Source: Planctomycetota bacterium (GTDB lineage Bacteria > Planctomycetota > UBA8742 > UBA2392). Taken from it: 64,000 nt of DNA. Under the pieces are notes generated by a model, which had not been told where the DNA came from, made no database searches, and saw nothing but the letters and a program-made list of their open reading frames with translations. Shown here in pieces: positions 1 through 64,000 of the stretch. Numbering within the stretch: position 1 is the first letter of the stretch; each line of letters begins with the position of its first letter. The translations under genes were made by a program, and so were the position numbers. The DNA lies in assembly GCA_020848275.1 (NCBI GenBank), contig JADLAK010000041.1:1-64000 (forward strand), read 5' to 3'.

Positions 1-5
1 CGCGA

Positions 6-29
6 CTGCGGGCGAGACGCCCGCGCTAC
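6..29. repeat. Short intergenic palindrome
   Basis: A 7-bp stem (GCGGGCG/CGCCCGC) with an AGA loop lies at 8-24, followed by GCTAC. It resembles dispersed REP-like hairpins common in Planctomycetota and Verrucomicrobia genomes. No gene is visible from 1 to 371; the stretch holds only this palindrome, the 40-bp tandem repeat and the leader of the next gene. Confidence 0.5.
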
Positions 30-84
30 GAAAGGCATTCGGCCAAACGGACCCACTACCCACAATTCGACCGGCTTCGCCGGT

Positions 85-204
85 CGGGCGGACAAGAATG
101 TCCGCCCCACAGGACTGTTTTCTTCGGGCGGACAAGAATGTCCGCCCCACGGGACTGTTTTCTTCGGGCGGACAAGAATGTCCGCCCCACAGGACTGTTT
201 TCTT
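85..204. repeat. Three tandem 40-bp repeats, each with a perfect hairpin
   Basis: Three near-identical 40-bp units (85-124, 125-164, 165-204) differ at one base, and the start of a fourth runs to about 212. Each has a perfect 9-bp stem (GGGCGGACA/TGTCCGCCC) with loop AGAA, then CCAC(A/G)GGACTGTTTTCTT. Short reading frames through it are artefacts. Too few copies and no spacers, so not a CRISPR array. Confidence 0.85.
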
Positions 205-371
205 CGGGCGGATGGCGGACGCGCTGCCCGACTTCGCCAAGGCTTCGTCGGGGAACCCGCGTGTCCTTACGGAAATCAGCGAAGTCAGATGTCCGCCGCC
301 ACAATGCGCGACAAGAAAGGGCTAAGACGCTAAACTGTTCCCGACGGCAACACCCCGGTAAGGAGCACCCA

Positions 372-1790
372 ATGTCCGCCCTGCCCGCGTTTCTGGTTCT
401 CTCATTAATTGTCGCCGCGACACCGCTTGTCGCGCAACCTACGGCCAACGAACAGGCCTTCATTTATGAACTCAACCGGGCGCGGCACGACCCGCCGGCC
501 TACGCCGCCGAAAACGGCCTGGGAACACTGCTGGACAGTGTGGCTCCGAGCCAGCCGCTGGCGGTGAACAACAACCTCGTCACGTCCTCGCGTTTCCACA
601 GCACCGAGATGGCGCAAAACGGCTATTTCGCGCACACCAGCGCGATCACCGGCGACCAGCCCAATAAAATGGCGCGCGACGCAAGCTACCTGCTCGACAG
701 CGGCCTGCCGGACGCCGCAAACAACATCGAATCGCTGGCGGTGAAGTACACGTCGTCGAGCGGCGGCATCAGCTACGGCGCCAACGAATCGCTGGCGGCG
801 CTGATCGAGGACGTCGGCGTCAACCCGCCCGGCCACCGCTATCACCTGCTTTCGACGGGGCCAAGCAAATCGTTCTACGACCAGTTCCGCGAAATCGGCA
901 CCGGCTACGCGACCGGTTTTCAGCCCGAGATTCCCTACAACAGCGGCACCGCGCCCGACGGCTCCGGCGCGTATTGGGCTATCCACACCGGCTTTCGTGA
1001 CGCCGACAGCGCGTGGCTGACCGGAGTCGTCTACAACGACGCCAACAGCAACGGCCGCTACGACCAGGGCGAAGGCATTGGCGGCGTCACGGTCACCGCC
1101 ACCGGCGCCAGCACGTTGATGGCGACAACCAACGCCTTTGGCGGCTGGTCGATTGCCGTTGCGGCGGGCAACTGGACGGTCTCATGCACCGGCGGTTCTT
1201 TCAGCGGGACCGGTAGCGCCGACGCGAGCGTTTCAACGCTCAATGTCGAAGTCGACTTCGTTTCGGGCGATGCCGACGGCATCGTCGATTTCGTGCCCGC
1301 GACGCCCAGCGGCCCCGCGATCACGGTTTCCGTTACCTCGCGCAGCTTCAACATTGCGGCGGTCGGCACGCCCTCGTCGCCGCAAAACTTCACCGTCTCC
1401 GGCGTCAACCTGACCGCGGACATCAGCATCAATGTAAGCGCGAACTTCCAGATCTCGCTGACGGCTGCATCGGGTTACACCAACGTGCTCACGCTGACTC
1501 AGGCCGGCGGCGCGGTGGCAAGCACAACGATCTACGTGCGCTATAACCCCGCAAGCGGCACGAGCCACAACGGCACCGTGACCCACAGTTCGTCCGGCGC
1601 GACAACAAAGACAGTGAATCTTGCCGGGACGGTGGGGACGCCCCCGGTCGGTGGCACGACCAGCGGCGGCGATAGCGGCGGCGGCAGTTGCTCTGGAAGT
1701 CAGGGTTCGTCGGCGGGGGTGATGTTGGCAGCCTTAATGAGCCTGGCGGGTATCGTTTGCACGCTGCGGTTAGGAAACCGCAGCCACTAA
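372..1790 (+). CDS. Secreted CAP-domain (SCP/PR-1-like) protein with C-terminal sorting tag
   Basis: 472 residues. The start is set by AAGGAG about 7 bases upstream of ATG 372 and by a clean signal peptide (about 1-22, ending LVAQ). A CAP domain spans about 25-210 with the family's histidines (H76, H88 in YFAHTS) and the late NPPGHRYH motif. It is followed by an SdrD_B-like module (GVVYNDANSNGRYDQGEG) and a beta-sandwich module. The tail is Gly/Ser-rich with Cys440, a hydrophobic helix (about 449-464) and a basic end. This layout is like the MYXO-CTERM/GlyGly-CTERM class of cell-surface anchoring signals. CAP proteins are extracellular, with varied roles; the substrate is unknown. The last codons lie inside a hairpin repeat (1764-1793), so the native end may have been altered. 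Confidence 0.85.
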   Translation: MSALPAFLVLSLIVAATPLVAQPTANEQAFIYELNRARHDPPAYAAENGLGTLLDSVAPSQPLAVNNNLVTSSRFHSTEMAQNGYFAHTSAITGDQPNKMARDASYLLDSGLPDAANNIESLAVKYTSSSGGISYGANESLAALIEDVGVNPPGHRYHLLSTGPSKSFYDQFREIGTGYATGFQPEIPYNSGTAPDGSGAYWAIHTGFRDADSAWLTGVVYNDANSNGRYDQGEGIGGVTVTATGASTLMATTNAFGGWSIAVAAGNWTVSCTGGSFSGTGSADASVSTLNVEVDFVSGDADGIVDFVPATPSGPAITVSVTSRSFNIAAVGTPSSPQNFTVSGVNLTADISINVSANFQISLTAASGYTNVLTLTQAGGAVASTTIYVRYNPASGTSHNGTVTHSSSGATTKTVNLAGTVGTPPVGGTTSGGDSGGGSCSGSQGSSAGVMLAALMSLAGIVCTLRLGNRSH

Positions 1791-1793
1791 GTG
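1764..1793. repeat. Hairpin repeat, copy 1, overlapping the end of the CAP gene
   Basis: A perfect 8-bp stem (CTGCGGTT/AACCGCAG) with loop AGGA at 1764-1783, continuing GCCACTAAGTG. A second copy with about 4 mismatches in 30 lies at 9033-9062. This copy encodes the last residues and stop codon of the CAP protein. Confidence 0.7.
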
Positions 1794-1978
1794 ACCGCTT
1801 GATGACAGTACCTATATCCACAAATGAGGCTGGGGTTTGCGGGCAATTTCGCCCTTGACCCCCGGCCTCTAGCCGTTATCTTCGGAAGTCCACCCCCAGT
1901 ATGTTCACTCGTTGTCGCGGTATTTCCGCGTCGCCACATTTGCTTGGCGCGGAGAAGGCCTGCGTACAGGAGCATTTC

Positions 1979-2869
1979 GTGCATCTTGCGACCAAGATAC
2001 TGATCATCACGAACCTGGTGTTCTGCCTGGTTCTCAGCCAGTACGTCTGGATTGCGCTGGCGGGCAACGTGCAGTGGCGCGAGAAGTACCAGTGGGAAGC
2101 CGACGCGCGCCGCCGCGACAAGAACACGCTCGAGCAGGCCTATGCCGAGCTGTTTGCCCAGCAGCACAACAACGACCAGTCGACGTCAAACTTCACGGCC
2201 GAGGCCGCTTCGCTCAACGCCACCAAGCGCGCGCTTGAAGCCTGGGCCAAGGAAGCGGAGCTGGCCAAGACCGACGCGATGGCCAAGGCCGAGGAACTCG
2301 AGGCCGCGGTGCTCGAGTTCCCCAAGATCACGCAGGACTACCACGGCGAGGTGATTGATTCGCTGCAGCGCGCGTTGAAGGAACGCAGCGAGCGCAAGAA
2401 GACCGTGTATGCCGAACGCGGCAATTACCTGCGCGACGTCGCGCAGAACCACACCGACTACGCCACGCTGCACGAAGATTTCGTCCGCCTTGAGTTCCAG
2501 CAGTACCTGCTGCAGGAAGAACTCGAACGCCGCCTCGACACCAAGGCGCGCTATCGCCGCCTGCGCCCGGACATCCAGGCCGACCTCGGCGAAAACGGCC
2601 CGGTCATCTACGCCACGGTCCAGTGGGCCAGCGGCATGAGCATCCAGCTCGACAAGGGCAAGCGCAACGGCGTTGAGCTGCACCAGAAGTACACCATCAC
2701 CCGCGGCGGCGCGACCATTGCCATTGCCGACGTGGTCGAAGTGCAGAACGAAACCTGCCAGTGCATGATCGTGGACACGCTGGACAAGAAGAACGCGCCG
2801 AAGTCGGGCGACGAGGCCGTCACGCGGTTGTTCATGGCGCGCGTCGGCAGCCACATGCGGGACCGGTAG
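1979..2869 (+). CDS. Membrane-anchored coiled-coil protein A, unknown function
   Basis: 296 residues. GTG 1979 is chosen because CAGGAG sits 6 bases upstream and translation then begins directly before a hydrophobic segment (about 5-28). An in-frame ATG at 1901 lacks a ribosome site and adds a non-conserved leader. After the helix comes a long charged coiled coil (about 45-190, rich in Ala, Glu, Lys, Arg). A C-terminal beta-rich domain of about 80 residues (from GPVIYATVQW) follows, with pattern GVELHQKYTITRGG...IADVVEV. It is first of three genes with the same anchor-plus-beta-domain plan (next starts at 2934). The beta domain resembles FlgT-C or MreC beta domains in pattern only. Probably envelope-associated and scaffold-like, which is inference. 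Confidence 0.75.
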   Translation: MHLATKILIITNLVFCLVLSQYVWIALAGNVQWREKYQWEADARRRDKNTLEQAYAELFAQQHNNDQSTSNFTAEAASLNATKRALEAWAKEAELAKTDAMAKAEELEAAVLEFPKITQDYHGEVIDSLQRALKERSERKKTVYAERGNYLRDVAQNHTDYATLHEDFVRLEFQQYLLQEELERRLDTKARYRRLRPDIQADLGENGPVIYATVQWASGMSIQLDKGKRNGVELHQKYTITRGGATIAIADVVEVQNETCQCMIVDTLDKKNAPKSGDEAVTRLFMARVGSHMRDR

Positions 2870-2933
2870 GAATTGACTGGCAGTATCCGGCGGCGGGCAA
2901 ACTTTCGCAGTTGATGCAACGCGAGGACACACG

Positions 2934-4007
2934 ATGGGCGTATTTTCCAGAACCATGCTGATGTTGACGATCGCCTGGCTTGCGGCTGTCAACGTCGCAT
3001 TCATTTATCTCAACGCCAACCCCGAACCCGACTGGCGCTCGAAGTTCATCTCCGAGCGCAACATCCGGCGCGCGATTGCCTATCGCTACACCGACATCAA
3101 GGGCGGGCGCGTGCCGGAATCCGGCCATGAGTTCAAGTCGGAATCGGCCAACTCGCCGATTGCGGCGGAAAGCATCGGCGGCGCGCCCTACGGCCTGCCC
3201 GATGAAAGCGGCAGCGGCGGCGACACCAACGGCCTTCCCGGCACCCTTATCAAGGAAAGCCAGAGCCAGATCGCCATGGCCAGGCAGGATGGCGCGGACG
3301 CCAAGACCCACCACGACAACGACGTCACGGCCATCAGCAACGCAATCAACACGCTTGAGACGAACATCGCCGAGTTCAACCGCGACCGGCGCAAGCAGGT
3401 AGAGAAGATGAGTGCTGTGCGCGACCGCGCGCGCCTGTTTGGCGCCGAGATGAGCGCCTTCCGCTACATCATCGCGAGCTTCCAGCAGAAGGTGTTCAAC
3501 CTCGACTACGAAATCCAGCGCGTGATCGTCGAACGCGACGCGCTGAAGGCCGAGTTCGCCCAGGTCCAGAACGACATCGGCCGCATCAAGATGCAGCAGG
3601 TCGACCTCGAGAACGCCTACTATGAGCTTTCGCGCGGTTATGAGCAGAACGTCAAGGTGATTGCGATGTACGAGCAGCTTGACCCGAACATCCGCCGCCT
3701 CGCCGACCAGACGGGCCGCGGCTGGCTGTTTGGCCGCGTGCGCAGCGTCGGCGACGACCCGCGCACGGGGGTGGTCACCATCAGCATCGGCAGCCAGGAC
3801 GGCGTCGAGGAAAACCAGGTCTTCACCATCCACCGCGGCGGACAGTTCATCGGGCGCATGCTGGTTGAGGAAGTGTCGGACAACTTCGCCACGGGCCGCC
3901 TGCTGCAGGAGTTCCGCGGCAAGGTCACCGTGATCGAGAACGACAGCGTCAAGGCGGCCGAGAACTTCGGCGGCGCGACCATTCCCAATTCCGGCAAGCG
4001 CAACTAG
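2934..4007 (+). CDS. Membrane-anchored coiled-coil protein B, unknown function
   Basis: 357 residues, second gene of the 1979-4697 set. The N-terminal membrane helix is about residues 5-25 (MLTIAWLAAVNVAFIYL). A low-complexity region (about 50-120) is followed by a coiled coil (about 120-240). The C-terminal beta domain (from about 258, GWLFGRVRSVG) carries GSQDGVEENQVFTIHRGG and RMLVEEV, the same pattern as protein A (G-V-x(3-5)-F/Y-T-I-x-R-G-G). No enzymatic motif is visible. Shared plan and order suggest the three proteins act together at the cytoplasmic membrane. Confidence 0.75.
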   Translation: MGVFSRTMLMLTIAWLAAVNVAFIYLNANPEPDWRSKFISERNIRRAIAYRYTDIKGGRVPESGHEFKSESANSPIAAESIGGAPYGLPDESGSGGDTNGLPGTLIKESQSQIAMARQDGADAKTHHDNDVTAISNAINTLETNIAEFNRDRRKQVEKMSAVRDRARLFGAEMSAFRYIIASFQQKVFNLDYEIQRVIVERDALKAEFAQVQNDIGRIKMQQVDLENAYYELSRGYEQNVKVIAMYEQLDPNIRRLADQTGRGWLFGRVRSVGDDPRTGVVTISIGSQDGVEENQVFTIHRGGQFIGRMLVEEVSDNFATGRLLQEFRGKVTVIENDSVKAAENFGGATIPNSGKRN

Positions 4008-4028
4008 CGACTACTACAGGATCCCATC

Positions 4029-4697
4029 ATGGCCAAGTTGCCAGCACCGAAGAAAGCAGCCGTCAGCGCCAGGGCCGGAAGCACCGGCATGGCGATGGAA
4101 AAGACCACCGTCCAGTCCGAGGCCGTCGGCAAGTTCGACAAGTTCGGCCTGTTCGCGTTGCTGGTCCCCAGCGTAGTACTGGCCCTGGTCGGGCTGCTGC
4201 TCGCGATTTCCTACACGTCATCGCACTTCGAGGTCGGCTTCCTCGGCGTCCTGCCCGGCGCCAAGAAGGAACTGTCCTGGAACGCCGGCGACGAGTCCGT
4301 CACCATCAAGAAGGCCGGCGGCGCGACCATCACCGGCTTTGAATGCGACAACTACATCGCCCGCCAGCAGAACGGCGACGTTGACGTGGCCGTCATCGAC
4401 GCCGGCACCATGCACAACGTCCATGTCGGCGACGTCTTTACGCTGGACGGCATGGCTGAAGATACCGCCAAGAAGGTTCGCCTCGAGTTTGTCGTGTTCG
4501 AGGTAATGCCCTCGGTCAGCCGCGCGTACATCCTGCTGGGCGAAGACGTCTCGGCCAACGCGGGCAAGCGCAGCTACAGCCTCGCCCGTACCAAGATCAC
4601 CGCCCTCTGCGGCGCCGAGAAGGACATCAAGGTCAAGCGCCTGTGGAAGGACCAGATTGTGCGCCGTTACGTCGAGGCGCGCTCGACCAAGCAGTAA
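4029..4697 (+). CDS. Membrane-anchored protein C, unknown function
   Basis: 222 residues. A soluble N-terminal segment (1-38) precedes one membrane helix (about 39-62, GLFALLVPSVVLALVGLLLA). A C-terminal beta-rich domain (about 95-215) includes NYIARQQNGDVDVAVID and VHVGDVFTLDG, similar in pattern to the end domains of proteins A and B but without their coiled coil. It is 21 bases downstream of protein B and is followed by a strong terminator, so it ends the operon. No homologue recognised. Confidence 0.7.
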   Translation: MAKLPAPKKAAVSARAGSTGMAMEKTTVQSEAVGKFDKFGLFALLVPSVVLALVGLLLAISYTSSHFEVGFLGVLPGAKKELSWNAGDESVTIKKAGGATITGFECDNYIARQQNGDVDVAVIDAGTMHNVHVGDVFTLDGMAEDTAKKVRLEFVVFEVMPSVSRAYILLGEDVSANAGKRSYSLARTKITALCGAEKDIKVKRLWKDQIVRRYVEARSTKQ

Positions 4698-4714
4698 TCG
4701 CGAGGTCTTTCAAG

Positions 4715-4748
4715 GACCCGCAGCCCGGCTGCGGGTCTTTTTGTTTTT
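4715..4748 (+). terminator. Rho-independent terminator after protein C
   Basis: Perfect 10-bp stem (GACCCGCAGC/GCTGCGGGTC) with a 3-base loop at 4715-4737, then TTTTTGTTTTTT. It closes the three-gene 1979-4697 operon and separates it from the response regulator. Confidence 0.92.
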
Positions 4749-4833
4749 TCTGTTTTATGCGTAAATTCGACCCTTGGGCATAGAAGAATCAGATGCCGCA
4801 ATTATGATTTATGGCCCGCAAGGAGTCCGGCCG

Positions 4834-5199
4834 ATGTCGAAGCGCGTCCTCATCTGTGACGACGAGGCCGACATCGTGGGCATCATCGGCGCTTACTTTG
4901 AATCGCTGGGTTTCAGCCCCTCGGTCGAGTCGAGCCCGCTGAAGGCCATCGAGCGCATCCGGCAGGAAGACTTCAATCTCATTACCTTCGATTACATGAT
5001 GCCTGAGCTCAACGGCGTCGCCGCCATCCATCAGATGCTGGCCATCAAGCCGGGCCTGAAGTTCTTGTTGATTACGGGGCTCGACGAAGGGGACGCGCGG
5101 CTGCAAAGCATCCGTGACTGCGGCTTGCAGGCGTCGTTGCTGTTCAAGCCGTTTTTGATGCGCGACCTTGTTGGCGCGCTCAAGCGCCTCGGCGTTTGA
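4834..5199 (+). CDS. Single-domain response regulator (CheY-like receiver)
   Basis: 121 residues, a receiver domain with no output domain. AAGGAG at 4820-4825 points to ATG 4834; earlier in-frame starts (4774, 4804) would lie before it. Conserved residues are all present: acidic pair D9/D10, phospho-acceptor D53 (TFDYMMPE), T81 (LLITG) and K105 (FKPF). It should be phosphorylated by a histidine kinase, but none lies in the window, so the partner and output are unknown. Confidence 0.9.
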   Translation: MSKRVLICDDEADIVGIIGAYFESLGFSPSVESSPLKAIERIRQEDFNLITFDYMMPELNGVAAIHQMLAIKPGLKFLLITGLDEGDARLQSIRDCGLQASLLFKPFLMRDLVGALKRLGV

Positions 5200-5299
5200 G
5201 CGTACTTTACCTTTCCTTTTGCCGCGCCCGGTGCGTAGAAGGCTTACTGCATTGGGGCGCATTGTTGACAGATCCCGTTCCCGCGGAGCACCCTCCCAC

Positions 5300-6517
5300 A
5301 TGACGCGCACAACCACACTTTTAACGGCTTTGGCTATCCTGGCTTGCGTGGCGTCGGTTGCGGCGCTGCCCGCGCCCGCAATCGCACAGGGCGTTTCCGT
5401 CAACACCCTCAAGGAACTGCAGAAAGAACGCGTCGCACTTGCCAGGCGGTTGACGCCAAGCGTCCTTGCGGTCGCCGCAAATCGGCCCGACATGGGCCTT
5501 GCGCCCAATACCGGTATGGCAGGCGGCGGCGCCAAGGCCAACACCGGCTTTGCCGTCGACGACGACTACGTCATCACCTGCGGCGAGGCATCGTTTGCGA
5601 TGATGGTGACCTTCAAGGACGGACGACGCGAGAGCCGCCGCGAAGTGGGCGTGGGCGACAGCGTGTGGCTGATGAACAACGAGCGCAAAGAGTTCGGCGG
5701 CAAGATCGTGGGCAAGGACCAGCGCAACCTGATCCTGGTGATCAAGATGGAGGAAGGCCACCCGAAAATCCCGTCGCTCAAGCTTGCCAATTCCGACGAA
5801 GTCGAGATCGGTTCAAGCTGTGTGGGGCTTGGCAACTCACTCGACACGATGCTTTATGACAGCGTCGTGAGCTTCAGCTACGGCACGGTCTCGGGCTTTT
5901 ATCGCTTCGAGCCCGTGGGCGTGCTTGACCCGGACGAACGCGGCGATCCCTACCGCGGCAACATGATCGAAAGCGACACAGCCATTCACCCCGGCGACCA
6001 CGGCGGCCCCATTTGCAACCTTGACGGCGACGTGATCGCGATGATGACCGGCCATTTCATGGCGGGCCGCCACCTCGGCACCTCGGTGCCCGCCAACCAG
6101 ATTCGCGCCGTGCTGCCGCAACTCAAGAAGGGTGTGAAGGAAGACGACCTTCCCCAGGCCTGGTGCGGCTTCAAGGGCGGCAAGTTCGATCGCACCAACA
6201 AAGGCGTGGTAGTCAGCGAAGTCAACAAGGGCGGCCCCGGCGAAAAAGCGGGCCTGAAGAAGGGCATGATCCTGCTGCGCGTCGACAACTACAAGATCCC
6301 CAGCAAGGCGCGCCTGGCCGAGATGCTTGGCAAGGGCCGCATCATGCGCAAGACCCGCGTTCAGGACAACCCGTTCGTGCCGCCGCGCGAGGTTGAGGTG
6401 CCGGTGAGTTACGGCCTGCCGATCGGCACGCATATCCTGCTGACGGTGCTGGACCTCGACACGGGCAAGGAAAAGACCGTCGACCTGCTGACCGAGCAGA
6501 AAGAGGAGGACTACTAA
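5300..6517 (+). CDS. HtrA/DegP-like trypsin-fold protein with PDZ, catalytic residues lost
   Basis: 405 residues; signal peptide about 1-30 (ends AIAQ). The trypsin-like fold is clear (about 35-270) with a PDZ-like domain behind it (about 275-400). The triad is gone. At the histidine position the sequence reads YVITCGEA, with E96 where His is expected. At the Asp position it is RNLILVIK (N143). The serine motif GNSGGP is GDHGGP (H234). The surrounding residues (SDTAIHPGDHGGP, VGLGNS) stay conserved, so the fold is probably kept. It is likely a periplasmic substrate-binding or regulatory pseudoprotease. It is one base upstream of a second inactive paralog and in the same run as an active one at 7613. 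Confidence 0.85.
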   Translation: MTRTTTLLTALAILACVASVAALPAPAIAQGVSVNTLKELQKERVALARRLTPSVLAVAANRPDMGLAPNTGMAGGGAKANTGFAVDDDYVITCGEASFAMMVTFKDGRRESRREVGVGDSVWLMNNERKEFGGKIVGKDQRNLILVIKMEEGHPKIPSLKLANSDEVEIGSSCVGLGNSLDTMLYDSVVSFSYGTVSGFYRFEPVGVLDPDERGDPYRGNMIESDTAIHPGDHGGPICNLDGDVIAMMTGHFMAGRHLGTSVPANQIRAVLPQLKKGVKEDDLPQAWCGFKGGKFDRTNKGVVVSEVNKGGPGEKAGLKKGMILLRVDNYKIPSKARLAEMLGKGRIMRKTRVQDNPFVPPREVEVPVSYGLPIGTHILLTVLDLDTGKEKTVDLLTEQKEEDY

Positions 6518-6518
6518 C

Positions 6519-7568
6519 ATGAAGGCCATCACAACAGTCATCCTCCTCTGCGCGTTCTGCGCCGTCCCGCTCGCCGCACAGGACGCCAAGCTGCACAAGG
6601 AACTCGAGGCCCACCGCCTGAAGCTTTCGCGTGCGGCGGCGAAATACGTGGTCTCGGTCGAGATCGATTACGACCGCGAGGGCCTGGGTACCGGCTTCAT
6701 GGACCCGGACCTCGCCGACGGGTTCTTCCGCTACGACGTGGGGCCGTTTTCCGGCACCGTGGTGGGGGAAAGCCACGTGCTGATCTCGGACCGCTGCCTG
6801 GGCAAGTTCAGCACCAAGGGCGCCGATATCTCGGTCGATTCGATCGTGGTCACGCTGCCCAACGGCGATCGCCACAAGGCCACGGTGGTGGGCCGCCACC
6901 AGCAGTTGGACCTCGCGCTGCTCAAGGTCGACGCCAAGCTCACCGAAGTCAAGGACATCGCGGCGCTGGCCTTTCCCAAGGACGAAGTCGCGCTGGAGCG
7001 CGGCCAGCAGGTGACGGTGGTCGGCCGCGGCCAGAACCCCCTGCGTGTGCTGGTCAACGACGGCGTGGTCAGCGCCATCGAGCGCGAGAACAAGCGAGCG
7101 TTCCAGCTTGACGCCCGCATCGGCAACGCCACGCTGGGCGCGCCGGTCATGGACAACGACGGGAAGTTCGTGGGCGTGGTCAGCCTGCACAATCACCAGA
7201 CCTTCGGCCAGGCCTCGGGCGTGTCGAACGCGGTTTACGCCCACGAAGCGCGCCGTGCCTATGAACTGATGAAAGAAGGCAAATTCATCGAGCGCCCGCC
7301 GGAACCGTACATGGGCGTGAGCGTGAACAAGAAGTGGCCCGACAAGCCGGGCCTGGTGGTCGGCGAGGTCTCCGAGCGTTCAGGCGCCCAGAAGGCCGGC
7401 ATCAAGCTTGAAGACGTGATCCTGAAGGTGGACGGTGTCGACATGGTCAACGCCGGCGACCTGCGCACGCACATCCTGGGCCACAAGGTCGGCGACGTCC
7501 TCAAGGTGACGATCCTGCGCGATGAAAAGGAAATCACCCTCGACGTCACCCTCGGGGCTCGTCCGTAG
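6519..7568 (+). CDS. HtrA/DegP-like trypsin-fold protein with PDZ, catalytic residues lost (second copy)
   Basis: 349 residues; signal peptide about 1-20 (VPLAAQ). A GAGGAGG ribosome site overlaps the end of the upstream gene, and the gap is one base. The Asp-region motif DLALLKV is intact (D131), but the histidine site reads LISDRCLG and the serine site reads GNATLGAP instead of PGNSGGP. Both nucleophile and base are therefore missing. The C-terminal PDZ domain (about 255-345) is well preserved, with PYMGVSVNKK, GAQKAGIKLEDVILKVDG and a GDVLKVTILRD strand. Probably a periplasmic pseudoprotease working with its neighbours. Confidence 0.85.
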   Translation: MKAITTVILLCAFCAVPLAAQDAKLHKELEAHRLKLSRAAAKYVVSVEIDYDREGLGTGFMDPDLADGFFRYDVGPFSGTVVGESHVLISDRCLGKFSTKGADISVDSIVVTLPNGDRHKATVVGRHQQLDLALLKVDAKLTEVKDIAALAFPKDEVALERGQQVTVVGRGQNPLRVLVNDGVVSAIERENKRAFQLDARIGNATLGAPVMDNDGKFVGVVSLHNHQTFGQASGVSNAVYAHEARRAYELMKEGKFIERPPEPYMGVSVNKKWPDKPGLVVGEVSERSGAQKAGIKLEDVILKVDGVDMVNAGDLRTHILGHKVGDVLKVTILRDEKEITLDVTLGARP

Positions 7569-7612
7569 AAATACAACTTGCGTGTCGCCCGTTGGGGACG
7601 CTGGAGACGAAT

Positions 7613-8992
7613 ATGAAAAAGCTGCTTTTGATGATGGTGCTGGGTTTGGGTGTGCTGGCGGCGCCGGCGCAGTTGCCTGTTGTCGCGCAGGAATCGCCCG
7701 CGACCGCCGGGGTCGCCAAACTTGACACCGAGACGCGCGAACTTGTCAAACGCATCTACCCCGCCTTTGTGCTGATCGGCGGCGGCTCGGGCGTTTGCAT
7801 CAGTGAAGACGGCTACATGGTGACCAACCACCACGTGTTTTCCGATGCCGTGCGCCCCAGCAAAATGGTCGTGCGCATGGCCGGCAACACCAAAGAATAC
7901 ACCGCCGAGGCTGTCGGCGCCGACCCGCGCGGCGACATCGTGCTGGCCAAGCTGAAGCTGAAGGACGGCGAGAAAGTTCCGTTTGTGAAACTGGCCGACA
8001 GCGACAAGGTCAACATCGGCGATATCTGCATCTGCATCGGCAACCCGTTTTTGCTAAGCGGCATCGGCGTTGAACCCACCGTCAGCGTGGGTACCGTGAG
8101 CGCGACCCATCGCTTCCAGGGCGGTTATTCCGACGCCATCCAGATCGACACGGCCATCAATCCCGGCAACTCCGGCGGGCCGTCCTTCAACCTCGACGGC
8201 GAAGTCATTGGCATCAACGGCCGCAATATCTCGAGCCACACGCGCCGCTTCAACACCGGCGCGGGCTTTGCCATCCCCGCCAACCAGATCAAGGCGTTCA
8301 TGGACGCTTTCAAGGCCGAAAGCGGCGGCGCGTTCATCGTGCGCCACGGCATGGTCAGCGGCCTGAGGGTCGACCTCGGCGCCAAGGAAATCGGAGCGCT
8401 GGTCACCGACGTCGCGGCCGGCAGCGACGCCGAGGAAGCGGGCTTCAAGAAAGGCGACGTCATTACGGCCATGGATGGCGTGTCGGTGTTCAACGGCTAT
8501 CGCTACTACGGCGTGATCGGCATCAAGCCTCGCGGCTCGACGTTTGTGTTCACCGGCAAGCGTGGCAGCGAGCCCTTTGAAATTTCCGCGCGCAACGACA
8601 TGCCCGTCGAGGCGGGCCAGTTCAACACCATCCCGCGCCCCGACGAAGACGCGCGCGCACAGCCCAGCCCCTTTGATCCCTTCCGCCTGCCGCCGCCGAA
8701 GTCGACGCTGGCCTGCAAGGTCAACGTCAACGCGGACCGCAAGGTCGGCGGTTATGTCATCACCAGCTTCACCCAGGACGGCGACGGCAATGACAGCCCG
8801 CTTGAAGCCGCGGGACTTTCATCAGGCGATATCATCACGCACGTCAACGGGCGCCGCATCACGCACTTCTGCGACTTCTCCGACGTCATGATCGCGCTTG
8901 ATCCCGGCACCAAGGTGAAGGTGAAGTTCATGCGCCAGGGTGGACCCAACGAAGTTGAGGTTGCCCTGGGCAAGTATCGCCCGGCGCGCTAA
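7613..8992 (+). CDS. HtrA/DegP-like periplasmic serine protease with two PDZ domains
   Basis: 459 residues; ATG 7613 has GGAGA upstream and begins a signal peptide (about 1-26, ends VVAQ). The full triad is present: H74 in VTNHHVF, D108 in GDIVLAKL and S187 in INPGNSGGP. Two PDZ domains follow (about 240-330 and 370-455; EEAGFKKGDVITAMDG, LEAAGLSSGDIITHVNG). Known role of the family: periplasmic protein quality control. It is the only catalytically complete member of the three tandem paralogs, 44 bases after the previous one, so it probably shares their transcript. Confidence 0.9.
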   Translation: MKKLLLMMVLGLGVLAAPAQLPVVAQESPATAGVAKLDTETRELVKRIYPAFVLIGGGSGVCISEDGYMVTNHHVFSDAVRPSKMVVRMAGNTKEYTAEAVGADPRGDIVLAKLKLKDGEKVPFVKLADSDKVNIGDICICIGNPFLLSGIGVEPTVSVGTVSATHRFQGGYSDAIQIDTAINPGNSGGPSFNLDGEVIGINGRNISSHTRRFNTGAGFAIPANQIKAFMDAFKAESGGAFIVRHGMVSGLRVDLGAKEIGALVTDVAAGSDAEEAGFKKGDVITAMDGVSVFNGYRYYGVIGIKPRGSTFVFTGKRGSEPFEISARNDMPVEAGQFNTIPRPDEDARAQPSPFDPFRLPPPKSTLACKVNVNADRKVGGYVITSFTQDGDGNDSPLEAAGLSSGDIITHVNGRRITHFCDFSDVMIALDPGTKVKVKFMRQGGPNEVEVALGKYRPAR

Positions 8993-9032
8993 CACTGGCT
9001 TGGGGGCGACCGAGCTTTTGGGCTCGCTGCTG

Positions 9033-9062
9033 CTGCGGTCAGGAAACCACTGCCACTACGTG
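9033..9062. repeat. Hairpin repeat, copy 2
   Basis: CTGCGGTCAGGAAACC followed by ACTGCCACTACGTG; matches the copy at 1764-1793 at about 26 of 30 positions. The stem is less perfect here. It lies between the protease gene and acpS. Confidence 0.65.
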
Positions 9063-9103
9063 TCCGCGTTGCCATTTGGCGGGCGCGCCGTTAACGTCAA
9101 TGC

Positions 9104-9553
9104 ATGGCCATCATCGGTATCGGCACCGACATCGTCGCGGTTTCGCGCATCGCGCGCATGCTTGAGGAAAAGCGCGAAGATTTCGTCGCGCGCGTCTACA
9201 CGCAGCGCGAGGTGAAGTACTGCGAGGCGCAGGCGCGCCCCAACCTTCACTTCGCCGCGCGTTTTGCCGCCAAGGAAGCCCTGATGAAGGCCCTGGGCAC
9301 GGGCTGGGCCGAGGGCGTGGGTTTCAACCAGATTGGAGTCGCCAACCGCGATGATGGCGGCCCCGAGTACGAGCTTTCGGGCCGGGCGCTGGAGTTGCTC
9401 GAGGGCGAAAACGCCTCGCGCGTCTGGTTGTCGCTAAGCCACACCGACGATTTCGCCGTCGCCACCGCGGTGATCGAGACCGCGATGGAAGGCAAGCGGT
9501 CGACCCGCACGCGCAAACTTCCGGGCAGCACCCGCGTCCACAGCCAACGCTGA
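9104..9553 (+). CDS. acpS: Holo-[acyl-carrier-protein] synthase
   Basis: 149 residues. Transfers the 4'-phosphopantetheine arm from CoA to apo-ACP, needed for fatty acid synthesis. The family signature GIGTDIV (D9, metal ligand) starts the protein, FAAKEALMKALG (E58) follows, and WLSLSHT is the third motif. The length is slightly over the usual 120-130 because of a basic tail after residue 127. The downstream membrane-protein gene starts 4 bases later, so the two are likely co-transcribed. Confidence 0.95.
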   Translation: MAIIGIGTDIVAVSRIARMLEEKREDFVARVYTQREVKYCEAQARPNLHFAARFAAKEALMKALGTGWAEGVGFNQIGVANRDDGGPEYELSGRALELLEGENASRVWLSLSHTDDFAVATAVIETAMEGKRSTRTRKLPGSTRVHSQR

Positions 9554-9557
9554 GTTT

Positions 9558-10166
9558 ATGGCGACAGACGGTCTCAAACGCTTTGACCCCGACCTCGACG
9601 AATTCGGCGAGTTGCAGCGCGCGTTCTGGCGGCGCGTGTTCATCAACGGCATGCCCGCGTTGCTCACGGCGCTGCTCTGCGTCGCAATCTTGCCCGCGGT
9701 GTTGTTCGCCGGCGCCCCTTGGTGGCTGATCGTGGTCGCCCTGCCCGCGGGCGGCGGTGCGATCCTGCAGCTCGGCCTGCTGTGGCTCGATCGTCCCACA
9801 TTCTCGGTGAAACCGACGGCGGTGGAGGTCGGCGCGGGCGTGCTGCGCTTTGTCGACGAAAAAGCGGGTACCGTCGAGGAATTGCGCTGGAAGCGCGAAG
9901 CGGCGGTCAGCGTGCGCCGCGCCAACGACGCGGTTGAAATCACGCTGCCTTCGGGCCGCCGCAACCGCGTGCATTGGTTTGCTTACGAAAATCGCGAGGA
10001 GTTGCTGAAGGAACTGATGGCCTTGGAGCAAGAGAAACCGGCCTCAGGAACGCCGCCTGCGGAGGCGACCGAGAAGCCGGCCGCACCGTCGGCAACGCCC
10101 GCGCCGAAAGTCTCTTCCGTGGCCGATCGTGGGCCGGGCTACAAAGGCGACGACAAAAAGGCGTAG
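9558..10166 (+). CDS. Two-helix membrane protein, unknown
   Basis: 202 residues. Two adjacent membrane helices (about 29-51 and 55-77) are followed by a cytoplasmic beta-rich domain (about 80-155), PH-like in pattern (FSVKPTAVEVGAGVLRFV, VSVRRANDAVEITL). A Pro/Ala/Glu-rich disordered tail (about 155-202) ends it. It is four bases after acpS. No function recognised. Confidence 0.7.
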   Translation: MATDGLKRFDPDLDEFGELQRAFWRRVFINGMPALLTALLCVAILPAVLFAGAPWWLIVVALPAGGGAILQLGLLWLDRPTFSVKPTAVEVGAGVLRFVDEKAGTVEELRWKREAAVSVRRANDAVEITLPSGRRNRVHWFAYENREELLKELMALEQEKPASGTPPAEATEKPAAPSATPAPKVSSVADRGPGYKGDDKKA

Positions 10167-10266
10167 TCGGTGGTCGGTAGTCAGTAGTCAGCAAAGAGTT
10201 GCCCGCTAATATCCGACTCCCGGTTGCGCTATCTGAATACTGGCTACTGAATACTGGCTACCGATC
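10163..10266. repeat. Low-complexity intergenic repeat with opposed arms
   Basis: Reiterated GTCGGTAGTCAGTAGTCAG at the left and ACTGGCTACTGAATACTGG at the right form weak opposing arms between the membrane protein and carB. It belongs to the window's family of repetitive intergenic palindromes. Confidence 0.5.
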
Positions 10267-10268
10267 CA

Positions 10269-13499
<3,231 letters not shown>

Positions 13500-13515
13500 C
13501 CAGTTGAGCTAGTGC

Positions 13516-14058
13516 ATGCCCGCGAAGATCACCTTCATTGATCCAGAACCGGCTGAGGCATGGGCACTCTTGATGCTCGACGACGACAAGACGCCCGCAA
13601 AGTTCGTCCAAGAGCTATTGGTCAAGTATCTTGATTTTGACGACGACCCAGCCCGGTTGCGCGTTATCAATATCGGGGAGCTTGGCCGCAGGGCAGTGGC
13701 GTATGGCCCTCAGCAGGACACGGTTTCACCTCTTGCGGCGCACATCGAGCGTCATGCGAAACAAGCGAAGTGGCCGCTCAAAACTCTCATTGGACCCACG
13801 CTCGAAGTTGGGTTGTGGCGTGCTGTCTTGCGAAAAAGTGCATTGTCGGACTTGGGTCTTGCAGTGCACGGCGCACGCCAGGTGTTTGATTTTTCGATTC
13901 GGCAGGTCGAACTACTCCAGGCTGACTGGCCGGACTGCCGGGAGTTCTTGCTGGGCTACTCCGGTCGCGAATCACTGATGCATCGAGCCGAAGGCCTTCA
14001 ACGAATTCTCCGGTCCGCGGCGCAGGACTTTGAAGTCGCGGTTGAGTTTGTTCGATAG
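13516..14058 (+). CDS. ClpS-like domain protein with extra C-terminal domain
   Basis: 180 residues. Residues about 15-100 follow the ClpS adaptor pattern: ALLMLDDDKTPAKFV matches ClpS VILVNDDYTPMEFV, LGRRAVAYGP matches the GKAICGVF strand, and HAKQAKWPL matches the YARENEHPL helix. ClpS delivers N-degron substrates to ClpAP. Here the N-D-D pocket reads D-D-D and the pocket histidine region reads GELGRRA, so specificity probably differs. About 80 C-terminal residues have no recognised match. No clpA is nearby. The call is from motif alignment by eye. Confidence 0.55.
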   Translation: MPAKITFIDPEPAEAWALLMLDDDKTPAKFVQELLVKYLDFDDDPARLRVINIGELGRRAVAYGPQQDTVSPLAAHIERHAKQAKWPLKTLIGPTLEVGLWRAVLRKSALSDLGLAVHGARQVFDFSIRQVELLQADWPDCREFLLGYSGRESLMHRAEGLQRILRSAAQDFEVAVEFVR

Positions 14059-14067
14059 GCTGATCTC

Positions 14068-15351
14068 ATGCCCGCAATAACATCACAGCTCACTCGCCAG
14101 CTCGGCCTGTTCGGCGCCGTCGGCATGGGGCTGGGCTCCATCATCGGCACCGGCATCTTCGTTTCCGTCGGTCTCGCCGCGGGCATCGCCGGGCCCTACG
14201 TCGTCGTCGCCCTCGTGATTGGCGGCGCCATCGGCGCGCTCAACGGGCTCAGCTCGGCCCAGCTTGCGGCGGCCCACCCGGTCACCGGCGGCACCTACGA
14301 GTACGGCTACAAGTACCTCAACGCCCCGCTGGGTTTCTCCGCGGGCTGGATGTTCCTGTGCGCCAAGACCGCCAGCGCCGCGACCGCCGCGCTTGGCTTT
14401 GCGGGCTACGCGCTGCGTGCGGCGGGCCAGGACGCGGCGCTGAAAACGCCCATTGCCGTCGGCACCGCGGTGCTGTTGACGCTGATCGTGCTTGCGGGCC
14501 TGCGGCGTTCCAACGTCGTCAACATTGCGATTGTTAGCGTCACGTTGTTCTCGCTGCTGTTCCTGGTCTTCATCGGCGCGCGAACGGCGCTCGGCCGCGC
14601 GCCGCAGAATCTCGCCCTGGCTGAAATCGCGCCGCGCGATTTGTTCGAGGCCAGCGCCCTGATGTTCGTCGCGTTCACGGGCTATGCGCGCATTGCGACG
14701 CTGGGCGAGGAAGTGCATGACCCGCAGAAGACGATTCCGCGCGCCATCATCATCGTGCTCGGTGTTTCGGTGGTGCTGTATTGCACGGTCGCGTTTGTTG
14801 CCGTCGGCGTGCTGGGCGGCCAGCGTCTTGGTGAAGTGACGAGGCAATCGGCGGCGCCGCTGGAGGCCGTGGCCGGCGAACTGATGGGCCGCGGCGGCGC
14901 GCTGGTGCTGACGATCGGCGCCTGCGCGGCGATGCTGGGCGTGTTGCTGAATTTAATCCTCGGGCTTTCGCGAGTGCTGCTCGCAATGGGACGCCGCCGC
15001 GACATGCCCGCGGCGCTCGCGCACGTCAACAAGCGCAAGGATGCGCCGCCCGTGGCGGTCATTGTCGTCGGCGTCGCGGTCGCGGGGCTTGCGGCTGTCG
15101 GCAACGTGAAGACAACCTGGAGCTTCAGCGCGTTTTCGGTGCTGATTTATTACGCCATTACCAACCTCGCGTGCCTGCGGCTGCCGCGCGAGCAACGCAC
15201 CATGCCCCGCGCGCTCGCCGTCGTCGGCTTGATCGGCTGCCTGGGGCTTGCGTTCTTCGTCGACTGGCAGGTTTGGGTCGCGGGATTGGGGCTCATCGCC
15301 GCCGGTTTGATCTGGTTTGGTGCGGCGCGGCTGTTATCACGGAAGTCCTGA
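14068..15351 (+). CDS. APC-family amino acid permease
   Basis: 427 residues with about 12 predicted membrane helices. The first-helix signature GLGSIIGTGIFVSVG matches the substrate-binding helix of APC transporters. PVTGGTYEYGYKYLNAPLGF and EVHDPQKTIPRAIIIVLG are also typical of the cationic amino acid transporter subgroup. The substrate cannot be told from sequence. Its TGA stop overlaps the ATG of nth (TGATG), so the two are translationally coupled. Confidence 0.9.
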   Translation: MPAITSQLTRQLGLFGAVGMGLGSIIGTGIFVSVGLAAGIAGPYVVVALVIGGAIGALNGLSSAQLAAAHPVTGGTYEYGYKYLNAPLGFSAGWMFLCAKTASAATAALGFAGYALRAAGQDAALKTPIAVGTAVLLTLIVLAGLRRSNVVNIAIVSVTLFSLLFLVFIGARTALGRAPQNLALAEIAPRDLFEASALMFVAFTGYARIATLGEEVHDPQKTIPRAIIIVLGVSVVLYCTVAFVAVGVLGGQRLGEVTRQSAAPLEAVAGELMGRGGALVLTIGACAAMLGVLLNLILGLSRVLLAMGRRRDMPAALAHVNKRKDAPPVAVIVVGVAVAGLAAVGNVKTTWSFSAFSVLIYYAITNLACLRLPREQRTMPRALAVVGLIGCLGLAFFVDWQVWVAGLGLIAAGLIWFGAARLLSRKS

Positions 15352-16256
15352 TGCCCGCACGCACCACACCGCTCAAGCGAACCGGCTCGCCGCACATGGC
15401 TGCGGCGAAGTCGCCGATTAAAGACATCAAGAAGCGCCTCGCTGCCGTGATCGACCTGCTTGAAGCCAATCTCGGCAAGCCGATCTGGGACGGTCGCAAA
15501 GACGCGCTCGAAGTGCTGGTGCTCACGATCCTGAGCCAGAACACGACCGACGGCAACGCCCTGCGCGCGTACCAGAACCTCAGCCGCAAGTTGCCGCGGG
15601 CAAAACACGCCGGGCGCGATGCAACGCAGATTCCGCGCGGCGACGACGGCAACATCGACAAGGTGAAGTTGCGGCTGTCGAACTGCGCCAACGCCATCGA
15701 GCCGCCGGACTGGGCTAAAGTCGCGGAGCTATCGCAACAGGAACTGGCGGACATGATCCGCACCGCGGGCCTTCCCGACTCCAAGGCAGGAAGCATTCTC
15801 GCGGTCCTGCGCTGGATCCGCGACGTAGGGACAGGTGTAGGGACACGCGGCAGCGTGTCCGCCGAAGACCAGCCTGAGTACCGCCTCGAACCGCTGATCG
15901 AAAAACTCGGTCTTGACGCGGCAATAGAAGCGATGACGCACATCAAAGGCATCGGCATCAAAACCGCGACCGTGACGCTGATCGAGGCGATGGGCGCGGA
16001 TCTGTGCCCCGTCGACACGCATGTGCACCGCATCATCAACCGGCTGGGCATCGTCGATACTAAAGACGCCCGCGACAAAACCTTTGCGCTGCTGCGCGCA
16101 ATGATTCCCGAGGGCCGCGCCTACGCGCTCCACCACAATCTGCTGACCTTTGGCCGCACCATCTGCCTCGCCCGCGGCCCCAAATGCGCCGAGTGCCCCC
16201 TGCGCAAACTCTGCCCCTCGGCTAAGAGTTTCCTCGCGGTCTCCAAGCTAGACTAG
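15351..16256 (+). CDS. nth: Endonuclease III-like DNA glycosylase/AP lyase
   Basis: 301 residues. Base-excision repair of oxidised pyrimidines. The helix-hairpin-helix motif is IKGIGIKTATV with the catalytic Lys in place, followed by CPVDTHVHRI with the catalytic Asp. The C-terminal 4Fe-4S motif is C-x6-C-x2-C-x5-C (CLARGPKCAECPLRKLC). ATG 15351 overlaps the permease stop; ATG 15396 is an alternative start. Odd point: residues about 160-171 (GTGVGTRGSVSA) are encoded by a palindromic repeat (15838-15862) that is intergenic elsewhere in the window. It is tolerated in frame as a loop insertion. Confidence 0.9.
   Translation: MPARTTPLKRTGSPHMAAAKSPIKDIKKRLAAVIDLLEANLGKPIWDGRKDALEVLVLTILSQNTTDGNALRAYQNLSRKLPRAKHAGRDATQIPRGDDGNIDKVKLRLSNCANAIEPPDWAKVAELSQQELADMIRTAGLPDSKAGSILAVLRWIRDVGTGVGTRGSVSAEDQPEYRLEPLIEKLGLDAAIEAMTHIKGIGIKTATVTLIEAMGADLCPVDTHVHRIINRLGIVDTKDARDKTFALLRAMIPEGRAYALHHNLLTFGRTICLARGPKCAECPLRKLCPSAKSFLAVSKLD
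15838..15862. repeat. GTAGGGACACGC-type palindrome inside nth
   Basis: Stem GGACACGC/GCGTGTCC (15841-15848 and 15853-15860) with loop GGCA, preceded by TAG in a non-reading frame. The same element lies at 22181-22203, 26516-26542 and 26560-26588. Here it sits inside a coding sequence and is read through in frame. Confidence 0.85.
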
Positions 16257-16260
16257 ACCC

Positions 16261-18246
16261 ATGCGAATCTATTGCGTCTTGATCGCGGTTGTTTTCGGCG
16301 TCGGCGGCTTCGTGCTTGCCGCACCCAAGGCGGAAAAGCCCGCTCCGGCAGTCGCCCTCGAAAAGCTCCCGGTGCCCAAGGATCACCCGCGCATCCTGAT
16401 CACGGCCAAAGATTTGCCGCAGTGGCGCGAGCGCATCAAGGCCCAGCCGTTTGCGGACCATTGGGCGCAGGTCGAGAGCCTGGCAAGTCAGTTTCGCTCG
16501 CAGGACCCGAAAGATGCCTACGCGAGCTATCGTTCGCTGCAATCGCGTTGCTTCATGACCACGCAGGGCGTCGAGGCGGCGGCGCTGCACGCGCTGATTT
16601 CCGAGGACAAGGCGGAAGCCGAGGCGCTGTCGACGTGGCTCGTCGACTTTGATCCCGCGCCCTACGAAAAAGGCCTCACGGACAACGACTTCATGCCCCA
16701 CGGCGAGTTCATCGAAGGTTTCGCGCTCGCACTCGACTGGGCGTGGCCGGTGTTAAGCGTCCAGGCGAGAGAAAAACTTCAGGCGCTGGTCATTAAACAT
16801 GTGGGCATCAACTACAACGGCTTCATCGGCAAAAAATCGTGGGAAGCAACCTGCGATGCGAACAACCACTCGATGGCGGCCATGGGCGCGGTCGGGCTTG
16901 CATCGTTGGCGCTGTGGCACGAGCACCCCGATGCTCTTAAATGGGCGACGCTGGCGCGCGACAAGGCCAAGGCCTACCTCGCTCAATCGTTTGACGAAGA
17001 CGGCGCGTGCTTCGAGGGCACGATGTACGGGCCCTTCGGCCTCATGCGCATCCTGCCCTTTGCGGCGGCGCTGACGAAATACGGCCACGAGGACATCCTC
17101 GCCAAGCGGCTGGACCTGATCATCGAGCAACTGATCGCCGAAATGACGCCCGGCTGCGCGGGCATGCTTCCGCTCAACGACACTGACGGCAACTTCAAGG
17201 CGTGGCCGTCGACGAACTTTCTTTACGCCGCAACGAAGTATCGAAATCCTCGGGCGCGCTGGGCGTGGGAGACGGTCTTCAATGGCAGCACACCGACCAG
17301 CGGCGGGCACACCGGCACGATGGCGCTGTTGTGGGACGACGAAGCACCCGTGAAGGCCGAGGAGCCTACGAAGCTGGTCAAGTTGTGTCGCGGGCGCGGC
17401 TTGCTCACGGTGCGCACGGGCTGGAAGGACGGTGACTTCCTGGCGTGTTTCGAGGCAGGCAAACGCGTCAACGGCACACACTGCCAGGCCGATCACGGCA
17501 GTTTCCTGATTCATGCGCACGGCAAGTTTTGTGCTGCCGACACAGGCTACAGCAACGACTTGAAGGAAGGTTCGCCCAACCAGACCGTCGGCCACAACGG
17601 CGTGCTGATCGATGGCAAAGGCATGTGCCTGAGCGGTGGCGGCGAGTTCGTCGAGGCCAAAATCACGCAGTTTGAAGAGCACAAAGACTACGTCCTTGCC
17701 GTGGCGGACCTCACGCCCGCTTACAACAAGAAGAACTACAACACGATGGCGCTGGCGCAGCGCGCGTTTGTTTGCGTCCGCGGTGAGCGTCCTTACCTGG
17801 TGATCGTCGACAGCTTCAACAAGGACGGCAAAGACCACGAATACACATGGCTGATGCACGGCGGCGCGGACTCACAGTTCAGCCTTCACGGGCGCAGCGC
17901 CACGCATGCGGCAGGTGGGGCGGCGCTCGAGATTTTCCCCGGTATGCTGGAGGAGTCGGCGTTTGAGCTCGACACGATGACGTTTCCATCGGGCAATTTC
18001 GGCGACCACCCGGCGCTGCGCATGCGGCGCAAGGCGCGAACCTGGGCGGCGGCGACGGTGCTCATGCCGCACCGCGGTGACGAGGCACCGGCGTCCTTCA
18101 AGGTTGATCGCAAGGGCGGCAAACTGGCGCTCGTGCTTGACGGCGCGGTCAAGGACACGGTGATCGTCACCCAGGCCAAAGACGGCAAACTCGCAGCGAT
18201 TCGCCTTGAGATCGCCGCCGGCAAATACGACCTGAGAATCAAGTAG
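16261..18246 (+). CDS. Secreted heparinase II/III-like protein (putative polysaccharide lyase)
   Basis: 661 residues; signal peptide about 1-21 (ends VLAA). An alpha/alpha-toroid N-terminal half (about 40-390) with the NNHSMAAMGAVGLASL segment precedes a beta-sandwich half. Its start carries CQADHGSFLIHAHGKF and DTGYSND, the heparinase II/III-like signature. Family members cleave uronic-acid polysaccharides by beta-elimination in the periplasm; the substrate here is unknown. The stop codon TAG lies inside a palindromic repeat (18243-18267). It starts 4 bases after nth, an unrelated function. Confidence 0.8.
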   Translation: MRIYCVLIAVVFGVGGFVLAAPKAEKPAPAVALEKLPVPKDHPRILITAKDLPQWRERIKAQPFADHWAQVESLASQFRSQDPKDAYASYRSLQSRCFMTTQGVEAAALHALISEDKAEAEALSTWLVDFDPAPYEKGLTDNDFMPHGEFIEGFALALDWAWPVLSVQAREKLQALVIKHVGINYNGFIGKKSWEATCDANNHSMAAMGAVGLASLALWHEHPDALKWATLARDKAKAYLAQSFDEDGACFEGTMYGPFGLMRILPFAAALTKYGHEDILAKRLDLIIEQLIAEMTPGCAGMLPLNDTDGNFKAWPSTNFLYAATKYRNPRARWAWETVFNGSTPTSGGHTGTMALLWDDEAPVKAEEPTKLVKLCRGRGLLTVRTGWKDGDFLACFEAGKRVNGTHCQADHGSFLIHAHGKFCAADTGYSNDLKEGSPNQTVGHNGVLIDGKGMCLSGGGEFVEAKITQFEEHKDYVLAVADLTPAYNKKNYNTMALAQRAFVCVRGERPYLVIVDSFNKDGKDHEYTWLMHGGADSQFSLHGRSATHAAGGAALEIFPGMLEESAFELDTMTFPSGNFGDHPALRMRRKARTWAAATVLMPHRGDEAPASFKVDRKGGKLALVLDGAVKDTVIVTQAKDGKLAAIRLEIAAGKYDLRIK

Positions 18247-18267
18247 GGGCGACCAGCGGTCGCCCCT
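18243..18267. repeat. GTAGGGGCGACC-type palindrome supplying a stop codon
   Basis: Perfect 10-bp stem (AGGGGCGACC/GGTCGCCCCT) with loop AGC at 18245-18267. Its leading TAG (18244-18246) is the stop codon of the heparinase-like gene. A related element lies at 56764-56790. The rest of 18268-18505 holds one terminator hairpin and no gene. Confidence 0.8.
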
Positions 18268-18300
18268 GAGGCGCAGAGAAATAGATCGGTTCCATCGGCG

Positions 18301-18338
18301 GCGCGCAAAAAGAACAACCCCCGCCGTAGCGGGGGTTG
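18301..18338 (-). terminator. Terminator downstream of smc
   Basis: Perfect 10-bp stem (CAACCCCCGC/GCGGGGGTTG) with loop CGTA at 18315-18338. On the minus strand it is followed by TTCTTTTT, so it fits termination of smc transcription. It is about 170 bases past the smc stop. Confidence 0.7.
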
Positions 18339-18505
18339 CGTGCGGTGCCCACCGAAGCGGGTCCGTGCGGGTTTGGGGCGCAAGCGCCTTGACCCAAAGC
18401 AGTCGGCCGATTATCACCGTTCGCTGCAGAGTTCATTTTTACGTCGGAGTAGCCCAGCATTCAGTAGATAGGCAACTGCACATGGACCTGGAGGTCCATG
18501 CCACG

Positions 18506-21500
18506 TTATGCCCCCGCCAGGGCGGGCTCTTTCTCGCGCAGGTCGACGGTGACCTTGGTTGAGATGCCGGGCTCCTGCATCGTCACGCCATAAAGCATGT
18601 CGCAGGCCGTCATCGTTTTCTTGTGGTGCGTGATCACGATGATCTGCGAAATCCTGGCGTACTCCGCCACCAGTTCGCAGTAGCGGCCGACGTTGGCTTC
18701 GTCGAGCGGCGCGTCGACTTCGTCCATGATCGCGAACGGGGCCGGGTTGGTTTCGTAGATCGCGAACATCATCGCGACCGAGATCAGCGCGCGCTCGCCG
18801 CCCGAACGCATGCCAATCGGCAATGCTTCCTTGCCCGGGGGCTTGGCGATGATCTCGACGCCCGAGGTCAGCGGCTCCTCGGGGTTCTCCAAAATGATGT
18901 CCGCCGAGCCGCCGCCGAACAGCCGACGGAACAGGCGCTGGAAATTCGTGCGCACAGCCTCAAACGTCGCCACGAACATGCGCTTGGTTTCGCGCTCGAT
19001 TCGGGCAATCGCCTCGGCGAGCGTGCGCTTGGCCTTGATCAAATCCTCTTCCTGCTTGCTGTAGAAGTCGTTGCGTTCCTCGACGTCCTTGAGTTCGTCC
19101 ATCGCCTCGAGGTTTACGTTGCCGAGTTTGCGCAACTGGTCTTCCAGCGCCGCAAGTTCGGCCCTGGCCGTGGCTTCGTCGTCGCCATCGCGCGCGGCGT
19201 CGTACTCGCGATACAGCGTGTCGATGTCCGCGTTGTAGAGGTCCGCAAGGCGGCGGCGCACGGCGTCCATCTGCATGAACAGTCGATTTTCGTCCATGCG
19301 CGCCTGCGTCACGCCCTCGCGCTCCTCGTACAACTTCTGGTTCAGCTTCGTGACGCTGTCGCGGGCTTGCGCCACGCCGCTCTTGAGTAGCATCAGCGAG
19401 CCGTCGTCGGTCAGGCGGCGCGAGTTCAGCTCTTTATGTTCGCGTTCGAGTTCGGCCTGAACCTCGACACTGGCCTTGGCGTCGTGCTCGAGTTCGCGAA
19501 TCTGCTTCGAATGAGTCTCCGATTCCGCCGCGCCACGGGCGATTTCGTCGGCGTAACGCGTCAGCGCCTCGTCGATGCCTTTAAGAGATTCGTCGGCCTG
19601 TTTGAGCTCGGTCTTCAGCGTCGCTTCCTGCACGCGAGCGTCGGCGAGATTGCGCTGGGCGGCGCTGAGCGCCTCGCGGCGGGTTTCGGTTTCACTCGCC
19701 AGCGCGGCCAGGCGCTGCTCGCAGGCCGTTTTCTGTTCTTCCGCCTCTGCAATGGCGTCGGAAAGTTTCCCCAGTTTGGCGACGTCGGCCTCGATCTGGT
19801 TCTTGAACATGCGCTGCTCGGCCGCGAGTACGTTGCGCTCGTCAGTCAGGCGCGTGTGTTCGCGCCGCAGTGATTCAAGCTGCGCGCGTTTGCCCGCGGC
19901 TTCCATTGAGGCGTCGTATACGGCGCTGCGGAGCTCGCCGCCGCGTTTGTTGAGGCTTTCCTGCAGGGTAATCGTCGAGCCGAGGTCCGCCGCGGCGGAC
20001 TCGACTTCGGCGCTGAGGTCCGTCAGTTCGCGATCGAGGCGGTCGATTTCGGACTGCTGCGTGATCACGCCTGCGCGGCCTTCGCCAAAAGCGAGCGAGA
20101 AGTTGCCCGGCAGGCTGAAGAGTTCGCCCGTCGGCGTCACGATGCGATAGCCTTTCGCCCCTTTTTCGATCAGGCGGCGCGCGACGCTGCGGTCAGCGAC
20201 AAGCAGTACGTCGCCGACAAGCGCCGCCGCAAGGGCTTCAAAGCCCGGCGCGACTTTCACAGACTCCAACAGCGGCCCGATCACGCCGTGTCCGCCCGGG
20301 AATTTCGGCGCGGTGTCAGGCGCGGCGAATGCATCGCGCGCGATAATCGCGACGTTGGTGCTGCCGCGGCCTGCGAGCCAGTCAAACAGGTCGTGTGCAT
20401 GTTCGCGGTCGTCGACGACAATCGCGCCGCCGAGGTCGCCCAGCGTGCGTTCGAGCGCCGCCGCAAAGGCGAGGTCGATGCGCAGCTTGTCCGCAAACAC
20501 GCCGAGCACGCCGAAGCTTTCAGCGCGGCCGGAATCTTCGATCAGCGCGCGCGCGTTGTCGTCAAGCCCGTCGCGCATGGCGCGCATGCCCTCGAGCAGG
20601 CCCTTGCGCTCGGCCTTTCCGCCGCGCTTGAGTTCGAGTGCGTGTTTGCTGTTGCGAAGTTCCTGCGCGCGCGAAGTCAGCGGGCCGAGGTCGGCATCGA
20701 TCTTGGCGAGTTCAGACTTGAGTGAGGCCAGGCGCGCTTCTTCGGATTCGCGCGCCGCTTCGGCGGCGCCAAAACGCGTCGAGATGTCGCCCCATTCGCG
20801 CTCGCACTCGGCGCCGCGCGCGTCCAGCGATTCGAGCCGGCGGCGCGAGGAGCGGATATCCGCATCAAGGCGCATGCGTTCGTTAAGCCCCTGGTTGGCA
20901 CGGCCGATGGCGTCGAGCAGCGCGCTGCGCGTCTGTTTCAGTTCGGCCTCGGCGCTTGCGGCGCTCTCGCCCGATTCGCGTTCAACCTGCGCGAGTTCAG
21001 CCACGCGTTTAATGACGCCGGCCATCTCGGCGCGCAGGGTTTCGGCGCGCTGCGACAGGCTTGCGCGGCGCTGCTTGAGCGACGTGACCTGCCCGCGCAC
21101 GCGTTCAGCGGTGTCTTTCACCCGCGCGACCGCCTGTTTGAGACTCTCGATCTTATTGATGGCGTTCTCGCGTTTTGAAGCTTCCTGCGAGATCCGCATT
21201 TCGAGTTTGTGGACGGCGTCGCTGATGCGGCGGGATTCCGTCTCGGCCTGCGACAGCTTGGCTTCGGCGTCTTCGAGGTCCATCTTGGTCTTGGCGAGTT
21301 CGGCCTGGATGCCGCCTTCGCGTTCGCCGGCGGCGCTGATGGTTTCGAGCAGCTTTTCGCGCTGCTTGTCGAAGCGATGGAATTCGCCCAGCGACAGTTT
21401 GATGTGCACCAGCCGCGTGCGCTCCTTGATTTCGGTGTAGCGGAGGGCGCGGCCCGCCTGCGTCTTGATTTTTCTCAGTTGGCCTCGGACCTCATCGAGG

Positions 21501-22081
21501 ACCTGGGTCAGCGAAACGAGATTCTGCTCGACGATCGTCAGCTTGGCCTGCGCATCTTCCTGCTGCTTGCGCAGCACGCCCACGCCGGCGGCTTCCTCAA
21601 ATACGCGGCGGCGATCCTGCGGGTTGCTCTGGATCAAAGCGTCCATCTTGCCTTGCTCCATGATGCAGTATGCGCTCATGCCCGCACCGGTGCCCGCGAG
21701 CAACTCTTTCAAGTCGCGCAGCTTGGCGGGCTCGTCGTTGATCAGGTATTCCGCTTCGCCGCCGGTGTGCAGGCGGCGCGTGAGTTTGACGCGCGCGGCG
21801 GGAATTTTCAGCGAGCCGTCAGAGTTGTCAAAGGTGATGCTGACCTCGGCCTTGCGCGCGGCCTTGCGGTTGGCGCTGCCCGAGAACACCACGTCGGAGC
21901 CTTCCTTGGCGCGCAGGGCCTTGCGGCTGGCCTCGCCAAGCACCCAGCGGATGGCGTCAACGACGTTGGATTTGCCGCAGCCGTTGGGGCCGACGACGCC
22001 TGTGATGTTGGCTTCGAAGTCAAAGAGTGTGGGCTTGGCGAACGACTTGAAACCTTCAAGCTCCAAACGGGCAATGCGCAT
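18506..22081 (-). CDS. smc: Chromosome segregation SMC ATPase
   Basis: 1191 residues, the usual length. Compacts and organises the chromosome as a homodimer with ScpA/ScpB. Start ATG 22081 gives the invariant N-terminus MRIARLELEGFKSFAKP and has CGGAG upstream. Walker A is GPNGCGKSNV. Long heptad coiled coils (about 170-500 and 670-1010) flank a hinge (about 515-640, FGVLGVFADKLRID...GAIVVDDREHA). The ABC signature is MRSGGERAL and the Walker B/D-loop is AIMDEVDAPLDEANV. scpA and scpB are not in the window. Confidence 0.97.
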   Translation of the reverse strand: MRIARLELEGFKSFAKPTLFDFEANITGVVGPNGCGKSNVVDAIRWVLGEASRKALRAKEGSDVVFSGSANRKAARKAEVSITFDNSDGSLKIPAARVKLTRRLHTGGEAEYLINDEPAKLRDLKELLAGTGAGMSAYCIMEQGKMDALIQSNPQDRRRVFEEAAGVGVLRKQQEDAQAKLTIVEQNLVSLTQVLDEVRGQLRKIKTQAGRALRYTEIKERTRLVHIKLSLGEFHRFDKQREKLLETISAAGEREGGIQAELAKTKMDLEDAEAKLSQAETESRRISDAVHKLEMRISQEASKRENAINKIESLKQAVARVKDTAERVRGQVTSLKQRRASLSQRAETLRAEMAGVIKRVAELAQVERESGESAASAEAELKQTRSALLDAIGRANQGLNERMRLDADIRSSRRRLESLDARGAECEREWGDISTRFGAAEAARESEEARLASLKSELAKIDADLGPLTSRAQELRNSKHALELKRGGKAERKGLLEGMRAMRDGLDDNARALIEDSGRAESFGVLGVFADKLRIDLAFAAALERTLGDLGGAIVVDDREHAHDLFDWLAGRGSTNVAIIARDAFAAPDTAPKFPGGHGVIGPLLESVKVAPGFEALAAALVGDVLLVADRSVARRLIEKGAKGYRIVTPTGELFSLPGNFSLAFGEGRAGVITQQSEIDRLDRELTDLSAEVESAAADLGSTITLQESLNKRGGELRSAVYDASMEAAGKRAQLESLRREHTRLTDERNVLAAEQRMFKNQIEADVAKLGKLSDAIAEAEEQKTACEQRLAALASETETRREALSAAQRNLADARVQEATLKTELKQADESLKGIDEALTRYADEIARGAAESETHSKQIRELEHDAKASVEVQAELEREHKELNSRRLTDDGSLMLLKSGVAQARDSVTKLNQKLYEEREGVTQARMDENRLFMQMDAVRRRLADLYNADIDTLYREYDAARDGDDEATARAELAALEDQLRKLGNVNLEAMDELKDVEERNDFYSKQEEDLIKAKRTLAEAIARIERETKRMFVATFEAVRTNFQRLFRRLFGGGSADIILENPEEPLTSGVEIIAKPPGKEALPIGMRSGGERALISVAMMFAIYETNPAPFAIMDEVDAPLDEANVGRYCELVAEYARISQIIVITHHKKTMTACDMLYGVTMQEPGISTKVTVDLREKEPALAGA

Positions 22082-22180
22082 GGTGAACTCCGTGAGGGAA
22101 AACTGTACCCCCAAAAATCGGCCTTCCGAGGCCGAAAACTTGCCTTTTTCTGCCCAAAATTCGGGCCATATCGCGTTCGC

Positions 22181-22203
22181 GGACACGCTGCCGCGTGTCC
22201 CTA
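22181..22203. repeat. GTAGGGACACGC-type palindrome supplying a stop codon
   Basis: Stem GGACACGC/GCGTGTCC with loop TGCC as read on the plus strand. On the minus strand it starts TAGGGACACGC, and that TAG (22203-22201) is the stop of the ABC permease gene. It lies between the smc start and the permease end. Confidence 0.85.
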
Positions 22204-23919
22204 CGAAACCGCTTCCTGGGCCGGGTCCAAGGTCGTAAGTCGCGCCCCGGACCAGTGGATCAACAACTCAACTTCCGCCCACAAGAGTCCGCCGGTGATC
22301 AAACCCACGATTGGCAGCGTCCCGATGCCGCCAAACTGGTAGCCCAAGTAGCCCAAAGGCGCCGCAATCGCCGCCACGGGCAAAATGCATAAACTGGCTC
22401 CCACCAAGCGGATAAATGCCATCAGCATGTTGCGGCCCGCGGCCTCGACGCCCGCCTGCGGCCGCGGCATCAGCCACGAAGGCATCAACACCGCCCCCGC
22501 GCCCTCAAGGGTGAACGACAGCGCCGTGACCATGGTCAGGATCGGCAAAACGGCTGCGGCGAGGCAGGCGCGGTCGATGATCGGGAAGGGTTTGCGCACC
22601 GGCCCGTTGACCAGCACCACGCCAATGACCAGCAGCGCCGCCTGGTAAAAAGCGATGTAGGCCGTGCAGGCCCATACACCCCCGCGGATGATGTCGCGGC
22701 CCGGCACCGGGAAAGACTTCAGCAGGTCGATGCGCTGGAGCTCGCCGCGCACGTCGTGGGGAAACAGCGCCGGGCCCATCATCGGCAGCATGATCTCGAT
22801 CATGCCAATCACGATCAGCGGCGCGATCCAGGCGCCGCGCGCGTTGCTGCCCACAGCCATCGAAACGCCAAAGGCCAGCGCGGGCATCAGCAGCGTCAGC
22901 ACCAGCACCAGCGTGCGCGACGACGTCTGGCGCAGTAGTGAGGTTATGCTCTTCCACGCAAACGCGCGCCAGTGCGGGCCCGCGGGCGCAAGCTTAAACG
23001 GCGTGCGCTTGGCTTTTTCGGTCGCCGGCGCCAAGCCCATAGCGCGGCCGGCGCGGAAGTTTTCGACCCAGCGGCCGACTTTCTGCGCGCGCGCAATCGC
23101 GGCTTCTTCCCACGGGCTATCCAGCAGCCACACCAGTCCCCAGAATGCGGCAATCAAGGCCACGACAAAACTTGCGGCGGTCGCAAACGTCTCGGGCGAC
23201 GTCGCCGTCGGCATGGCCGCCATCAGCCGAAAGGGCGACATCACGTCGCTGAGCGGGCTGGAATTCAGGGCGGCGCGGATCTGCTCGACGAAATCGGCGG
23301 GCGAAGAAATCGCGTCGGGCACCAACTGCGCCGCAAGGCCGATGTTCGCCAGTCCAGCGCACGCCAGCAAAACCGCCGGCAGGCGCGCGATCCAGGCGCC
23401 AAAGCGCACGCCCGACAGGCGCGCGGTCAGCAGCACAAAGGCCATGCGGCTGGCCACGATGAAATTGAAAAGCAAATACGTCGCCGGGATCGTGAAGTAG
23501 GCAAAGCCGCCGCGCGCGCCCATCAGGCCAAAGAACACCGAGATAAAAATCAATTGCGGCTGCACGCGCAGCATGCTGAAGGCGACGAGGCGGCGGCGCG
23601 AAATCGGCGCCTGCAGCAGCAGCGTGGCTTCACTTTCGGTGAACGTCGGCGCGCCGGCGCTGACGGCGCCAAACCAGCTCGTGCACGTCAAAAAGAAGAT
23701 GCCGAGCTCGAGCATGAGCGGCATCAACGCGTCTATGCGGCTGAATTCCTGCGCGGTGCGGGCGGATTTTGGCGCAATGAAGCCGGAAAAACTTATGCCC
23801 AGGTAGAGCGCGAAGACCACAAAGGGCACGAGGTAACGCGGCTCGCGCATGCGCGAAACCATGAAGCGCGTGCGATTAGCGAAGGTTCGTGTGACCAGAT
23901 AGAGCAGCGCCGAGTTCAA
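22201..23919 (-). CDS. ABC exporter permease subunit
   Basis: 572 residues with about 12 hydrophobic segments, the first near residue 30 (YLVPFVVFALYLGISFSGF). The proposed start is TTG 23919, whose bases overlap the TGA stop of the 47-residue ORF upstream (TTGA), a coupling arrangement. Reading further upstream gives an Arg/Gln-rich, non-membrane leader that looks non-coding. It pairs with the ATPase at 24056-24808. The substrate is unknown; ABC-2-like exporters of this size are common in Planctomycetota. Its TAG stop is provided by a dispersed palindrome (22181-22203), so the original C-terminus may have been longer. Confidence 0.75.
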   Translation of the reverse strand: MNSALLYLVTRTFANRTRFMVSRMREPRYLVPFVVFALYLGISFSGFIAPKSARTAQEFSRIDALMPLMLELGIFFLTCTSWFGAVSAGAPTFTESEATLLLQAPISRRRLVAFSMLRVQPQLIFISVFFGLMGARGGFAYFTIPATYLLFNFIVASRMAFVLLTARLSGVRFGAWIARLPAVLLACAGLANIGLAAQLVPDAISSPADFVEQIRAALNSSPLSDVMSPFRLMAAMPTATSPETFATAASFVVALIAAFWGLVWLLDSPWEEAAIARAQKVGRWVENFRAGRAMGLAPATEKAKRTPFKLAPAGPHWRAFAWKSITSLLRQTSSRTLVLVLTLLMPALAFGVSMAVGSNARGAWIAPLIVIGMIEIMLPMMGPALFPHDVRGELQRIDLLKSFPVPGRDIIRGGVWACTAYIAFYQAALLVIGVVLVNGPVRKPFPIIDRACLAAAVLPILTMVTALSFTLEGAGAVLMPSWLMPRPQAGVEAAGRNMLMAFIRLVGASLCILPVAAIAAPLGYLGYQFGGIGTLPIVGLITGGLLWAEVELLIHWSGARLTTLDPAQEAVS

Positions 23920-24059
23920 CGGGTCGTTCTCGCCATGGTGAATTTGTTGTCGTTGCGCACGAAAATCGTCCACGAATACTTCGTCGTGTCCTTGGCCTTG
24001 GGCTGAGGCGCGACGGGCTGCGTGCGGCGGGAACGCGAACGCGGCTTGCGTGTGCTCAT
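23916..24059 (-). CDS. Small basic ORF (47 aa) coupled between ABC ATPase and permease
   Basis: 47 residues, beginning MSTRKPRSRSRRTQPVAP and ending NDNKFTMARTTR. It has a good ribosome site (AGGAG six bases before ATG 24059). Its ATG overlaps the ATPase stop (ATGA), and its stop overlaps the permease TTG start (TTGA). About a quarter of residues are Arg/Lys. No signal peptide or membrane helix. It may be a real small subunit or a translated linker that couples ATPase and permease synthesis. No homologue recognised. Confidence 0.55.
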   Translation of the reverse strand: MSTRKPRSRSRRTQPVAPQPKAKDTTKYSWTIFVRNDNKFTMARTTR

Positions 24060-24808
24060 GTTTTCTCCTGTGGCGGGTTTGTCGGCGGGAATTCACTGGC
24101 GCCGGTAATGCGCAAAAAGACTTCCTCGAGGTCGGCCTTGGCGCCGATGCTCGCTTTGAGTTCGTCCATGCGGCCAATGGCCGCAATGTGGCCCTGCACC
24201 AGCACCAACACGCGGTTGGAAATTTCCTCGACCAGGCTGAGCAGGTGGCTTGAGACGATCACGGCCGTGCCCGCGTCGGCTCGGGCGCGAATGGTGCGCT
24301 TCATGCGCCTGATCGCCACGGGGTCGAGCCCCGTCAGCGGCTCGTCCAGCAGCAGCGCCTTGGGCGCGTGCAGCAGCGCACATGCGGCGGCAAGCTTTTG
24401 CTTCATGCCGCGCGACAGCGCGCCGGGCAACGCGTCTTCTTTGCCGCCGAGTTCCATCTCGGCAATAAGGGCCGTCGCCTTGGGCTCGACGTCGTCGGTG
24501 CCATAAAGACGGCCGAAGAAACGCAGGTGCTCGCGCACAGTCAGGTAATCGAACAGCCGCGGCTCGTCGGAAACGAAGGCGAGTTCGCGCTTGGCCGCAA
24601 GCGGATTGGCGCGCACGTCGTGGCCAGCGATGGTGATGTGGCCAAGCGTCGGCGGGATGATGCCGGCAATGGCGCGCAGCGTCGTGGTCTTGCCCGCGCC
24701 GTTGGGACCGACGAGCCCGAGGATTTCGCCTGCATCAACGCGAAACGAGATGCGGTTTACCGCACACGTCTCCGCGTAGTACTTGCTGAATTCCTGGACT
24801 TCGATCAA
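24056..24808 (-). CDS. ABC exporter ATP-binding protein
   Basis: 250 residues. Walker A GPNGAGKTT, signature LSRGMKQKL, Walker B ALLLDEPLTGLDP and switch His in VSSHLL are all present. The RGMKQKL form and long C-terminal helix (about 205-245) are typical of ABC-2 exporters such as the NatA/CcmA/YhaQ-like groups. Forms an operon with the small ORF and the permease (24808 to 22201, all overlapping). Confidence 0.92.
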   Translation of the reverse strand: MIEVQEFSKYYAETCAVNRISFRVDAGEILGLVGPNGAGKTTTLRAIAGIIPPTLGHITIAGHDVRANPLAAKRELAFVSDEPRLFDYLTVREHLRFFGRLYGTDDVEPKATALIAEMELGGKEDALPGALSRGMKQKLAAACALLHAPKALLLDEPLTGLDPVAIRRMKRTIRARADAGTAVIVSSHLLSLVEEISNRVLVLVQGHIAAIGRMDELKASIGAKADLEEVFLRITGASEFPPTNPPQEKT

Positions 24809-24953
24809 GGCCCGCCCCCGCCGGTTATTAGCAAACTCGCCGACGCGGCTTTCGCGGTGTCAGCGATGTGCACAACCCGGTTAAGAAGGCGGAGATTCTA
24901 GGCGGGAAAGGGGTATGTCAGTTTACGTCAATTGAATGTGGATAACGTGGGGA

Positions 24954-26471
24954 CTACCCATCGCCGGGGTTGCCGGCCGCGAGCTTGGCTAAGTCGACCT
25001 TGCGGTAGTTGAAACCGAGGTCGGCGGCGAGCGCAAACGCCTCTTTTGCGCGCACGCAGAACCCCAATACCTCGCGGGGTCCCATGCCACGCACCCACAG
25101 GTGGCGCAAAATGTCGCTGATGTCGGTCGATGGCAGCGTTTCGTCGCCCTCGGAAATCACGTTGCCGGCGTCGTTGCGCAGGCTCCAGGCCAGCCGCACT
25201 TCGCCCTTGTTGCCATCGGGGTCCGGGTTGCCGGGGGTGGGAACGCCGTAGAGGCCCGAAGTCCCGCGCTCGGCGCGTTTGACGACCTCGCAACGCACAC
25301 GAAACGGCAGCGGGTAGGGTTTTACTGGGCGGCCGGTTTCGCGGTCGACGGCGTTTTCCGAAAACGGGTCGATCACGAGGTTGAGGCTGGAAATCAAAAA
25401 GCGCTTGGCGCCGGGGCCGTAAATCGCGACGCGGTAGAGCTCTTCGTCGAACATGATGATCACGTTGCTGCGCGGCCGAATCGTCACCTTCACGTTTTCG
25501 ATAGCGTCCTGGATCTGGCGCAGGGACATCTCGCGCACGCCCGTCGGGGTGACGATGATTTTGTGGGGCCCGTCCGCGCGCACTCGGCAGGGGATATTCG
25601 CCGCGGCCAGTTCCTTATCGAGTTCCTTGACGACCTCGGGCACGAGTTCGACTGAAAGCGGGTAGATGGTTTCTTTTACCTGGCCGGTCGCTTCGTCGAT
25701 GATGTCACGCGAAAGCGGAAGTTCGATCGTGTCGGCGATCAGGTCATCGGCCGACGCTGACGACGTGATCTGGAAACCCTCGCGCAGGATGTAGCCGATG
25801 CGGCCCGCGGTCTCGCGCTTTTCAAGCAGCGGCAGCGTCCCGGGCGGCAACTCTTTGCCCTCGGAATCGCGCCAGGGTTCGCCGGGCTCGGGAATGTGCG
25901 GCAGGTAGCCGCCCCGGAAGTACGCCACGGTACGGCCCGCCGAATTGCGGATCGGCGTCGGGTACATGTAGCCGCCGCTGATGTCCGTCGCATCGCCCAC
26001 AAGCACCACGCGCACGGGCATGTGCGCGCCGGGGTGGGCATCCACGGGCATGCCCAGCGACTCAAACTTGACCGAAGCCAGGTGGCCAACCGCGGAGTTT
26101 TCTTCCTGCAACTGCACTTCGTCCCAGCCGTTCTTTTCCATCAGTTCGACGGCAAGGTCCACCGCGGCCTTATGAAACGCGCCGTTGTCGCCCGTCAGGT
26201 TGAGACGGAAGACGACGCCGTCGCCGCTGAGTTCGTGGCCGTTGAGCTTGACATTGCGTGGCTCGATGTAATTCACGAGGCCGACGCGTAATTGCTCGTA
26301 GCGCCGGATGAATTGCTCGGCGGTTTTGGCGTCGTGTTTGATGCCGCCAATCGTCGGGCCGTCGGTCGGCTCGGGGCCGGGTTCCGGCTTGTCCTTCGGA
26401 GGCGTGGTTGCGCACGCCGCCAGAACAATGAATGAAAGGATCGCGAGTAACTGAAAATTACGAAGCATCAT
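24954..26471 (-). CDS. Large lipoprotein, unknown function
   Basis: 505 residues. The start ATG 26471 opens a lipoprotein signal (MMLRNFQLLAILSFIVLAAC, lipobox LAAC), then a Pro-rich linker. The body (about 45-505) has no recognised domain; it alternates beta-rich segments such as RVVLVGDATDI and VIIMFDEELYRVAIYG. A promoter-like GCTATACT lies on the minus strand at 26510-26503, about 32 bases before the start. Probably an outer-envelope lipoprotein. The upstream gap to 26584 contains two inverted palindromes. Confidence 0.8.
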   Translation of the reverse strand: MMLRNFQLLAILSFIVLAACATTPPKDKPEPGPEPTDGPTIGGIKHDAKTAEQFIRRYEQLRVGLVNYIEPRNVKLNGHELSGDGVVFRLNLTGDNGAFHKAAVDLAVELMEKNGWDEVQLQEENSAVGHLASVKFESLGMPVDAHPGAHMPVRVVLVGDATDISGGYMYPTPIRNSAGRTVAYFRGGYLPHIPEPGEPWRDSEGKELPPGTLPLLEKRETAGRIGYILREGFQITSSASADDLIADTIELPLSRDIIDEATGQVKETIYPLSVELVPEVVKELDKELAAANIPCRVRADGPHKIIVTPTGVREMSLRQIQDAIENVKVTIRPRSNVIIMFDEELYRVAIYGPGAKRFLISSLNLVIDPFSENAVDRETGRPVKPYPLPFRVRCEVVKRAERGTSGLYGVPTPGNPDPDGNKGEVRLAWSLRNDAGNVISEGDETLPSTDISDILRHLWVRGMGPREVLGFCVRAKEAFALAADLGFNYRKVDLAKLAAGNPGDG

Positions 26472-26502
26472 CAGGACCGTCGGGCACGCCCAGGGAGGGC
26501 TT

Positions 26503-26510
26503 AGTATAGC
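26503..26510 (-). promoter_or_regulatory. -10-like element GCTATACT
   Basis: TATACT preceded by GC, 32 bases before the lipoprotein start. The same octamer, or GCTATAAT, precedes several other genes in the window (40217, 49270, 56790), which supports a housekeeping-promoter reading. No clear -35 is visible. Confidence 0.4.
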
Positions 26511-26515
26511 AGGTT

Positions 26516-26588
26516 GTAGGGACACGCGGCAGCGTGTCCGCGAATACCCAAGAAGCGTCCGGGGGACACGCTGCCGCGTGTCCCTACG
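26516..26588. repeat. Pair of inverted GTAGGGACACGC-type palindromes
   Basis: Copy A at 26516-26542 (stem GGACACGC/GCGTGTCC, loop GGCA) and copy B at 26560-26588 in the opposite orientation, 17 bases apart. Copy B on the minus strand provides the TAG stop of the NrdD-like gene (26586-26584). Confidence 0.88.
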
Positions 26589-28719
26589 AAAACAGGTCGC
26601 GTTGGCCCGCGGCGACGGCCCAGGCCGTGCTGCCGCAAACGGGGCAGGACTGCAATTCCGCCGGCGACTGGTTGCCGCAATCGCGGCACAGGCGATGCTG
26701 GACGGAAATTTCGATTTCCGCCGGGCGCGGGCCGCCGCCTGCGGCATAACGCGCCAGCAATGTCTGTACGCCGTTACGCGTCAGCCGTGGGCTGACTTCG
26801 CCGGTTTGCGCGCGCGCGTCGCGGCCCAACGCCGCATGCAGCGCGGCCTCGAGCCCCAGCCGCACCGGCAGTTCGCGAATGCCCGTCATGGACACACCCA
26901 GGGTGTAGGCGGACAGTGGCTGGCGCGGCGCGCGAATGCGGTCTTCGCGCAACAGCCTCAGGTCCGCCGGTTCTTCGGCGCTTCCGCTGAGGCTGCCGCG
27001 CAGGCCCGCGGTTTCCGCAAGCGCCGCGAACTTGAAACCGAGATAACTCACGATCTGCTGCAGAACGCGCTGACTTTTCGGCGACGCCGGGTCTTGCTCG
27101 CCGCTCAACAACGCAGCCGCTGACGTTAAACCTGCGGGCGTCAGCGCGACCTCGCGGCCCGGACCCATCAGTGCGCGCAACATGCGGCTGGAGCGTGCCG
27201 CGGGCTCCGGCAGATTGCGCATCGCCACGCGCTCGATGAACCGCACGCGTTCGCCCATTGCGGCGACGGCGCGTTCAACGGCTTTGTCGAGTGTCGCGAG
27301 ATAGCTGCCCAGGTCGTCGGTAGGGGTTCCAATTGCCGGGCGCGCGAGGTTGATCGCCGCACGCGCGACCAGTGCGTCGTGGGGGCCCGCGCCGCTGTCG
27401 CCAAACAGGCCCGATGGCCCGCGCGAGGCCTGCTCGCGGAAGCGGAAAACCGGCTGGCCGCAAAAGCTGGCCGACGAGGCGGCGCGCTCGATCAACGGCG
27501 CATGCACCGGGTCGGCGAGATTCGCGGGCGACAGCGCCAGCACGAGTTCAACGTGCGCGCGAGGCGCGGGGTCTTCGCCGGCGAGTGTGTCGATCAGCGC
27601 GAAAATCAGCGAATCGGACGCCTCGCCGGTCGGGGGGCCGACAGTCACGCGAAGCTTGCGCGTCACCTGCGACGCAAGCAGCGCCAGGCCTTCGGCCAGC
27701 ACCTGGCGCGCGCGCTCACGCGGTTCGTTTTTCAGCACGGGCGCAAGCGCGCGATCGAGGCGTTCGAGCGTCAGCGTCCCGTGGCAGATCGCCTGGGCGT
27801 CGCGCAACACCTGCGCGATGCGCGCAAAGGCGGCAGTCGCGGTCATCGCCGCGCCGGGAAACACGCGTATCAACCCGAAGCCGGCGCCGGGCGCAAGTAA
27901 CGCGGGTGCGGACAAGGTGAGGCCCGCAATCGCCGCGGGTGCGTGCAGACCCTCGAGGTGCAAGTCGCCGCTCAGGTGCGCGTCGCGGCTGGGCGCGGAA
28001 TGCAGGCTGCTGAGTGTGAAATCGGCCAGCACGCGGCTTGCGGCGCGGCCGGCAAATTCCTCCTGGCTCGGCGAGGCCTCGAGCGCGTCGTCGCGCGGAA
28101 ACAGCCATTGTTCGAGGTCGTAACGCGGCACGGAAATCGAACTCGGCCGGCCGTCGGTAATCAGGCCTCGCTGCAGCAGTTCGACGTCCACGAGTTCGCG
28201 GATCAGGCCGGTGGTCAGGCGCGGCAGTTTTAAATCATCGACGCGTTTTTCGACGGCCTGCGCGACCTCGCTCGCGATGCCCGGCGCCAGCCCGTTTTCG
28301 CGCACCAGTGCGGCGGTGATGCGCGCGCGGTTCCAGCCCTCGAGGCTGCGCGATTGCTGCGTGACCTGCCGCGTGTCTGGCGTGGGCGCGACGGCGTTGA
28401 TGCTTTCCTCGAGTTCGCGCAACTGGTTGCGTTGCTGGCGGTTGTCGATGAACGCGCGCGCGATGCCCGCGAGGTCGGGCGTGGCTCGCAGGGCGCGCTC
28501 GATGGTGTCGTCGACTTCGTCCTGCGTCGGTGGGTTTGATACGCGCTCGCCGTACTGCACGTCGAGGAAGTACACCACCATGTCGGCGACTTTGTCGGCG
28601 ATCCATTCTTCGCTTGAGCCCGCGGCGCGCACGGCGGCCAAAATCGCGCGCACGATGCGCGAGCGCCGAAACGGCACTTGCTCGCCTTCGCGGGTTCGAA
28701 TGGAAGTAATGCGCGACAT
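26584..28719 (-). CDS. NrdD-like protein with two ATP-cones, lacking the glycyl-radical site
   Basis: 711 residues; ATG 28719 has GAGGTG upstream. Two ATP-cone-like nucleotide-sensing domains open it (about 3-95, beginning ITSIRTREGEQVPFRRSRI, and about 115-185). The rest follows the anaerobic ribonucleotide reductase plan: a start like HLSGDLHLEGLHAPAA, later ARAAINLARPAIG, and a C-terminal zinc ribbon with C678, C681, C692 and C695. However, the protein stops 16 residues after the last Cys (GQRDLFS), before the expected RVxGY radical motif. The usual active-site Cys segment reads ASRGPSGLFG. So it probably cannot reduce nucleotides; a nucleotide-sensing role is inferred. Its stop codon comes from a palindromic repeat. 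No nrdG or nrdR is nearby. Confidence 0.7.
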   Translation of the reverse strand: MSRITSIRTREGEQVPFRRSRIVRAILAAVRAAGSSEEWIADKVADMVVYFLDVQYGERVSNPPTQDEVDDTIERALRATPDLAGIARAFIDNRQQRNQLRELEESINAVAPTPDTRQVTQQSRSLEGWNRARITAALVRENGLAPGIASEVAQAVEKRVDDLKLPRLTTGLIRELVDVELLQRGLITDGRPSSISVPRYDLEQWLFPRDDALEASPSQEEFAGRAASRVLADFTLSSLHSAPSRDAHLSGDLHLEGLHAPAAIAGLTLSAPALLAPGAGFGLIRVFPGAAMTATAAFARIAQVLRDAQAICHGTLTLERLDRALAPVLKNEPRERARQVLAEGLALLASQVTRKLRVTVGPPTGEASDSLIFALIDTLAGEDPAPRAHVELVLALSPANLADPVHAPLIERAASSASFCGQPVFRFREQASRGPSGLFGDSGAGPHDALVARAAINLARPAIGTPTDDLGSYLATLDKAVERAVAAMGERVRFIERVAMRNLPEPAARSSRMLRALMGPGREVALTPAGLTSAAALLSGEQDPASPKSQRVLQQIVSYLGFKFAALAETAGLRGSLSGSAEEPADLRLLREDRIRAPRQPLSAYTLGVSMTGIRELPVRLGLEAALHAALGRDARAQTGEVSPRLTRNGVQTLLARYAAGGGPRPAEIEISVQHRLCRDCGNQSPAELQSCPVCGSTAWAVAAGQRDLFS

Positions 28720-28750
28720 GGCACCTCGCCAAACGACAACGACCAAAGCA

Positions 28751-28815
28751 ATCCACACAGATTACGCAGATGATCGCAGATGAAATGATCTGCGCAATCT
28801 GCGACATCTGTGGAT
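28751..28815. repeat. Intergenic palindrome (ATCTGCG type)
   Basis: Left arm 28751-28781 and right arm 28788-28815 are imperfect reverse complements (cores ATTACGCAGAT and ATCTGCGCAAT; ends ATCCACA and TGTGGAT). The same element recurs at 62715-62797. The rest of 28720-29025 holds a second weak dyad (about 28909-28970, GTTGTTCGTGG against CCACGAACAAC) and the rhomboid leader; no gene is visible. Confidence 0.75.
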
Positions 28816-29025
28816 GGCAGTTGCTTTACGTGAAACTGTTTTTCCGCAGTTGCGCCATGTTTGCAAGCGGCAAAGAATCAACACGCGTTGATAAGCCGTC
28901 AGAAAGTTTGTTGTTCGTGGCTGGTCGTTCGTGGTTCGAACAGCCCTTACCAACCACGAACAACGAAGCACGCGCAGAGTCCGTGTCGCCTACCGCAATG
29001 CGTCATCGCGCGCTAAGCTAACAAC

Positions 29026-29730
29026 ATGTTCCCGATCAAAACGACTGAACGCCTGAACTCGTGGCCGATTGTCACGTGGCTGCTGATCGCCGCGAATATC
29101 TACGGCTTTGTGCAGACGTTGTACGTCAAGGACCCCGACGCGTTTATGCAGATGTGGGCGCTGGTCCCGGCGAACTACGACCTGCGCAACCCCGGGCTCA
29201 TCCAGTGGACGCAGTACACGATCCTGCCGATCTTCACGCATATGTTTTTGCACGGCGGCATCGCGCACATCGCGGGCAACCTGCTCTCACTGCTCGTCTT
29301 TGGGCCCAACGTCGAGGATCGCTTTGGCAAAATCGGGTTTTTGATTTTCTATTTCGCCTGCGGTCTCGCGGCGGCCGTTACCCAGGTGGCGTTTTCGCAG
29401 GGTAGCACCATACCGACGCTGGGCGCATCAGGCGCGATCGCGGGCGTGATGGGCGCGTTTTTTGTGCTGTACCCGACGGCCAAAGTCGTCAGCGTCGTGC
29501 CGATTATCGTTTACCCGCTGATTGTGCGCGTGCCCGCGTGGGTGTACCTGTTTTTCTTCGCCGGCATGAACGTGGTCAACGCGCTGAAGGAAATGCGCAT
29601 GATGCAGGACAGCCAGGGCGTGGCGTGGTGGGCGCACATCGGCGGGTTTGCCATCGGCATGGTTTACGGGTTGATACTGGGGCGGCGAAAGGCCGAACCG
29701 AAAGCGAGCGCCGGTGAAACGCACGCTTGA
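29026..29730 (+). CDS. Rhomboid family intramembrane serine protease
   Basis: 234 residues, six predicted membrane helices. Catalytic Ser135 in GASGAIAG and His204 in AHIGGFAIG form the dyad; the L1-loop motif HMFLHGGIAHIAGN is typical. Cleaves membrane proteins within or near the bilayer. The substrate is unknown; a C-terminally tagged protein (372-1790) is in the same window, but a link is only speculation. The next gene starts inside its 3' end. Confidence 0.93.
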   Translation: MFPIKTTERLNSWPIVTWLLIAANIYGFVQTLYVKDPDAFMQMWALVPANYDLRNPGLIQWTQYTILPIFTHMFLHGGIAHIAGNLLSLLVFGPNVEDRFGKIGFLIFYFACGLAAAVTQVAFSQGSTIPTLGASGAIAGVMGAFFVLYPTAKVVSVVPIIVYPLIVRVPAWVYLFFFAGMNVVNALKEMRMMQDSQGVAWWAHIGGFAIGMVYGLILGRRKAEPKASAGETHA

Positions 29731-30163
29731 AGAAGTCCTCGCCGCACTGATGCAGCTTCACCAGGTGCTGATTGCCGTGGTGAAGAAGGACTACGAGGCC
29801 AAATATGGCCCCGTCGGCAACCCCTACGCGCTGCTGGGCCTTTTGACGAGCCACCCGGATTTCGCGTGGCTGCGCCCGATGTCGGGGCTGATGGCCGACC
29901 TCGACGAACTGATCGAGAAAAAGAAATCGTTCTCTGAGGACGAAACCGGCGCGGTGGGGGCGGGAATCAACGCTTTGTTCGCGTCGCACCCGGATGTGCC
30001 CACGGAATTCAACGTCAAATATTTGCAGGCCCTTCAGGACGAACCGTCGCTGGTGATGGCGCACTCGCGCGTGAAGACAGCGCTCGCAAAACTGCCCGTA
30101 AGCTCGGACAAAACACTGGCCGAAGTGCTGGCCGCGGCCCGCAAAGGCAAAAGAGGCAAGTAA
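29714..30163 (+). CDS. Conserved hypothetical protein, helical
   Basis: 149 residues, starting with GTG 29714 and overlapping the rhomboid gene by 17 bases, so coupled to it. All-helical and charged. The segment LTSHPDFAWLRPMSGLMADLDELIEK looks like a conserved family core (a pattern seen in uncharacterised bacterial proteins). The C-terminus is Lys/Arg-rich (ARKGKRGK). No function is known. Confidence 0.7.
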   Translation: MKRTLEEVLAALMQLHQVLIAVVKKDYEAKYGPVGNPYALLGLLTSHPDFAWLRPMSGLMADLDELIEKKKSFSEDETGAVGAGINALFASHPDVPTEFNVKYLQALQDEPSLVMAHSRVKTALAKLPVSSDKTLAEVLAAARKGKRGK

Positions 30164-30168
30164 GGTTT

Positions 30169-30240
30169 TTCACCGCCAAAACGCCAATAACAGGTGCTGT
30201 ACGGTCTTGGTAATTTGCGATTTGGCGTTTTGGCGATAAA
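30169..30240. repeat. Intergenic palindrome (CGCCAAAACGCC type)
   Basis: Left arm 30169-30187 (CACCGCCAAAACGCCAA) is the reverse complement of right arm 30222-30240 (TTGGCGTTTTGGCGATAAA) with one or two mismatches; spacer 34 bases. It lies between convergent genes, where it could also act as a terminator. Confidence 0.75.
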
Positions 30241-30248
30241 TGCAGTTA

Positions 30249-31340
30249 TTAGCGCACGCGTTTGCGGCGGTTGCGGATGTAATCCACCAGGATATTGCCG
30301 CCGAGGCTGTCGAGCGCCGAATAATACGCCCGGCCCTGGTTGATGCGCGTCAACTTGTCGATGAAATCCACCAGCACCGGGTCGTGCGCGATCATAAACG
30401 TGCTGATCACAATCCCGCGCCGGCGGCAGTGGTCGGCCTCCTCAAGCGTGCGGTTGACGATCAGCGGGTCGAGGCCAAACGGGTTCTTGTACAGCCGCCC
30501 TTGCTCGAAAATCGCGCTCGGCTTGCCGTCGGTGATCATGAAGATCTGCTTGTTGGTGTGTTTTTTCCTGCCAAGCAGCCTTTGCGCAAGCTGCAGGCCC
30601 GCGCGCGTGTTGGTGTGGAACGGGCCATTGGACAAGTACGGCAAGCGCGAGAGCCCGACGCGCTCGGCGTCGTCACCGAACGTCACGACCTCGATGTCGT
30701 CCTTGGGGTATTTCGTCTGGATAAGTTCGGCCAGGGCGATCGCGACGCGCTTGGCGGGCGTGATGCGGTCCTCGCCGTACAGCGTCATCGAGTGCGACAG
30801 GTCGATCATCAACACCGTCGCGCAACTTGCGTGCTGCTCGCTCTCGAACACTTCGAGGTCGTCTTCATCGAGGGAAAATTCGTCAATGCCACGCTTCAGG
30901 GCATTTCTGATACTGAGGTTAAAATCGATGTCGCTGGAAAGATCGCCGGGCGAAAACGGCCGCGTCTCGCTCAGGCGTTCGTTGGAGTGCCCGGCCTTGG
31001 GTGTGCGGTGATCGCCGGCGCCCAGCGACCGCAGGTCGCGAAACACCTGGTCGAGGCTGTCCTGGCGGATGAAACGTTCGGCCTTTTTTGTCGGTACGTC
31101 GACGCCCGTGGCCTCGTCAGTGCGGATCAATTTCTGGTCGCGCAGCATCTGCTCGAACTCGGCCATCATCGCATCAGCGTCGAAACCGTGGCGCAGCAGC
31201 ATCTCGTGCAGCATCTCCAGCGCCTCGGGCACATCGCCCGAGGTCTTAAGCAGCAGATAAGCCCAGAGCTTCATCAGCTCTTTGCGGTTGAAACGCCGCC
31301 GGGCTTCATTCTCATCGAAAGCTATATAAGCGACGCGCAT
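30249..31340 (-). CDS. von Willebrand factor A domain protein
   Basis: 363 residues, start ATG 31340. A helical N-terminal region (about 1-110) precedes a vWA domain (about 172-350). The MIDAS metal site is intact (DLSHS at 180-184, with the later NTRAG and ITDGKP motifs). vWA proteins of this kind often work with MoxR-type AAA ATPases, but none is in the window. Cytoplasmic; specific role unknown. Confidence 0.85.
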   Translation of the reverse strand: MRVAYIAFDENEARRRFNRKELMKLWAYLLLKTSGDVPEALEMLHEMLLRHGFDADAMMAEFEQMLRDQKLIRTDEATGVDVPTKKAERFIRQDSLDQVFRDLRSLGAGDHRTPKAGHSNERLSETRPFSPGDLSSDIDFNLSIRNALKRGIDEFSLDEDDLEVFESEQHASCATVLMIDLSHSMTLYGEDRITPAKRVAIALAELIQTKYPKDDIEVVTFGDDAERVGLSRLPYLSNGPFHTNTRAGLQLAQRLLGRKKHTNKQIFMITDGKPSAIFEQGRLYKNPFGLDPLIVNRTLEEADHCRRRGIVISTFMIAHDPVLVDFIDKLTRINQGRAYYSALDSLGGNILVDYIRNRRKRVR

Positions 31341-31379
31341 GGCCGTTGATTGTACGCGATAACTGTGGCCGCCGCTAAT

Positions 31380-31430
31380 TTTGGATTTTGGATTGGCGCT
31401 GCCGCGCCGCTGACGGACCAATCCACAATC
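31380..31430. repeat. Intergenic palindrome (GGATTTTGGATTGG type)
   Basis: GGATTTTGGATTGG at 31383-31396 opposes CCAATCCACAATC at 31418-31430 in the 88-base gap between the vWA gene and the flippase-like gene. Imperfect. Confidence 0.55.
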
Positions 31431-32589
31431 AGGACGCTGCCGGTCTGTCTGGAGCGACCACAGTTTGCGCGGGAGCAATAATTACGGTCTCCGAAACTTT
31501 CGGCTTGGGCAGCAGAAGCGACAGCGGCAGGCCGATCACGCCAAAGCCCGTCTGCAGCAACCGTCCGAGGAACGAAAGCACGAGCGCGAGTTCGCCCGGC
31601 ACGCCGCGCTGGCCGAAGAAATACACCGCCGCAAATTCGCCCACGCCCCAACCGCCGAAGCTGATCGGCAACGATGCCACCATGCCAGACACCGGCACCA
31701 GCACGAAGTAATCCATCCAGCCGATGTTCGAAATCCCCATGCCCTGGCCGAGCGCAACGTGCATCGCAATCCAGCCCAGTTGCGGCAGCACGCTGATTAT
31801 TAGCGCAAGCGCAATGCCGCCCAGGCGGCCGCGATAAATCTGCACGGCCTGGTCGAAGTTGGCAATCGCGCCTTTGAGCGGCAGCTTGTTGCGCCATTGT
31901 TCGGGCCACAATGCACGCACGCGGCGCGAGAGCATCAGCACGACCGCGACGCTGCCCGCCAGCAAAAACGCGACGATTACCATGGCCGCAGTCGCCATTG
32001 AGGGCTCGGTGATCGACGGCGCGAGCATCACCAGCGCGAGCGTGGCCAGCGTGAACAGGCCGCAGATACGGTCGACCAGAACCGCGGCAAAGGCGTGGGC
32101 CTTGCCCGTGGTGTGACGCGACAAATAAAGCGCCTTGACCGCGTCGCCGCCGATCGCGCCCCCGGGAATGGCCGTGTTGTAAAGTTGGCCGATGAAGGTG
32201 TAGGCGAGGCAGCGAACGTAACCCACGCGATAACCCAGCAGGCTCACGAGGTATTGCAGCCGCAACGCCGTCGCGAGGAAGCTTGCGCCGCAAAGGGCGA
32301 TGGCGAGCGCCAGTTCGTTCAAGGACACGCGTTTGACAACGCTGACAATGCCGGGCTTGGTCCAGCGGCCTTTGTCCTGGCCGGTCAAGACGACTTCATC
32401 ATGGGGGACCGACTGGGTTTTGCCGCCCTCGACGATCTGGATTAATCCTTTGCCGTCGGGGCCCTTGACTTGCACTTCGCGCACGCTGTCTTCGATGCTG
32501 TAGCGAAACGCGAACAGGTAGACGAGCACGGCCAGCCCAAAGGCCAGCGGCGCAAATCGTTTAATCAGGGTCCACAGATGCTTCTTCAT
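31429..32589 (-). CDS. Flippase-like membrane protein (LPG synthetase TM/UPF0104 family)
   Basis: 386 residues with about eight membrane helices. Family signatures include YTFIGQLYNTAIPGGAIGGDAVKALYLSRHT and PISFGGWGVGEFAAVYFF. A soluble loop of about 55 residues lies after helix 1 (residues 30-85). Members are related to the flippase domain of lysyl-phosphatidylglycerol synthase and to AglD, and are thought to handle lipids or lipid-linked sugars. The substrate is unknown. Confidence 0.85.
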   Translation of the reverse strand: MKKHLWTLIKRFAPLAFGLAVLVYLFAFRYSIEDSVREVQVKGPDGKGLIQIVEGGKTQSVPHDEVVLTGQDKGRWTKPGIVSVVKRVSLNELALAIALCGASFLATALRLQYLVSLLGYRVGYVRCLAYTFIGQLYNTAIPGGAIGGDAVKALYLSRHTTGKAHAFAAVLVDRICGLFTLATLALVMLAPSITEPSMATAAMVIVAFLLAGSVAVVLMLSRRVRALWPEQWRNKLPLKGAIANFDQAVQIYRGRLGGIALALIISVLPQLGWIAMHVALGQGMGISNIGWMDYFVLVPVSGMVASLPISFGGWGVGEFAAVYFFGQRGVPGELALVLSFLGRLLQTGFGVIGLPLSLLLPKPKVSETVIIAPAQTVVAPDRPAAS

Positions 32590-32608
32590 GCGGCGGCAAT
32601 ATAGCCAG

Positions 32609-32690
32609 AGATAGCAGATAGCAGATAGCAGATAGCAAAAAGCAGACGGCTGGTCGCCATCTGGTATCCGCTAAGCTATCTGCTGCTTTA
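32609..32690. repeat. Tandem AGATAGC repeat with opposing arm
   Basis: AGATAGC repeated about four times at 32609-32637, then AAAAAGCAGA. The right arm (about 32660-32690, CTAAGCTATCTGCTGCTTTA) is its inverted counterpart. It overlaps the last bases of the S41 protease gene. Confidence 0.7.
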
Positions 32691-34847
32691 GTCTTTCATC
32701 ACGGCGGCGTATTCGGACACGGACTTCGGGTCCTGGCCCGCCTTGGCCATCACTTCCTTGATCGCGCGCAGCAACTGCTTGTCGTCCTGGTAGTTGTTCA
32801 CGAACTCCACGCCGCGGTCGTCCGCGACGCGGATGCGCAGGCGATAGCGTAACTCGCGGCGCACGTCTTCGCGGCCAAGCTTTGTCTTGAGGCTTGCGTA
32901 GAGGTCCTCGAACTTCGGCCATTTCGTGATGTCCTTGCCGTCGAAGTCAGCGAGCTTCATCAGCGCCGCCTTGCCTTCGCCCGTGTATTGCGCGTCGAGG
33001 TAATCGTCGAGCTTGCCGCCGGAAATCAGCTTTTCGCGCGCGTAGAACTCCCAGGGCTTGAGGTACTCCGGGTCGACGCGGATGTCCGGCGTCACGCCGC
33101 CCACGCCGTTGTGGCGGTCGATGTTGATGCCCGAGGGCAGGAAGTACGAGAACACGGTCAGCTTGAGGGTGCGGTCGGCGCGCTCCGGTCGAAGCTCGAA
33201 GAAGGTCTGGCCCACGCCCTTGCCGAATGTCGGCTGCCCGATCACCGTCACACGCTTGTTGTCCTTCAGCGCGCCCGAGAGCATTTCGCTGCCCGAGGCG
33301 CTGTCCTCGTCGATCAGCACCGTCATGGCAATTTCAGTGTACGCCCCGCCCTCGGAGCGAAACGGCGGCTGCGTGCCGCGATAAATGCCCCAGCGCCCGC
33401 CGGTGTGGCTGATCTTCGATTCGCGCTTGAGGAAGTTGTCGGCGATCTTGAGCACGACCTCGAGCTGGCCGCCGGGGTTGCCGCGCAGGTCCAGGATCAG
33501 CGTCTTCATGCCCATGCGCTGCAGCGTGCGCAGGGCGCGTTCCATGTCCTTGTGGCTGTTGCTGCCGAATTTCGTCAGGCGGATGTAGCCGACGTTGCCC
33601 GGCAGCATCTCGGCCAGTGCCGTGTCCATCGCGATCATGGCGCGCTTGATTTCGAACTTGAGCTCGTTGGCCGTGCCCCGGCGCTTGACGAAAATCGTCG
33701 CCGTGGTGCCTTCGCGGTCGCGGATGAACTGCACGGCGTCGTCGACCTCGATGTTCGCGAGGTCCACACGCTGGCCGGTCTTGTCGAGCGCGGCGACGAT
33801 GCGGTCGCCGCTGCGCAGGCCCGCCTTATAGGCGGGGCCCTCGTAGATGGGCTGGGTGATGCTGATGTACGGGTCGTCGGGCAGCTTGCCGACGATCGCG
33901 CCGATGCCGGCGTAACGGCCCGCGGAATCCTCTTCCATCTCGCGGATTTCCTCGGCGGTTAGCAGCTCGCTGTAATCGTCGACGGCGCGCGCCATGGCGC
34001 GGCCCGCGTTATCGACAAGGTTGCTCGCGTTCAGGTCCAGCGTCTTGTTGCCGTAGCTGAAGCCCGGGTCGACATAATGTTTCATCAGTTGGCGCATCTC
34101 GGCGACCAGCAACGGTTCGACCATGTCGTTGGCGCCCTTGCGCAGGGCGTCGCAGGTTGCGCGGATATCGAGCACCTCGACGCTGGTGCGCGCCAGGCGG
34201 CCCAGGGGGCCCGGCTCGCGCTTGAGCAGGCCCATGCGGCCCTGGATTTCGGCGGTCTGGTTGAGATCGGCCAGCGCGAGGCTCGCGCGCGCCACGAGTT
34301 CGTGGTCGCCCGAGGAAAGAAACTCGCGCAGCTGTTCAAGCGCGAGCTTTTCGCCGGTGCATGCGAACATCGCTTCGCACAGCGCCACGCGCGCGCCGAT
34401 GCTGAGCTTGCCGCCGGACTGCCACGCCGCACGCAACTTGGCGTTGATTTCTTCGTCTTCTTCGGCGAGGTCGGCGAGCAACATCGCCGCGGGCTCGACA
34501 ATCGCGGAGTCTTCGAGTTTCACGAGTTCGCCGAGGGTTTCGAGCGCCGCCGTGGGCGTGCCGACCGAGACCACCAGGCGCGCACAGGCCAGACGCACGT
34601 GCGGGCTCTCGTGGTCGAGGCCTTTTTCGTAGACCGTCAGCAGCGTTGCCTTGTTTTCGCCCTCGGCCATGCGGCGGAGCGTAAACGTGTAGTCCCACAT
34701 CTTGTCGGGGCGCTTGGTGATGCGGTCCATCAGCTTGGCGGCTTCTTCGGCGGGGCCCTTTTCTTCGTCGTCCTGCGCGCCAAGCGGCGCCGCAAGAGAG
34801 AGAAGAGCAAGGATTGCGGCGAGAGTGTGCTTCTTGAGGAGGATCAT
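32688..34847 (-). CDS. Secreted S41 (C-terminal processing) protease with HEAT-like repeats and PDZ
   Basis: 719 residues. ATG 34847 is preferred over ATG 34853 because GGAG lies six bases before it. Signal peptide about 1-23 (ends PLGAQ). HEAT-like helical repeats (about 25-250) are followed by a PDZ domain (about 320-405, GPAYKAGLRSGDRIVAA). The S41 catalytic domain carries Ser in DEDSASGSEML and the Lys in GQPTFGKGVGQ. Cleaves C-terminal ends of periplasmic proteins. The HEAT extension is typical of Planctomycetota paralogs. Confidence 0.9.
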   Translation of the reverse strand: MILLKKHTLAAILALLSLAAPLGAQDDEEKGPAEEAAKLMDRITKRPDKMWDYTFTLRRMAEGENKATLLTVYEKGLDHESPHVRLACARLVVSVGTPTAALETLGELVKLEDSAIVEPAAMLLADLAEEDEEINAKLRAAWQSGGKLSIGARVALCEAMFACTGEKLALEQLREFLSSGDHELVARASLALADLNQTAEIQGRMGLLKREPGPLGRLARTSVEVLDIRATCDALRKGANDMVEPLLVAEMRQLMKHYVDPGFSYGNKTLDLNASNLVDNAGRAMARAVDDYSELLTAEEIREMEEDSAGRYAGIGAIVGKLPDDPYISITQPIYEGPAYKAGLRSGDRIVAALDKTGQRVDLANIEVDDAVQFIRDREGTTATIFVKRRGTANELKFEIKRAMIAMDTALAEMLPGNVGYIRLTKFGSNSHKDMERALRTLQRMGMKTLILDLRGNPGGQLEVVLKIADNFLKRESKISHTGGRWGIYRGTQPPFRSEGGAYTEIAMTVLIDEDSASGSEMLSGALKDNKRVTVIGQPTFGKGVGQTFFELRPERADRTLKLTVFSYFLPSGINIDRHNGVGGVTPDIRVDPEYLKPWEFYAREKLISGGKLDDYLDAQYTGEGKAALMKLADFDGKDITKWPKFEDLYASLKTKLGREDVRRELRYRLRIRVADDRGVEFVNNYQDDKQLLRAIKEVMAKAGQDPKSVSEYAAVMKD

Positions 34848-34921
34848 CAGCATCTCCGATATGGCGATACGCCCAACATTACCGGCCTTCGACCGCAATT
34901 GTAATACGGCGCAAGGCTCGT

Positions 34922-35008
34922 TGCGCGTGAGTTAAAGAGGGGTAACACGCCCGTCTTCGCGCGTGGGTGGTTGCTACACCCACGGGCCGGAGGCCTGTGC
35001 TTACTGGC
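34922..35008. repeat. Intergenic repeat with GGGCCGGAGGCCTG palindrome
   Basis: GGGTGGTTGCTACACCCACGGGCCGGAGGCCTGTGCTT is made of two small dyads in the gap between the lipoprotein end (35022) and the S41 start. It resembles dispersed repeats of related genomes; no gene seen. Confidence 0.4.
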
Positions 35009-35021
35009 GTCCAGGCCAGAT

Positions 35022-36005
35022 CTATCGGCCCTTCGGGCTTTCAGGTGCAGGAACGACGATGCAGTTCTGAAGGCTGCCCAGCGGTTCGTGGAGGATTGTC
35101 GCAACGCTCCAAAGCGGCCCTCCGTTGCCGCCTAAAAGCGACCATTCGATTCGCAAGCGAGCGACATACCCGTTTCGGTTGAAAACAATCACATCGGTGT
35201 TGTTAGCCGGGGCAGAGATCGGCGGCCAATCTATGCCGACTTCCTTGCCGATCATGGATGTTGGGCACGGTCGGCGAATTTCGAGAAGCGGTCCGGTAAA
35301 TGCGATTCTAGGCGCGAGGGGAACAGCCGTTGGGCCGCCGACCCTGTCGCCTTCCATGACAGGTCGGACGGGATCTTCGTCAACGGCCTTGCAGCCGATG
35401 AGGTTCACCGGTTTGTCGTTGTTATCGTCCTCGTGGAACAATTTCTGGACAACCAGTCGACAAATCCGCTTGTTGTCGTCCAGTACGATCAGCTCGGACA
35501 TCTCGGGCGGGGCTTCACCATTGATGATGTTGACCATCACCAGGCTCGGTGAGTTGGGCTTGGCGCTGCTTTGCACTTTGACCACCGCGCCTTTAAAGTC
35601 CCGTTGGTCCGGGGTAATCGTTACTGGATCGAACACCACCCACTCAACGTCCTGCACGTATCCGAGTTCACGGTTGTCGCCGTGAAAACTGCAAACAAGT
35701 TGGTAAACGGGCGCGTCGTCCCGGTTGTTGACGTGCACATGTGACGCGACTTCGAAGAAGTATTTCTTCGCCATGAATGCGCCCACAAGGCGGCTGCCGA
35801 CAGGCGGGACGCTGGTTTCATCAGCATCAACGCCAACAGTGACGATGGTCGGTTCCGGCTTGCTCTCCCAAGGCTGAAATGCATGTGGGGTTGATGGGAT
35901 AACGCCGTACAACGCAGATTGACGTGGCCCCCCGATGGGTTGCATTGCGCAACCGGTACTCACGCAACCAATCAGCGTCAAAAATAATAGTCCGCGCAGG
36001 CGCAT
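35022..36005 (-). CDS. Lipoprotein containing a duplicated beta domain
   Basis: 327 residues. Lipoprotein signal about 1-19 (LIGCVSTGCAM; two possible lipobox Cys). Residues about 138-228 are near-identical to the C-terminal domain of the neighbouring gene (36080-37207): both carry KPNSPSLVMV, SELIVLD, ICRLVVQKLFHEDDN and VNLIGCK. Here the domain sits mid-protein, followed by a second beta-rich region (about 240-327). A minus-strand terminator just upstream separates it from its neighbour. Function unknown; probably envelope-located. Confidence 0.75.
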   Translation of the reverse strand: MRLRGLLFLTLIGCVSTGCAMQPIGGPRQSALYGVIPSTPHAFQPWESKPEPTIVTVGVDADETSVPPVGSRLVGAFMAKKYFFEVASHVHVNNRDDAPVYQLVCSFHGDNRELGYVQDVEWVVFDPVTITPDQRDFKGAVVKVQSSAKPNSPSLVMVNIINGEAPPEMSELIVLDDNKRICRLVVQKLFHEDDNNDKPVNLIGCKAVDEDPVRPVMEGDRVGGPTAVPLAPRIAFTGPLLEIRRPCPTSMIGKEVGIDWPPISAPANNTDVIVFNRNGYVARLRIEWSLLGGNGGPLWSVATILHEPLGSLQNCIVVPAPESPKGR

Positions 36006-36030
36006 AAGGGCCTCACGTTTCTGCGGGGGA

Positions 36031-36061
36031 AGAAAACAACCGGCTTGAAGGCCGGTTGTTC
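36031..36061 (-). terminator. Terminator after the coiled-coil lipoprotein
   Basis: A 10-bp stem (AACAACCGGC/GCCGGTTGTT) with loop TTGAAG at 36035-36060; on the minus strand it is followed by TTCTTCC. It ends transcription of the gene at 36080-37207 before the next lipoprotein. Confidence 0.75.
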
Positions 36062-36079
36062 TTAAGTCGCGGGGAACGG

Positions 36080-37207
36080 CTACTTTCCGCCGGCTTCGGC
36101 CTTCACCCAAACGACCTTGTCATCAGTGGCCACGGGTTTCACCGGGTTCTCGTCCAGCGTCTTGCAGCCGATCAGGTTGACCTTCTTGTCGGCGTTGTCG
36201 TCCTCGTGGAAAAGCTTCTGCACCACCAGGCGGCAGATCTTGTTGTTCTTCGAATCCAGCACGATCAGTTCCGACTTCTCGGGCGGAATTTCACCGGTCC
36301 CGATGTCCACCATCACGAGGCTGGGTGAGTTCGGCTTGGCGCCGCTTTGCACCTTCACCACCTTGCCGGTGAAAGCATAGGCTTTCTCCACGCCCGGGTT
36401 GTCCGTGACGGGCGTGGGAGTCGGCGTGCTGGGGCCGCTGACTTCCGGCGGGGTTTCGACGCCGCGCTTGCGTAGTTCGGCGCGCATCTGGTCGTTGCTT
36501 TCGCGCAGGCGGCGGTTGAGTTCTTCCAGCGCCTTGTAGTCGCTGTTCGATTGCTCAAGCTTGGCCTTCAGCGCGTCGTAGTCGGCCTTAAGCTTCTTGT
36601 ACTCGGGCATGCCGCTGGCCTTGCCCGCCTTGAGTTCGTCGAGTTCGTGCTGCGCCGCGGCCAGCAGGATCTGCGAATCGCTGCGGGCTTTTTCGGCTTC
36701 GACCGCGCGAGTTTCCGCCGCCTGGCGAGCAAGCTGTTCGGCGCGCAGGTCCGCCTGCGCCTGCAACAACTGCTTGTTGAGTTCGAGCACCTGGTTCGGG
36801 TCGACGGCCTTGGCGGTCTTCTCGAGCGTCTCAACCATGCTCTTGAGCGCGACCAGCGAGGTTTCGAGTTCCTTGACCTTGTCCAGCTTGGTCTCGAGTG
36901 AATCGAGGCGCTTGCGCGAATCGCTGGAAGAATCGGCGACTTCCTTGTTCAGGCTCTTGAGGCCCGAGGTAAGGTCGCCGCTGATGGACGCGATGTTCTT
37001 GCGCAATTCGGCGAGATTGCCGCCGGTGTCGTCGTTCTTGCTAAGCAGCATCGCTTTGATCAGGTCGTCGTTGCCGCCGCCGGACTTGTTCTTGAGCGCA
37101 TCGATCTCAGCCTGCAGCTTCGCATTCTGGAGACGGGCTTCCGTGTCTGTGCAACCGGCGACAAGCATCACTACTGCCGCGAGTGCGGCGGCCAAAGTCA
37201 AGCGCAT
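36080..37207 (-). CDS. Coiled-coil lipoprotein with C-terminal beta domain
   Basis: 375 residues. Lipoprotein signal ending LVAGC (about residue 19). Residues 20-265 are coiled coil rich in Ala, Leu, Lys, Glu. A Pro/Thr linker (PSTPTPTPVTDNP) leads to the C-terminal domain (about 283-375, FTGKVVKVQSGAKPNSP). That domain is shared at roughly 70% identity with the adjacent lipoprotein. In overall plan it recalls proteins A and B at 1979-4007 (anchor, coiled coil, beta domain). Function unknown. Confidence 0.8.
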   Translation of the reverse strand: MRLTLAAALAAVVMLVAGCTDTEARLQNAKLQAEIDALKNKSGGGNDDLIKAMLLSKNDDTGGNLAELRKNIASISGDLTSGLKSLNKEVADSSSDSRKRLDSLETKLDKVKELETSLVALKSMVETLEKTAKAVDPNQVLELNKQLLQAQADLRAEQLARQAAETRAVEAEKARSDSQILLAAAQHELDELKAGKASGMPEYKKLKADYDALKAKLEQSNSDYKALEELNRRLRESNDQMRAELRKRGVETPPEVSGPSTPTPTPVTDNPGVEKAYAFTGKVVKVQSGAKPNSPSLVMVDIGTGEIPPEKSELIVLDSKNNKICRLVVQKLFHEDDNADKKVNLIGCKTLDENPVKPVATDDKVVWVKAEAGGK

Positions 37208-37353
37208 GTATCGGTTTCTCCAGCGGGGCGAAGCATCCGGTCCTGTGCCCGGTAAGTCGGGGATTCTACGCGGGAATATTAAACCAGCGGGGGCGGCGGG
37301 GGTCAACAAGCGGGCTTGGGATGCGGGTAACAACGGCATCACGGCGCGATCAC

Positions 37354-37512
37354 TCAGGAAGCTTTGCGGTAGGAGCGTTTGGCGGCTTTGGCGGCCGGCT
37401 TCACGACCTCGGAATGCACGCGTGACTCGCGGGTCTCAAACGTCTCCTTACCGTCTTTGCCGATGCTGTAGACGGTAACGAAGCAGCGCTTCTTTTTGGC
37501 ATTCTTCCTCAT
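37354..37512 (-). CDS. Small basic protein (52 aa), cassette copy 1
   Basis: 52 residues, starting MRKNAKKKRCFVTVY and containing SIGKDGKETFETRESR, then a Lys/Ala-rich tail. It starts 4 bases after the stop of the 114-residue gene (37517-37861) with no separate ribosome site, so translational coupling is likely. About 30% Lys/Arg. A similar small basic protein follows the paralogous 117-residue gene at 48935. The core V-T-V/F-x-G-x-DG is shared. Confidence 0.65.
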   Translation of the reverse strand: MRKNAKKKRCFVTVYSIGKDGKETFETRESRVHSEVVKPAAKAAKRSYRKAS

Positions 37513-37516
37513 GGCA

Positions 37517-37861
37517 TTAGGTTAACGGGATGGTCCGCACCGCAACAAGGTCATTATTTGCGAACAACTGAACTTCGTGCGGGCCTGCTAACGATGTCAT
37601 ATTCGTCAACACAAACGCGACCTGAGAGTACTCGCGATTGGCAAGAATCGAGTGTGGATCGCTGTAGTCAATGTGTTGCCCATCGGGACCTAACAACTTT
37701 ACGAACGTGGTGAAGGGCTCATCAGTCGGTCCGAATTCCGAAAACGCGCTCAGAACCATCAAGTTGCGATGCGCCTTAACAAAGACCCGGTTCAACGACA
37801 GCGGTGGCCGCTTGCGCATCACTTTCCGGCAGATGACAAAAGACAGTGGTTTCAGCGCCAT
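37517..37861 (-). CDS. Small beta-rich protein, cassette copy 1 (DUF6941-like pattern)
   Basis: 114 residues, no signal peptide. It aligns with the protein at 48935-49288 over most of its length: CRK near the start, F-x-EF/GE-x(3-5)-F in the middle, QVAFVLT against QFAYMVE, and a closing beta strand. Expected strands alternate as in a small beta sandwich. It resembles the DUF6941 class in outline, which has no assigned function. It is 10 bases after trmB and 4 bases before the small basic ORF, so all three are probably one transcript. Confidence 0.7.
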   Translation of the reverse strand: MALKPLSFVICRKVMRKRPPLSLNRVFVKAHRNLMVLSAFSEFGPTDEPFTTFVKLLGPDGQHIDYSDPHSILANREYSQVAFVLTNMTSLAGPHEVQLFANNDLVAVRTIPLT

Positions 37862-37871
37862 ATCCCCTCTC

Positions 37872-38492
37872 CTACTTGCGCGCGAACTCGAACTTGAACA
37901 TCGTCCGCCCTTCCGCGCGGAACTTCACCTCCCAGTTCGTGATCCCCTCGGGCGCATCTTCGCCGATCATGCGGCTGATCAGCGCGAAATCAGGGTCGTC
38001 CTTGAATACCTGCTCCATCTGCTGCGCGTAATCCTCGTGGTCGGTCGCCAGGAACACTCGCGCGCCGGGTTTTAAAACACGCGATGCCTCGCGTGCGAAC
38101 CACGGCTGCACCAGCCGACGCTTGTGGTGCTTCGTCTTCGGCCACGGGTCGGGGAAATAAATATGCAGCGCATTGAGGCAGCGGTCCGGCAGCGACTCGC
38201 GTACCGTGTGCGCCGCATCGTCGCGTAATAGCCGCAAGTTGTGCAGCGAGCGCCCGGCGGCACGGCGCGCGGCGAGGAGGTAGTAGCGGTTGGCCCATTC
38301 GATGCCGATGAAATTGGTGTCCGGCCGCGTCATCGCCTGATTGATGATGAAACGGCCCTTACCGATGCCGATTTCTAGTTCTACGGGATGATCGTTACCG
38401 AAGATCCGCGCGAAGTCGTAGCGCGGATGGGGTCCATCATCGGGTTTGGCGAGTTGCGGGATAACGTAAGGTGTGAGGTCGCGTTCGGGCAT
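37872..38492 (-). CDS. trmB: tRNA (guanine-N7-)-methyltransferase
   Basis: 206 residues; start ATG 38492. Makes m7G46 in the variable loop of tRNA using S-adenosylmethionine. The SAM-binding motif is EIGIGKGRFI, then NFIGIEWANRY. The family hallmark IYFPDPWPKTKHHKRRL is intact, with the C-terminal ATDHEDYA motif. First gene of a minus-strand group with the small cassette genes downstream. Confidence 0.95.
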   Translation of the reverse strand: MPERDLTPYVIPQLAKPDDGPHPRYDFARIFGNDHPVELEIGIGKGRFIINQAMTRPDTNFIGIEWANRYYLLAARRAAGRSLHNLRLLRDDAAHTVRESLPDRCLNALHIYFPDPWPKTKHHKRRLVQPWFAREASRVLKPGARVFLATDHEDYAQQMEQVFKDDPDFALISRMIGEDAPEGITNWEVKFRAEGRTMFKFEFARK

Positions 38493-38572
38493 GGCGGCGG
38501 AGGATAGAACGTGCAGTAACAGAACGCGAAGCGTAAGCTCGCCGGCCAAACTGTCGAAGTTGGAGAAAAATC

Positions 38573-39277
38573 ATGTCGGGCATGAGGCTATCAGCCATGT
38601 TTACGGCGCTGCTCACCCTGCTGGTCGGTTGCAGCAGCGCGACGACCGGAGGGGATTCTATGGCGTCCGGGCTGCAAACCGCCTTCATCAAGGTCAGCGG
38701 GATGACCCGCATCGAGGGCATCACGTGAGGCGGCTGACCGGATTCGGTCCACGAAGCCCTGGAAGGGCTCCACGGGGTGAAGTCCCTCGAAGTCAACCTC
38801 GGTACGGACACGTTTGCCGTCCACTACGCGCCGGCAGAAGTGTCTGTCACTGAGATGTTCCACGCTATCGAGGCGCTGGGCTATTCGCCGCAATCGGTGA
38901 AGTCATTGGGCATCGTGGCGCCGGCCGATGGCGCGCGGCTTCCGTTGGCGGGTTTTTCGCCCGAGATGCGGGCGCAGATTCAGCGTGCCACCGCGGAACA
39001 CAGACTGTTGTTGATCTACATCCACGGCCACGGCTGAGGCGCCTGCTCAAAAATGGATACCGTGACGTATCCAGAATCAGCTGTTGCAGAATTGATCTCG
39101 CAGCGCTTCATCGAGCTCAGGCTCGATGTGAAGGAGCACGCATCGCTGGTCAAACAAGTGCGCGTCAACGCCATTCCGCTGGTGATTGTCGCGCGGCCCG
39201 ACGGCGAAGAACTTCACCGATTTGAAAATTTTGTCCCGCCAGCGGATTTCGTGCGCAGGCTCCAAGCCATCAAATAA
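38573..39277 (+). CDS. Multi-selenocysteine lipoprotein: heavy-metal-associated domain fused to thioredoxin-like domain
   Basis: 234 residues if three in-frame TGA codons (38726, 38735, 39035) are read as Sec. GGAG precedes ATG 38573. The N-terminus is a lipoprotein signal (lipobox LVGC, C20). Residues about 36-105 match a heavy-metal-associated fold: GIT-U52-GG-U55-PDSVHEAL replaces the usual GMTCxxC, then GVKSLEVNL and AIEALGYSPQ. Residues about 143-232 match a thioredoxin-like fold: LLLIYIHGHG-U155-GA-C158-SKMD, then YPESAV, the NAIPLVIV cis-Pro strand and PDGEEL. Hairpins with SECIS-like spacing lie at 38755-38769 and 39055-39072. Probably a periplasm-facing metal- or thiol-handling redox protein. 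Frame and fold continuity across all three TGAs argue against a pseudogene. No Sec machinery is in the window. Confidence 0.85.
38755..38769 (+). promoter_or_regulatory. SECIS-like hairpin for Sec codons 52 and 55
   Basis: AGCCCT/AGGGCT 6-bp stem with loop GGA. The loop begins 32 and 23 bases after the first and second TGA. This fits the bacterial SECIS rule (loop 16-37 bases away with G in its first two positions). A shorter stem (GACCG/CGGTC) sits just before it. Confidence 0.55.
39055..39072 (+). promoter_or_regulatory. SECIS-like hairpin for Sec codon 155
   Basis: GGATAC/GTATCC 6-bp stem with loop CGTGAC. The loop starts 23 bases after the TGA at 39035-39037 and has G in its second position, as expected for a bacterial SECIS. 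Confidence 0.55.
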
Positions 39278-39303
39278 AACGCGCCCCGCAAGCGGGGCGC
39301 GTT
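39278..39303 (-). terminator. Terminator between convergent selenoprotein and ferredoxin genes
   Basis: AACGCGCCCCGC/GCGGGGCGCGTT stem with an AA loop. On the minus strand it is followed by TTATTTGA, so it best serves the ferredoxin gene. It begins at the selenoprotein stop codon and may act in both directions. Confidence 0.75.
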
Positions 39304-39321
39304 AGATCGTGGCACGCTGCA

Positions 39322-39552
39322 CTACCCGTTGTTGCCGATAGACTGCACAGGGCACTGGGCCATGGCGTCCTCGCACTGGGCGATTTCTTCGGGCGTCTCG
39401 GGCTGCTTGTAGACGTAGTCGTGCGTCCCGTCGTCCGATTCCTTGAAATTATTGGGCGCAAGCTGCGGGCACAGGCCGCAGAAAATGCACGTCTTGTCCA
39501 CGTACCACTTGCCCGCTACGTTGTCTTCCCATTTCTCGTTGGGGTCTGCCAT
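39322..39552 (-). CDS. Single-cluster 4Fe-4S ferredoxin
   Basis: 76 residues. Cys ligands CIFCGLC (C-x2-C-x2-C) and the distal Cys in AQCPVQSIG bind one 4Fe-4S cluster; the rest is acidic, as in small electron carriers. It lies between the two selenoprotein genes, convergent with the first and divergent from the second, so it may supply electrons to them (inference). A ribosome site is present before ATG 39552 (GAGGGC). Confidence 0.92.
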   Translation of the reverse strand: MADPNEKWEDNVAGKWYVDKTCIFCGLCPQLAPNNFKESDDGTHDYVYKQPETPEEIAQCEDAMAQCPVQSIGNNG

Positions 39553-39744
39553 GGCTGATGCCCTCTCTCGCTATCTTCTCGCTTTGGCCTAACCTTTGGT
39601 CTGCGGCGAATTTGTGCCCGCCGGTCTCTCATCTACGAGTGATGATAGACTTGGCCGGTCCAATTTTCCATACGGCGCGATGAGCATAACTTGCCGCGGC
39701 AAACAGTGAAGCCAATGCTTTTTTGTGGACATTCTTCGCAGACA

Positions 39745-39768
39745 TATGTAAAGTCTACCCTTTACATA
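39745..39768. promoter_or_regulatory. Perfect inverted repeat, candidate operator
   Basis: TATGTAAAG and CTTTACATA (9 bp each) are separated by 6 bases in the divergent gap between the ferredoxin and rhodanese selenoprotein genes. The spacing and AT-rich half-sites look like a dimeric repressor or activator site; the regulator is not known. The rest of the 271-base gap (39553-39823) shows no gene. Confidence 0.55.
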
Positions 39769-39823
39769 AGTGCGCGCAATAAACGCAAACGAAGCGCTGT
39801 TGATATGGACGGAGGTAACGACC

Positions 39824-40174
39824 ATGGTTCGCGAGATTACCGTCAAAGAGCTGCAGGAGGCCTTGGCTCGAAATGCGGTCAAGGGTTTCTACGACAACCG
39901 CAGTACCGCCAGTTTCGACCGCCTGCATATCAAGGGCAGCACCAGCCTGCCAATTCCGGACGCTGCGGCAGGCAAGGGCCTGCCTGCCGACAAGAACGCC
40001 ATGCTGGTGTTCTACTGATCGGGTTACACGTGAGATGCATCGACACGTGCGGCCAGTCTGGTCGACAAACTGGGATACACCAACATCCATGATTACCGCG
40101 GTGGAGTTGGCGAATGGCAACAGATGGGGCTGCCCGTGGAGGGCCAACTGGCCCCAGTGCCCCAGAAGAATTAG
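39824..40174 (+). CDS. Rhodanese-like selenoprotein (two in-frame TGA)
   Basis: 116 residues with two Sec codons (TGA at 40016 and 40031). GGAGG lies 8 bases before ATG 39824. The fold is a single rhodanese domain: GFYDNRSTASFDRLHIKGS at the front, then MLVFY-U65-SGYT-U70-DASTRAASLVDKLGY, then IHDYRGGVGEWQQMGLPVE. U65 is where rhodaneses carry the catalytic, sulfur-accepting Cys; U70 matches the second Cys of the C-x4-C subgroup. No signal peptide, so cytoplasmic. Typical rhodaneses move sulfane sulfur (or selenium). A hairpin at about 40051-40063 could be its SECIS. The frame ends at TAG 40172, directly before a long hairpin. Confidence 0.85.
40051..40063 (+). promoter_or_regulatory. SECIS-like hairpin in the rhodanese gene
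   Basis: GGCCA/TGGTC stem (one G-U pair) with loop GTC. The loop begins 37 and 22 bases after the two TGA codons and starts with G. The stem is short, so this is weaker than the sites in the neighbour gene. A CACGTG/CACGTG alternative (40027-40049) overlaps the second TGA. Confidence 0.4.
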
Positions 40175-40184
40175 GTGAACGTTC

Positions 40185-40224
40185 AGCGAAGCGTGCGACA
40201 TTTCGCACGCTTCGCTGCTATAAT
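40185..40224 (+). promoter_or_regulatory. 14-bp perfect hairpin abutting a TATAAT -10 box
   Basis: AGCGAAGCGTGCGA/TCGCACGCTTCGCT stem with loop CATT at 40185-40216, followed by GC and TATAAT at 40219-40224. GCGACA (40195-40200) could be the -35 at 18-base spacing and lies within the stem. It may terminate the rhodanese transcript, control the promoter of the 40269 gene, or both. No T-tract follows. Confidence 0.55.
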
Positions 40225-40268
40225 CCCGCCGACAACCATATCCCACCGAACCGGGTAAGGAGCGACCC

Positions 40269-41945
40269 ATGCGTGGACGTTTTGCCGCTGCTGCGGCGTT
40301 GTTGGCGTTATTCCTGTCTTGCGCGGTTGTTGCGCCGGTGCGGGCCGATCCCAAAGATCCGCCGCCGCCTCCGAAGAAAGAAGACCCGCCGCCAAAAAAA
40401 GAGGATCCGCCGCCGCCCAAGGAAGTGCCGCCGGTTCCGCCGCGGCCCGAACGCATACCCGAACAGCCCGTCGAATATCCCAAGGACGAACCGGTCGGCG
40501 AGGACCCGACCGAGGATCCTCGTATCGTCGATGACGCGACCGACGTCAACGAAGACCCGACGGACAAGCCCAACCGCGACCTGGCCGAACCTCCTAAAGA
40601 CGACGGAAACTCGGAGTCGCCGCATCCCAACCGCAACTCTACTACGTCTGCCGTCGGCCTTGGTGGCGGTGGCGGAGGCGGTGGTCGCGGCGGCAAGGGC
40701 GGCTTTGAAAGCCGGCGCGCGCGCGGCGGCGGCGGCGTGAAACTGGACCGTGTCAAAGCTGCACTCGAATGGCTGAAGGACCACCAGAATGTCGAGGGCT
40801 ACTGGAGCAGCACGACCTTCAGCGCCGACACCAAGCGCGTCAACGCACGCAAGACCTACCACATTGAGTTCCTTGAGCCCGGCAAGCCCGGGGCCGACAG
40901 CGGCTGGACGGACAAGGCGGTGGACATCGGGTTGACGGGGCTCTCCCTGCTGGCGTTTGCCGGAGCGGGCTACGACCACAAGCAGGGCGATTACAAGGAG
41001 ACCTGCCGTATTGCGGCAGCGTACTTGCGCAAGGCGCAAGGCAACGACGGCTGCTTTGGCGAAAAAGAGAGTGACCACTTCGTCTATAACCACGCTATTT
41101 GCACGGCCGCGCTCTGCGAAATATACGGGCTGACAGGCGACGCCGGTCTCAAGGGCATCTGCGACAAAGCCGTGGCGTTTATCCTTTACGCGCAGAACCC
41201 CGGCCTGGGCTGGCGTTATGGCGTAAAGCCGGGCGTCAACGACACCAGCGTGACGGGCTGGATGATCAGCGCGCTCAAGAGCGCCAAGATGGCCGGCCTG
41301 GATGCCGAATACGAGCGGTCTTTCGCTGACGCCTCGAAGTGGCTGGATGCCGTTACAGCCCAGTACCAGGGTTTTCCCAAGACGGGCTACAACGAAGCCG
41401 CCGGCAACAACGCGCGCCTGCGTGCCAGCCAGGACTACGACAACAATCCCTCGATGGACGCGATCAACATCTATTCGCGACTGGTAATGGGCCAGGTTGG
41501 GTGGGACGCCAAACACCGCGACCTCAAGGCCCAGGCGAGCGCCTGCCTTGAAACTCTGCCGGCTTGGGAACATCACAAGATCGACTATTATTACTGGTAC
41601 TATGCCTCGCTGGCGCTCTACCAGATGGGCGACACTTACTGGAAGAAGTGGGACACTGCGATCTCCAAGGTTTTGATGGACAACCAGCGCGGTTTCCGCG
41701 CGGAAGACAAGGGCTCGACCAAGGACACCCTGGACGAACACGGAAGCTGGGACGCCGTCGATGCCTGGGGCGTCGCCGGCGGGCGCGTTTACAGCACCGC
41801 GATCAATTGCCTGACGCTCGAGGTGCACTACCGGTACTTGCGCTTGGGCGAAAAGCCCAAGGAGGTCGCGCCGCTGCCTCCCATAGACGCCCCGAAAGAA
41901 ACGCCCAAAGAAACACCCAAGGATGACCCTTGGGCGCCTAGGTAA
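40269..41945 (+). CDS. Secreted prenyltransferase/squalene-cyclase-fold repeat protein
   Basis: 558 residues. AAGGAG precedes ATG 40269; signal peptide about 1-27 (ends PVRA). A long Pro/Lys/Glu-rich disordered stretch (about 28-125) and a Gly-rich run (GLGGGGGGGGRGGKGG) precede an alpha/alpha-barrel (about 155-530). The barrel has repeats such as ALEWLKDHQNVEGYWSS, AAAYLRKAQGNDGCFG and DASKWLDAV. No terpene-cyclase DXDD motif is evident, so it is probably structural or a binding protein, not a cyclase. This architecture is frequent in Planctomycetota. Followed by a terminator. Confidence 0.8.
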   Translation: MRGRFAAAAALLALFLSCAVVAPVRADPKDPPPPPKKEDPPPKKEDPPPPKEVPPVPPRPERIPEQPVEYPKDEPVGEDPTEDPRIVDDATDVNEDPTDKPNRDLAEPPKDDGNSESPHPNRNSTTSAVGLGGGGGGGGRGGKGGFESRRARGGGGVKLDRVKAALEWLKDHQNVEGYWSSTTFSADTKRVNARKTYHIEFLEPGKPGADSGWTDKAVDIGLTGLSLLAFAGAGYDHKQGDYKETCRIAAAYLRKAQGNDGCFGEKESDHFVYNHAICTAALCEIYGLTGDAGLKGICDKAVAFILYAQNPGLGWRYGVKPGVNDTSVTGWMISALKSAKMAGLDAEYERSFADASKWLDAVTAQYQGFPKTGYNEAAGNNARLRASQDYDNNPSMDAINIYSRLVMGQVGWDAKHRDLKAQASACLETLPAWEHHKIDYYYWYYASLALYQMGDTYWKKWDTAISKVLMDNQRGFRAEDKGSTKDTLDEHGSWDAVDAWGVAGGRVYSTAINCLTLEVHYRYLRLGEKPKEVAPLPPIDAPKETPKETPKDDPWAPR

Positions 41946-41952
41946 AAAGACA

Positions 41953-41978
41953 GGGCCGGTTCGCCGGCCCTTTTCTTT
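41953..41978 (+). terminator. Terminator after the prenyltransferase-fold gene
   Basis: GGGCCGG/CCGGCCC stem with a TTCG tetraloop at 41953-41970, then TTTTCTTTT. It is 8 bases after the stop codon. Confidence 0.92.
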
Positions 41979-41993
41979 TGATAGAAGCTGCCC

Positions 41994-43049
41994 ATGGACA
42001 CCGATGACCTGCTTCAGGAAGCGCTGGAGCTTCACCGCAAAGGCGACGTCGCCGGCGCGGTGCAGCGTTACACGCAGATATTGCTCGCCGAGCCCAAACA
42101 CTTCGCCACGCGCCTCAATCTTGCCTCAATAGCTCTCGACGAGGGCAAATTGCCCGAGGCCGCGAAACTCCTCGACGCCCTGCTGAAGGAAGACGACAAG
42201 TCCGGCGTCGGCCACCTGCTGCGCGCGCGCACGGCCTTTCTGATTGGCGACCAGGCTGCGGGCGTGCGCCACATCAAGCAGGCCCACGCGCTGATGCCCG
42301 AAGACGACGGCGTGACCACAGAATACGTCGCGGCCATGCGCCGCACGTATTTCACCTTCGACGTCGAAGAGTACGACATCCTGGTCAGATCCGCCCGTGA
42401 GGGAGCGATTAAACCCGCGCGACGCCAGCGCCTGGCGCAGTTGGCTTTCACGCGCCTCGTTCGCCCCGATGTCGTCGCTTTGATTACCGAACCAGGCCTG
42501 CCGCAAGGCTCGCCCGACGCTGTCACGCGCTGGCAGGACACACTACCCCTCGATAAACGGAGCGACGTCACGCTGCTCGCCGCCGAACTCAGCCAGCGCT
42601 GGGAAGACATGAAGAAGGAAGGCATCTGGTCGCCGCAACGCGCCAATATCCATGTGCGCCGGCGCAAGGGCGAGCCCGAGAAAGAGCCGGCGATGGCCGA
42701 GGCGTTCACCGACGCCGATTCGCTGACCGCGGGCAGCCTCGAAATCGTGCGCCACGACAACCTCGAGTTCGTGCCCTTTGGCGAAATCGCGAGCATTGAA
42801 TTCGGCGAGCCCGGCGTGGTGGTCGACGCGTTTGTCACGTTGCGCGGCGGCCGCACGATTTCCGGCCTGTGCCCCATGTTTTACCTGCTGACGGAGTTTG
42901 CGAAGTCGAAGCCGGTGTTGCAGGGCAAGACGACGCTGTTTCGCGCCGTGCTGCCGGGGCTGGTTTGCGGCGTGGGGCTTCGCAGCTTCGCTGACGGCCA
43001 GCGCCTGATGCCGATGTCGAATGTGGAACGGATCGACTTTAAAAGCTGA
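41994..43049 (+). CDS. TPR protein, ImpE-like
   Basis: 351 residues. TPR-type helices (about 5-105; GDVAGAVQRYTQILLAEPKHFATRLNL) precede a middle helical region. The C-terminal beta domain (about 245-350) contains FVPFGEIASIEFGEPGVVVDAF, MFYLL and RLMPMSNVERIDF. This end resembles ImpE, an accessory protein of some type VI secretion loci. No other T6SS gene is in the window, so it is an orphan or a related family. Moderate confidence in the family, low in the function. Confidence 0.6.
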   Translation: MDTDDLLQEALELHRKGDVAGAVQRYTQILLAEPKHFATRLNLASIALDEGKLPEAAKLLDALLKEDDKSGVGHLLRARTAFLIGDQAAGVRHIKQAHALMPEDDGVTTEYVAAMRRTYFTFDVEEYDILVRSAREGAIKPARRQRLAQLAFTRLVRPDVVALITEPGLPQGSPDAVTRWQDTLPLDKRSDVTLLAAELSQRWEDMKKEGIWSPQRANIHVRRRKGEPEKEPAMAEAFTDADSLTAGSLEIVRHDNLEFVPFGEIASIEFGEPGVVVDAFVTLRGGRTISGLCPMFYLLTEFAKSKPVLQGKTTLFRAVLPGLVCGVGLRSFADGQRLMPMSNVERIDFKS

Positions 43050-43057
43050 ACCGCTTG

Positions 43058-43344
43058 AACGCGAAGGAACGAAGCAGCGAAGAAAGGCATCCAATGCGAG
43101 TGATTTCCAAACGCAAAGGTGTGATTACCATCGAGATCACGGACGTTGAAATGATGATCATCAACAATTCCCTCAACGAATTGCTCCACAACAACGACAT
43201 CATCAAGAATGAGGGTGAGTTCCACTCAAGAATTGGCTCTTCAGTAGATGAAGCAAGAGTGCTGCTCCATCAACTGAATCCGTCTGGTGGAATTTCATGA
43301 GGGTCTCCTTCGCGATCTTCTTCGTTTCTTCGCTCCTTCGCGTT
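43058..43344. repeat. Inverted arms flanking a small gene
   Basis: Left arm 43058-43086 (AACGCGAAGGAACGAAGCAG...) is the reverse complement of right arm 43317-43344 (...CTTCGCTCCTTCGCGTT) with about three mismatches. The 230 bases between hold one small gene (43094-43300). Unlike the other palindromes in the window, the loop here is coding. Confidence 0.75.
43094..43300 (+). CDS. Small hypothetical protein (68 aa) inside a repeat pair
   Basis: 68 residues, start ATG 43094. Its base composition is visibly lower in GC than its neighbours (runs such as GAAATGATGATCATCAACAATT). The segment NNSLNELLHNND and the later EFHSRIGSSVDEARVLL suggest a conserved small alpha/beta family without a named function. 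It sits between two inverted repeat arms (43058-43086, 43317-43344), so it may have been inserted with or into the repeat. Confidence 0.65.
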   Translation: MRVISKRKGVITIEITDVEMMIINNSLNELLHNNDIIKNEGEFHSRIGSSVDEARVLLHQLNPSGGIS

Positions 43345-43355
43345 AGGTAGTTTCC

Positions 43356-43691
43356 ATGAAACTCGTCCAGGTGATTATCGCGCCCGAGAAACTTGACGCC
43401 GTCAAGGAGGCCTTGGCACAGGCCGAGGTGTTTCGCTTTACAATCACCGAGGTATTGGGCACCGGCCACCAGCGCGCGACGCAGGACGTCGCCAACGAGC
43501 AACTCGACATCGAGACCTTCCGCAAAATCAAACTTGAGATCGCCCTCAACGATAATTTCCTGCAGCCCACCATCGACGCCGTGCTCAAGGCCGCCGGCGA
43601 CGATGTTGTCGGCACGGGCAAAGTGCTGGTGCTGCGGCTGGACGACGTCATCCGCATCCGCACCGGCGAACACGGCAGCGCGGCGATCTAA
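43356..43691 (+). CDS. PII-like signal protein (GlnB/GlnK fold)
   Basis: 111 residues. Overall PII layout: KLVQVIIAPEKLDAVKEAL, a T-loop region, KIKLEIALND, B-loop VVGTGKVLVL and C-loop RIRTGEHGSAAI. The T-loop segment (about 38-55, HQRATQDVANEQLD) lacks the usual YRGAEY and the uridylylated Tyr51, so control by uridylylation is unlikely. PII proteins sense 2-oxoglutarate and ATP/ADP. No amtB or glutamine synthetase is adjacent, so the partner is unknown. Confidence 0.82.
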   Translation: MKLVQVIIAPEKLDAVKEALAQAEVFRFTITEVLGTGHQRATQDVANEQLDIETFRKIKLEIALNDNFLQPTIDAVLKAAGDDVVGTGKVLVLRLDDVIRIRTGEHGSAAI

Positions 43692-43729
43692 TTTCACCGC
43701 CGATGAATACGGATAAACGCCGACAACTG

Positions 43730-44065
43730 CTAGGTTTTGGGGGCGGAAGGCTCTGATCGGGCTGGGGTAATGCCGCGATCTCCAGCGCTTGACCAGCCGA
43801 GGCTGCGAAGCCCGGCAATCCATGCGTCGGGCCAAATGCAAAGCGACATCATTGTGACCGAGCCGGCCAGCGAAATCGTGAACCCGATGTAAAAAAACAC
43901 AGGCGGTATCGTGGGAGAGGTATCGAGTGATTTCAGGAAAATACACGCGACAGTGCACAGGGCCGAGATACTCGCCAGCGCCAGCAGCTTCCAGCGCTTT
44001 GACCAGGGCCAACGCTCGCGCCGCATTGAACCGCTAATTGCTGGTTGGGCGGCTGGCTCTGACAT
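43730..44065 (-). CDS. Putative small membrane protein
   Basis: 111 residues. Two membrane helices (about 26-46 and 56-78; LLALASISALCTVACIFL, FFYIGFTISLAGSVTMMS) between polar ends. No clear ribosome site before ATG 44065, and the flanks are repeat-like, so this is the least certain gene in the area. The surrounding 43692-44279 holds otherwise only repeat-type sequence (43693-43728 and 44110-44200). Confidence 0.45.
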   Translation of the reverse strand: MSEPAAQPAISGSMRRERWPWSKRWKLLALASISALCTVACIFLKSLDTSPTIPPVFFYIGFTISLAGSVTMMSLCIWPDAWIAGLRSLGWSSAGDRGITPARSEPSAPKT

Positions 44066-44109
44066 AGCTATATGAAATCACAGACTCTTCTCGTTGACCA
44101 ACGGAAACA

Positions 44110-44200
44110 GGGTTCAGGTTCTTTGCGCCTCTGCGTGAGGTGCAGGTGTCTTTGCTCCTAAGCCTTTCCCCGCGTCGCCGCGACTCTGCGGTTGAATGCC
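44110..44200. repeat. Intergenic repeat (CTTTGCGCCTCTGCGTGA type)
   Basis: TTCTTTGCGCCTCTGCGTGAGG and CGCGACTCTGCGGTTGAATGCC enclose related CGCG/GCG-rich text; arms partly oppose. It resembles the dispersed palindromes found elsewhere in this window. No coding signal of its own. Confidence 0.45.
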
Positions 44201-44279
44201 GTTCCAATTGCCTAAAGGTTACAGCGGCGTACTTCCGATAACCCTGACATGGCGCAATGTCGCGCCGCGGGGGTCGGCC

Positions 44280-45302
44280 ATGTTTATTAAATTCATCACG
44301 CGCCTGTTCAAGAAGCCTGTCACCGTAGCCAAGGACATCGGCGAAGACACCGTTGTTTACATGCTTCCCAGCGATAACCCGGCCATGAACCCCCTGCAGA
44401 TTCACGAGGCCGAGGGCGTCATCGGCGCCGAAGACGTCGCGACGCTCAACAGCCGCCTGCTTGCGCCTGTCGGTGGGGCTGGCGTTTCCGTGCGCACGCG
44501 CGCGCTGGTTGAAATGAAGAACGGTTTCCAGGACCTCGCCTCGCACGTCCGCGGCCTCGGCCAGCGCCTGCACGCGCAGACCCTTGGCCAGTCGCGCCTG
44601 ATTGAAACACTGACCGCGCTGCCGACATTGCTCCAGCAGATGATTCCCAACGGCGAGGAACAAAATCGCGCGCTCGCGGCGCTCAAGATGGCGATGGACG
44701 AACAGGCCGACGCGCATCGCGTGTTCGTGGACGCCCTGCGGCCCCTGCCCGATTTCATCAACGCCGTGGCTTCGATGCCCGCACAGGCGCAACAGCAGAT
44801 CAACGCGCTTTCGCGCCTGACCGACCAGCTTGAGCAAAACGGCCTCGAAACCAAGGCGCAGAGCGACCAGGTGCGCGTGATGGTCGAAAACATCAGCGTC
44901 GCCAACCAGCAAGCCAACGCGCGCGCCGACGCACAGGCCCAGACGCTGCAGAATTTCCAGCGCGCCAACCTCAAAGGTGTGTCCCTTCAGCTCAAGAGCG
45001 CCGAACTCGGCCGCAAGTCCATGCGCCGCTACCACCAGGACATGGCGCGGCGCAACAGCGCGCAGATGGCGGCGTTGCAGCGCGAGCAGGGCCGCTATTT
45101 CAACCGCCTCGAGGAACACGTGGGCAGGGTCGCCCGCCGCAGCTCACAGATGGCTTTTGTTGGCGCGATCATGGGCGTGATCGGCCTGGTTTTCACGGTG
45201 CTGATGATGACGGGCGCAATCCGCCTTGGCGGCCCCAGCCCGAGTCCAACGGTAGTCGAAAACCCCCGCTCGAACGTGGGTGGGGCCACCGTCGGCCGGT
45301 AA
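44280..45302 (+). CDS. Coiled-coil protein with C-terminal membrane helix
   Basis: 340 residues. ATG 44280 is preferred over 44196 because the extra leader overlaps repeat sequence. A Gln/Ala-rich helical body (about 60-285) with many heptads precedes one membrane helix (about 290-313, MAFVGAIMGVIGLVFTVLMM) and a short Gly/Pro tail. Likely tail-anchored, with the bulk in the cytoplasm. No recognised family. Confidence 0.75.
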   Translation: MFIKFITRLFKKPVTVAKDIGEDTVVYMLPSDNPAMNPLQIHEAEGVIGAEDVATLNSRLLAPVGGAGVSVRTRALVEMKNGFQDLASHVRGLGQRLHAQTLGQSRLIETLTALPTLLQQMIPNGEEQNRALAALKMAMDEQADAHRVFVDALRPLPDFINAVASMPAQAQQQINALSRLTDQLEQNGLETKAQSDQVRVMVENISVANQQANARADAQAQTLQNFQRANLKGVSLQLKSAELGRKSMRRYHQDMARRNSAQMAALQREQGRYFNRLEEHVGRVARRSSQMAFVGAIMGVIGLVFTVLMMTGAIRLGGPSPSPTVVENPRSNVGGATVGR

Positions 45303-45374
45303 TTCAAAATGAAAAATTCAAAATGGACTGCTTCGGCGGTTCCATTTTGCATTTGGAATTTTGCATTCTGAATT
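45301..45374. repeat. Intergenic palindrome (AATTCAAAATG type)
   Basis: Left arm 45301-45327 and right arm 45341-45374 are imperfect reverse complements, starting AATTCAAAATG and ending TGCATTCTGAATT. It lies between convergent genes and is AT-rich against the genome. Confidence 0.75.
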
Positions 45375-45379
45375 GGAGG

Positions 45380-46180
45380 CTATTCCCCTGCGCCGGCTTC
45401 GCGCATGCCCTTGTCGAGCACACGCGACAGCCACGCCGACTCGTCGGGCGGGCGCGCGTCGCGCCGAAACGCGAAATCCGCCGTCGGCATCCCGTCCTCG
45501 CGCTTCCACGAATAGCGCATCGAGTACCAGTGCGAGCGCGCACGGTCGTCCTGCAGAATCGCGCCCTCGATGATGTAGCCGCGCTGGTGGCGCTCGTTGA
45601 AGTTCTTGGGAATGTCCGTGCGGATCGTGCCCTCGCGATTGCCCGGCAGGTGCGCAAAGCCCAGCGCCGACCAGTCCGCGTCGCGCACAAAGGCCGGGTA
45701 ATAACGCACGACGCGGAAAACCTCGGCGCCGTGGATCGTCGAGCCCAGCGCGCTGTAGCCGCGCTCGTAGTGGCGGTCGCGCTGGAACGGCTTGAGCCGG
45801 TAGCGCACCTTGCTGTCGTTGTCGATGCCGACGCGCGCGAGCTCAAAGGCCTCGACCAGCGCCAGCGTCTCGCGCAACTGCTTGCCGTCTTCGCGCCTGT
45901 AAACCGTTTCCTGTACGATTTCCTGCACAATGGCGTTGTAGGCGAACTCGCCGTTTGCGCGCAGGTCAAAGCCCAGCACAACCTCGTAGCCGTCGGGGTC
46001 GTAGGCCGGCTCGCCGCGCAGCTCAAGTTCAAGCGTGTATTCCGGCAGTTTCTCCGGCGGCACCGGCGAGGCGATGAAAAACGCCGCACTGGTGCAGCCG
46101 GAAATGGCCATCCACAGCGCAAGTATTGCGCCTATACTGGCCAGGCCGCGGACAGGGGAAGGGATACCAGGTTTCAGCAT
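45380..46180 (-). CDS. Lipoprotein, unknown
   Basis: 266 residues. Signal with lipobox (WMAISGC, Cys at about 29). Beta-rich body with many aromatic residues (RDRHYERGYSALGST, YSMRYSWKRED) and no recognised domain. Its start codon overlaps the start codon of the divergent radical SAM gene at 46178-46181. Probably an envelope lipoprotein. Confidence 0.8.
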   Translation of the reverse strand: MLKPGIPSPVRGLASIGAILALWMAISGCTSAAFFIASPVPPEKLPEYTLELELRGEPAYDPDGYEVVLGFDLRANGEFAYNAIVQEIVQETVYRREDGKQLRETLALVEAFELARVGIDNDSKVRYRLKPFQRDRHYERGYSALGSTIHGAEVFRVVRYYPAFVRDADWSALGFAHLPGNREGTIRTDIPKNFNERHQRGYIIEGAILQDDRARSHWYSMRYSWKREDGMPTADFAFRRDARPPDESAWLSRVLDKGMREAGAGE

Positions 46181-47138
46181 GCAAGCACTCGAAACGCCAG
46201 CAACCGATCTAAGACGCCCGCCATTCTACCTTCCCATGAGCGCCGTGATAAAGCGCAAGGTAGGCCGTGCGGCGTACAAAGTGACGCTGGATGCGGGGTT
46301 TACCTGCCCGAATATCGACGGCAGCAAGGCCACGGGGGGCTGCACCTTCTGCGATAATACCAGCTTTTCGCCGGCCCTGCGCAAGGGCGACCCCGAGCTT
46401 TCGCGCCAGCTCAATGACGGCATGCGCTTCTACCGCGAGAAGTTCAACGCCACCAAGTTCCTGGCCTACTTCCAGACCTATACCAATACTTACGACTCCG
46501 TCGAGCGCCTCAAAAAGCTCTACGACGAGTGCATGGCCCACCCCGACGTCGTGGGCATGAGCATCGGCACGCGCCCCGATTGCATCGACGAAGCCAAGTT
46601 GCGGCTGATCCAGGGTTACACGCGCGAAGACCGGCTGGTCTGCGTCGAATACGGCATGCAGACGATGCACGACCAAACCGCGCGGCTGGTCAACCGCGCC
46701 CACGACCACGCTGATACGGTGCGCGCCGTTGAACTCGCGCGGCGCTTTGCGCCAGACGTGCACTTGTGCCTGCATTTGATATGCGGCCTGCCCGGCGAAA
46801 CACCGGAGATGGTGCGGCAATCGATCGACGAATGCGCGCGGCTGAAGCCGGACAGCCTGAAATTCCACCATTGCTACGTGTACGAGAACACGCAGTTGGC
46901 GCGCGACTGGCGCGAGGGCAGCTACGCGGCGCCGGAGCTTGCGACGCACGTCGGGCTCGCGGCGGACTGCCTTGAGCGCATGCCGCCAACGACTGCGATC
47001 CAGCGGCTGGTGGGGGAGATTTCGAGCCCCGGCGTGCTTGCGCCGCAATGGGGCAAAAGCAAGCTGCAGATCGTGGGCCTGATTACCGACGAGTTGAAGC
47101 GGCGCGGGACGTATCAAGGCTGCAGGTACGGGGGTTAG
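46179..47138 (+). CDS. Radical SAM protein (TIGR01212/YhcC type)
   Basis: 319 residues. The N-terminal run PPFYLPMSAVIKRKVGRAAYKVTLDAGFTCPN matches the family start, which is why ATG 46179 is chosen over 46236. Cluster ligands are in TCPNIDGSKATGGCTFC. Later motifs include YFQTYTNTY, IGTRPDC and EYGMQTMHD. YhcC-type proteins are radical SAM enzymes of unassigned reaction. Start codon overlaps the divergent lipoprotein start; a TATACT box at 46133-46138 is 40 bases upstream. Confidence 0.88.
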   Translation: MQALETPATDLRRPPFYLPMSAVIKRKVGRAAYKVTLDAGFTCPNIDGSKATGGCTFCDNTSFSPALRKGDPELSRQLNDGMRFYREKFNATKFLAYFQTYTNTYDSVERLKKLYDECMAHPDVVGMSIGTRPDCIDEAKLRLIQGYTREDRLVCVEYGMQTMHDQTARLVNRAHDHADTVRAVELARRFAPDVHLCLHLICGLPGETPEMVRQSIDECARLKPDSLKFHHCYVYENTQLARDWREGSYAAPELATHVGLAADCLERMPPTTAIQRLVGEISSPGVLAPQWGKSKLQIVGLITDELKRRGTYQGCRYGG

Positions 47139-47202
47139 GGTGCAGGGTTTAGGGATCAGGGAGCAGAACGTTCTGATCCCCAATCCCTAGTCCCTAATCC
47201 CT
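47131..47202. repeat. Intergenic palindrome (GGGTTTAGGG type)
   Basis: GGGTTAGGGTGCAGGGTTTA at 47131-47150 and its opposing arm at 47174-47202 (CCAATCCCTAGTCCCTAATC) enclose AGAACGTTCTG. The stop codon of the radical SAM gene (47136-47138) lies within the left arm. Confidence 0.75.
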
Positions 47203-47210
47203 TCGAGCGA

Positions 47211-48938
47211 ATGACCTATCGCATCGTCATCATCGGGATCGTCGCAGCCACGTTGTTCGCGGCATCAGCCGTGCCGACATCCGCCCAGGACGCCAAGGCC
47301 GGGTTGCAGGCCAAGATCGCCGGTGGGCTCACCAGCGCGGGTGTTTACGGCCGCGTTTACCATAAAAATTCGATGGAGCAGATTTACGACCTGTTCGACA
47401 GCCTCGGCTTCGACCAGGTCCAGCGCAACCGCGTCATCTGGCGCGCGGGTGGCGACAAGGGCGTCACCGACCTGATGGCACAGGCGGTCAAAGCCGGCGG
47501 CAAGGCAGGCGGCGCCAAGTTGCTTGCCGACAACAAGATCGACCCGGAAAACCTGCTGCGCGCGATCTGCATCGAATGCGTGACCGACCCAGACCGCAAG
47601 GGCGCCCAGGGCGCGATCAACCGCCTGAAGCAAAACAAGCTGACGGACGAGATGATCAACGACACCCTCGACCTCCCTTACACCGAGTGGGCGCTCGGCG
47701 ACAAACCCAAGGGCGCGCTTACAGGCGACATCACCAAGATCGACGGCGTCGATGTGCTGCGGTTGTGGGGAACGCCGCGCCAGCGCGGCTACGCTTATGG
47801 CCGCCTGATGTGCTTTTCGATCATGGCGATGATCAACAAACATCTGCTGTCGGAAAACGTCGACGGCTCGCTGCGCGACATCAGCTACGACGGCATCACC
47901 GATTTACAGTACATGCGCTTTGACTTCGACGAAACGACGCTCGAGGAAGCCAAGGGCATGCTGCAGGGCATGCTGGATTTGCTCAGCGACGATGAACGCA
48001 AACTCTACAAGTACAAGCGCGGCGTGAAACTCGCCGACATCCTCGCGCTGCAAACCACGGGCGAGTGGGTCGGCATGGGTTGCTCGACGCTCGCCATTGG
48101 CCCGGGCAACAGCAAGCTGATCGGCCACAACAGCGACCTCGTCTACGACGAAAACGGCGAAATCCTGAAGCGCCCGATCTGGCTGGTGATTTTCCCCGAC
48201 AAAAAGACCGAAAAAGGTCTGCAGCCCTACGCCGCGCTGGTCGCGCCCGGGCAGCTCGCGGGTTATTGCGCCTTCAACAAGGCCGGCGGCTTTGCCATGG
48301 TGCAGGACGGCGACGGCGACAACACCGACAAAGTCTGCTGTCGCGTCCGCACGCAACTGATTCGCCGCGTGCTCGAGAAAAACAACAACGCGCAAAAGCT
48401 CGCCGACGAAATGAATGCGGCGCTGGCGGGCCAGCGTTTTCGCCGCGGCGCGATTGTGGTCGCAGGCGGCAAGCGCGGCCGCACGGTCGTTTTTGAGGCT
48501 GACGGCGACCTGCGCGACAACAAGGGCGTCGAATTCCGACTCAGTTCGCCCGAGGCCGGCAAAAACGGTTTATCAGCGACCAATCACTTTGTGACTCGCA
48601 AGCGCGAGGAACGCGACGCCGCCATCGAGAAAGCCAGGGCCGCCAAGGCCTACGACCCGCCCGCGTGGTACGAGTTTTCGAACACCCGGCTGACCGCCCT
48701 CAACGACGCCGCCGCGGGCGACAAAAATGTCGACACCGTCGATGGCATGTTTGCGGCGCTGAAAACGGCCGAACTGCTGGCGCGCGACAATTCGGCCACC
48801 ATGCACGCTTACGTGATCGAGCCCGAGGAAAACCGCGTGCACGTGAAAATCGCCCGCGACCGCACCGGCGGCGCGCACACGCAGGCGGCCTCGACGGTTT
48901 CGTTCGAACGCCTGTTCACGCCCAGGGAAGAGAAATGA
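47211..48938 (+). CDS. Secreted Ntn-hydrolase, C45 peptidase/acyltransferase-like
   Basis: 575 residues; signal peptide about 1-26 (ends TSAQ). After a helical pro-region (about 30-180), DVLRLWGTPRQRGYAYGRLM opens the C45-type domain. The self-cleavage and nucleophile site is MGCSTLAIGPG (C291), followed by LIGHNSDL. C45 enzymes are autoprocessed hydrolases (relatives of isopenicillin acyltransferase) acting on amide bonds. The substrate is unknown. The next gene's ATG overlaps its TGA stop (ATGA). Confidence 0.78.
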   Translation: MTYRIVIIGIVAATLFAASAVPTSAQDAKAGLQAKIAGGLTSAGVYGRVYHKNSMEQIYDLFDSLGFDQVQRNRVIWRAGGDKGVTDLMAQAVKAGGKAGGAKLLADNKIDPENLLRAICIECVTDPDRKGAQGAINRLKQNKLTDEMINDTLDLPYTEWALGDKPKGALTGDITKIDGVDVLRLWGTPRQRGYAYGRLMCFSIMAMINKHLLSENVDGSLRDISYDGITDLQYMRFDFDETTLEEAKGMLQGMLDLLSDDERKLYKYKRGVKLADILALQTTGEWVGMGCSTLAIGPGNSKLIGHNSDLVYDENGEILKRPIWLVIFPDKKTEKGLQPYAALVAPGQLAGYCAFNKAGGFAMVQDGDGDNTDKVCCRVRTQLIRRVLEKNNNAQKLADEMNAALAGQRFRRGAIVVAGGKRGRTVVFEADGDLRDNKGVEFRLSSPEAGKNGLSATNHFVTRKREERDAAIEKARAAKAYDPPAWYEFSNTRLTALNDAAAGDKNVDTVDGMFAALKTAELLARDNSATMHAYVIEPEENRVHVKIARDRTGGAHTQAASTVSFERLFTPREEK

Positions 48939-49288
48939 GCGTTGTGACGGCGTGCCTTACCTGCCGCAAAATCACCGGCAAGCCGGGCGCGTTTGTGCTT
49001 CGAAAGCCATTCAGCCAGTTACGTCCCAACGATTCGACGTTTTGGGTGTTCGTAGAAATCCGGCTGCGTACCGGGGAGCGGGCCTTCAGCATTCGCGTAC
49101 GCGTGGAAGACGACGAACATGAAGTCGTATGGGATTGGGGTGATGAGCTTTATCTACTCAGCGGCGAACACAACCAGTTTGCCTACATGGTTGAGCTTTC
49201 AAAAGACCTCCATTACGGCCAGTACGCGGTACATGTCGAGGTAAATGGACGACTCGAATCCACGCGCGTGCTATACTTCGTCGATTAG
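48935..49288 (+). CDS. Small beta-rich protein, cassette copy 2 (DUF6941-like pattern)
   Basis: 117 residues, start ATG 48935 overlapping the previous stop. Paralogous to the 114-residue protein at 37517-37861: CRK near residue 10, GERAF, then HNQFAYMVELSKDLHYGQYAVHVEVNGRL matching its QVAFVLTNMTSLAGPHEVQLFANNDL. No signal peptide; beta-rich. A small basic protein gene follows 8 bases later, as in copy 1. Function unknown. Confidence 0.7.
   Translation: MSVVTACLTCRKITGKPGAFVLRKPFSQLRPNDSTFWVFVEIRLRTGERAFSIRVRVEDDEHEVVWDWGDELYLLSGEHNQFAYMVELSKDLHYGQYAVHVEVNGRLESTRVLYFVD
49270..49277 (+). promoter_or_regulatory. -10-like element GCTATACT before the small basic gene
   Basis: GC plus TATACT, 20 bases before ATG 49297, within the end of the previous gene. 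It would give the small gene its own promoter if active; no convincing -35. Confidence 0.35.
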
Positions 49289-49296
49289 GAGAAGCT

Positions 49297-49461
49297 ATGC
49301 CAAAGAAGACCGCACGTAAAATTCCACGCGTTACCTTCATTGGCGGCAGCGTTGGGCCCGATGGCCTTATCGGCCCGATATTGAAGGGTGAGATGAAAGT
49401 TCGTCTTGGCCCCGGTTGGACCCGATTCAACTCGGGCCAGAAGCGCCGCAAGGCCGGTTGA
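49297..49461 (+). CDS. Small basic protein (54 aa), cassette copy 2
   Basis: 54 residues beginning MPKKTARKIPRVTF, with a Gly-rich middle (GGSVGPDGLIGP) and a basic end (GQKRRKAG). The ribosome site AGGAG is 6 bases before ATG 49297. Paired with the upstream 117-residue gene like copy 1 at 37354-37512; the two small proteins share a basic start and a V-T-x-x-G-x-DG-type core. Confidence 0.65.
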   Translation: MPKKTARKIPRVTFIGGSVGPDGLIGPILKGEMKVRLGPGWTRFNSGQKRRKAG

Positions 49462-49502
49462 TTTCGTGCCGATACCTCCTGTACGTTCTTCCCGGTTTCC
49501 TA

Positions 49503-50240
49503 GTGACCGAACCCGCCATCCAGACATCAGCCGTTTCAACGCCCGCCGCAATCCCGCTGCTCGAGTGCCGCGGACTCGCGCGCACGTTTGTGGTCGGCGA
49601 CACGGAACTGCACGTGCTGCGGGGCGTCGATTTCTCGCTCTACGAAGGCGAAATCGCGGGCATTGTCGGCGCCTCGGGCGCCGGTAAAAGCACGCTGCTG
49701 CACTTGCTGGGATTGCTCGACACGCCGACTTCCGGCGAGATTTTCTATCGCGGCAAAAACCTGCTTGGCATGGGGCCCGAGGCCAGCGCGCGCGTGCGCA
49801 ACAAGGAATTCGGCTTCGTCTTCCAGGCGTTTCATCTGCTCAACGAATTCACGGCGCTCGAAAACGTGTTGATGCCCGCGCGCATCGGCGCGGGCTCCCT
49901 TAGTTGGCTGAGCGGCGCGGATACGATGCAGCGCGACGCGATCGACCTGCTGGGCCGCGTCGGGCTGGGTCAGCGCCTGCACCACACGCCCACACGCCTT
50001 TCGGGCGGCGAGCGCCAGCGTGTCGCGCTCGCGCGCGCCCTGATCAACAAACCCGCGGTCGTTTTCTGTGACGAGCCGACGGGCAATCTTGACTCCAAGA
50101 CGGCGGACGAAATTTTCGCGCTGATCGAGCAATTCAACGCCGAACGCAAACAGACCTTCCTGATCGTCACGCACTCCGAGACGCTGGCGCAACGCGCCCG
50201 CCGCCGCCTGCGCATGGCCGACGGCCGTTTTGTCGAATAG
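49503..50240 (+). CDS. LolD-like ABC transporter ATP-binding protein
   Basis: 245 residues. Walker A GASGAGKST, signature LSGGERQRVALARAL, Walker B VVFCDEPTGNLDS and H-loop VTHSE mark the LolD/MacB group, which powers lipoprotein release or export. The start (GTG 49503) lacks a clear ribosome site and is the main doubt. No permease partner is adjacent. It ends with no gap against the convergent gene that begins at 50241. Confidence 0.88.
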   Translation: MTEPAIQTSAVSTPAAIPLLECRGLARTFVVGDTELHVLRGVDFSLYEGEIAGIVGASGAGKSTLLHLLGLLDTPTSGEIFYRGKNLLGMGPEASARVRNKEFGFVFQAFHLLNEFTALENVLMPARIGAGSLSWLSGADTMQRDAIDLLGRVGLGQRLHHTPTRLSGGERQRVALARALINKPAVVFCDEPTGNLDSKTADEIFALIEQFNAERKQTFLIVTHSETLAQRARRRLRMADGRFVE

Positions 50241-52364
50241 TTACTTTGGTGCGGTTTCCAGGAACTTGATCGACGCGTAGCGAATATTGGCGTCAAGCTG
50301 ACCTTCGATCCAGGCGTCGTTCTTCCAGACCAGCCGCACGCGGCGCTTGCCGCTCAGCGCGCCGAGTGCGATGCGGCCGGTTTGTTCGTTGGCGCTGTCG
50401 GCCTTGACGTTGAGCGAACCCTTGAGGCCGCTGTCGACGAACACATCGATCTTGAACAGGTAATTGTTGTCGATGATGCCGTGGTTGGTGCATCCGAGAA
50501 TCAGGTCGAAATAGCCGCCCGCCGCACCCGCCGGCGGCGCGTCGCCGAAGTCGATTTCATATTCGATGGTCTGGTCGGCCCAGGCGGTGTAGATGCCGGG
50601 ACGTTCGCTGCCGTCAGCGGCCTTGGGATCGACGAACCACTTCGTCGCGTCGCCGACGGCCGTGTAATCCCGCGGCCGGATTTCGAGTTTGCGCCCGGGC
50701 GCGAGCGCGACCTCAAGCGGCGTTTCGAGACGCTGCTTGTTTTTGGCGACCTCGTACTTGAACGGCATATAGCCGAGTTTTTCGACACAGATGGACTGAA
50801 TCGGCGCATCCCAGACCAGGAGATAATTCCCGTCCGGGTCATGCACCTCGACCACTTGCGGCTCCAGCACCTGGGCCTTCGCCGGGTCGGGAGCGAGCGG
50901 ATCAACGGCGATCACGCGAATGCTGAAAGTCGGCAGCGGCAGGCCGCTGTCGCGGTCAATGACATTGAGCGCTATGCGGGGCTTGGGCCGCGTCATGCCG
51001 ATGGTCAGATTACTTTCGCTGCGCCGCACACCTTGGATACGCTCGGGCAGGTAATCGGCGTGCTCGACGAAGATGTCGCACTTGTCAAACTTTGGCAGAT
51101 CGGTAAACGCAAAGTAGCCCGTTTGGTCACTGACAACCAGTTGCTCATCCCTGATATTAATCCGAACAATTGCGCCGAGCAGGCCTATACCCTGTTCATC
51201 AATTATTCGACCCGACAAAACGTCCTCGCTTTTGTTGAAAACGATGTTCTGGCTGAAGTCCGCCTTGACCGTGAATTCGGTTCCTCTGCGGTTGAAGCTC
51301 ATGTACCCCGTGGCGCGAGTCTGCACAAAAACGCCATCGATCAACAACGAGACGATGTGATTTGAGTTTGTCTGACTTTCCGCGAGCGTTGTATCGAGAC
51401 TGTCATCAACATCCGCACGAGGGAATGCATACAACATCTCGATGCGTTGCTTCTCGCTCCAACGCCGCGGATCAAGGCCGCCCGAATACACGACTTGTCG
51501 GTGACCCTCGAACGCTTTGGCATTGCAGTGAAAGACGATCTTACCCAATTCGAGCCAGAAGATGCCGAGGTCGTTCTTAACCCCCGATGTGAAACCGCTG
51601 ACCGGAAGCCCAACGATCTTGCGTTCGCCGCCACTTGACACGTAAAGAGCCAGGCGTTCGTTGTCGGCGGGCGGGCGGCGCGGGGCGTTGACGGTGCCGC
51701 TGAACACCCCATCTTTGTCGGTCGTGAATTCGTGAATCACGGGCAGCAGCGGCGCAAGGACCGCTTCACTCTCGGCAAAGAACACAATCAAACCGACCGT
51801 TGCGCTCGCTTCGCCCTTGATGGTCGCGCGGGACATGATTTTGCCCGAGACCGGTGTCGCGACGGCTTCGGGCGCGCGCATGCCGCGTTTGCTCCAGTAT
51901 TCGTCCCACTGTGCGGGTTCCAGCGCGCCTTTGAGAGCCGTGTAGCCCGTCGGCTGTTTGACCGCAGCCGTCGCGCCGGGCGAGAGACCTTCAATCGGCA
52001 GTTCGGCGGCGTGTGGATTGCCGGGTGCCACGCCGGTCTGCGATGTTCCTTCGACAAGGACGCGCTCGGGCTGGTCTTTTTCGCCGTCGCCGCGCTGCGG
52101 TTTGGCCGGGTCGCCGGGTTTGGTTGACTCGCGTGCTGGTTTACCCGGCGGCGGCGCGACGTCGCCGCCGCTGTCCTGCGGCGAGTTCTCTGTTGCGGCG
52201 TCTGGCTTGCCGCCGCGCGCAACCTGCTCGCTCGCCGCGCCACTGCACAGGTCCTGTTCGACGTTCGGCCGCGCGGGCCTTTTCAGGACAAGCCACGCAC
52301 CCGCCCCCGCCGCAACAAGCAGCAGAAGGGCCAAAGGAAGCCAGGTCAGGGAACGCGAGGACAT
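50241..52364 (-). CDS. Membrane-anchored carboxypeptidase-regulatory-domain protein (copy 1)
   Basis: 707 residues. One N-terminal membrane helix (about 7-27) and a long disordered Pro/Gly/Lys linker (about 30-140) precede several beta-sandwich modules. A carboxypeptidase-regulatory-like module is clear about 380-470 (LSGRIIDEQGIGLLGAIVRI, DQTGYFAFTDLPKFDKCDI). The C-terminal beta domain (about 600-705) has RVRLVWKND. The architecture resembles the protein at 56833-59085. Envelope protein of unknown role. Confidence 0.78.
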   Translation of the reverse strand: MSSRSLTWLPLALLLLVAAGAGAWLVLKRPARPNVEQDLCSGAASEQVARGGKPDAATENSPQDSGGDVAPPPGKPARESTKPGDPAKPQRGDGEKDQPERVLVEGTSQTGVAPGNPHAAELPIEGLSPGATAAVKQPTGYTALKGALEPAQWDEYWSKRGMRAPEAVATPVSGKIMSRATIKGEASATVGLIVFFAESEAVLAPLLPVIHEFTTDKDGVFSGTVNAPRRPPADNERLALYVSSGGERKIVGLPVSGFTSGVKNDLGIFWLELGKIVFHCNAKAFEGHRQVVYSGGLDPRRWSEKQRIEMLYAFPRADVDDSLDTTLAESQTNSNHIVSLLIDGVFVQTRATGYMSFNRRGTEFTVKADFSQNIVFNKSEDVLSGRIIDEQGIGLLGAIVRINIRDEQLVVSDQTGYFAFTDLPKFDKCDIFVEHADYLPERIQGVRRSESNLTIGMTRPKPRIALNVIDRDSGLPLPTFSIRVIAVDPLAPDPAKAQVLEPQVVEVHDPDGNYLLVWDAPIQSICVEKLGYMPFKYEVAKNKQRLETPLEVALAPGRKLEIRPRDYTAVGDATKWFVDPKAADGSERPGIYTAWADQTIEYEIDFGDAPPAGAAGGYFDLILGCTNHGIIDNNYLFKIDVFVDSGLKGSLNVKADSANEQTGRIALGALSGKRRVRLVWKNDAWIEGQLDANIRYASIKFLETAPK

Positions 52365-52372
52365 AAAAACAG

Positions 52373-52972
52373 TCAGCTTTCATCCATTGGCTTCAAGACG
52401 CTGTCGAGCCGCGCGGCAATCGCTGGGTCTTCCATGATCTCTGCCAGCCCCTTGATGTCTTCCCGTACCTGCTTCAGATTCAGCCGTTTCTGGACGGCAA
52501 GAATGTTTTCGATATCTCGTACATCTTGTGGGCGCCACGCGAACAACTTCATCACAAGGATGTCTTCCGGCGTCGCAATTGGGAAACTCCAATCATCAAT
52601 GTGTACTTGCCTGGCGCGTCCAAGAAATTTCATTTCGATAGCGAAAAGCGCCAGCGCGACATCAATGTTGGTGGATGTGGGCGCATGCTGAAGCAGCAAC
52701 ACACGGCTGCCGCGACGAAATGTTTCAGCGTGCTCCGGACGCCGTTCGATTCCAAACTGTTTTGCCAGTTTGAGCGCCGCCTCCAGATCACGCCCGGCGA
52801 GGTCCGCGGTTGCATCGACATCCTTGGTGGCACGAGCCCTGCCATATGCCGCCGCCGCTACTCCACCAACGATCGCGAACGGAACCTGAAGGCTTGCCAG
52901 CCATTGGCAAACTGCTTTGAGCGCAGCCGTCAAATCAGGCTGCGGTGCGACGGCTTTTCTTTTCTTTGGCAA
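52373..52972 (-). CDS. Nucleotidyltransferase-like protein (AbiEii/DUF6036 type)
   Basis: 199 residues. The nucleotidyltransferase core is FAIVGGVAAAAYGRARATKDVDATAD, with paired acids DVD; later VHIDDWSFPIATPEDILVMKLFA and RPQDVRDIENIL fit this toxin-like family. It overlaps the 84-residue gene upstream by 38 bases. AbiEii-type nucleotidyltransferases are often toxins with a partner antitoxin; whether this pair works so is unproven. GC is lower than in neighbours. Confidence 0.7.
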   Translation of the reverse strand: MPKKRKAVAPQPDLTAALKAVCQWLASLQVPFAIVGGVAAAAYGRARATKDVDATADLAGRDLEAALKLAKQFGIERRPEHAETFRRGSRVLLLQHAPTSTNIDVALALFAIEMKFLGRARQVHIDDWSFPIATPEDILVMKLFAWRPQDVRDIENILAVQKRLNLKQVREDIKGLAEIMEDPAIAARLDSVLKPMDES

Positions 52973-53189
52973 TGAGTTTGCGCCTCAATTGGTCCCAGCA
53001 GGTGTCGCCAGGCTCATCTTCAAACTTGATCCCGAGCTTGATGTTGAATCGAAGCAAGGAATTGAGTTCGGCCAACTTGTCAGCGACAGATTGTCGCCGA
53101 ATCTCGCGGACCTCTGCTTCACGGACGAGTTTCCATCGCCGTTTCCAGGCTTTGATCGCCCCCGGGCTGTCTTTGGCCAGATCACGCAT
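52935..53189 (-). CDS. Small protein preceding the nucleotidyltransferase (possible partner)
   Basis: 84 residues, charged and helical (IKAWKRRWKLVREAEVREIRRQS, ELNSLLRFNIKLG). It overlaps the nucleotidyltransferase gene by 38 bases, which suggests coupled expression. It could be the antitoxin or regulator of the pair. No DNA-binding motif is obvious. Confidence 0.6.
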   Translation of the reverse strand: MRDLAKDSPGAIKAWKRRWKLVREAEVREIRRQSVADKLAELNSLLRFNIKLGIKFEDEPGDTCWDQLRRKLIAKEKKSRRTAA

Positions 53190-53202
53190 GGGGGCATTCT
53201 AC

Positions 53203-53235
53203 AACAAAACCGGACCGCGAGAGCGGCCCGGTTGA
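53203..53235 (-). terminator. Terminator after the B12-binding radical SAM gene
   Basis: AACCGGACCGC/GCGGCCCGGTT (one mismatch) with loop GAGA at 53208-53233; the minus strand continues TTTTGTTGT. It lies 45 bases past the stop of the 53280-55049 gene, just before the 84-residue gene. Confidence 0.75.
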
Positions 53236-53279
53236 GGTTCGATTCGATGTTCACGCGGGCGAGGCGTCCGCGCCACAAC

Positions 53280-55049
53280 CTACTTCGTGACGACGAGGTC
53301 CGCCGCAACGTCGGCTGAAACTTCCGCGCCCTTGTAGGCGTCGTTGACGTTGATCTTGACCTTCGTCTGCTTCTCCTGCTTGACCATGTTGATGCGGCCG
53401 CCCTCGCCAAACTTGTTCTCGGTCGTGTTGACCTGGTCGAGGATGTAGTTGAACTTGTACTCTTTGGCCACGACCTTGTCGGCGTACTCGCGCAGGTGGA
53501 TGAAATACGCGAGGTAGCTGATGGTCTGCATCACCGCTGAGGGCGCATATTTCAGCGTGCCCCAGATCATGCGCATCGCAAAGCGGCGCTTGTCCTTGCC
53601 GCCCGCAAAGTAGTAGCGGAAGATTTTCATCGTCGCCAGCAGCAGGTACGGCCGCTTGCGGCCAAGCGGCTTCTGCAGCCACTTGCGCGGCTTGGGCAGT
53701 TCGCCGTTTTTGTCCGGGCCTGCCTTGAGATAGTCCGCCTGCTTGCCCCATTGCTTGACGTTGGAAAGCCAGCGGTCGCCGACGGCCTCCCACGTGTAAA
53801 TCCTGGCGAAGAGTTCGCGATAACCGTTGATCATCTGCTCATAGGTCATCGAGATCGGCTCGATGTTGGTGAAGCTGAGCGTGTTGTTGCCCTGCGCCGC
53901 GCCGCGCAGACGCCCGGCCTTTTCGATGCGCTCATAGAGCGGCGTGCGCGGGATGGCCTGCAGCAGCCCCAGCATCACGATCGGGATGCCCGATTCCTGC
54001 AGGAACTTGTACTGGTCCTCGAAAATCGCCAGGTCGTCGTTGTCAAAGCCGATGATCATGCCGGCGACAACGACCATGCCGTAGCTCTGGATGTTCTTGA
54101 TCGCCGTGACCATGTCCGTTGCGGCGTTCTGGAACTTCTTGGTTTCCTTCAGGCTGGTCATGCGCGGCGTCTCAATGCCGAGGAAGGCCTCGGTGATGTT
54201 CGCCCAGCGCATTAGTTCAAGCAGCTCCGGGTCGCGCACGCAGTCGACCGACATTTCGACGTAGAAGCTGATCGGCGTTTTCTGGGCGCGGTTCCAGTCG
54301 CCCACGGCCTTGAGCATCTTCTTGGCATAGACGCGGTCGCCGACCAGGTTGTCGTCGGCGATCGTCACGAAATGCACGCCGGCCTTGATCCAGGCTTCGA
54401 GTTCCTTGATGACGTTCTCGATGGGCTTGGCGCGGACCTTGCGACCGTAAGTAACGATGATGTCGCAGAATTCGCAATTGAAGGGGCAGCCGCGCGTGGT
54501 CTGGATGCAGCCCAGGCGATAGGCCGAGTGCTTCAAGAGGTCGATACGCGGAGCGGGACTGTCGCGCATGTCGATCTTCTCTTCCTGCGCGTAGTAGTCC
54601 TTGTGCTTGCCTTCTTCCCACTCGCTGAGGAACAGCTTCCAGTTGTACTCGCCTTCGCCCTCGAACAACGTGTCGCAATGCGGGCGGCAGCGGCCGGGCA
54701 CCACGTTGCAGATCGGGCCGCCCATGCAGACGTACTTGCCGCGCTTGCGGAATTCGTCGGCGATCTGGCAATACCGTTCTTCCTGGATCACCATCGCCGA
54801 CAGCACGATGATGTCGGCGTCGGTGTTGAAATTGATTTCTTCGATGTTCTCGTCGACCAGCTCAACGTCATATTGCGGCGGCGTCAGCGCCGCGACCGTG
54901 CACAGGCCCAGCGGCGGCATGACGGTCTTGAAGCCCGCGATGTCCTTGATGAAGCCGAAGCTCCAGAAAGACGGCGGAAATTTTGGGTGAACCAGCAGGA
55001 TCTTTTTACGGCGCGCAGGAGCGGCAACGGCGGTCTCGACCTTCTGCAT
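53280..55049 (-). CDS. B12-binding radical SAM protein (DUF4070/hopanoid-methylase group)
   Basis: 589 residues. A cobalamin-binding Rossmann-like domain (about 15-140; KILLVHPKFPPSFWSFGF, PPLGLCTVAALTP) precedes a radical SAM domain (about 175-400) with ligands CPFNCEFC. The DUF4070-like C-terminal part follows (about 410-589). The same arrangement is found in hopanoid C-2 methylase HpnP and relatives, which methylate unactivated carbons; the substrate here is open. A terminator hairpin follows it on the minus strand. Confidence 0.85.
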   Translation of the reverse strand: MQKVETAVAAPARRKKILLVHPKFPPSFWSFGFIKDIAGFKTVMPPLGLCTVAALTPPQYDVELVDENIEEINFNTDADIIVLSAMVIQEERYCQIADEFRKRGKYVCMGGPICNVVPGRCRPHCDTLFEGEGEYNWKLFLSEWEEGKHKDYYAQEEKIDMRDSPAPRIDLLKHSAYRLGCIQTTRGCPFNCEFCDIIVTYGRKVRAKPIENVIKELEAWIKAGVHFVTIADDNLVGDRVYAKKMLKAVGDWNRAQKTPISFYVEMSVDCVRDPELLELMRWANITEAFLGIETPRMTSLKETKKFQNAATDMVTAIKNIQSYGMVVVAGMIIGFDNDDLAIFEDQYKFLQESGIPIVMLGLLQAIPRTPLYERIEKAGRLRGAAQGNNTLSFTNIEPISMTYEQMINGYRELFARIYTWEAVGDRWLSNVKQWGKQADYLKAGPDKNGELPKPRKWLQKPLGRKRPYLLLATMKIFRYYFAGGKDKRRFAMRMIWGTLKYAPSAVMQTISYLAYFIHLREYADKVVAKEYKFNYILDQVNTTENKFGEGGRINMVKQEKQTKVKINVNDAYKGAEVSADVAADLVVTK

Positions 55050-55264
55050 TTGTGCCTTTCGTGGAAACAGACGGCCTCAAAGCCCGGGCCAATCCGCTTC
55101 AGGTCACCCACGGCATTGGACAACTCTTGCCCCGTGGAAAGCGGGGAGATGATAGCAACCGCCCAACAATCTATCCCCCGTTTTCAGACAACTTTTGTCC
55201 TCAATTACAAAGTTGGGGGGTTGCGCTAACGCACACCTCCGCTAACTCAGGGGATAGCTCAAGC

Positions 55265-55404
55265 TTGTATTCGGATTTTCGGCCGCAAAAGCGCCAAAAC
55301 GCAAAAGTGAAGTCGTGATGTTTTTGTTTTGCGCTTTCGCGTTTTTGCGGCCAAGTTGTTCCACCTTACGCTGATCTGTGTTTATCTGTGTTCATCCGTG
55401 GCTA
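55265..55404. repeat. Long intergenic palindrome (GGCCGCAAAAGCGCC type) and repeat leader
   Basis: Left arm 55281-55306 (GGCCGCAAAAGCGCCAAAAC...) and right arm 55327-55352 (...TCGCGTTTTTGCGGCC) are imperfect reverse complements with a 20-base spacer. A further repeat-type stretch (about 55367-55404, TGTGTTTATCTGTGTTCATC) follows and directly precedes the aminotransferase start. The 55050-55421 gap holds no gene. Confidence 0.8.
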
Positions 55405-55421
55405 AGAAAGTTTCGCATCCC

Positions 55422-56732
55422 ATGACTGATACCCAGACCGCCGCGCTGAACTTCGGCGTTGCTTCCAAAATTGACGCGTCGCTCTCCGACAACGTGCGGG
55501 GCCTCAAGGGCTCCGAGATCCTCAAGATCGCCGCGGGCGTGCGCGAACTTGTCGCCGCCGGCAAGCAGATCTGCAACCTGACCGTCGGCGACTTCAACCC
55601 CAAGTACTTTCCGATCCCGGGGCCACTTCGCGACGGCATCGCCAAGGCGCTGGGCGCCGGCGAAACCAATTATCCGCCCAGCGACGGTCTGCCCGGCTTG
55701 CGCCAGGCGGTCTCCGATTTCGTCGAGCGCGAGTGCGGCGTGAAATACCCCGTCGACGGCGTGCTGATCGCCGCCGGCGCGCGCCCGATTTTGTACGGCA
55801 CCTATCGCTGCGTATTGAACCCGGGCGACAAGGTCGTCTACGCGGTGCCAAGCTGGAATAACAACCATTACAGTTGGATCACGCAGGCCAAGGCCGTCGA
55901 GATCGTGACCGCGCGCGAGGACGGCTTCCAGCCGACGCTCGCCCAGATCAAGCCCCACCTGGCCGACGCACAGTTGCTATGTCTTTGCTCGCCGCAGAAC
56001 CCGACGGGCACGGTGATCAAACCCGAAGTGCTGCGCGAGATCACGCAGGCGGTCGTGGACGAAAACCGCCGGCGCGAGAAGGCCGGCAAGCGCAACCTGT
56101 TTTTGCTGCACGACGCGGTTTATGGCTCGCTGGTGTTCGGCGACAATCGCCACGCCAACCCCGTGGCGCTGGTGCCCGAAGCCGCGCCTTACGTGATTTA
56201 CCTCGACGGCATCTCCAAGTGTTTCGCGGGCACGGGCCTGCGCGTGGGTTGGGTGCTGGCCGCGCCGCCGGTGATCGCGCGCATGCGTGACTTTTTGGGC
56301 CACGTGGGCGCCTGGGCGCCGCGGGCTGAGCAAAAGGCGACGGCGGATTTCCTCAACAACGCGCAGCAGATCAGCGAGTTCCGGGCGGTGATGGACAAGC
56401 AGGTGCAGATTCGCCTAAACGCGCTCTACGATGGTTTCGCGGCGATGAAGAAGGACGGCCTGGCCGTCGATTGCGTGCACCCGCAGGGCGCGATTTATCT
56501 TTCGCTGCAGCTCAAGCTGATCGGCAAGAGCTTCGGCGGCAAGAAGCTCGAGACCAATTCGCAGATCGGCGACCTGTTGCTGGATCAGGCGGGCATGGCG
56601 GTGGTGCCCTTCCAGGCGTTCGGCCTCAAGGACGAAACGGGCTGGTTCCGCCTTTCGATCGGCGCGGTTTCGATGGCCGATATCGATCAGGCGCTGCCCC
56701 GCGTCCGGGCCCTGCTGGAAAGGGTCAAGTAA
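55422..56732 (+). CDS. PLP-dependent class I/II aminotransferase
   Basis: 436 residues. ATG 55422 is chosen because the upstream in-frame leader is repeat-derived. PLP lysine K266 in DGISKCFAG; PQNPTG (N193), HDAVYG (D231, Y234) and GLRVGW (R) are the fold-type I residues. The closing segment GMAVVPFQAFG and FRLSIGAVS is typical of aspartate-aminotransferase-like enzymes. Substrate preference cannot be told from sequence. The ribosome site is weak and overlaps the repeat. Confidence 0.9.
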   Translation: MTDTQTAALNFGVASKIDASLSDNVRGLKGSEILKIAAGVRELVAAGKQICNLTVGDFNPKYFPIPGPLRDGIAKALGAGETNYPPSDGLPGLRQAVSDFVERECGVKYPVDGVLIAAGARPILYGTYRCVLNPGDKVVYAVPSWNNNHYSWITQAKAVEIVTAREDGFQPTLAQIKPHLADAQLLCLCSPQNPTGTVIKPEVLREITQAVVDENRRREKAGKRNLFLLHDAVYGSLVFGDNRHANPVALVPEAAPYVIYLDGISKCFAGTGLRVGWVLAAPPVIARMRDFLGHVGAWAPRAEQKATADFLNNAQQISEFRAVMDKQVQIRLNALYDGFAAMKKDGLAVDCVHPQGAIYLSLQLKLIGKSFGGKKLETNSQIGDLLLDQAGMAVVPFQAFGLKDETGWFRLSIGAVSMADIDQALPRVRALLERVK

Positions 56733-56763
56733 CAGAGCGCGACGCGTAAGCGAGCGGCTTTTT

Positions 56764-56790
56764 GTAGGGGCGACGCATGCGTCGCCCTCG
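56764..56790. repeat. GTAGGGGCGAC-type palindrome
   Basis: GGGCGACGCATGCGTCGCCC is a perfect 20-bp palindrome at 56768-56787, preceded by GTAG and followed by TCG. Same family as 18243-18267. Confidence 0.8.
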
Positions 56791-56797
56791 CTATACT
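56790..56797 (+). promoter_or_regulatory. -10-like element GCTATACT
   Basis: GC plus TATACT, 36 bases before ATG 56833 and immediately after the palindrome at 56764-56790. Likely the promoter of the anchored protein; a -35 would fall in the palindrome. Confidence 0.4.
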
Positions 56798-56832
56798 GTA
56801 AGCGAACCCCGTTCTTCCCTTGTCGGCGTCAT

Positions 56833-59085
56833 ATGGCCGGCAAACGCGACATCCTGTTCGTCGTCCTGCTCGCGATCGCGCTTGGCGTGATCGTCAGCTT
56901 CATCGCGCCATGGCTGCTTGAATTGCGCGCCATCGACGAACCCTCCGGCCCCGCCCCCGGCATCCCGCTCAAGCCCTTGCGCCCGCCTCCACCCAAGCCG
57001 CAACCCGATCCTGCGCCGTCGCCCGTGGTCGAACAGCCCCTTCGCGCCCAACCCGGCAAAGCCGCCCTGAAGCTGCGCGTGCTCGACGGTCGCAACAAAC
57101 AGCTGCTTGAAGCTGCGGTCGACGTCATTCCCGCTGAAAACATACGAAGTTGGAAAGAGCAGCCACTGGCTATGCAGGCGCGCTTCGGCCTCAAATGCAG
57201 CGCCACGAAGGCATCAAGTTGGGACGACCTGCCGCCGGTTGATCACTGCATCCTGCGTGTTCGTTATACGGCTTACGCCGATGCTGTCTTTGGGCCCTTG
57301 GCGCTGAAGGCCAACACCGTCACGGACCTGGACGACCTCAGTTTGCAGCGCCTTGTGAGCGCAAAGATCAAAGTTGTCTTACCGGTTGGGTTGCGCACCG
57401 TTGGCAACTTGATGGTGGTCAAGCAATGGCCGCTGGACGATCTTGGCTGGCGAGTGCCCCGGCTCGCAACGCAGGTTGGGAAAATGGGAAGTTTCGAGTT
57501 CCTGCTGACGCCGGGTCGTTGGAGCGCCTTTGACGGCGCACACTACCAACATGAGCCCGCTGGCGAGGGCGACTTGTATCACCACGCTCGTCCCTACGAG
57601 GTTCCCCTGACAGTTCCACCAAACTGGCGCTTCGACTTTGAAATCGGCCAGGATGACATTGAGGTGCGGTACACCCCTGCAATCATCGTTGGCAATGGTT
57701 CAATTTCCGGTGTCGTCGTGGATGTCACCGGCGCACCGCTCGCTGACTCGCCCGTTCGGTGTCTGAGGACTGCGCCGTTGCCGGTCCCACAGGATTTTTG
57801 CTGGTTGCGGACGGACTCTGCCGGGGAATTTTCGTTCGACGCACTGCCCGACGGTAAATACGTGATTGTGGCTGACCCGGACTATGACAGGCGGGCGTCC
57901 ATCTCGTCTGCGCAATGTGTTGTCACGCTGAATGAACGGACGCAGGACCCAGCCGTGATCAAGTTGGAACTGGCAAAGAAGGACCTGCGCATACTTGTGA
58001 CCAAGCGCGGCATACCGCAACCGAATATGATCGTCAGCATTGAGGAAGGAACCGATCGACTGCCGGATCGACGCACCGACGCCCGAGGAATTGCGACTTT
58101 TGAAAAGTACGCCCTTGGCAGTTACCGGGTTAGGGGTGGATATCCAGAGTTGCTTGCGCATGGGCGCGACAAAGTTGGCACACACCGCATCGAGCTTCTT
58201 CCTCCCGGCACAGGTGACGTGAATTTACGGTTCACGCAGGACGGAAAGCCGATTGACCGCAGGCACTCCGACGTTTGGGCCAGGTTCTACGACCGCAAAG
58301 GATGCTGGAAGGGTTATGGACCTATGCCAGAGGGTGCTTACGAAGCCGTCATCGAAGGGTCTGACTTCGGACCGCTGTTGGTACAAAACGTCGGGGTAGT
58401 AAGCGGCGCCGAGCTCACCCGCACTATCGAACTCGGCAAAACGTTCGCGTTGCGATTCAAACCGCCTATTGAGGAAGCGGACGTGTCTTACGAGCTGCGC
58501 CTGACTACAACGCACGGCTTTGAGGCGTCACGAACTCATTGGCCCTATAAAGGAAACCGGATCGAAGGTGTACCTTCGGGCAAGTACCAATTCTGGGCAG
58601 TACCCAACTATCGCCGCGACAAATGCTGGTTCGCTGAAGTGGAAGTAGTCGACCGCGGCGTCGAAATCACGCAGTGGTCTGAGGTTGAATACCGTTGGCC
58701 CAATACCGGCACGCGCCTCGAAAAAATTCAGCAGCGGTATCCCGAAGGCTTTGTCGTCGAACCTCAGTTCTCACTCGCGGTTGCATTTAGTGATGCGCCG
58801 CCCGTCGCCGACCTGCTTTGCGCAACGGTCCAGATTGTCGGCTCCCGTTGCGACTCTGAAGTCATGATCCAATGGCCCGATTTGCTTGCCAACGGCGTAG
58901 CTGACGGTCGCACTCGGTTGCACGCGCGTCAAATTGACGCCAAGCCCCAACTTTTTGCGCCGAAGTTGCCGCTGGATGCGACGGGCCTTGTGCTGCGTGT
59001 CCCGGGCTATCGCGACTTGCACATCGCGCTGGATGACGAAATTCGCAGGCGCGGCGCGGTCACCGTCACTCTTCAAAAAGACTGA
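56833..59085 (+). CDS. Membrane-anchored carboxypeptidase-regulatory-domain protein (copy 2)
   Basis: 750 residues. N-terminal membrane helix (about 8-28), Pro/Lys linker (about 35-75), then several beta modules. A carboxypeptidase-regulatory-like module is near 293-375 (GSISGVVVDVTGAPLADSPV, DSAGEFSFDALPDGKYVIV). Further beta-sandwich domains run to the end. Same architecture as the protein at 50241-52364. Probably envelope-exposed; role unknown. Confidence 0.78.
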   Translation: MAGKRDILFVVLLAIALGVIVSFIAPWLLELRAIDEPSGPAPGIPLKPLRPPPPKPQPDPAPSPVVEQPLRAQPGKAALKLRVLDGRNKQLLEAAVDVIPAENIRSWKEQPLAMQARFGLKCSATKASSWDDLPPVDHCILRVRYTAYADAVFGPLALKANTVTDLDDLSLQRLVSAKIKVVLPVGLRTVGNLMVVKQWPLDDLGWRVPRLATQVGKMGSFEFLLTPGRWSAFDGAHYQHEPAGEGDLYHHARPYEVPLTVPPNWRFDFEIGQDDIEVRYTPAIIVGNGSISGVVVDVTGAPLADSPVRCLRTAPLPVPQDFCWLRTDSAGEFSFDALPDGKYVIVADPDYDRRASISSAQCVVTLNERTQDPAVIKLELAKKDLRILVTKRGIPQPNMIVSIEEGTDRLPDRRTDARGIATFEKYALGSYRVRGGYPELLAHGRDKVGTHRIELLPPGTGDVNLRFTQDGKPIDRRHSDVWARFYDRKGCWKGYGPMPEGAYEAVIEGSDFGPLLVQNVGVVSGAELTRTIELGKTFALRFKPPIEEADVSYELRLTTTHGFEASRTHWPYKGNRIEGVPSGKYQFWAVPNYRRDKCWFAEVEVVDRGVEITQWSEVEYRWPNTGTRLEKIQQRYPEGFVVEPQFSLAVAFSDAPPVADLLCATVQIVGSRCDSEVMIQWPDLLANGVADGRTRLHARQIDAKPQLFAPKLPLDATGLVLRVPGYRDLHIALDDEIRRRGAVTVTLQKD

Positions 59086-59183
59086 CAGAACTGTGTCCGT
59101 CGGCTGTCGCCGGGCGGGGTAGATTGCTTACGGCGGCGGGGTTCGTCGTATAAACTAGCGGCGGGCTGCTGCGCGCGGCACAC

Positions 59184-61154
59184 ATGACCGACGAAATCAC
59201 GATTCTTCAAAAGCAGATCGACGCGGCTCCCGGCGCGCCGGGGTGCTACGTTTTTCGCGACGACGAGCGCGAAGTGCTTTATGTCGGCAAAGCGATTGAT
59301 CTCAAAAAACGCATCCGCAGCTACCTCAAGCCCGGCAGCGACGGCCGCAACCAGATCTACTTCCTGATGGAGCGCGCGACGAACGTCGAGTTCGTCGTCG
59401 TCAGCAGCGAAAAAGAAGCGCTGATCCTCGAGAACAACCTGATCAAGAAATATCGCCCGCGTTACAACATCTCGCTTGCGGGCGACGACAAGACGTTCGT
59501 GTCCGTGCGCGTCGACTTGCGCCACGAATGGCCGCGCGCGACCATCGTCCACAAGCACAAACGCGACGGTGCGACCTACCTCGGCCCGTTTTCATCCAGC
59601 GCCAAGCTCTACGAGACCATGAAGGTCCTCAAACGCGCGTTTCCGATGCGGCTGTGCAGCGACCACACGCTCGCCAACCGCACGCGGCCCTGCATTTACC
59701 ACGACATCGGCTTGTGCTGTGCGCCGTGCGTGCCCGGCAAGGTCGAGCCCGCCGAATACGGTAAGATGGTCAAGAGTTTCATGGACGTGCTGCGCGGCAA
59801 AGATCAAAGCGTGCTGCGCGACATGGAAGCGCAGATGCAGGACGCCGCGGCGAAACTTGAGTTCGAGCGCGCTGCAGACTTGCGCGACCGCGCCGAGGCG
59901 ATTGCGGCGACAACTTCGCGCCAGCGCGCCGAGGTCAAGGACGGCGGCGTGTTCGACCGCGACGTGATCGGTTTCTATCGCGAGGCTGACCGCGCGATGA
60001 TCGCGATCCTGTGCTACCGCGAAGGGAAGCTGCTCGACACAACCACGCGCGAAATCCAGAGCCTGCTGCCCGACGAAGAAGTGCTCAGCGGCTTCATCGA
60101 GCAGTACTACCAGCAGGTGCTTTCGGCGCCCGAGGAAATCGTGATCCCGCTGCCGCTGGAAAGCACCGAGGCGCTGGCGTCCTGGATCGCCGACCGCGCC
60201 GAGCACAAAGTCGAGGTCACGTTCCCGCAGCGCGGCGACAAGGTGAAGCTGCTCGAGCTCGCCAACGTCAACGCCAAGCACTCTTTACGTGTCAAGGACG
60301 AGACGCTGGAGCGCGAACAGCGGTTGATTCGGGCGCTGCAGGAGGCGCTCAGCCTCGAGAACGTGCCCAACCGTATTGAGTGCTACGACATCAGCCACAC
60401 GCAGGGCCGCGACATCGTGGCCTCGGGCGTCTGTTTCATCGACGGCAAACCGGCCAAGGGCGAGTACCGCAAGTACAAGGTCAAGACCGTGCCGGGCAAC
60501 GACGACTTCGCCTCTATGGAAGAGGTGTTGCGCCGACGTCTCGTACGCGCGCGATTGGAAGACAACTTCCCCGATTTGATCGTGATCGACGGCGGCGCCG
60601 GGCAGCTTGGCCGCGTGCTGAAGGTGTTGGAGGAATTGAACATCGTCGACATCGACGTGATCGGCCTCGCCAAGTCGCGAGATAAAGCTGATGCAGGCTG
60701 GCAGATGTCCTACAGCGGCCCGCAGAAGTGGACCGGCGAGCGCGTGTTCAAGCCAGGTATCGAGGAACCGATCGCGCTCGATCAGCGTTCGCCCGCGCTG
60801 TTCTTGCTGATGCGCGTGCGCGACGAGGCCCACCGCTTCGCCATCACGTATCACCGCGAACTCGCGCGCAAGAACGCCGTCGCCAGCGGCCTCGATTCCA
60901 TCGACGGCATCGGCCCCAAGCGCAAGAAGGCGCTGATTAAAACCTTCGGCTCGCCCAAGGGCGTCAAGCTCGCGAGCGTCGATCAGCTCAGGGCCGTCGC
61001 GGGCGTTTCGCCGGAACTCGCCCAGCGCATCTTCGACCATTTCACCGTCGAACGGGCAGAAATCATCGCCAAGCAGGAGGCGGCAGGCGTGAGGCCGGAG
61101 GCGGGAGCGGTGCAATCTTTGCCGGACGACATCACGCCAAAGACCGGCGAGTGA
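59184..61154 (+). CDS. uvrC: Excinuclease ABC subunit C
   Basis: 656 residues. Makes the dual incisions in nucleotide excision repair with UvrA/UvrB. GIY-YIG nuclease about 15-95 (GCYVFRDDEREVLYVGKAI), a UvrB-contact UVR motif about 205-240, and an RNase-H-like nuclease about 385-545 (IECYDISHTQG, LIVIDGGAGQL). The C-terminal helix-hairpin-helix (about 570-625) ends in LRAVAGVSPELAQRIFDHF. The last 30 residues (from EAAGVRPEAG) coincide with one arm of an inverted repeat (61083-61107) and are probably not part of the native fold. uvrA and uvrB are not in the window. Confidence 0.95.
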   Translation: MTDEITILQKQIDAAPGAPGCYVFRDDEREVLYVGKAIDLKKRIRSYLKPGSDGRNQIYFLMERATNVEFVVVSSEKEALILENNLIKKYRPRYNISLAGDDKTFVSVRVDLRHEWPRATIVHKHKRDGATYLGPFSSSAKLYETMKVLKRAFPMRLCSDHTLANRTRPCIYHDIGLCCAPCVPGKVEPAEYGKMVKSFMDVLRGKDQSVLRDMEAQMQDAAAKLEFERAADLRDRAEAIAATTSRQRAEVKDGGVFDRDVIGFYREADRAMIAILCYREGKLLDTTTREIQSLLPDEEVLSGFIEQYYQQVLSAPEEIVIPLPLESTEALASWIADRAEHKVEVTFPQRGDKVKLLELANVNAKHSLRVKDETLEREQRLIRALQEALSLENVPNRIECYDISHTQGRDIVASGVCFIDGKPAKGEYRKYKVKTVPGNDDFASMEEVLRRRLVRARLEDNFPDLIVIDGGAGQLGRVLKVLEELNIVDIDVIGLAKSRDKADAGWQMSYSGPQKWTGERVFKPGIEEPIALDQRSPALFLLMRVRDEAHRFAITYHRELARKNAVASGLDSIDGIGPKRKKALIKTFGSPKGVKLASVDQLRAVAGVSPELAQRIFDHFTVERAEIIAKQEAAGVRPEAGAVQSLPDDITPKTGE

Positions 61155-61216
61155 TAGCTGCGGGTTCGCATCGCTGTCTGCAAATCAACTCCAGCCTCCC
61201 GCCTTACGCCTGATGG
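61083..61216. repeat. Inverted repeat at the end of uvrC
   Basis: GGCGTGAGGCCGGAGGCGGG at 61085-61104 is mirrored by CTCCAGCCTCCCGCCTTACG at 61190-61209, with imperfect pairing. The left arm is within the uvrC coding sequence. Confidence 0.55.
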
Positions 61217-61225
61217 CAGTGGCGG

Positions 61226-62026
61226 GTGCTTGGCAAATGCGCTATCACCGCGCGCGTGGAGCCCGCCGTCATCATCATCTTCCTCGCCCTGCCGCTGCTG
61301 GCCTATTTCGTCAAGGGCATCGTCGGCGCCGCAAGCGCGATTGTCTTCAACGCCATCTTGTTGTTCCTGATAGCGTTTGGGGCCAACGGATCCGTCACGC
61401 TGGTGGACGGCCTGCTCTGGGTCGGGCTGGTCGACACCGTCAGCAGCATTTCGATGGCGCTGATGTTGCGCAAACAGTTGCGGCTGGAAAAGCCGGTCAT
61501 GCTTTTGCTGGCCGGGATGCTGCCGGTGATCGTGGCGTTTTCGCTGCTGCTCAAGCGCCTGGACCTCGGCGTGCTGACGGCGGTGCTTGCGGCGGCCGTG
61601 GTGCTTGCGGGCCTATGGCTGGTGCTGCGGCCCAATCCAGATCCCTTGTCGGAGAAGACCGCCAACGGCGTGGCTTTCCCGCTCGGCGTGGTGTCGGGCG
61701 TGCTCAGCGGTTTGTTCGCGATGGCCGGGCCGGTCGTCATCCTTTATCTGGCGGCAGGCTCCAACGATCCCAACGTGATTCGCCGGCGGCTGGTGCTGAT
61801 CTCGACCTGCGCGACGATCACCCGCACGATCACCCTCGCCGCGGACGGCGAATACAACGAGCAGCGCATGACCTGGGTGCTCTGGAGCCTGCCCAGCGTC
61901 TTTGCCGGGCTGGCCGCCGGCATCGCGGTCTACAGGTTTGTGAGCCCGAAAGTTTTCCGGCTTGCGCTCGGGTTGCTCGTGCTGCTGGCGGGCCTTGCGG
62001 CGGCAATAAAAAGCATTGTCGCGTGA
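61226..62026 (+). CDS. TauE/SafE (TSUP) family permease
   Basis: 266 residues with about eight membrane helices. The repeated motif of the family is visible at LAYFVKGIVGAASAIVFN and VSGVLSGLFAMAGPVVILYL. TSUP proteins export sulfite or organosulfonates. The start is uncertain: GTG 61226 is used, but GTG 61256 would begin at the first hydrophobic residues. No sulfur genes adjoin it, though the rhodanese-type gene is in the same window. Confidence 0.8.
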   Translation: MLGKCAITARVEPAVIIIFLALPLLAYFVKGIVGAASAIVFNAILLFLIAFGANGSVTLVDGLLWVGLVDTVSSISMALMLRKQLRLEKPVMLLLAGMLPVIVAFSLLLKRLDLGVLTAVLAAAVVLAGLWLVLRPNPDPLSEKTANGVAFPLGVVSGVLSGLFAMAGPVVILYLAAGSNDPNVIRRRLVLISTCATITRTITLAADGEYNEQRMTWVLWSLPSVFAGLAAGIAVYRFVSPKVFRLALGLLVLLAGLAAAIKSIVA

Positions 62027-62051
62027 AACAATACCGCTAACCTTCCGGCAC

Positions 62052-62705
62052 ATGGACAAACTGATCGAAGGGCTCAAACGCTTCAAGCGCGAGACCTATC
62101 CGCGCCTGAAGCCGCTCTACGACAACCTGATCAAGACGGGCCAGAAGCCGCGCGCGCTGATCATCGGCTGCGCGGATTCGCGCGTGGCGTTCGAGACGCT
62201 GACGGGCTGCGGGCCCGGCGAACTGTTCATCGTGCGCAACGCGGGCAACATCGTGCCGCGTTACGGAACCTATGTCGGCGGCGTCACCGCGAGCATCGAG
62301 TTCGCCGTCACCCAGTTGCCCATCGAGGACGTGATCATCTGCGGCCACACCCATTGCGGCGCGATCGCGGGGCTCCTGGACCCGGATTCGCTGCGCGACA
62401 TGCCCGCGGTGCGCGACTGGCTGAACTTCTCGAAGCAGGCAAGCGAGCGCGTTCGCAAGGCCGACACCCGCACCATAAGCCGGCACAAGCGCGCGGCGAC
62501 CTCGGAGAACGTCAAGCTGCAGCTCGAAAACCTGCATAGCTTCCCCTGCATCGCGGAACGCCTTGGGGCGGGCAGTATCAAGCTTCACGGATGGGTGTAT
62601 GAACTCGAAACGGGCGACGTGCTGGAATACGACGAAAAGACACGGACGTGGAATTCGCTTACCGGCGACGAGCCCGTGAAACCCCCGCCGCCGCTTCCGC
62701 AATAA
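62052..62705 (+). CDS. Beta-class carbonic anhydrase
   Basis: 217 residues. Zinc ligands C40 (IIGCADSRV with D42/R44), H99 and C102 (GHTHCGA) form the full beta-class set. Interconverts CO2 and bicarbonate, the latter also a CarB substrate. The start ATG 62052 has no strong ribosome site; GTG 62016 is in frame but adds a leader that overlaps the upstream gene. Confidence 0.93.
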   Translation: MDKLIEGLKRFKRETYPRLKPLYDNLIKTGQKPRALIIGCADSRVAFETLTGCGPGELFIVRNAGNIVPRYGTYVGGVTASIEFAVTQLPIEDVIICGHTHCGAIAGLLDPDSLRDMPAVRDWLNFSKQASERVRKADTRTISRHKRAATSENVKLQLENLHSFPCIAERLGAGSIKLHGWVYELETGDVLEYDEKTRTWNSLTGDEPVKPPPPLPQ

Positions 62706-62714
62706 CATTAAGGG

Positions 62715-62797
62715 CTATCCGCAGATGACGCAGATTTACGCAGACAACAATCATCATCTGCGACCATCTGCGACCATCTGCGTAATCTGTGGATAGC
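62715..62797. repeat. Intergenic palindrome (ATCTGCG type, second copy)
   Basis: Left arm 62715-62744 (CTATCCGCAGATGACGCAGA...) and right arm 62758-62797 (...CTGCGTAATCTGTGGATAG) pair imperfectly, with repeated GACCATCTGC units. Same family as 28751-28815. Confidence 0.8.
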
Positions 62798-62830
62798 AGT
62801 TGCCTTGCGATCTGAGTGTGAATTGCCGCC

Positions 62831-64000
62831 ATGACCAAAGCAGTCGCAATCATGTTGAGCGCGTTGACGGCACTCTGTTGCGTGTTGGCCGGCGTCGACG
62901 CGCAGTCAGCGCCGATCGCGACCGTGATCGACGCCGAGTTCGAGAAGGCGTGGCAGCGCGACGGCCTGACACCCGCCAACGCCGCAAACGACGCCGAGTT
63001 CCTGCGCCGCGTTTACCTCGATGTCGTCGGCGTGCCGCCCACGCGCGAAGAAGCCATTAAATTCCTCGACGGCGACCTCCCCGGCAAACGCGCCGAACTG
63101 ATTGACGCGCTGATCGCCGACCCGCGCTTTGGCAAACACCTTTCAGACCTCTGGACGGCGATCCTGGCAGGCCGCGCGATGGAGCGCGGCGGCGGGCCCG
63201 CGGGCGATCTGATGGCGGTCTGGCTCGCCCAGCGCTTCAACGAGAACAAGCGTTTCGATGAAACCGTCACGCAGCTCGTGACCGCAACCGGCAAGGCCAG
63301 CGTCAACCCCGCCGTCACGTACATCACCATGATCGGCCAGCCGCCTCGCACCGCCGACGTTGCGGGCCTCGTGATGAAGCACTTCGCCGGCGTGCAGATT
63401 CAGTGCGCCCAGTGCCACGATCATCCCTACGACAGCGCGTGGAAGCAGGCCGACTTCGCGGGCGTGGCGTCGTTCTTCGCACCGGTCGAACTCAAGATCG
63501 ACTTCACCAGGCAGCCCTACGACCCGGACCTCGTCGAGCGCGAGATGCCTTCGCGCCGCGACATCGAGAACTTCAAGCGTACGACCAAAGACGCGGAAGG
63601 TCGCACGCGCGCCGAGGAACTGCTGGCCTACTACACGCCGAAGTTGCCCGGCGACGTCGCGGTCAAGACGCGCGACGTGAAGTCGTGGCGGCCGATGTTC
63701 GCGCGCTGGCTGGTGGCGCCGGAGAACCCGGCGACGGCGCGCTACCTCGTCAACCGCTTCTGGAGCTTCCTGTTCGGCAGCGGGCTCGCGCTGCCCGTGG
63801 ACGATTTCAACAGCCTGACGAAGACGACGCATCCGGAGTTACTCAACGCGCTGGCGCGTGAGTTCGCGGGCGACTTCGACGTCAAGCGTCTGTACCGCCG
63901 CATCCTCAACAGCCGCGTGTATCAGTTGTCGGGCGAGCGCAGCGAGAAGACCGCGAGCGCGGGCGTTCGCCAACTCGCGCCCGAACAGTTCTTTGGCGCG
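62831..64000 (+). CDS. DUF1549-type secreted protein, 3'-truncated by the window edge
   Basis: 390 residues visible, no stop. Signal peptide about 1-24 (ends GVDAQ). DUF1549-like (PSCyt2-type) domain: EFLRRVYLDVVGVPPTREEA, then CAQCHDHPYD (CxxCH heme-type motif), then ATARYLVNRFWSFLFG and FAGDFDVKRLYRRILNSRVYQLS, the start of a DUF1553-like domain. This pair is a hallmark of Planctomycetota and is often next to a DUF1501 gene. Role unsettled. Confidence 0.92.
   Translation, partial: MTKAVAIMLSALTALCCVLAGVDAQSAPIATVIDAEFEKAWQRDGLTPANAANDAEFLRRVYLDVVGVPPTREEAIKFLDGDLPGKRAELIDALIADPRFGKHLSDLWTAILAGRAMERGGGPAGDLMAVWLAQRFNENKRFDETVTQLVTATGKASVNPAVTYITMIGQPPRTADVAGLVMKHFAGVQIQCAQCHDHPYDSAWKQADFAGVASFFAPVELKIDFTRQPYDPDLVEREMPSRRDIENFKRTTKDAEGRTRAEELLAYYTPKLPGDVAVKTRDVKSWRPMFARWLVAPENPATARYLVNRFWSFLFGSGLALPVDDFNSLTKTTHPELLNALAREFAGDFDVKRLYRRILNSRVYQLSGERSEKTASAGVRQLAPEQFFGA

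Follow-up and report, generated by a model that had tools for sequence, protein, structure and literature searches.

A predicted selenoprotein family of Planctomycetota joins a Sec-Sec heavy-metal-associated domain to a thioredoxin-like domain in a predicted lipoprotein

The window analysed here is a stretch of 64,000 nucleotides from a Planctomycetota bacterium (assembly GCA_020848275.1, contig JADLAK010000041.1, positions 1 to 64,000). On its plus strand, a coding sequence for a protein of 234 amino acids (38573..39277) runs from an ATG at 38573 to a TAA at 39275-39277, provided that TGA is read as selenocysteine (Sec, U). The frame is open throughout and is interrupted only by three TGA codons, at 38726..38728, 38735..38737 and 39035..39037, which would encode Sec52, Sec55 and Sec155, respectively. 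A Shine-Dalgarno-like GGAG (38562..38565, plus strand), as read from the sequence, is located 7 nt 5' of the ATG. Directly after the TAA, an 11-bp terminator-like hairpin (39278..39303, without strand assignment) separates the gene from a convergent 4Fe-4S ferredoxin gene. On the other side lies a divergent gene, which we take to be trmB.

The predicted protein starts with a lipoprotein signal peptide, MSGMRLSAMFTALLTLLVGC (38573..38632, plus strand), ending at the lipobox Cys20. The lipobox, LVGC at residues 17-20, was recognized by inspection; its Cys is kept in all 11 homologues that span the site and is nearly invariant in an alignment of 12 members of the family described below. Residues 46-104 (38708..38884, plus strand) form a heavy-metal-associated (HMA) domain in which U52-G-G-U55 replaces the usual CxxC (PF00403, E 1.3e-11, 45.1 bits for a Pfam cut-off of 24.8). 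It is followed by a thioredoxin-like domain (38972..39265, plus strand), of the Thioredoxin_7 or DsbD C-terminal type and carrying U155-G-A-C, for which the match to PF13899 covers residues 134-207 (E 1.1e-6, 29.1 bits for a cut-off of 27). At the structural level, the HMA part of a family profile is matched by MerP (1afi) and CopZ, and its thioredoxin-like part by the gamma domain of DsbD (2fwe, E 1.6e-15). An AF2 model built from a 7-row alignment reached pLDDT values of about 80-94 over most of the thioredoxin-like domain and was poor for the HMA domain. Contacts between the two domains were therefore left uninterpreted. A first-pass annotation, made from the sequence alone, had proposed the continuous frame through these same three TGA, the U-G-G-U and U-G-A-C folds and the lipoprotein signal, all of which hold, as well as hairpins at SECIS-type distance. 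None of the conditions set for its refutation, namely the absence of a Sec machinery, homologues ending at 38726, or homologues lacking Cys or Sec at the three sites, is fulfilled.

A search of 60 relatives and 392 genomes of the phylum retrieved about 30 full-length fusions of an HMA and a thioredoxin-like (Trx) domain, all from Planctomycetota and each with two to four in-frame TGA; every one of these loci comes from a genome assembly. With identities of 30-39%, the full-length homologues continue the frame through TGA at identical alignment columns, and none of them ends at 38726. This confirms that the three-TGA frame is not a product of chance. In the alignment of 12 fusions, all Cys/Sec sites and the core columns of both domains are invariant. 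Position 52 is TGA in 31 of the 31 TGA-type fusions, with no Cys among the Sec-type fusions; at position 55, 30 fusions have TGA and a single one (G162) has TGC (Cys). At position 155, TGA (16 sequences) and Cys (15 sequences) are almost equally frequent, a distribution that requires at least two changes on the tree. The UxxU of the HMA domain persists in fusions that have a Cys at the thioredoxin site. Three fusions contain four Sec (L112 in G304, L114 in G172 and L120 in G197), the extra TGA being found in the motif IPDTUILG, where it adjoins the cis-Pro of the Trx domain. When HMA-only and Trx-only relatives were aligned together, the two active sites were superposed, and this alignment was left unused. 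In a tblastn search of plasmids, only HMA domains were matched, and these came from metal ATPases among the matches listed. A separate, widespread family of small thioredoxin-like selenoproteins, with the motif U-x-x-C-x-KMDTVTYP, was also observed in several phyla (L047, L048, L049, L050, L051 and L057); it occurs in lipoprotein and cytoplasmic forms.

Published limits for bacterial SECIS elements are a stem of 4 bp or longer, a loop of 3-9 nt having a G within its first two nucleotides, a spacing of 16-37 nt and an MFE of -7.5 or below (PMC13188914, Fig. 2 legend). These limits are met for all three UGA of the window, at distances that bear out the earlier proposal. Hairpin 1 (AGCCCU-GGA-AGGGCU, 38755..38769, plus strand) lies 23 nt past U55 and 32 nt past U52 and is common to both codons. 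Hairpin 2 (UGGAUAC-CGUGAC-GUAUCCA, 39054..39073, plus strand) lies 23 nt past U155. Single-sequence folding energies and z-scores of the window hairpins are not significant with respect to shuffled sequences, and no relevant Rfam match was obtained, either for the whole window at the gathering level or for the gene alone at a permissive E-value. Because the folding energies alone are unremarkable, the weight of the SECIS evidence comes from conservation and covariation; synonymous-codon controls and covariation were therefore used in place of single-sequence z-scores. Across 28 sequences, six pairs of hairpin 1 undergo double changes, amounting to 17 double-changed cells, a count reached by none of 500 shuffles; the signal is lost when the partner strand is slid. 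Three further genomes (G249, G186 and G239) have, instead of hairpin 1, a different hairpin slightly nearer to the UGA. Hairpin 2 is present in the Sec-type homologues and absent from the Cys-type ones, with a higher stability in the former (Mann-Whitney p 0.003). In the four-Sec subgroup, the stem located in the same zone has another sequence. In the closest relatives, the Trx hairpin is bulged, so that it was missed by a scan restricted to perfect stems and was recovered with RNAfold.

That the window copy is a decayed gene, or an assembly artefact with three chance stops, might be feared of a draft, metagenome-like assembly of 111 contigs. Such an explanation is very hard to sustain in the face of TGA columns that are identical in about 30 genomes with the frame open between them, of conserved hairpins with double compensatory changes, and of Cys at homologous positions. 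Conservation rules it out.

The source genome (G000, 88% complete, 111 contigs) possesses a complete Sec machinery, with selA, selB, selC and selD all present. The tRNA-Sec has a UCA anticodon (70.8 bits) and shares its contig with SelA (E 4.9e-140). SelB is full length (E 4.3e-91), and SelD itself carries an in-frame TGA at its known Sec site (HGAGUGCK). More generally, SelB was detected in 27 of the 30 genomes having a TGA-type fusion, as compared with 234 of the 392 genomes of the phylum sample (Fisher p 1.8e-4); the three fusion-bearing genomes without detected SelB are incomplete assemblies (64-85%). The in-frame reading of UGA could in principle also reflect its reassignment to Trp or Gly in the source organism. 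However, homologues carry Cys, not Trp or Gly, at the UGA sites, and the complete Sec system also speaks against a changed code. Furthermore, TGA terminates several of the homologous genes and is an ordinary stop in the window, where it ends 5 of 25 long ORFs that look coding, so that the code cannot simply have been reassigned. A code change is contradicted by these data and deserves next to no credence. The same genome encodes another predicted lipoprotein, with the Sec thioredoxin motif FTGEFUVPCRRLD and a longer C-terminal region (contig C48, 22462-22695, L016).

Each module of the three-Sec protein has known counterparts. The closest is the UxxU metal-binding (seleno)protein NF041115, which corresponds to the putative mercuric reductase family of a recent inventory (PMC13188914, Table 1). 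Residues 46-106 align with this model (E 1.8e-15) through the HMA-type U-x-x-U. In contrast with the fusion, NF041115 describes a stand-alone protein of 74 residues without thioredoxin domain or third Sec, and its cut-off is not met (56.8 versus 95 bits): the module is shared, membership is not. MerP, MerTP and CopZ (TIGR02052, NF033556 and NF033795) have in common with the three-Sec protein the HMA fold and the position of the ligand pair, and MerT partners occur beside its relatives. They differ by a Cys pair in place of the Sec pair and by the lack of a fused thioredoxin and of a lipid anchor; the cut-off of TIGR02052 is not reached (27.5 versus 92.55 bits), nor are those of the two other models. 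In the MerT/CopZ fusion-like heavy-metal transport selenoprotein NF045683, Sec occurs in an HMA/CopZ portion that is attached to a MerT-like transporter, whereas in the present family the Sec-containing HMA is fused to a thioredoxin; only a weak match to the HMA part of that model was obtained (E 0.024). On the thioredoxin side, Sec-containing thioredoxins and thiol:disulfide interchange proteins (PF00085, PF13098) are also listed in the inventory (PMC13188914, Table 1). These proteins and the C-terminal domain of DsbD share the UxxC thioredoxin-like fold, but are single-domain or DsbD-type with one Sec, and the three-Sec protein adds a Sec-Sec HMA domain. Finally, the arsenite methyltransferase/AhpD selenoprotein NF041537, the other bacterial three-Sec family listed (PMC13188914, Table 1), resembles the fusion by its three Sec per chain only, its domains being unrelated.

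Among the 119 prokaryotic selenoprotein families inventoried in 2026 (PMC13188914), there is no HMA-Trx fusion and no three-Sec family except NF041537, and no model of NCBIfam 20.0 spans the HMA and thioredoxin domains together. Since the fusion is missing from both and its modules are known, the HMA-Trx Sec fusion combines them into an architecture that is new at the family level; the fusion is real, its novelty lies in architecture and context, and its function is inferred. The double fusion with three Sec, which the first-pass annotation had considered unusual, is thereby confirmed as an architecture, with the refinement that it represents a family conserved across the phylum and not a one-off.

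The gene neighbourhood of the relatives gives indications on function. Within a few kb of the fusion, a MerR gene is found in 14 of the 31 homologous loci and a complete or partial zf_CopZ-MerT-HMA protein in 11; one or both accompany the fusion in 16 loci. Most of the fusion-linked MerR retain a Cys ... Cys-x8-Cys layout, which is that of the Hg(II)-sensing MerR. The MerT adjoining the fusions is mostly encoded by a separate, Cys-type gene. In one locus, however, the link is covalent, a single polypeptide having the organization zf_CopZ-MerT-HMA(CxxC)-HMA(UxxU)-Trx (L127, 4056-5888). A related single polypeptide, in which zf_CopZ, MerT and HMA are joined to an HMA-Trx unit, contains Cys at all sites (L118, 4050-5996). 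Other loci have a metal P-type ATPase (L108) or an RND pump (L109) near the fusion. No MerA was found among the neighbours put through Pfam, no dedicated MerA search having been made, and PADLOC found nothing. Further genes with in-frame TGA were observed in this neighbourhood. A small HMA selenoprotein with the motif NGFL-U-x-x-C-P is encoded directly upstream of the fusion in three loci (L063, 6333-6563; L066, 7721-8068; L067, 7856-8218). In three others, genes for HMA or MerT-HMA proteins have TGA in frame close to the ligand pair (L109, 5173-5544; L108, 5532-5963; L071, 4906-5841), with the motifs GMTUPDGUGTP, GLEULPUVKAV and GMTUPQSCP, respectively, two of which have an unusual three-residue spacing.

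Considering this MerR/MerT context and the MerT-fused chains of the relatives, the best reading is that of soft-metal binding coupled to redox chemistry. In the proposed mechanism, SelB and tRNA-Sec would insert Sec co-translationally at the UGA codons thanks to in-frame SECIS hairpins located 3', with one hairpin for both codons of the UxxU pair. Once exported and lipidated, the protein would be tethered in the cell envelope, a location inferred from the lipobox only. Sec52 and Sec55 of the HMA domain would then hold a soft metal ion, as two Cys do in MerP or CopZ, but would bind ions of the Hg(II)/Cu(I)/Ag(I) type far more tightly than a Cys pair; both the coordination by two Sec and the identity of the metal are inferred. 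The DsbD-like Trx domain, by means of its Sec-Cys pair, would keep the Sec-Sec pair reduced and/or free the metal from selenol/thiol complexes, an electron flow between domains that is again an inference. The premises demonstrated, on sequence grounds, are the reading frame, its conservation, the SECIS structure, the Sec machinery and the operon context of the relatives. We give a probability of roughly 0.65 to a genuine three-Sec, envelope-tethered lipoprotein whose UxxU HMA domain binds a soft metal and whose thioredoxin domain acts as reductant and/or in metal release. Since very tight Sec-Hg binding could slow down transfer, a sequestering or redox role instead of metal transfer is possible.

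The window copy itself stands alone, with neither MerR nor MerT beside it, and a profile search for the zf_CopZ-MerT protein in the 16 genomes of its family gave none, positive controls being recovered in four genomes at E below 1e-150. The metal role of this copy is therefore an inference that rests on its relatives, without metal, selenium, expression or biochemical data. This absence of metal-transport neighbours leaves room for a genuine three-Sec protein acting purely as an envelope thiol/selenol oxidoreductase. The UxxU would form a diselenide shuttling electrons to or from the Trx domain, for instance in peroxide or disulfide reduction, with no metal involved; the resemblance to the gamma domain of DsbD and the exchange between Sec and Cys at position 155, typical of a redox site, agree with this idea. 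We nevertheless consider it unlikely in view of the ties of the relatives to MerR and MerT and of the location of UxxU in a MerP/CopZ-type metal domain, where it persists beside a Cys thioredoxin site.

Copper has to be considered too, as Cu(I) is often the ion carried by such HMA domains (matches to CopZ and Cu-ATPase profiles). The protein could be a copper chaperone or reductase for the assembly of an envelope copper enzyme, the thioredoxin domain reducing the metal-binding pair. The zf_CopZ of the linked transporters and a YHS-domain gene near one fusion copy (L072) would fit with such a role. On the other hand, no oxidase-assembly genes were seen beside the fusion copies examined, and the recurrent partners are MerT and a Hg-like MerR, so that a copper-assembly function appears improbable. 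Overall, the earlier interpretation as a three-Sec metal/thiol-redox lipoprotein is supported, its function being inferred. Of the suggested metal or thiol redox chemistry at the outer face of the membrane, a soft-metal role is favoured because relatives lie in MerR/MerT operons; the outer face is not established, only a lipoprotein signal being visible.

Sec may not be confined to the metal-binding and thioredoxin proteins of these loci. In two of them, the MerR gene beside the fusion (L063, 5944-6333, plus strand; L066, 8004-8378, minus strand) has an in-frame TGA (UGA112), which falls exactly in the alignment column of the Cys that opens the Cys-x8-Cys pair, a metal-ligand position, and homology runs on past it. 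A conserved hairpin, GCAGCGGUCGCUGC, follows the TGA: the codons CGC AGC GGT CGC TGC, identical in the two genes, form a perfect hairpin there, when before the TGA the codon is shared at only 21 of 60 identical residues. This suggests that the two MerR are candidate Sec-containing metal sensors, with the reservation that only two cases are available. It may be imagined that Planctomycetota have a selenium-based detoxification module for soft metals of the mercury type. In it, Sec would replace the metal-contacting Cys of the envelope UxxU HMA domain, of the UxxC thioredoxin, to which some members add a fourth Sec adjacent to the cis-Pro, of an accessory HMA protein and, for two genomes, of MerR itself. 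This remains a tentative proposal, to which we give somewhat less than even odds.

Few bacterial selenoproteins have three or four Sec per chain, and discussions of Sec mostly treat it as a catalytic residue. The occurrence, in MerR/MerT operons, of a Sec-Sec pair at a metal-ligand site together with a Sec thioredoxin allows the idea that Sec can be a metal ligand to be put to a direct test. As standard gene callers stop at the first UGA, the HMA-Trx Sec family has likely been overlooked in annotation. Sec decoding could also be usefully studied on a single SECIS that serves two UGA nine bases apart. Should the selenium-based soft-metal module prove real, a transcription factor with selenocysteine would be part of it.
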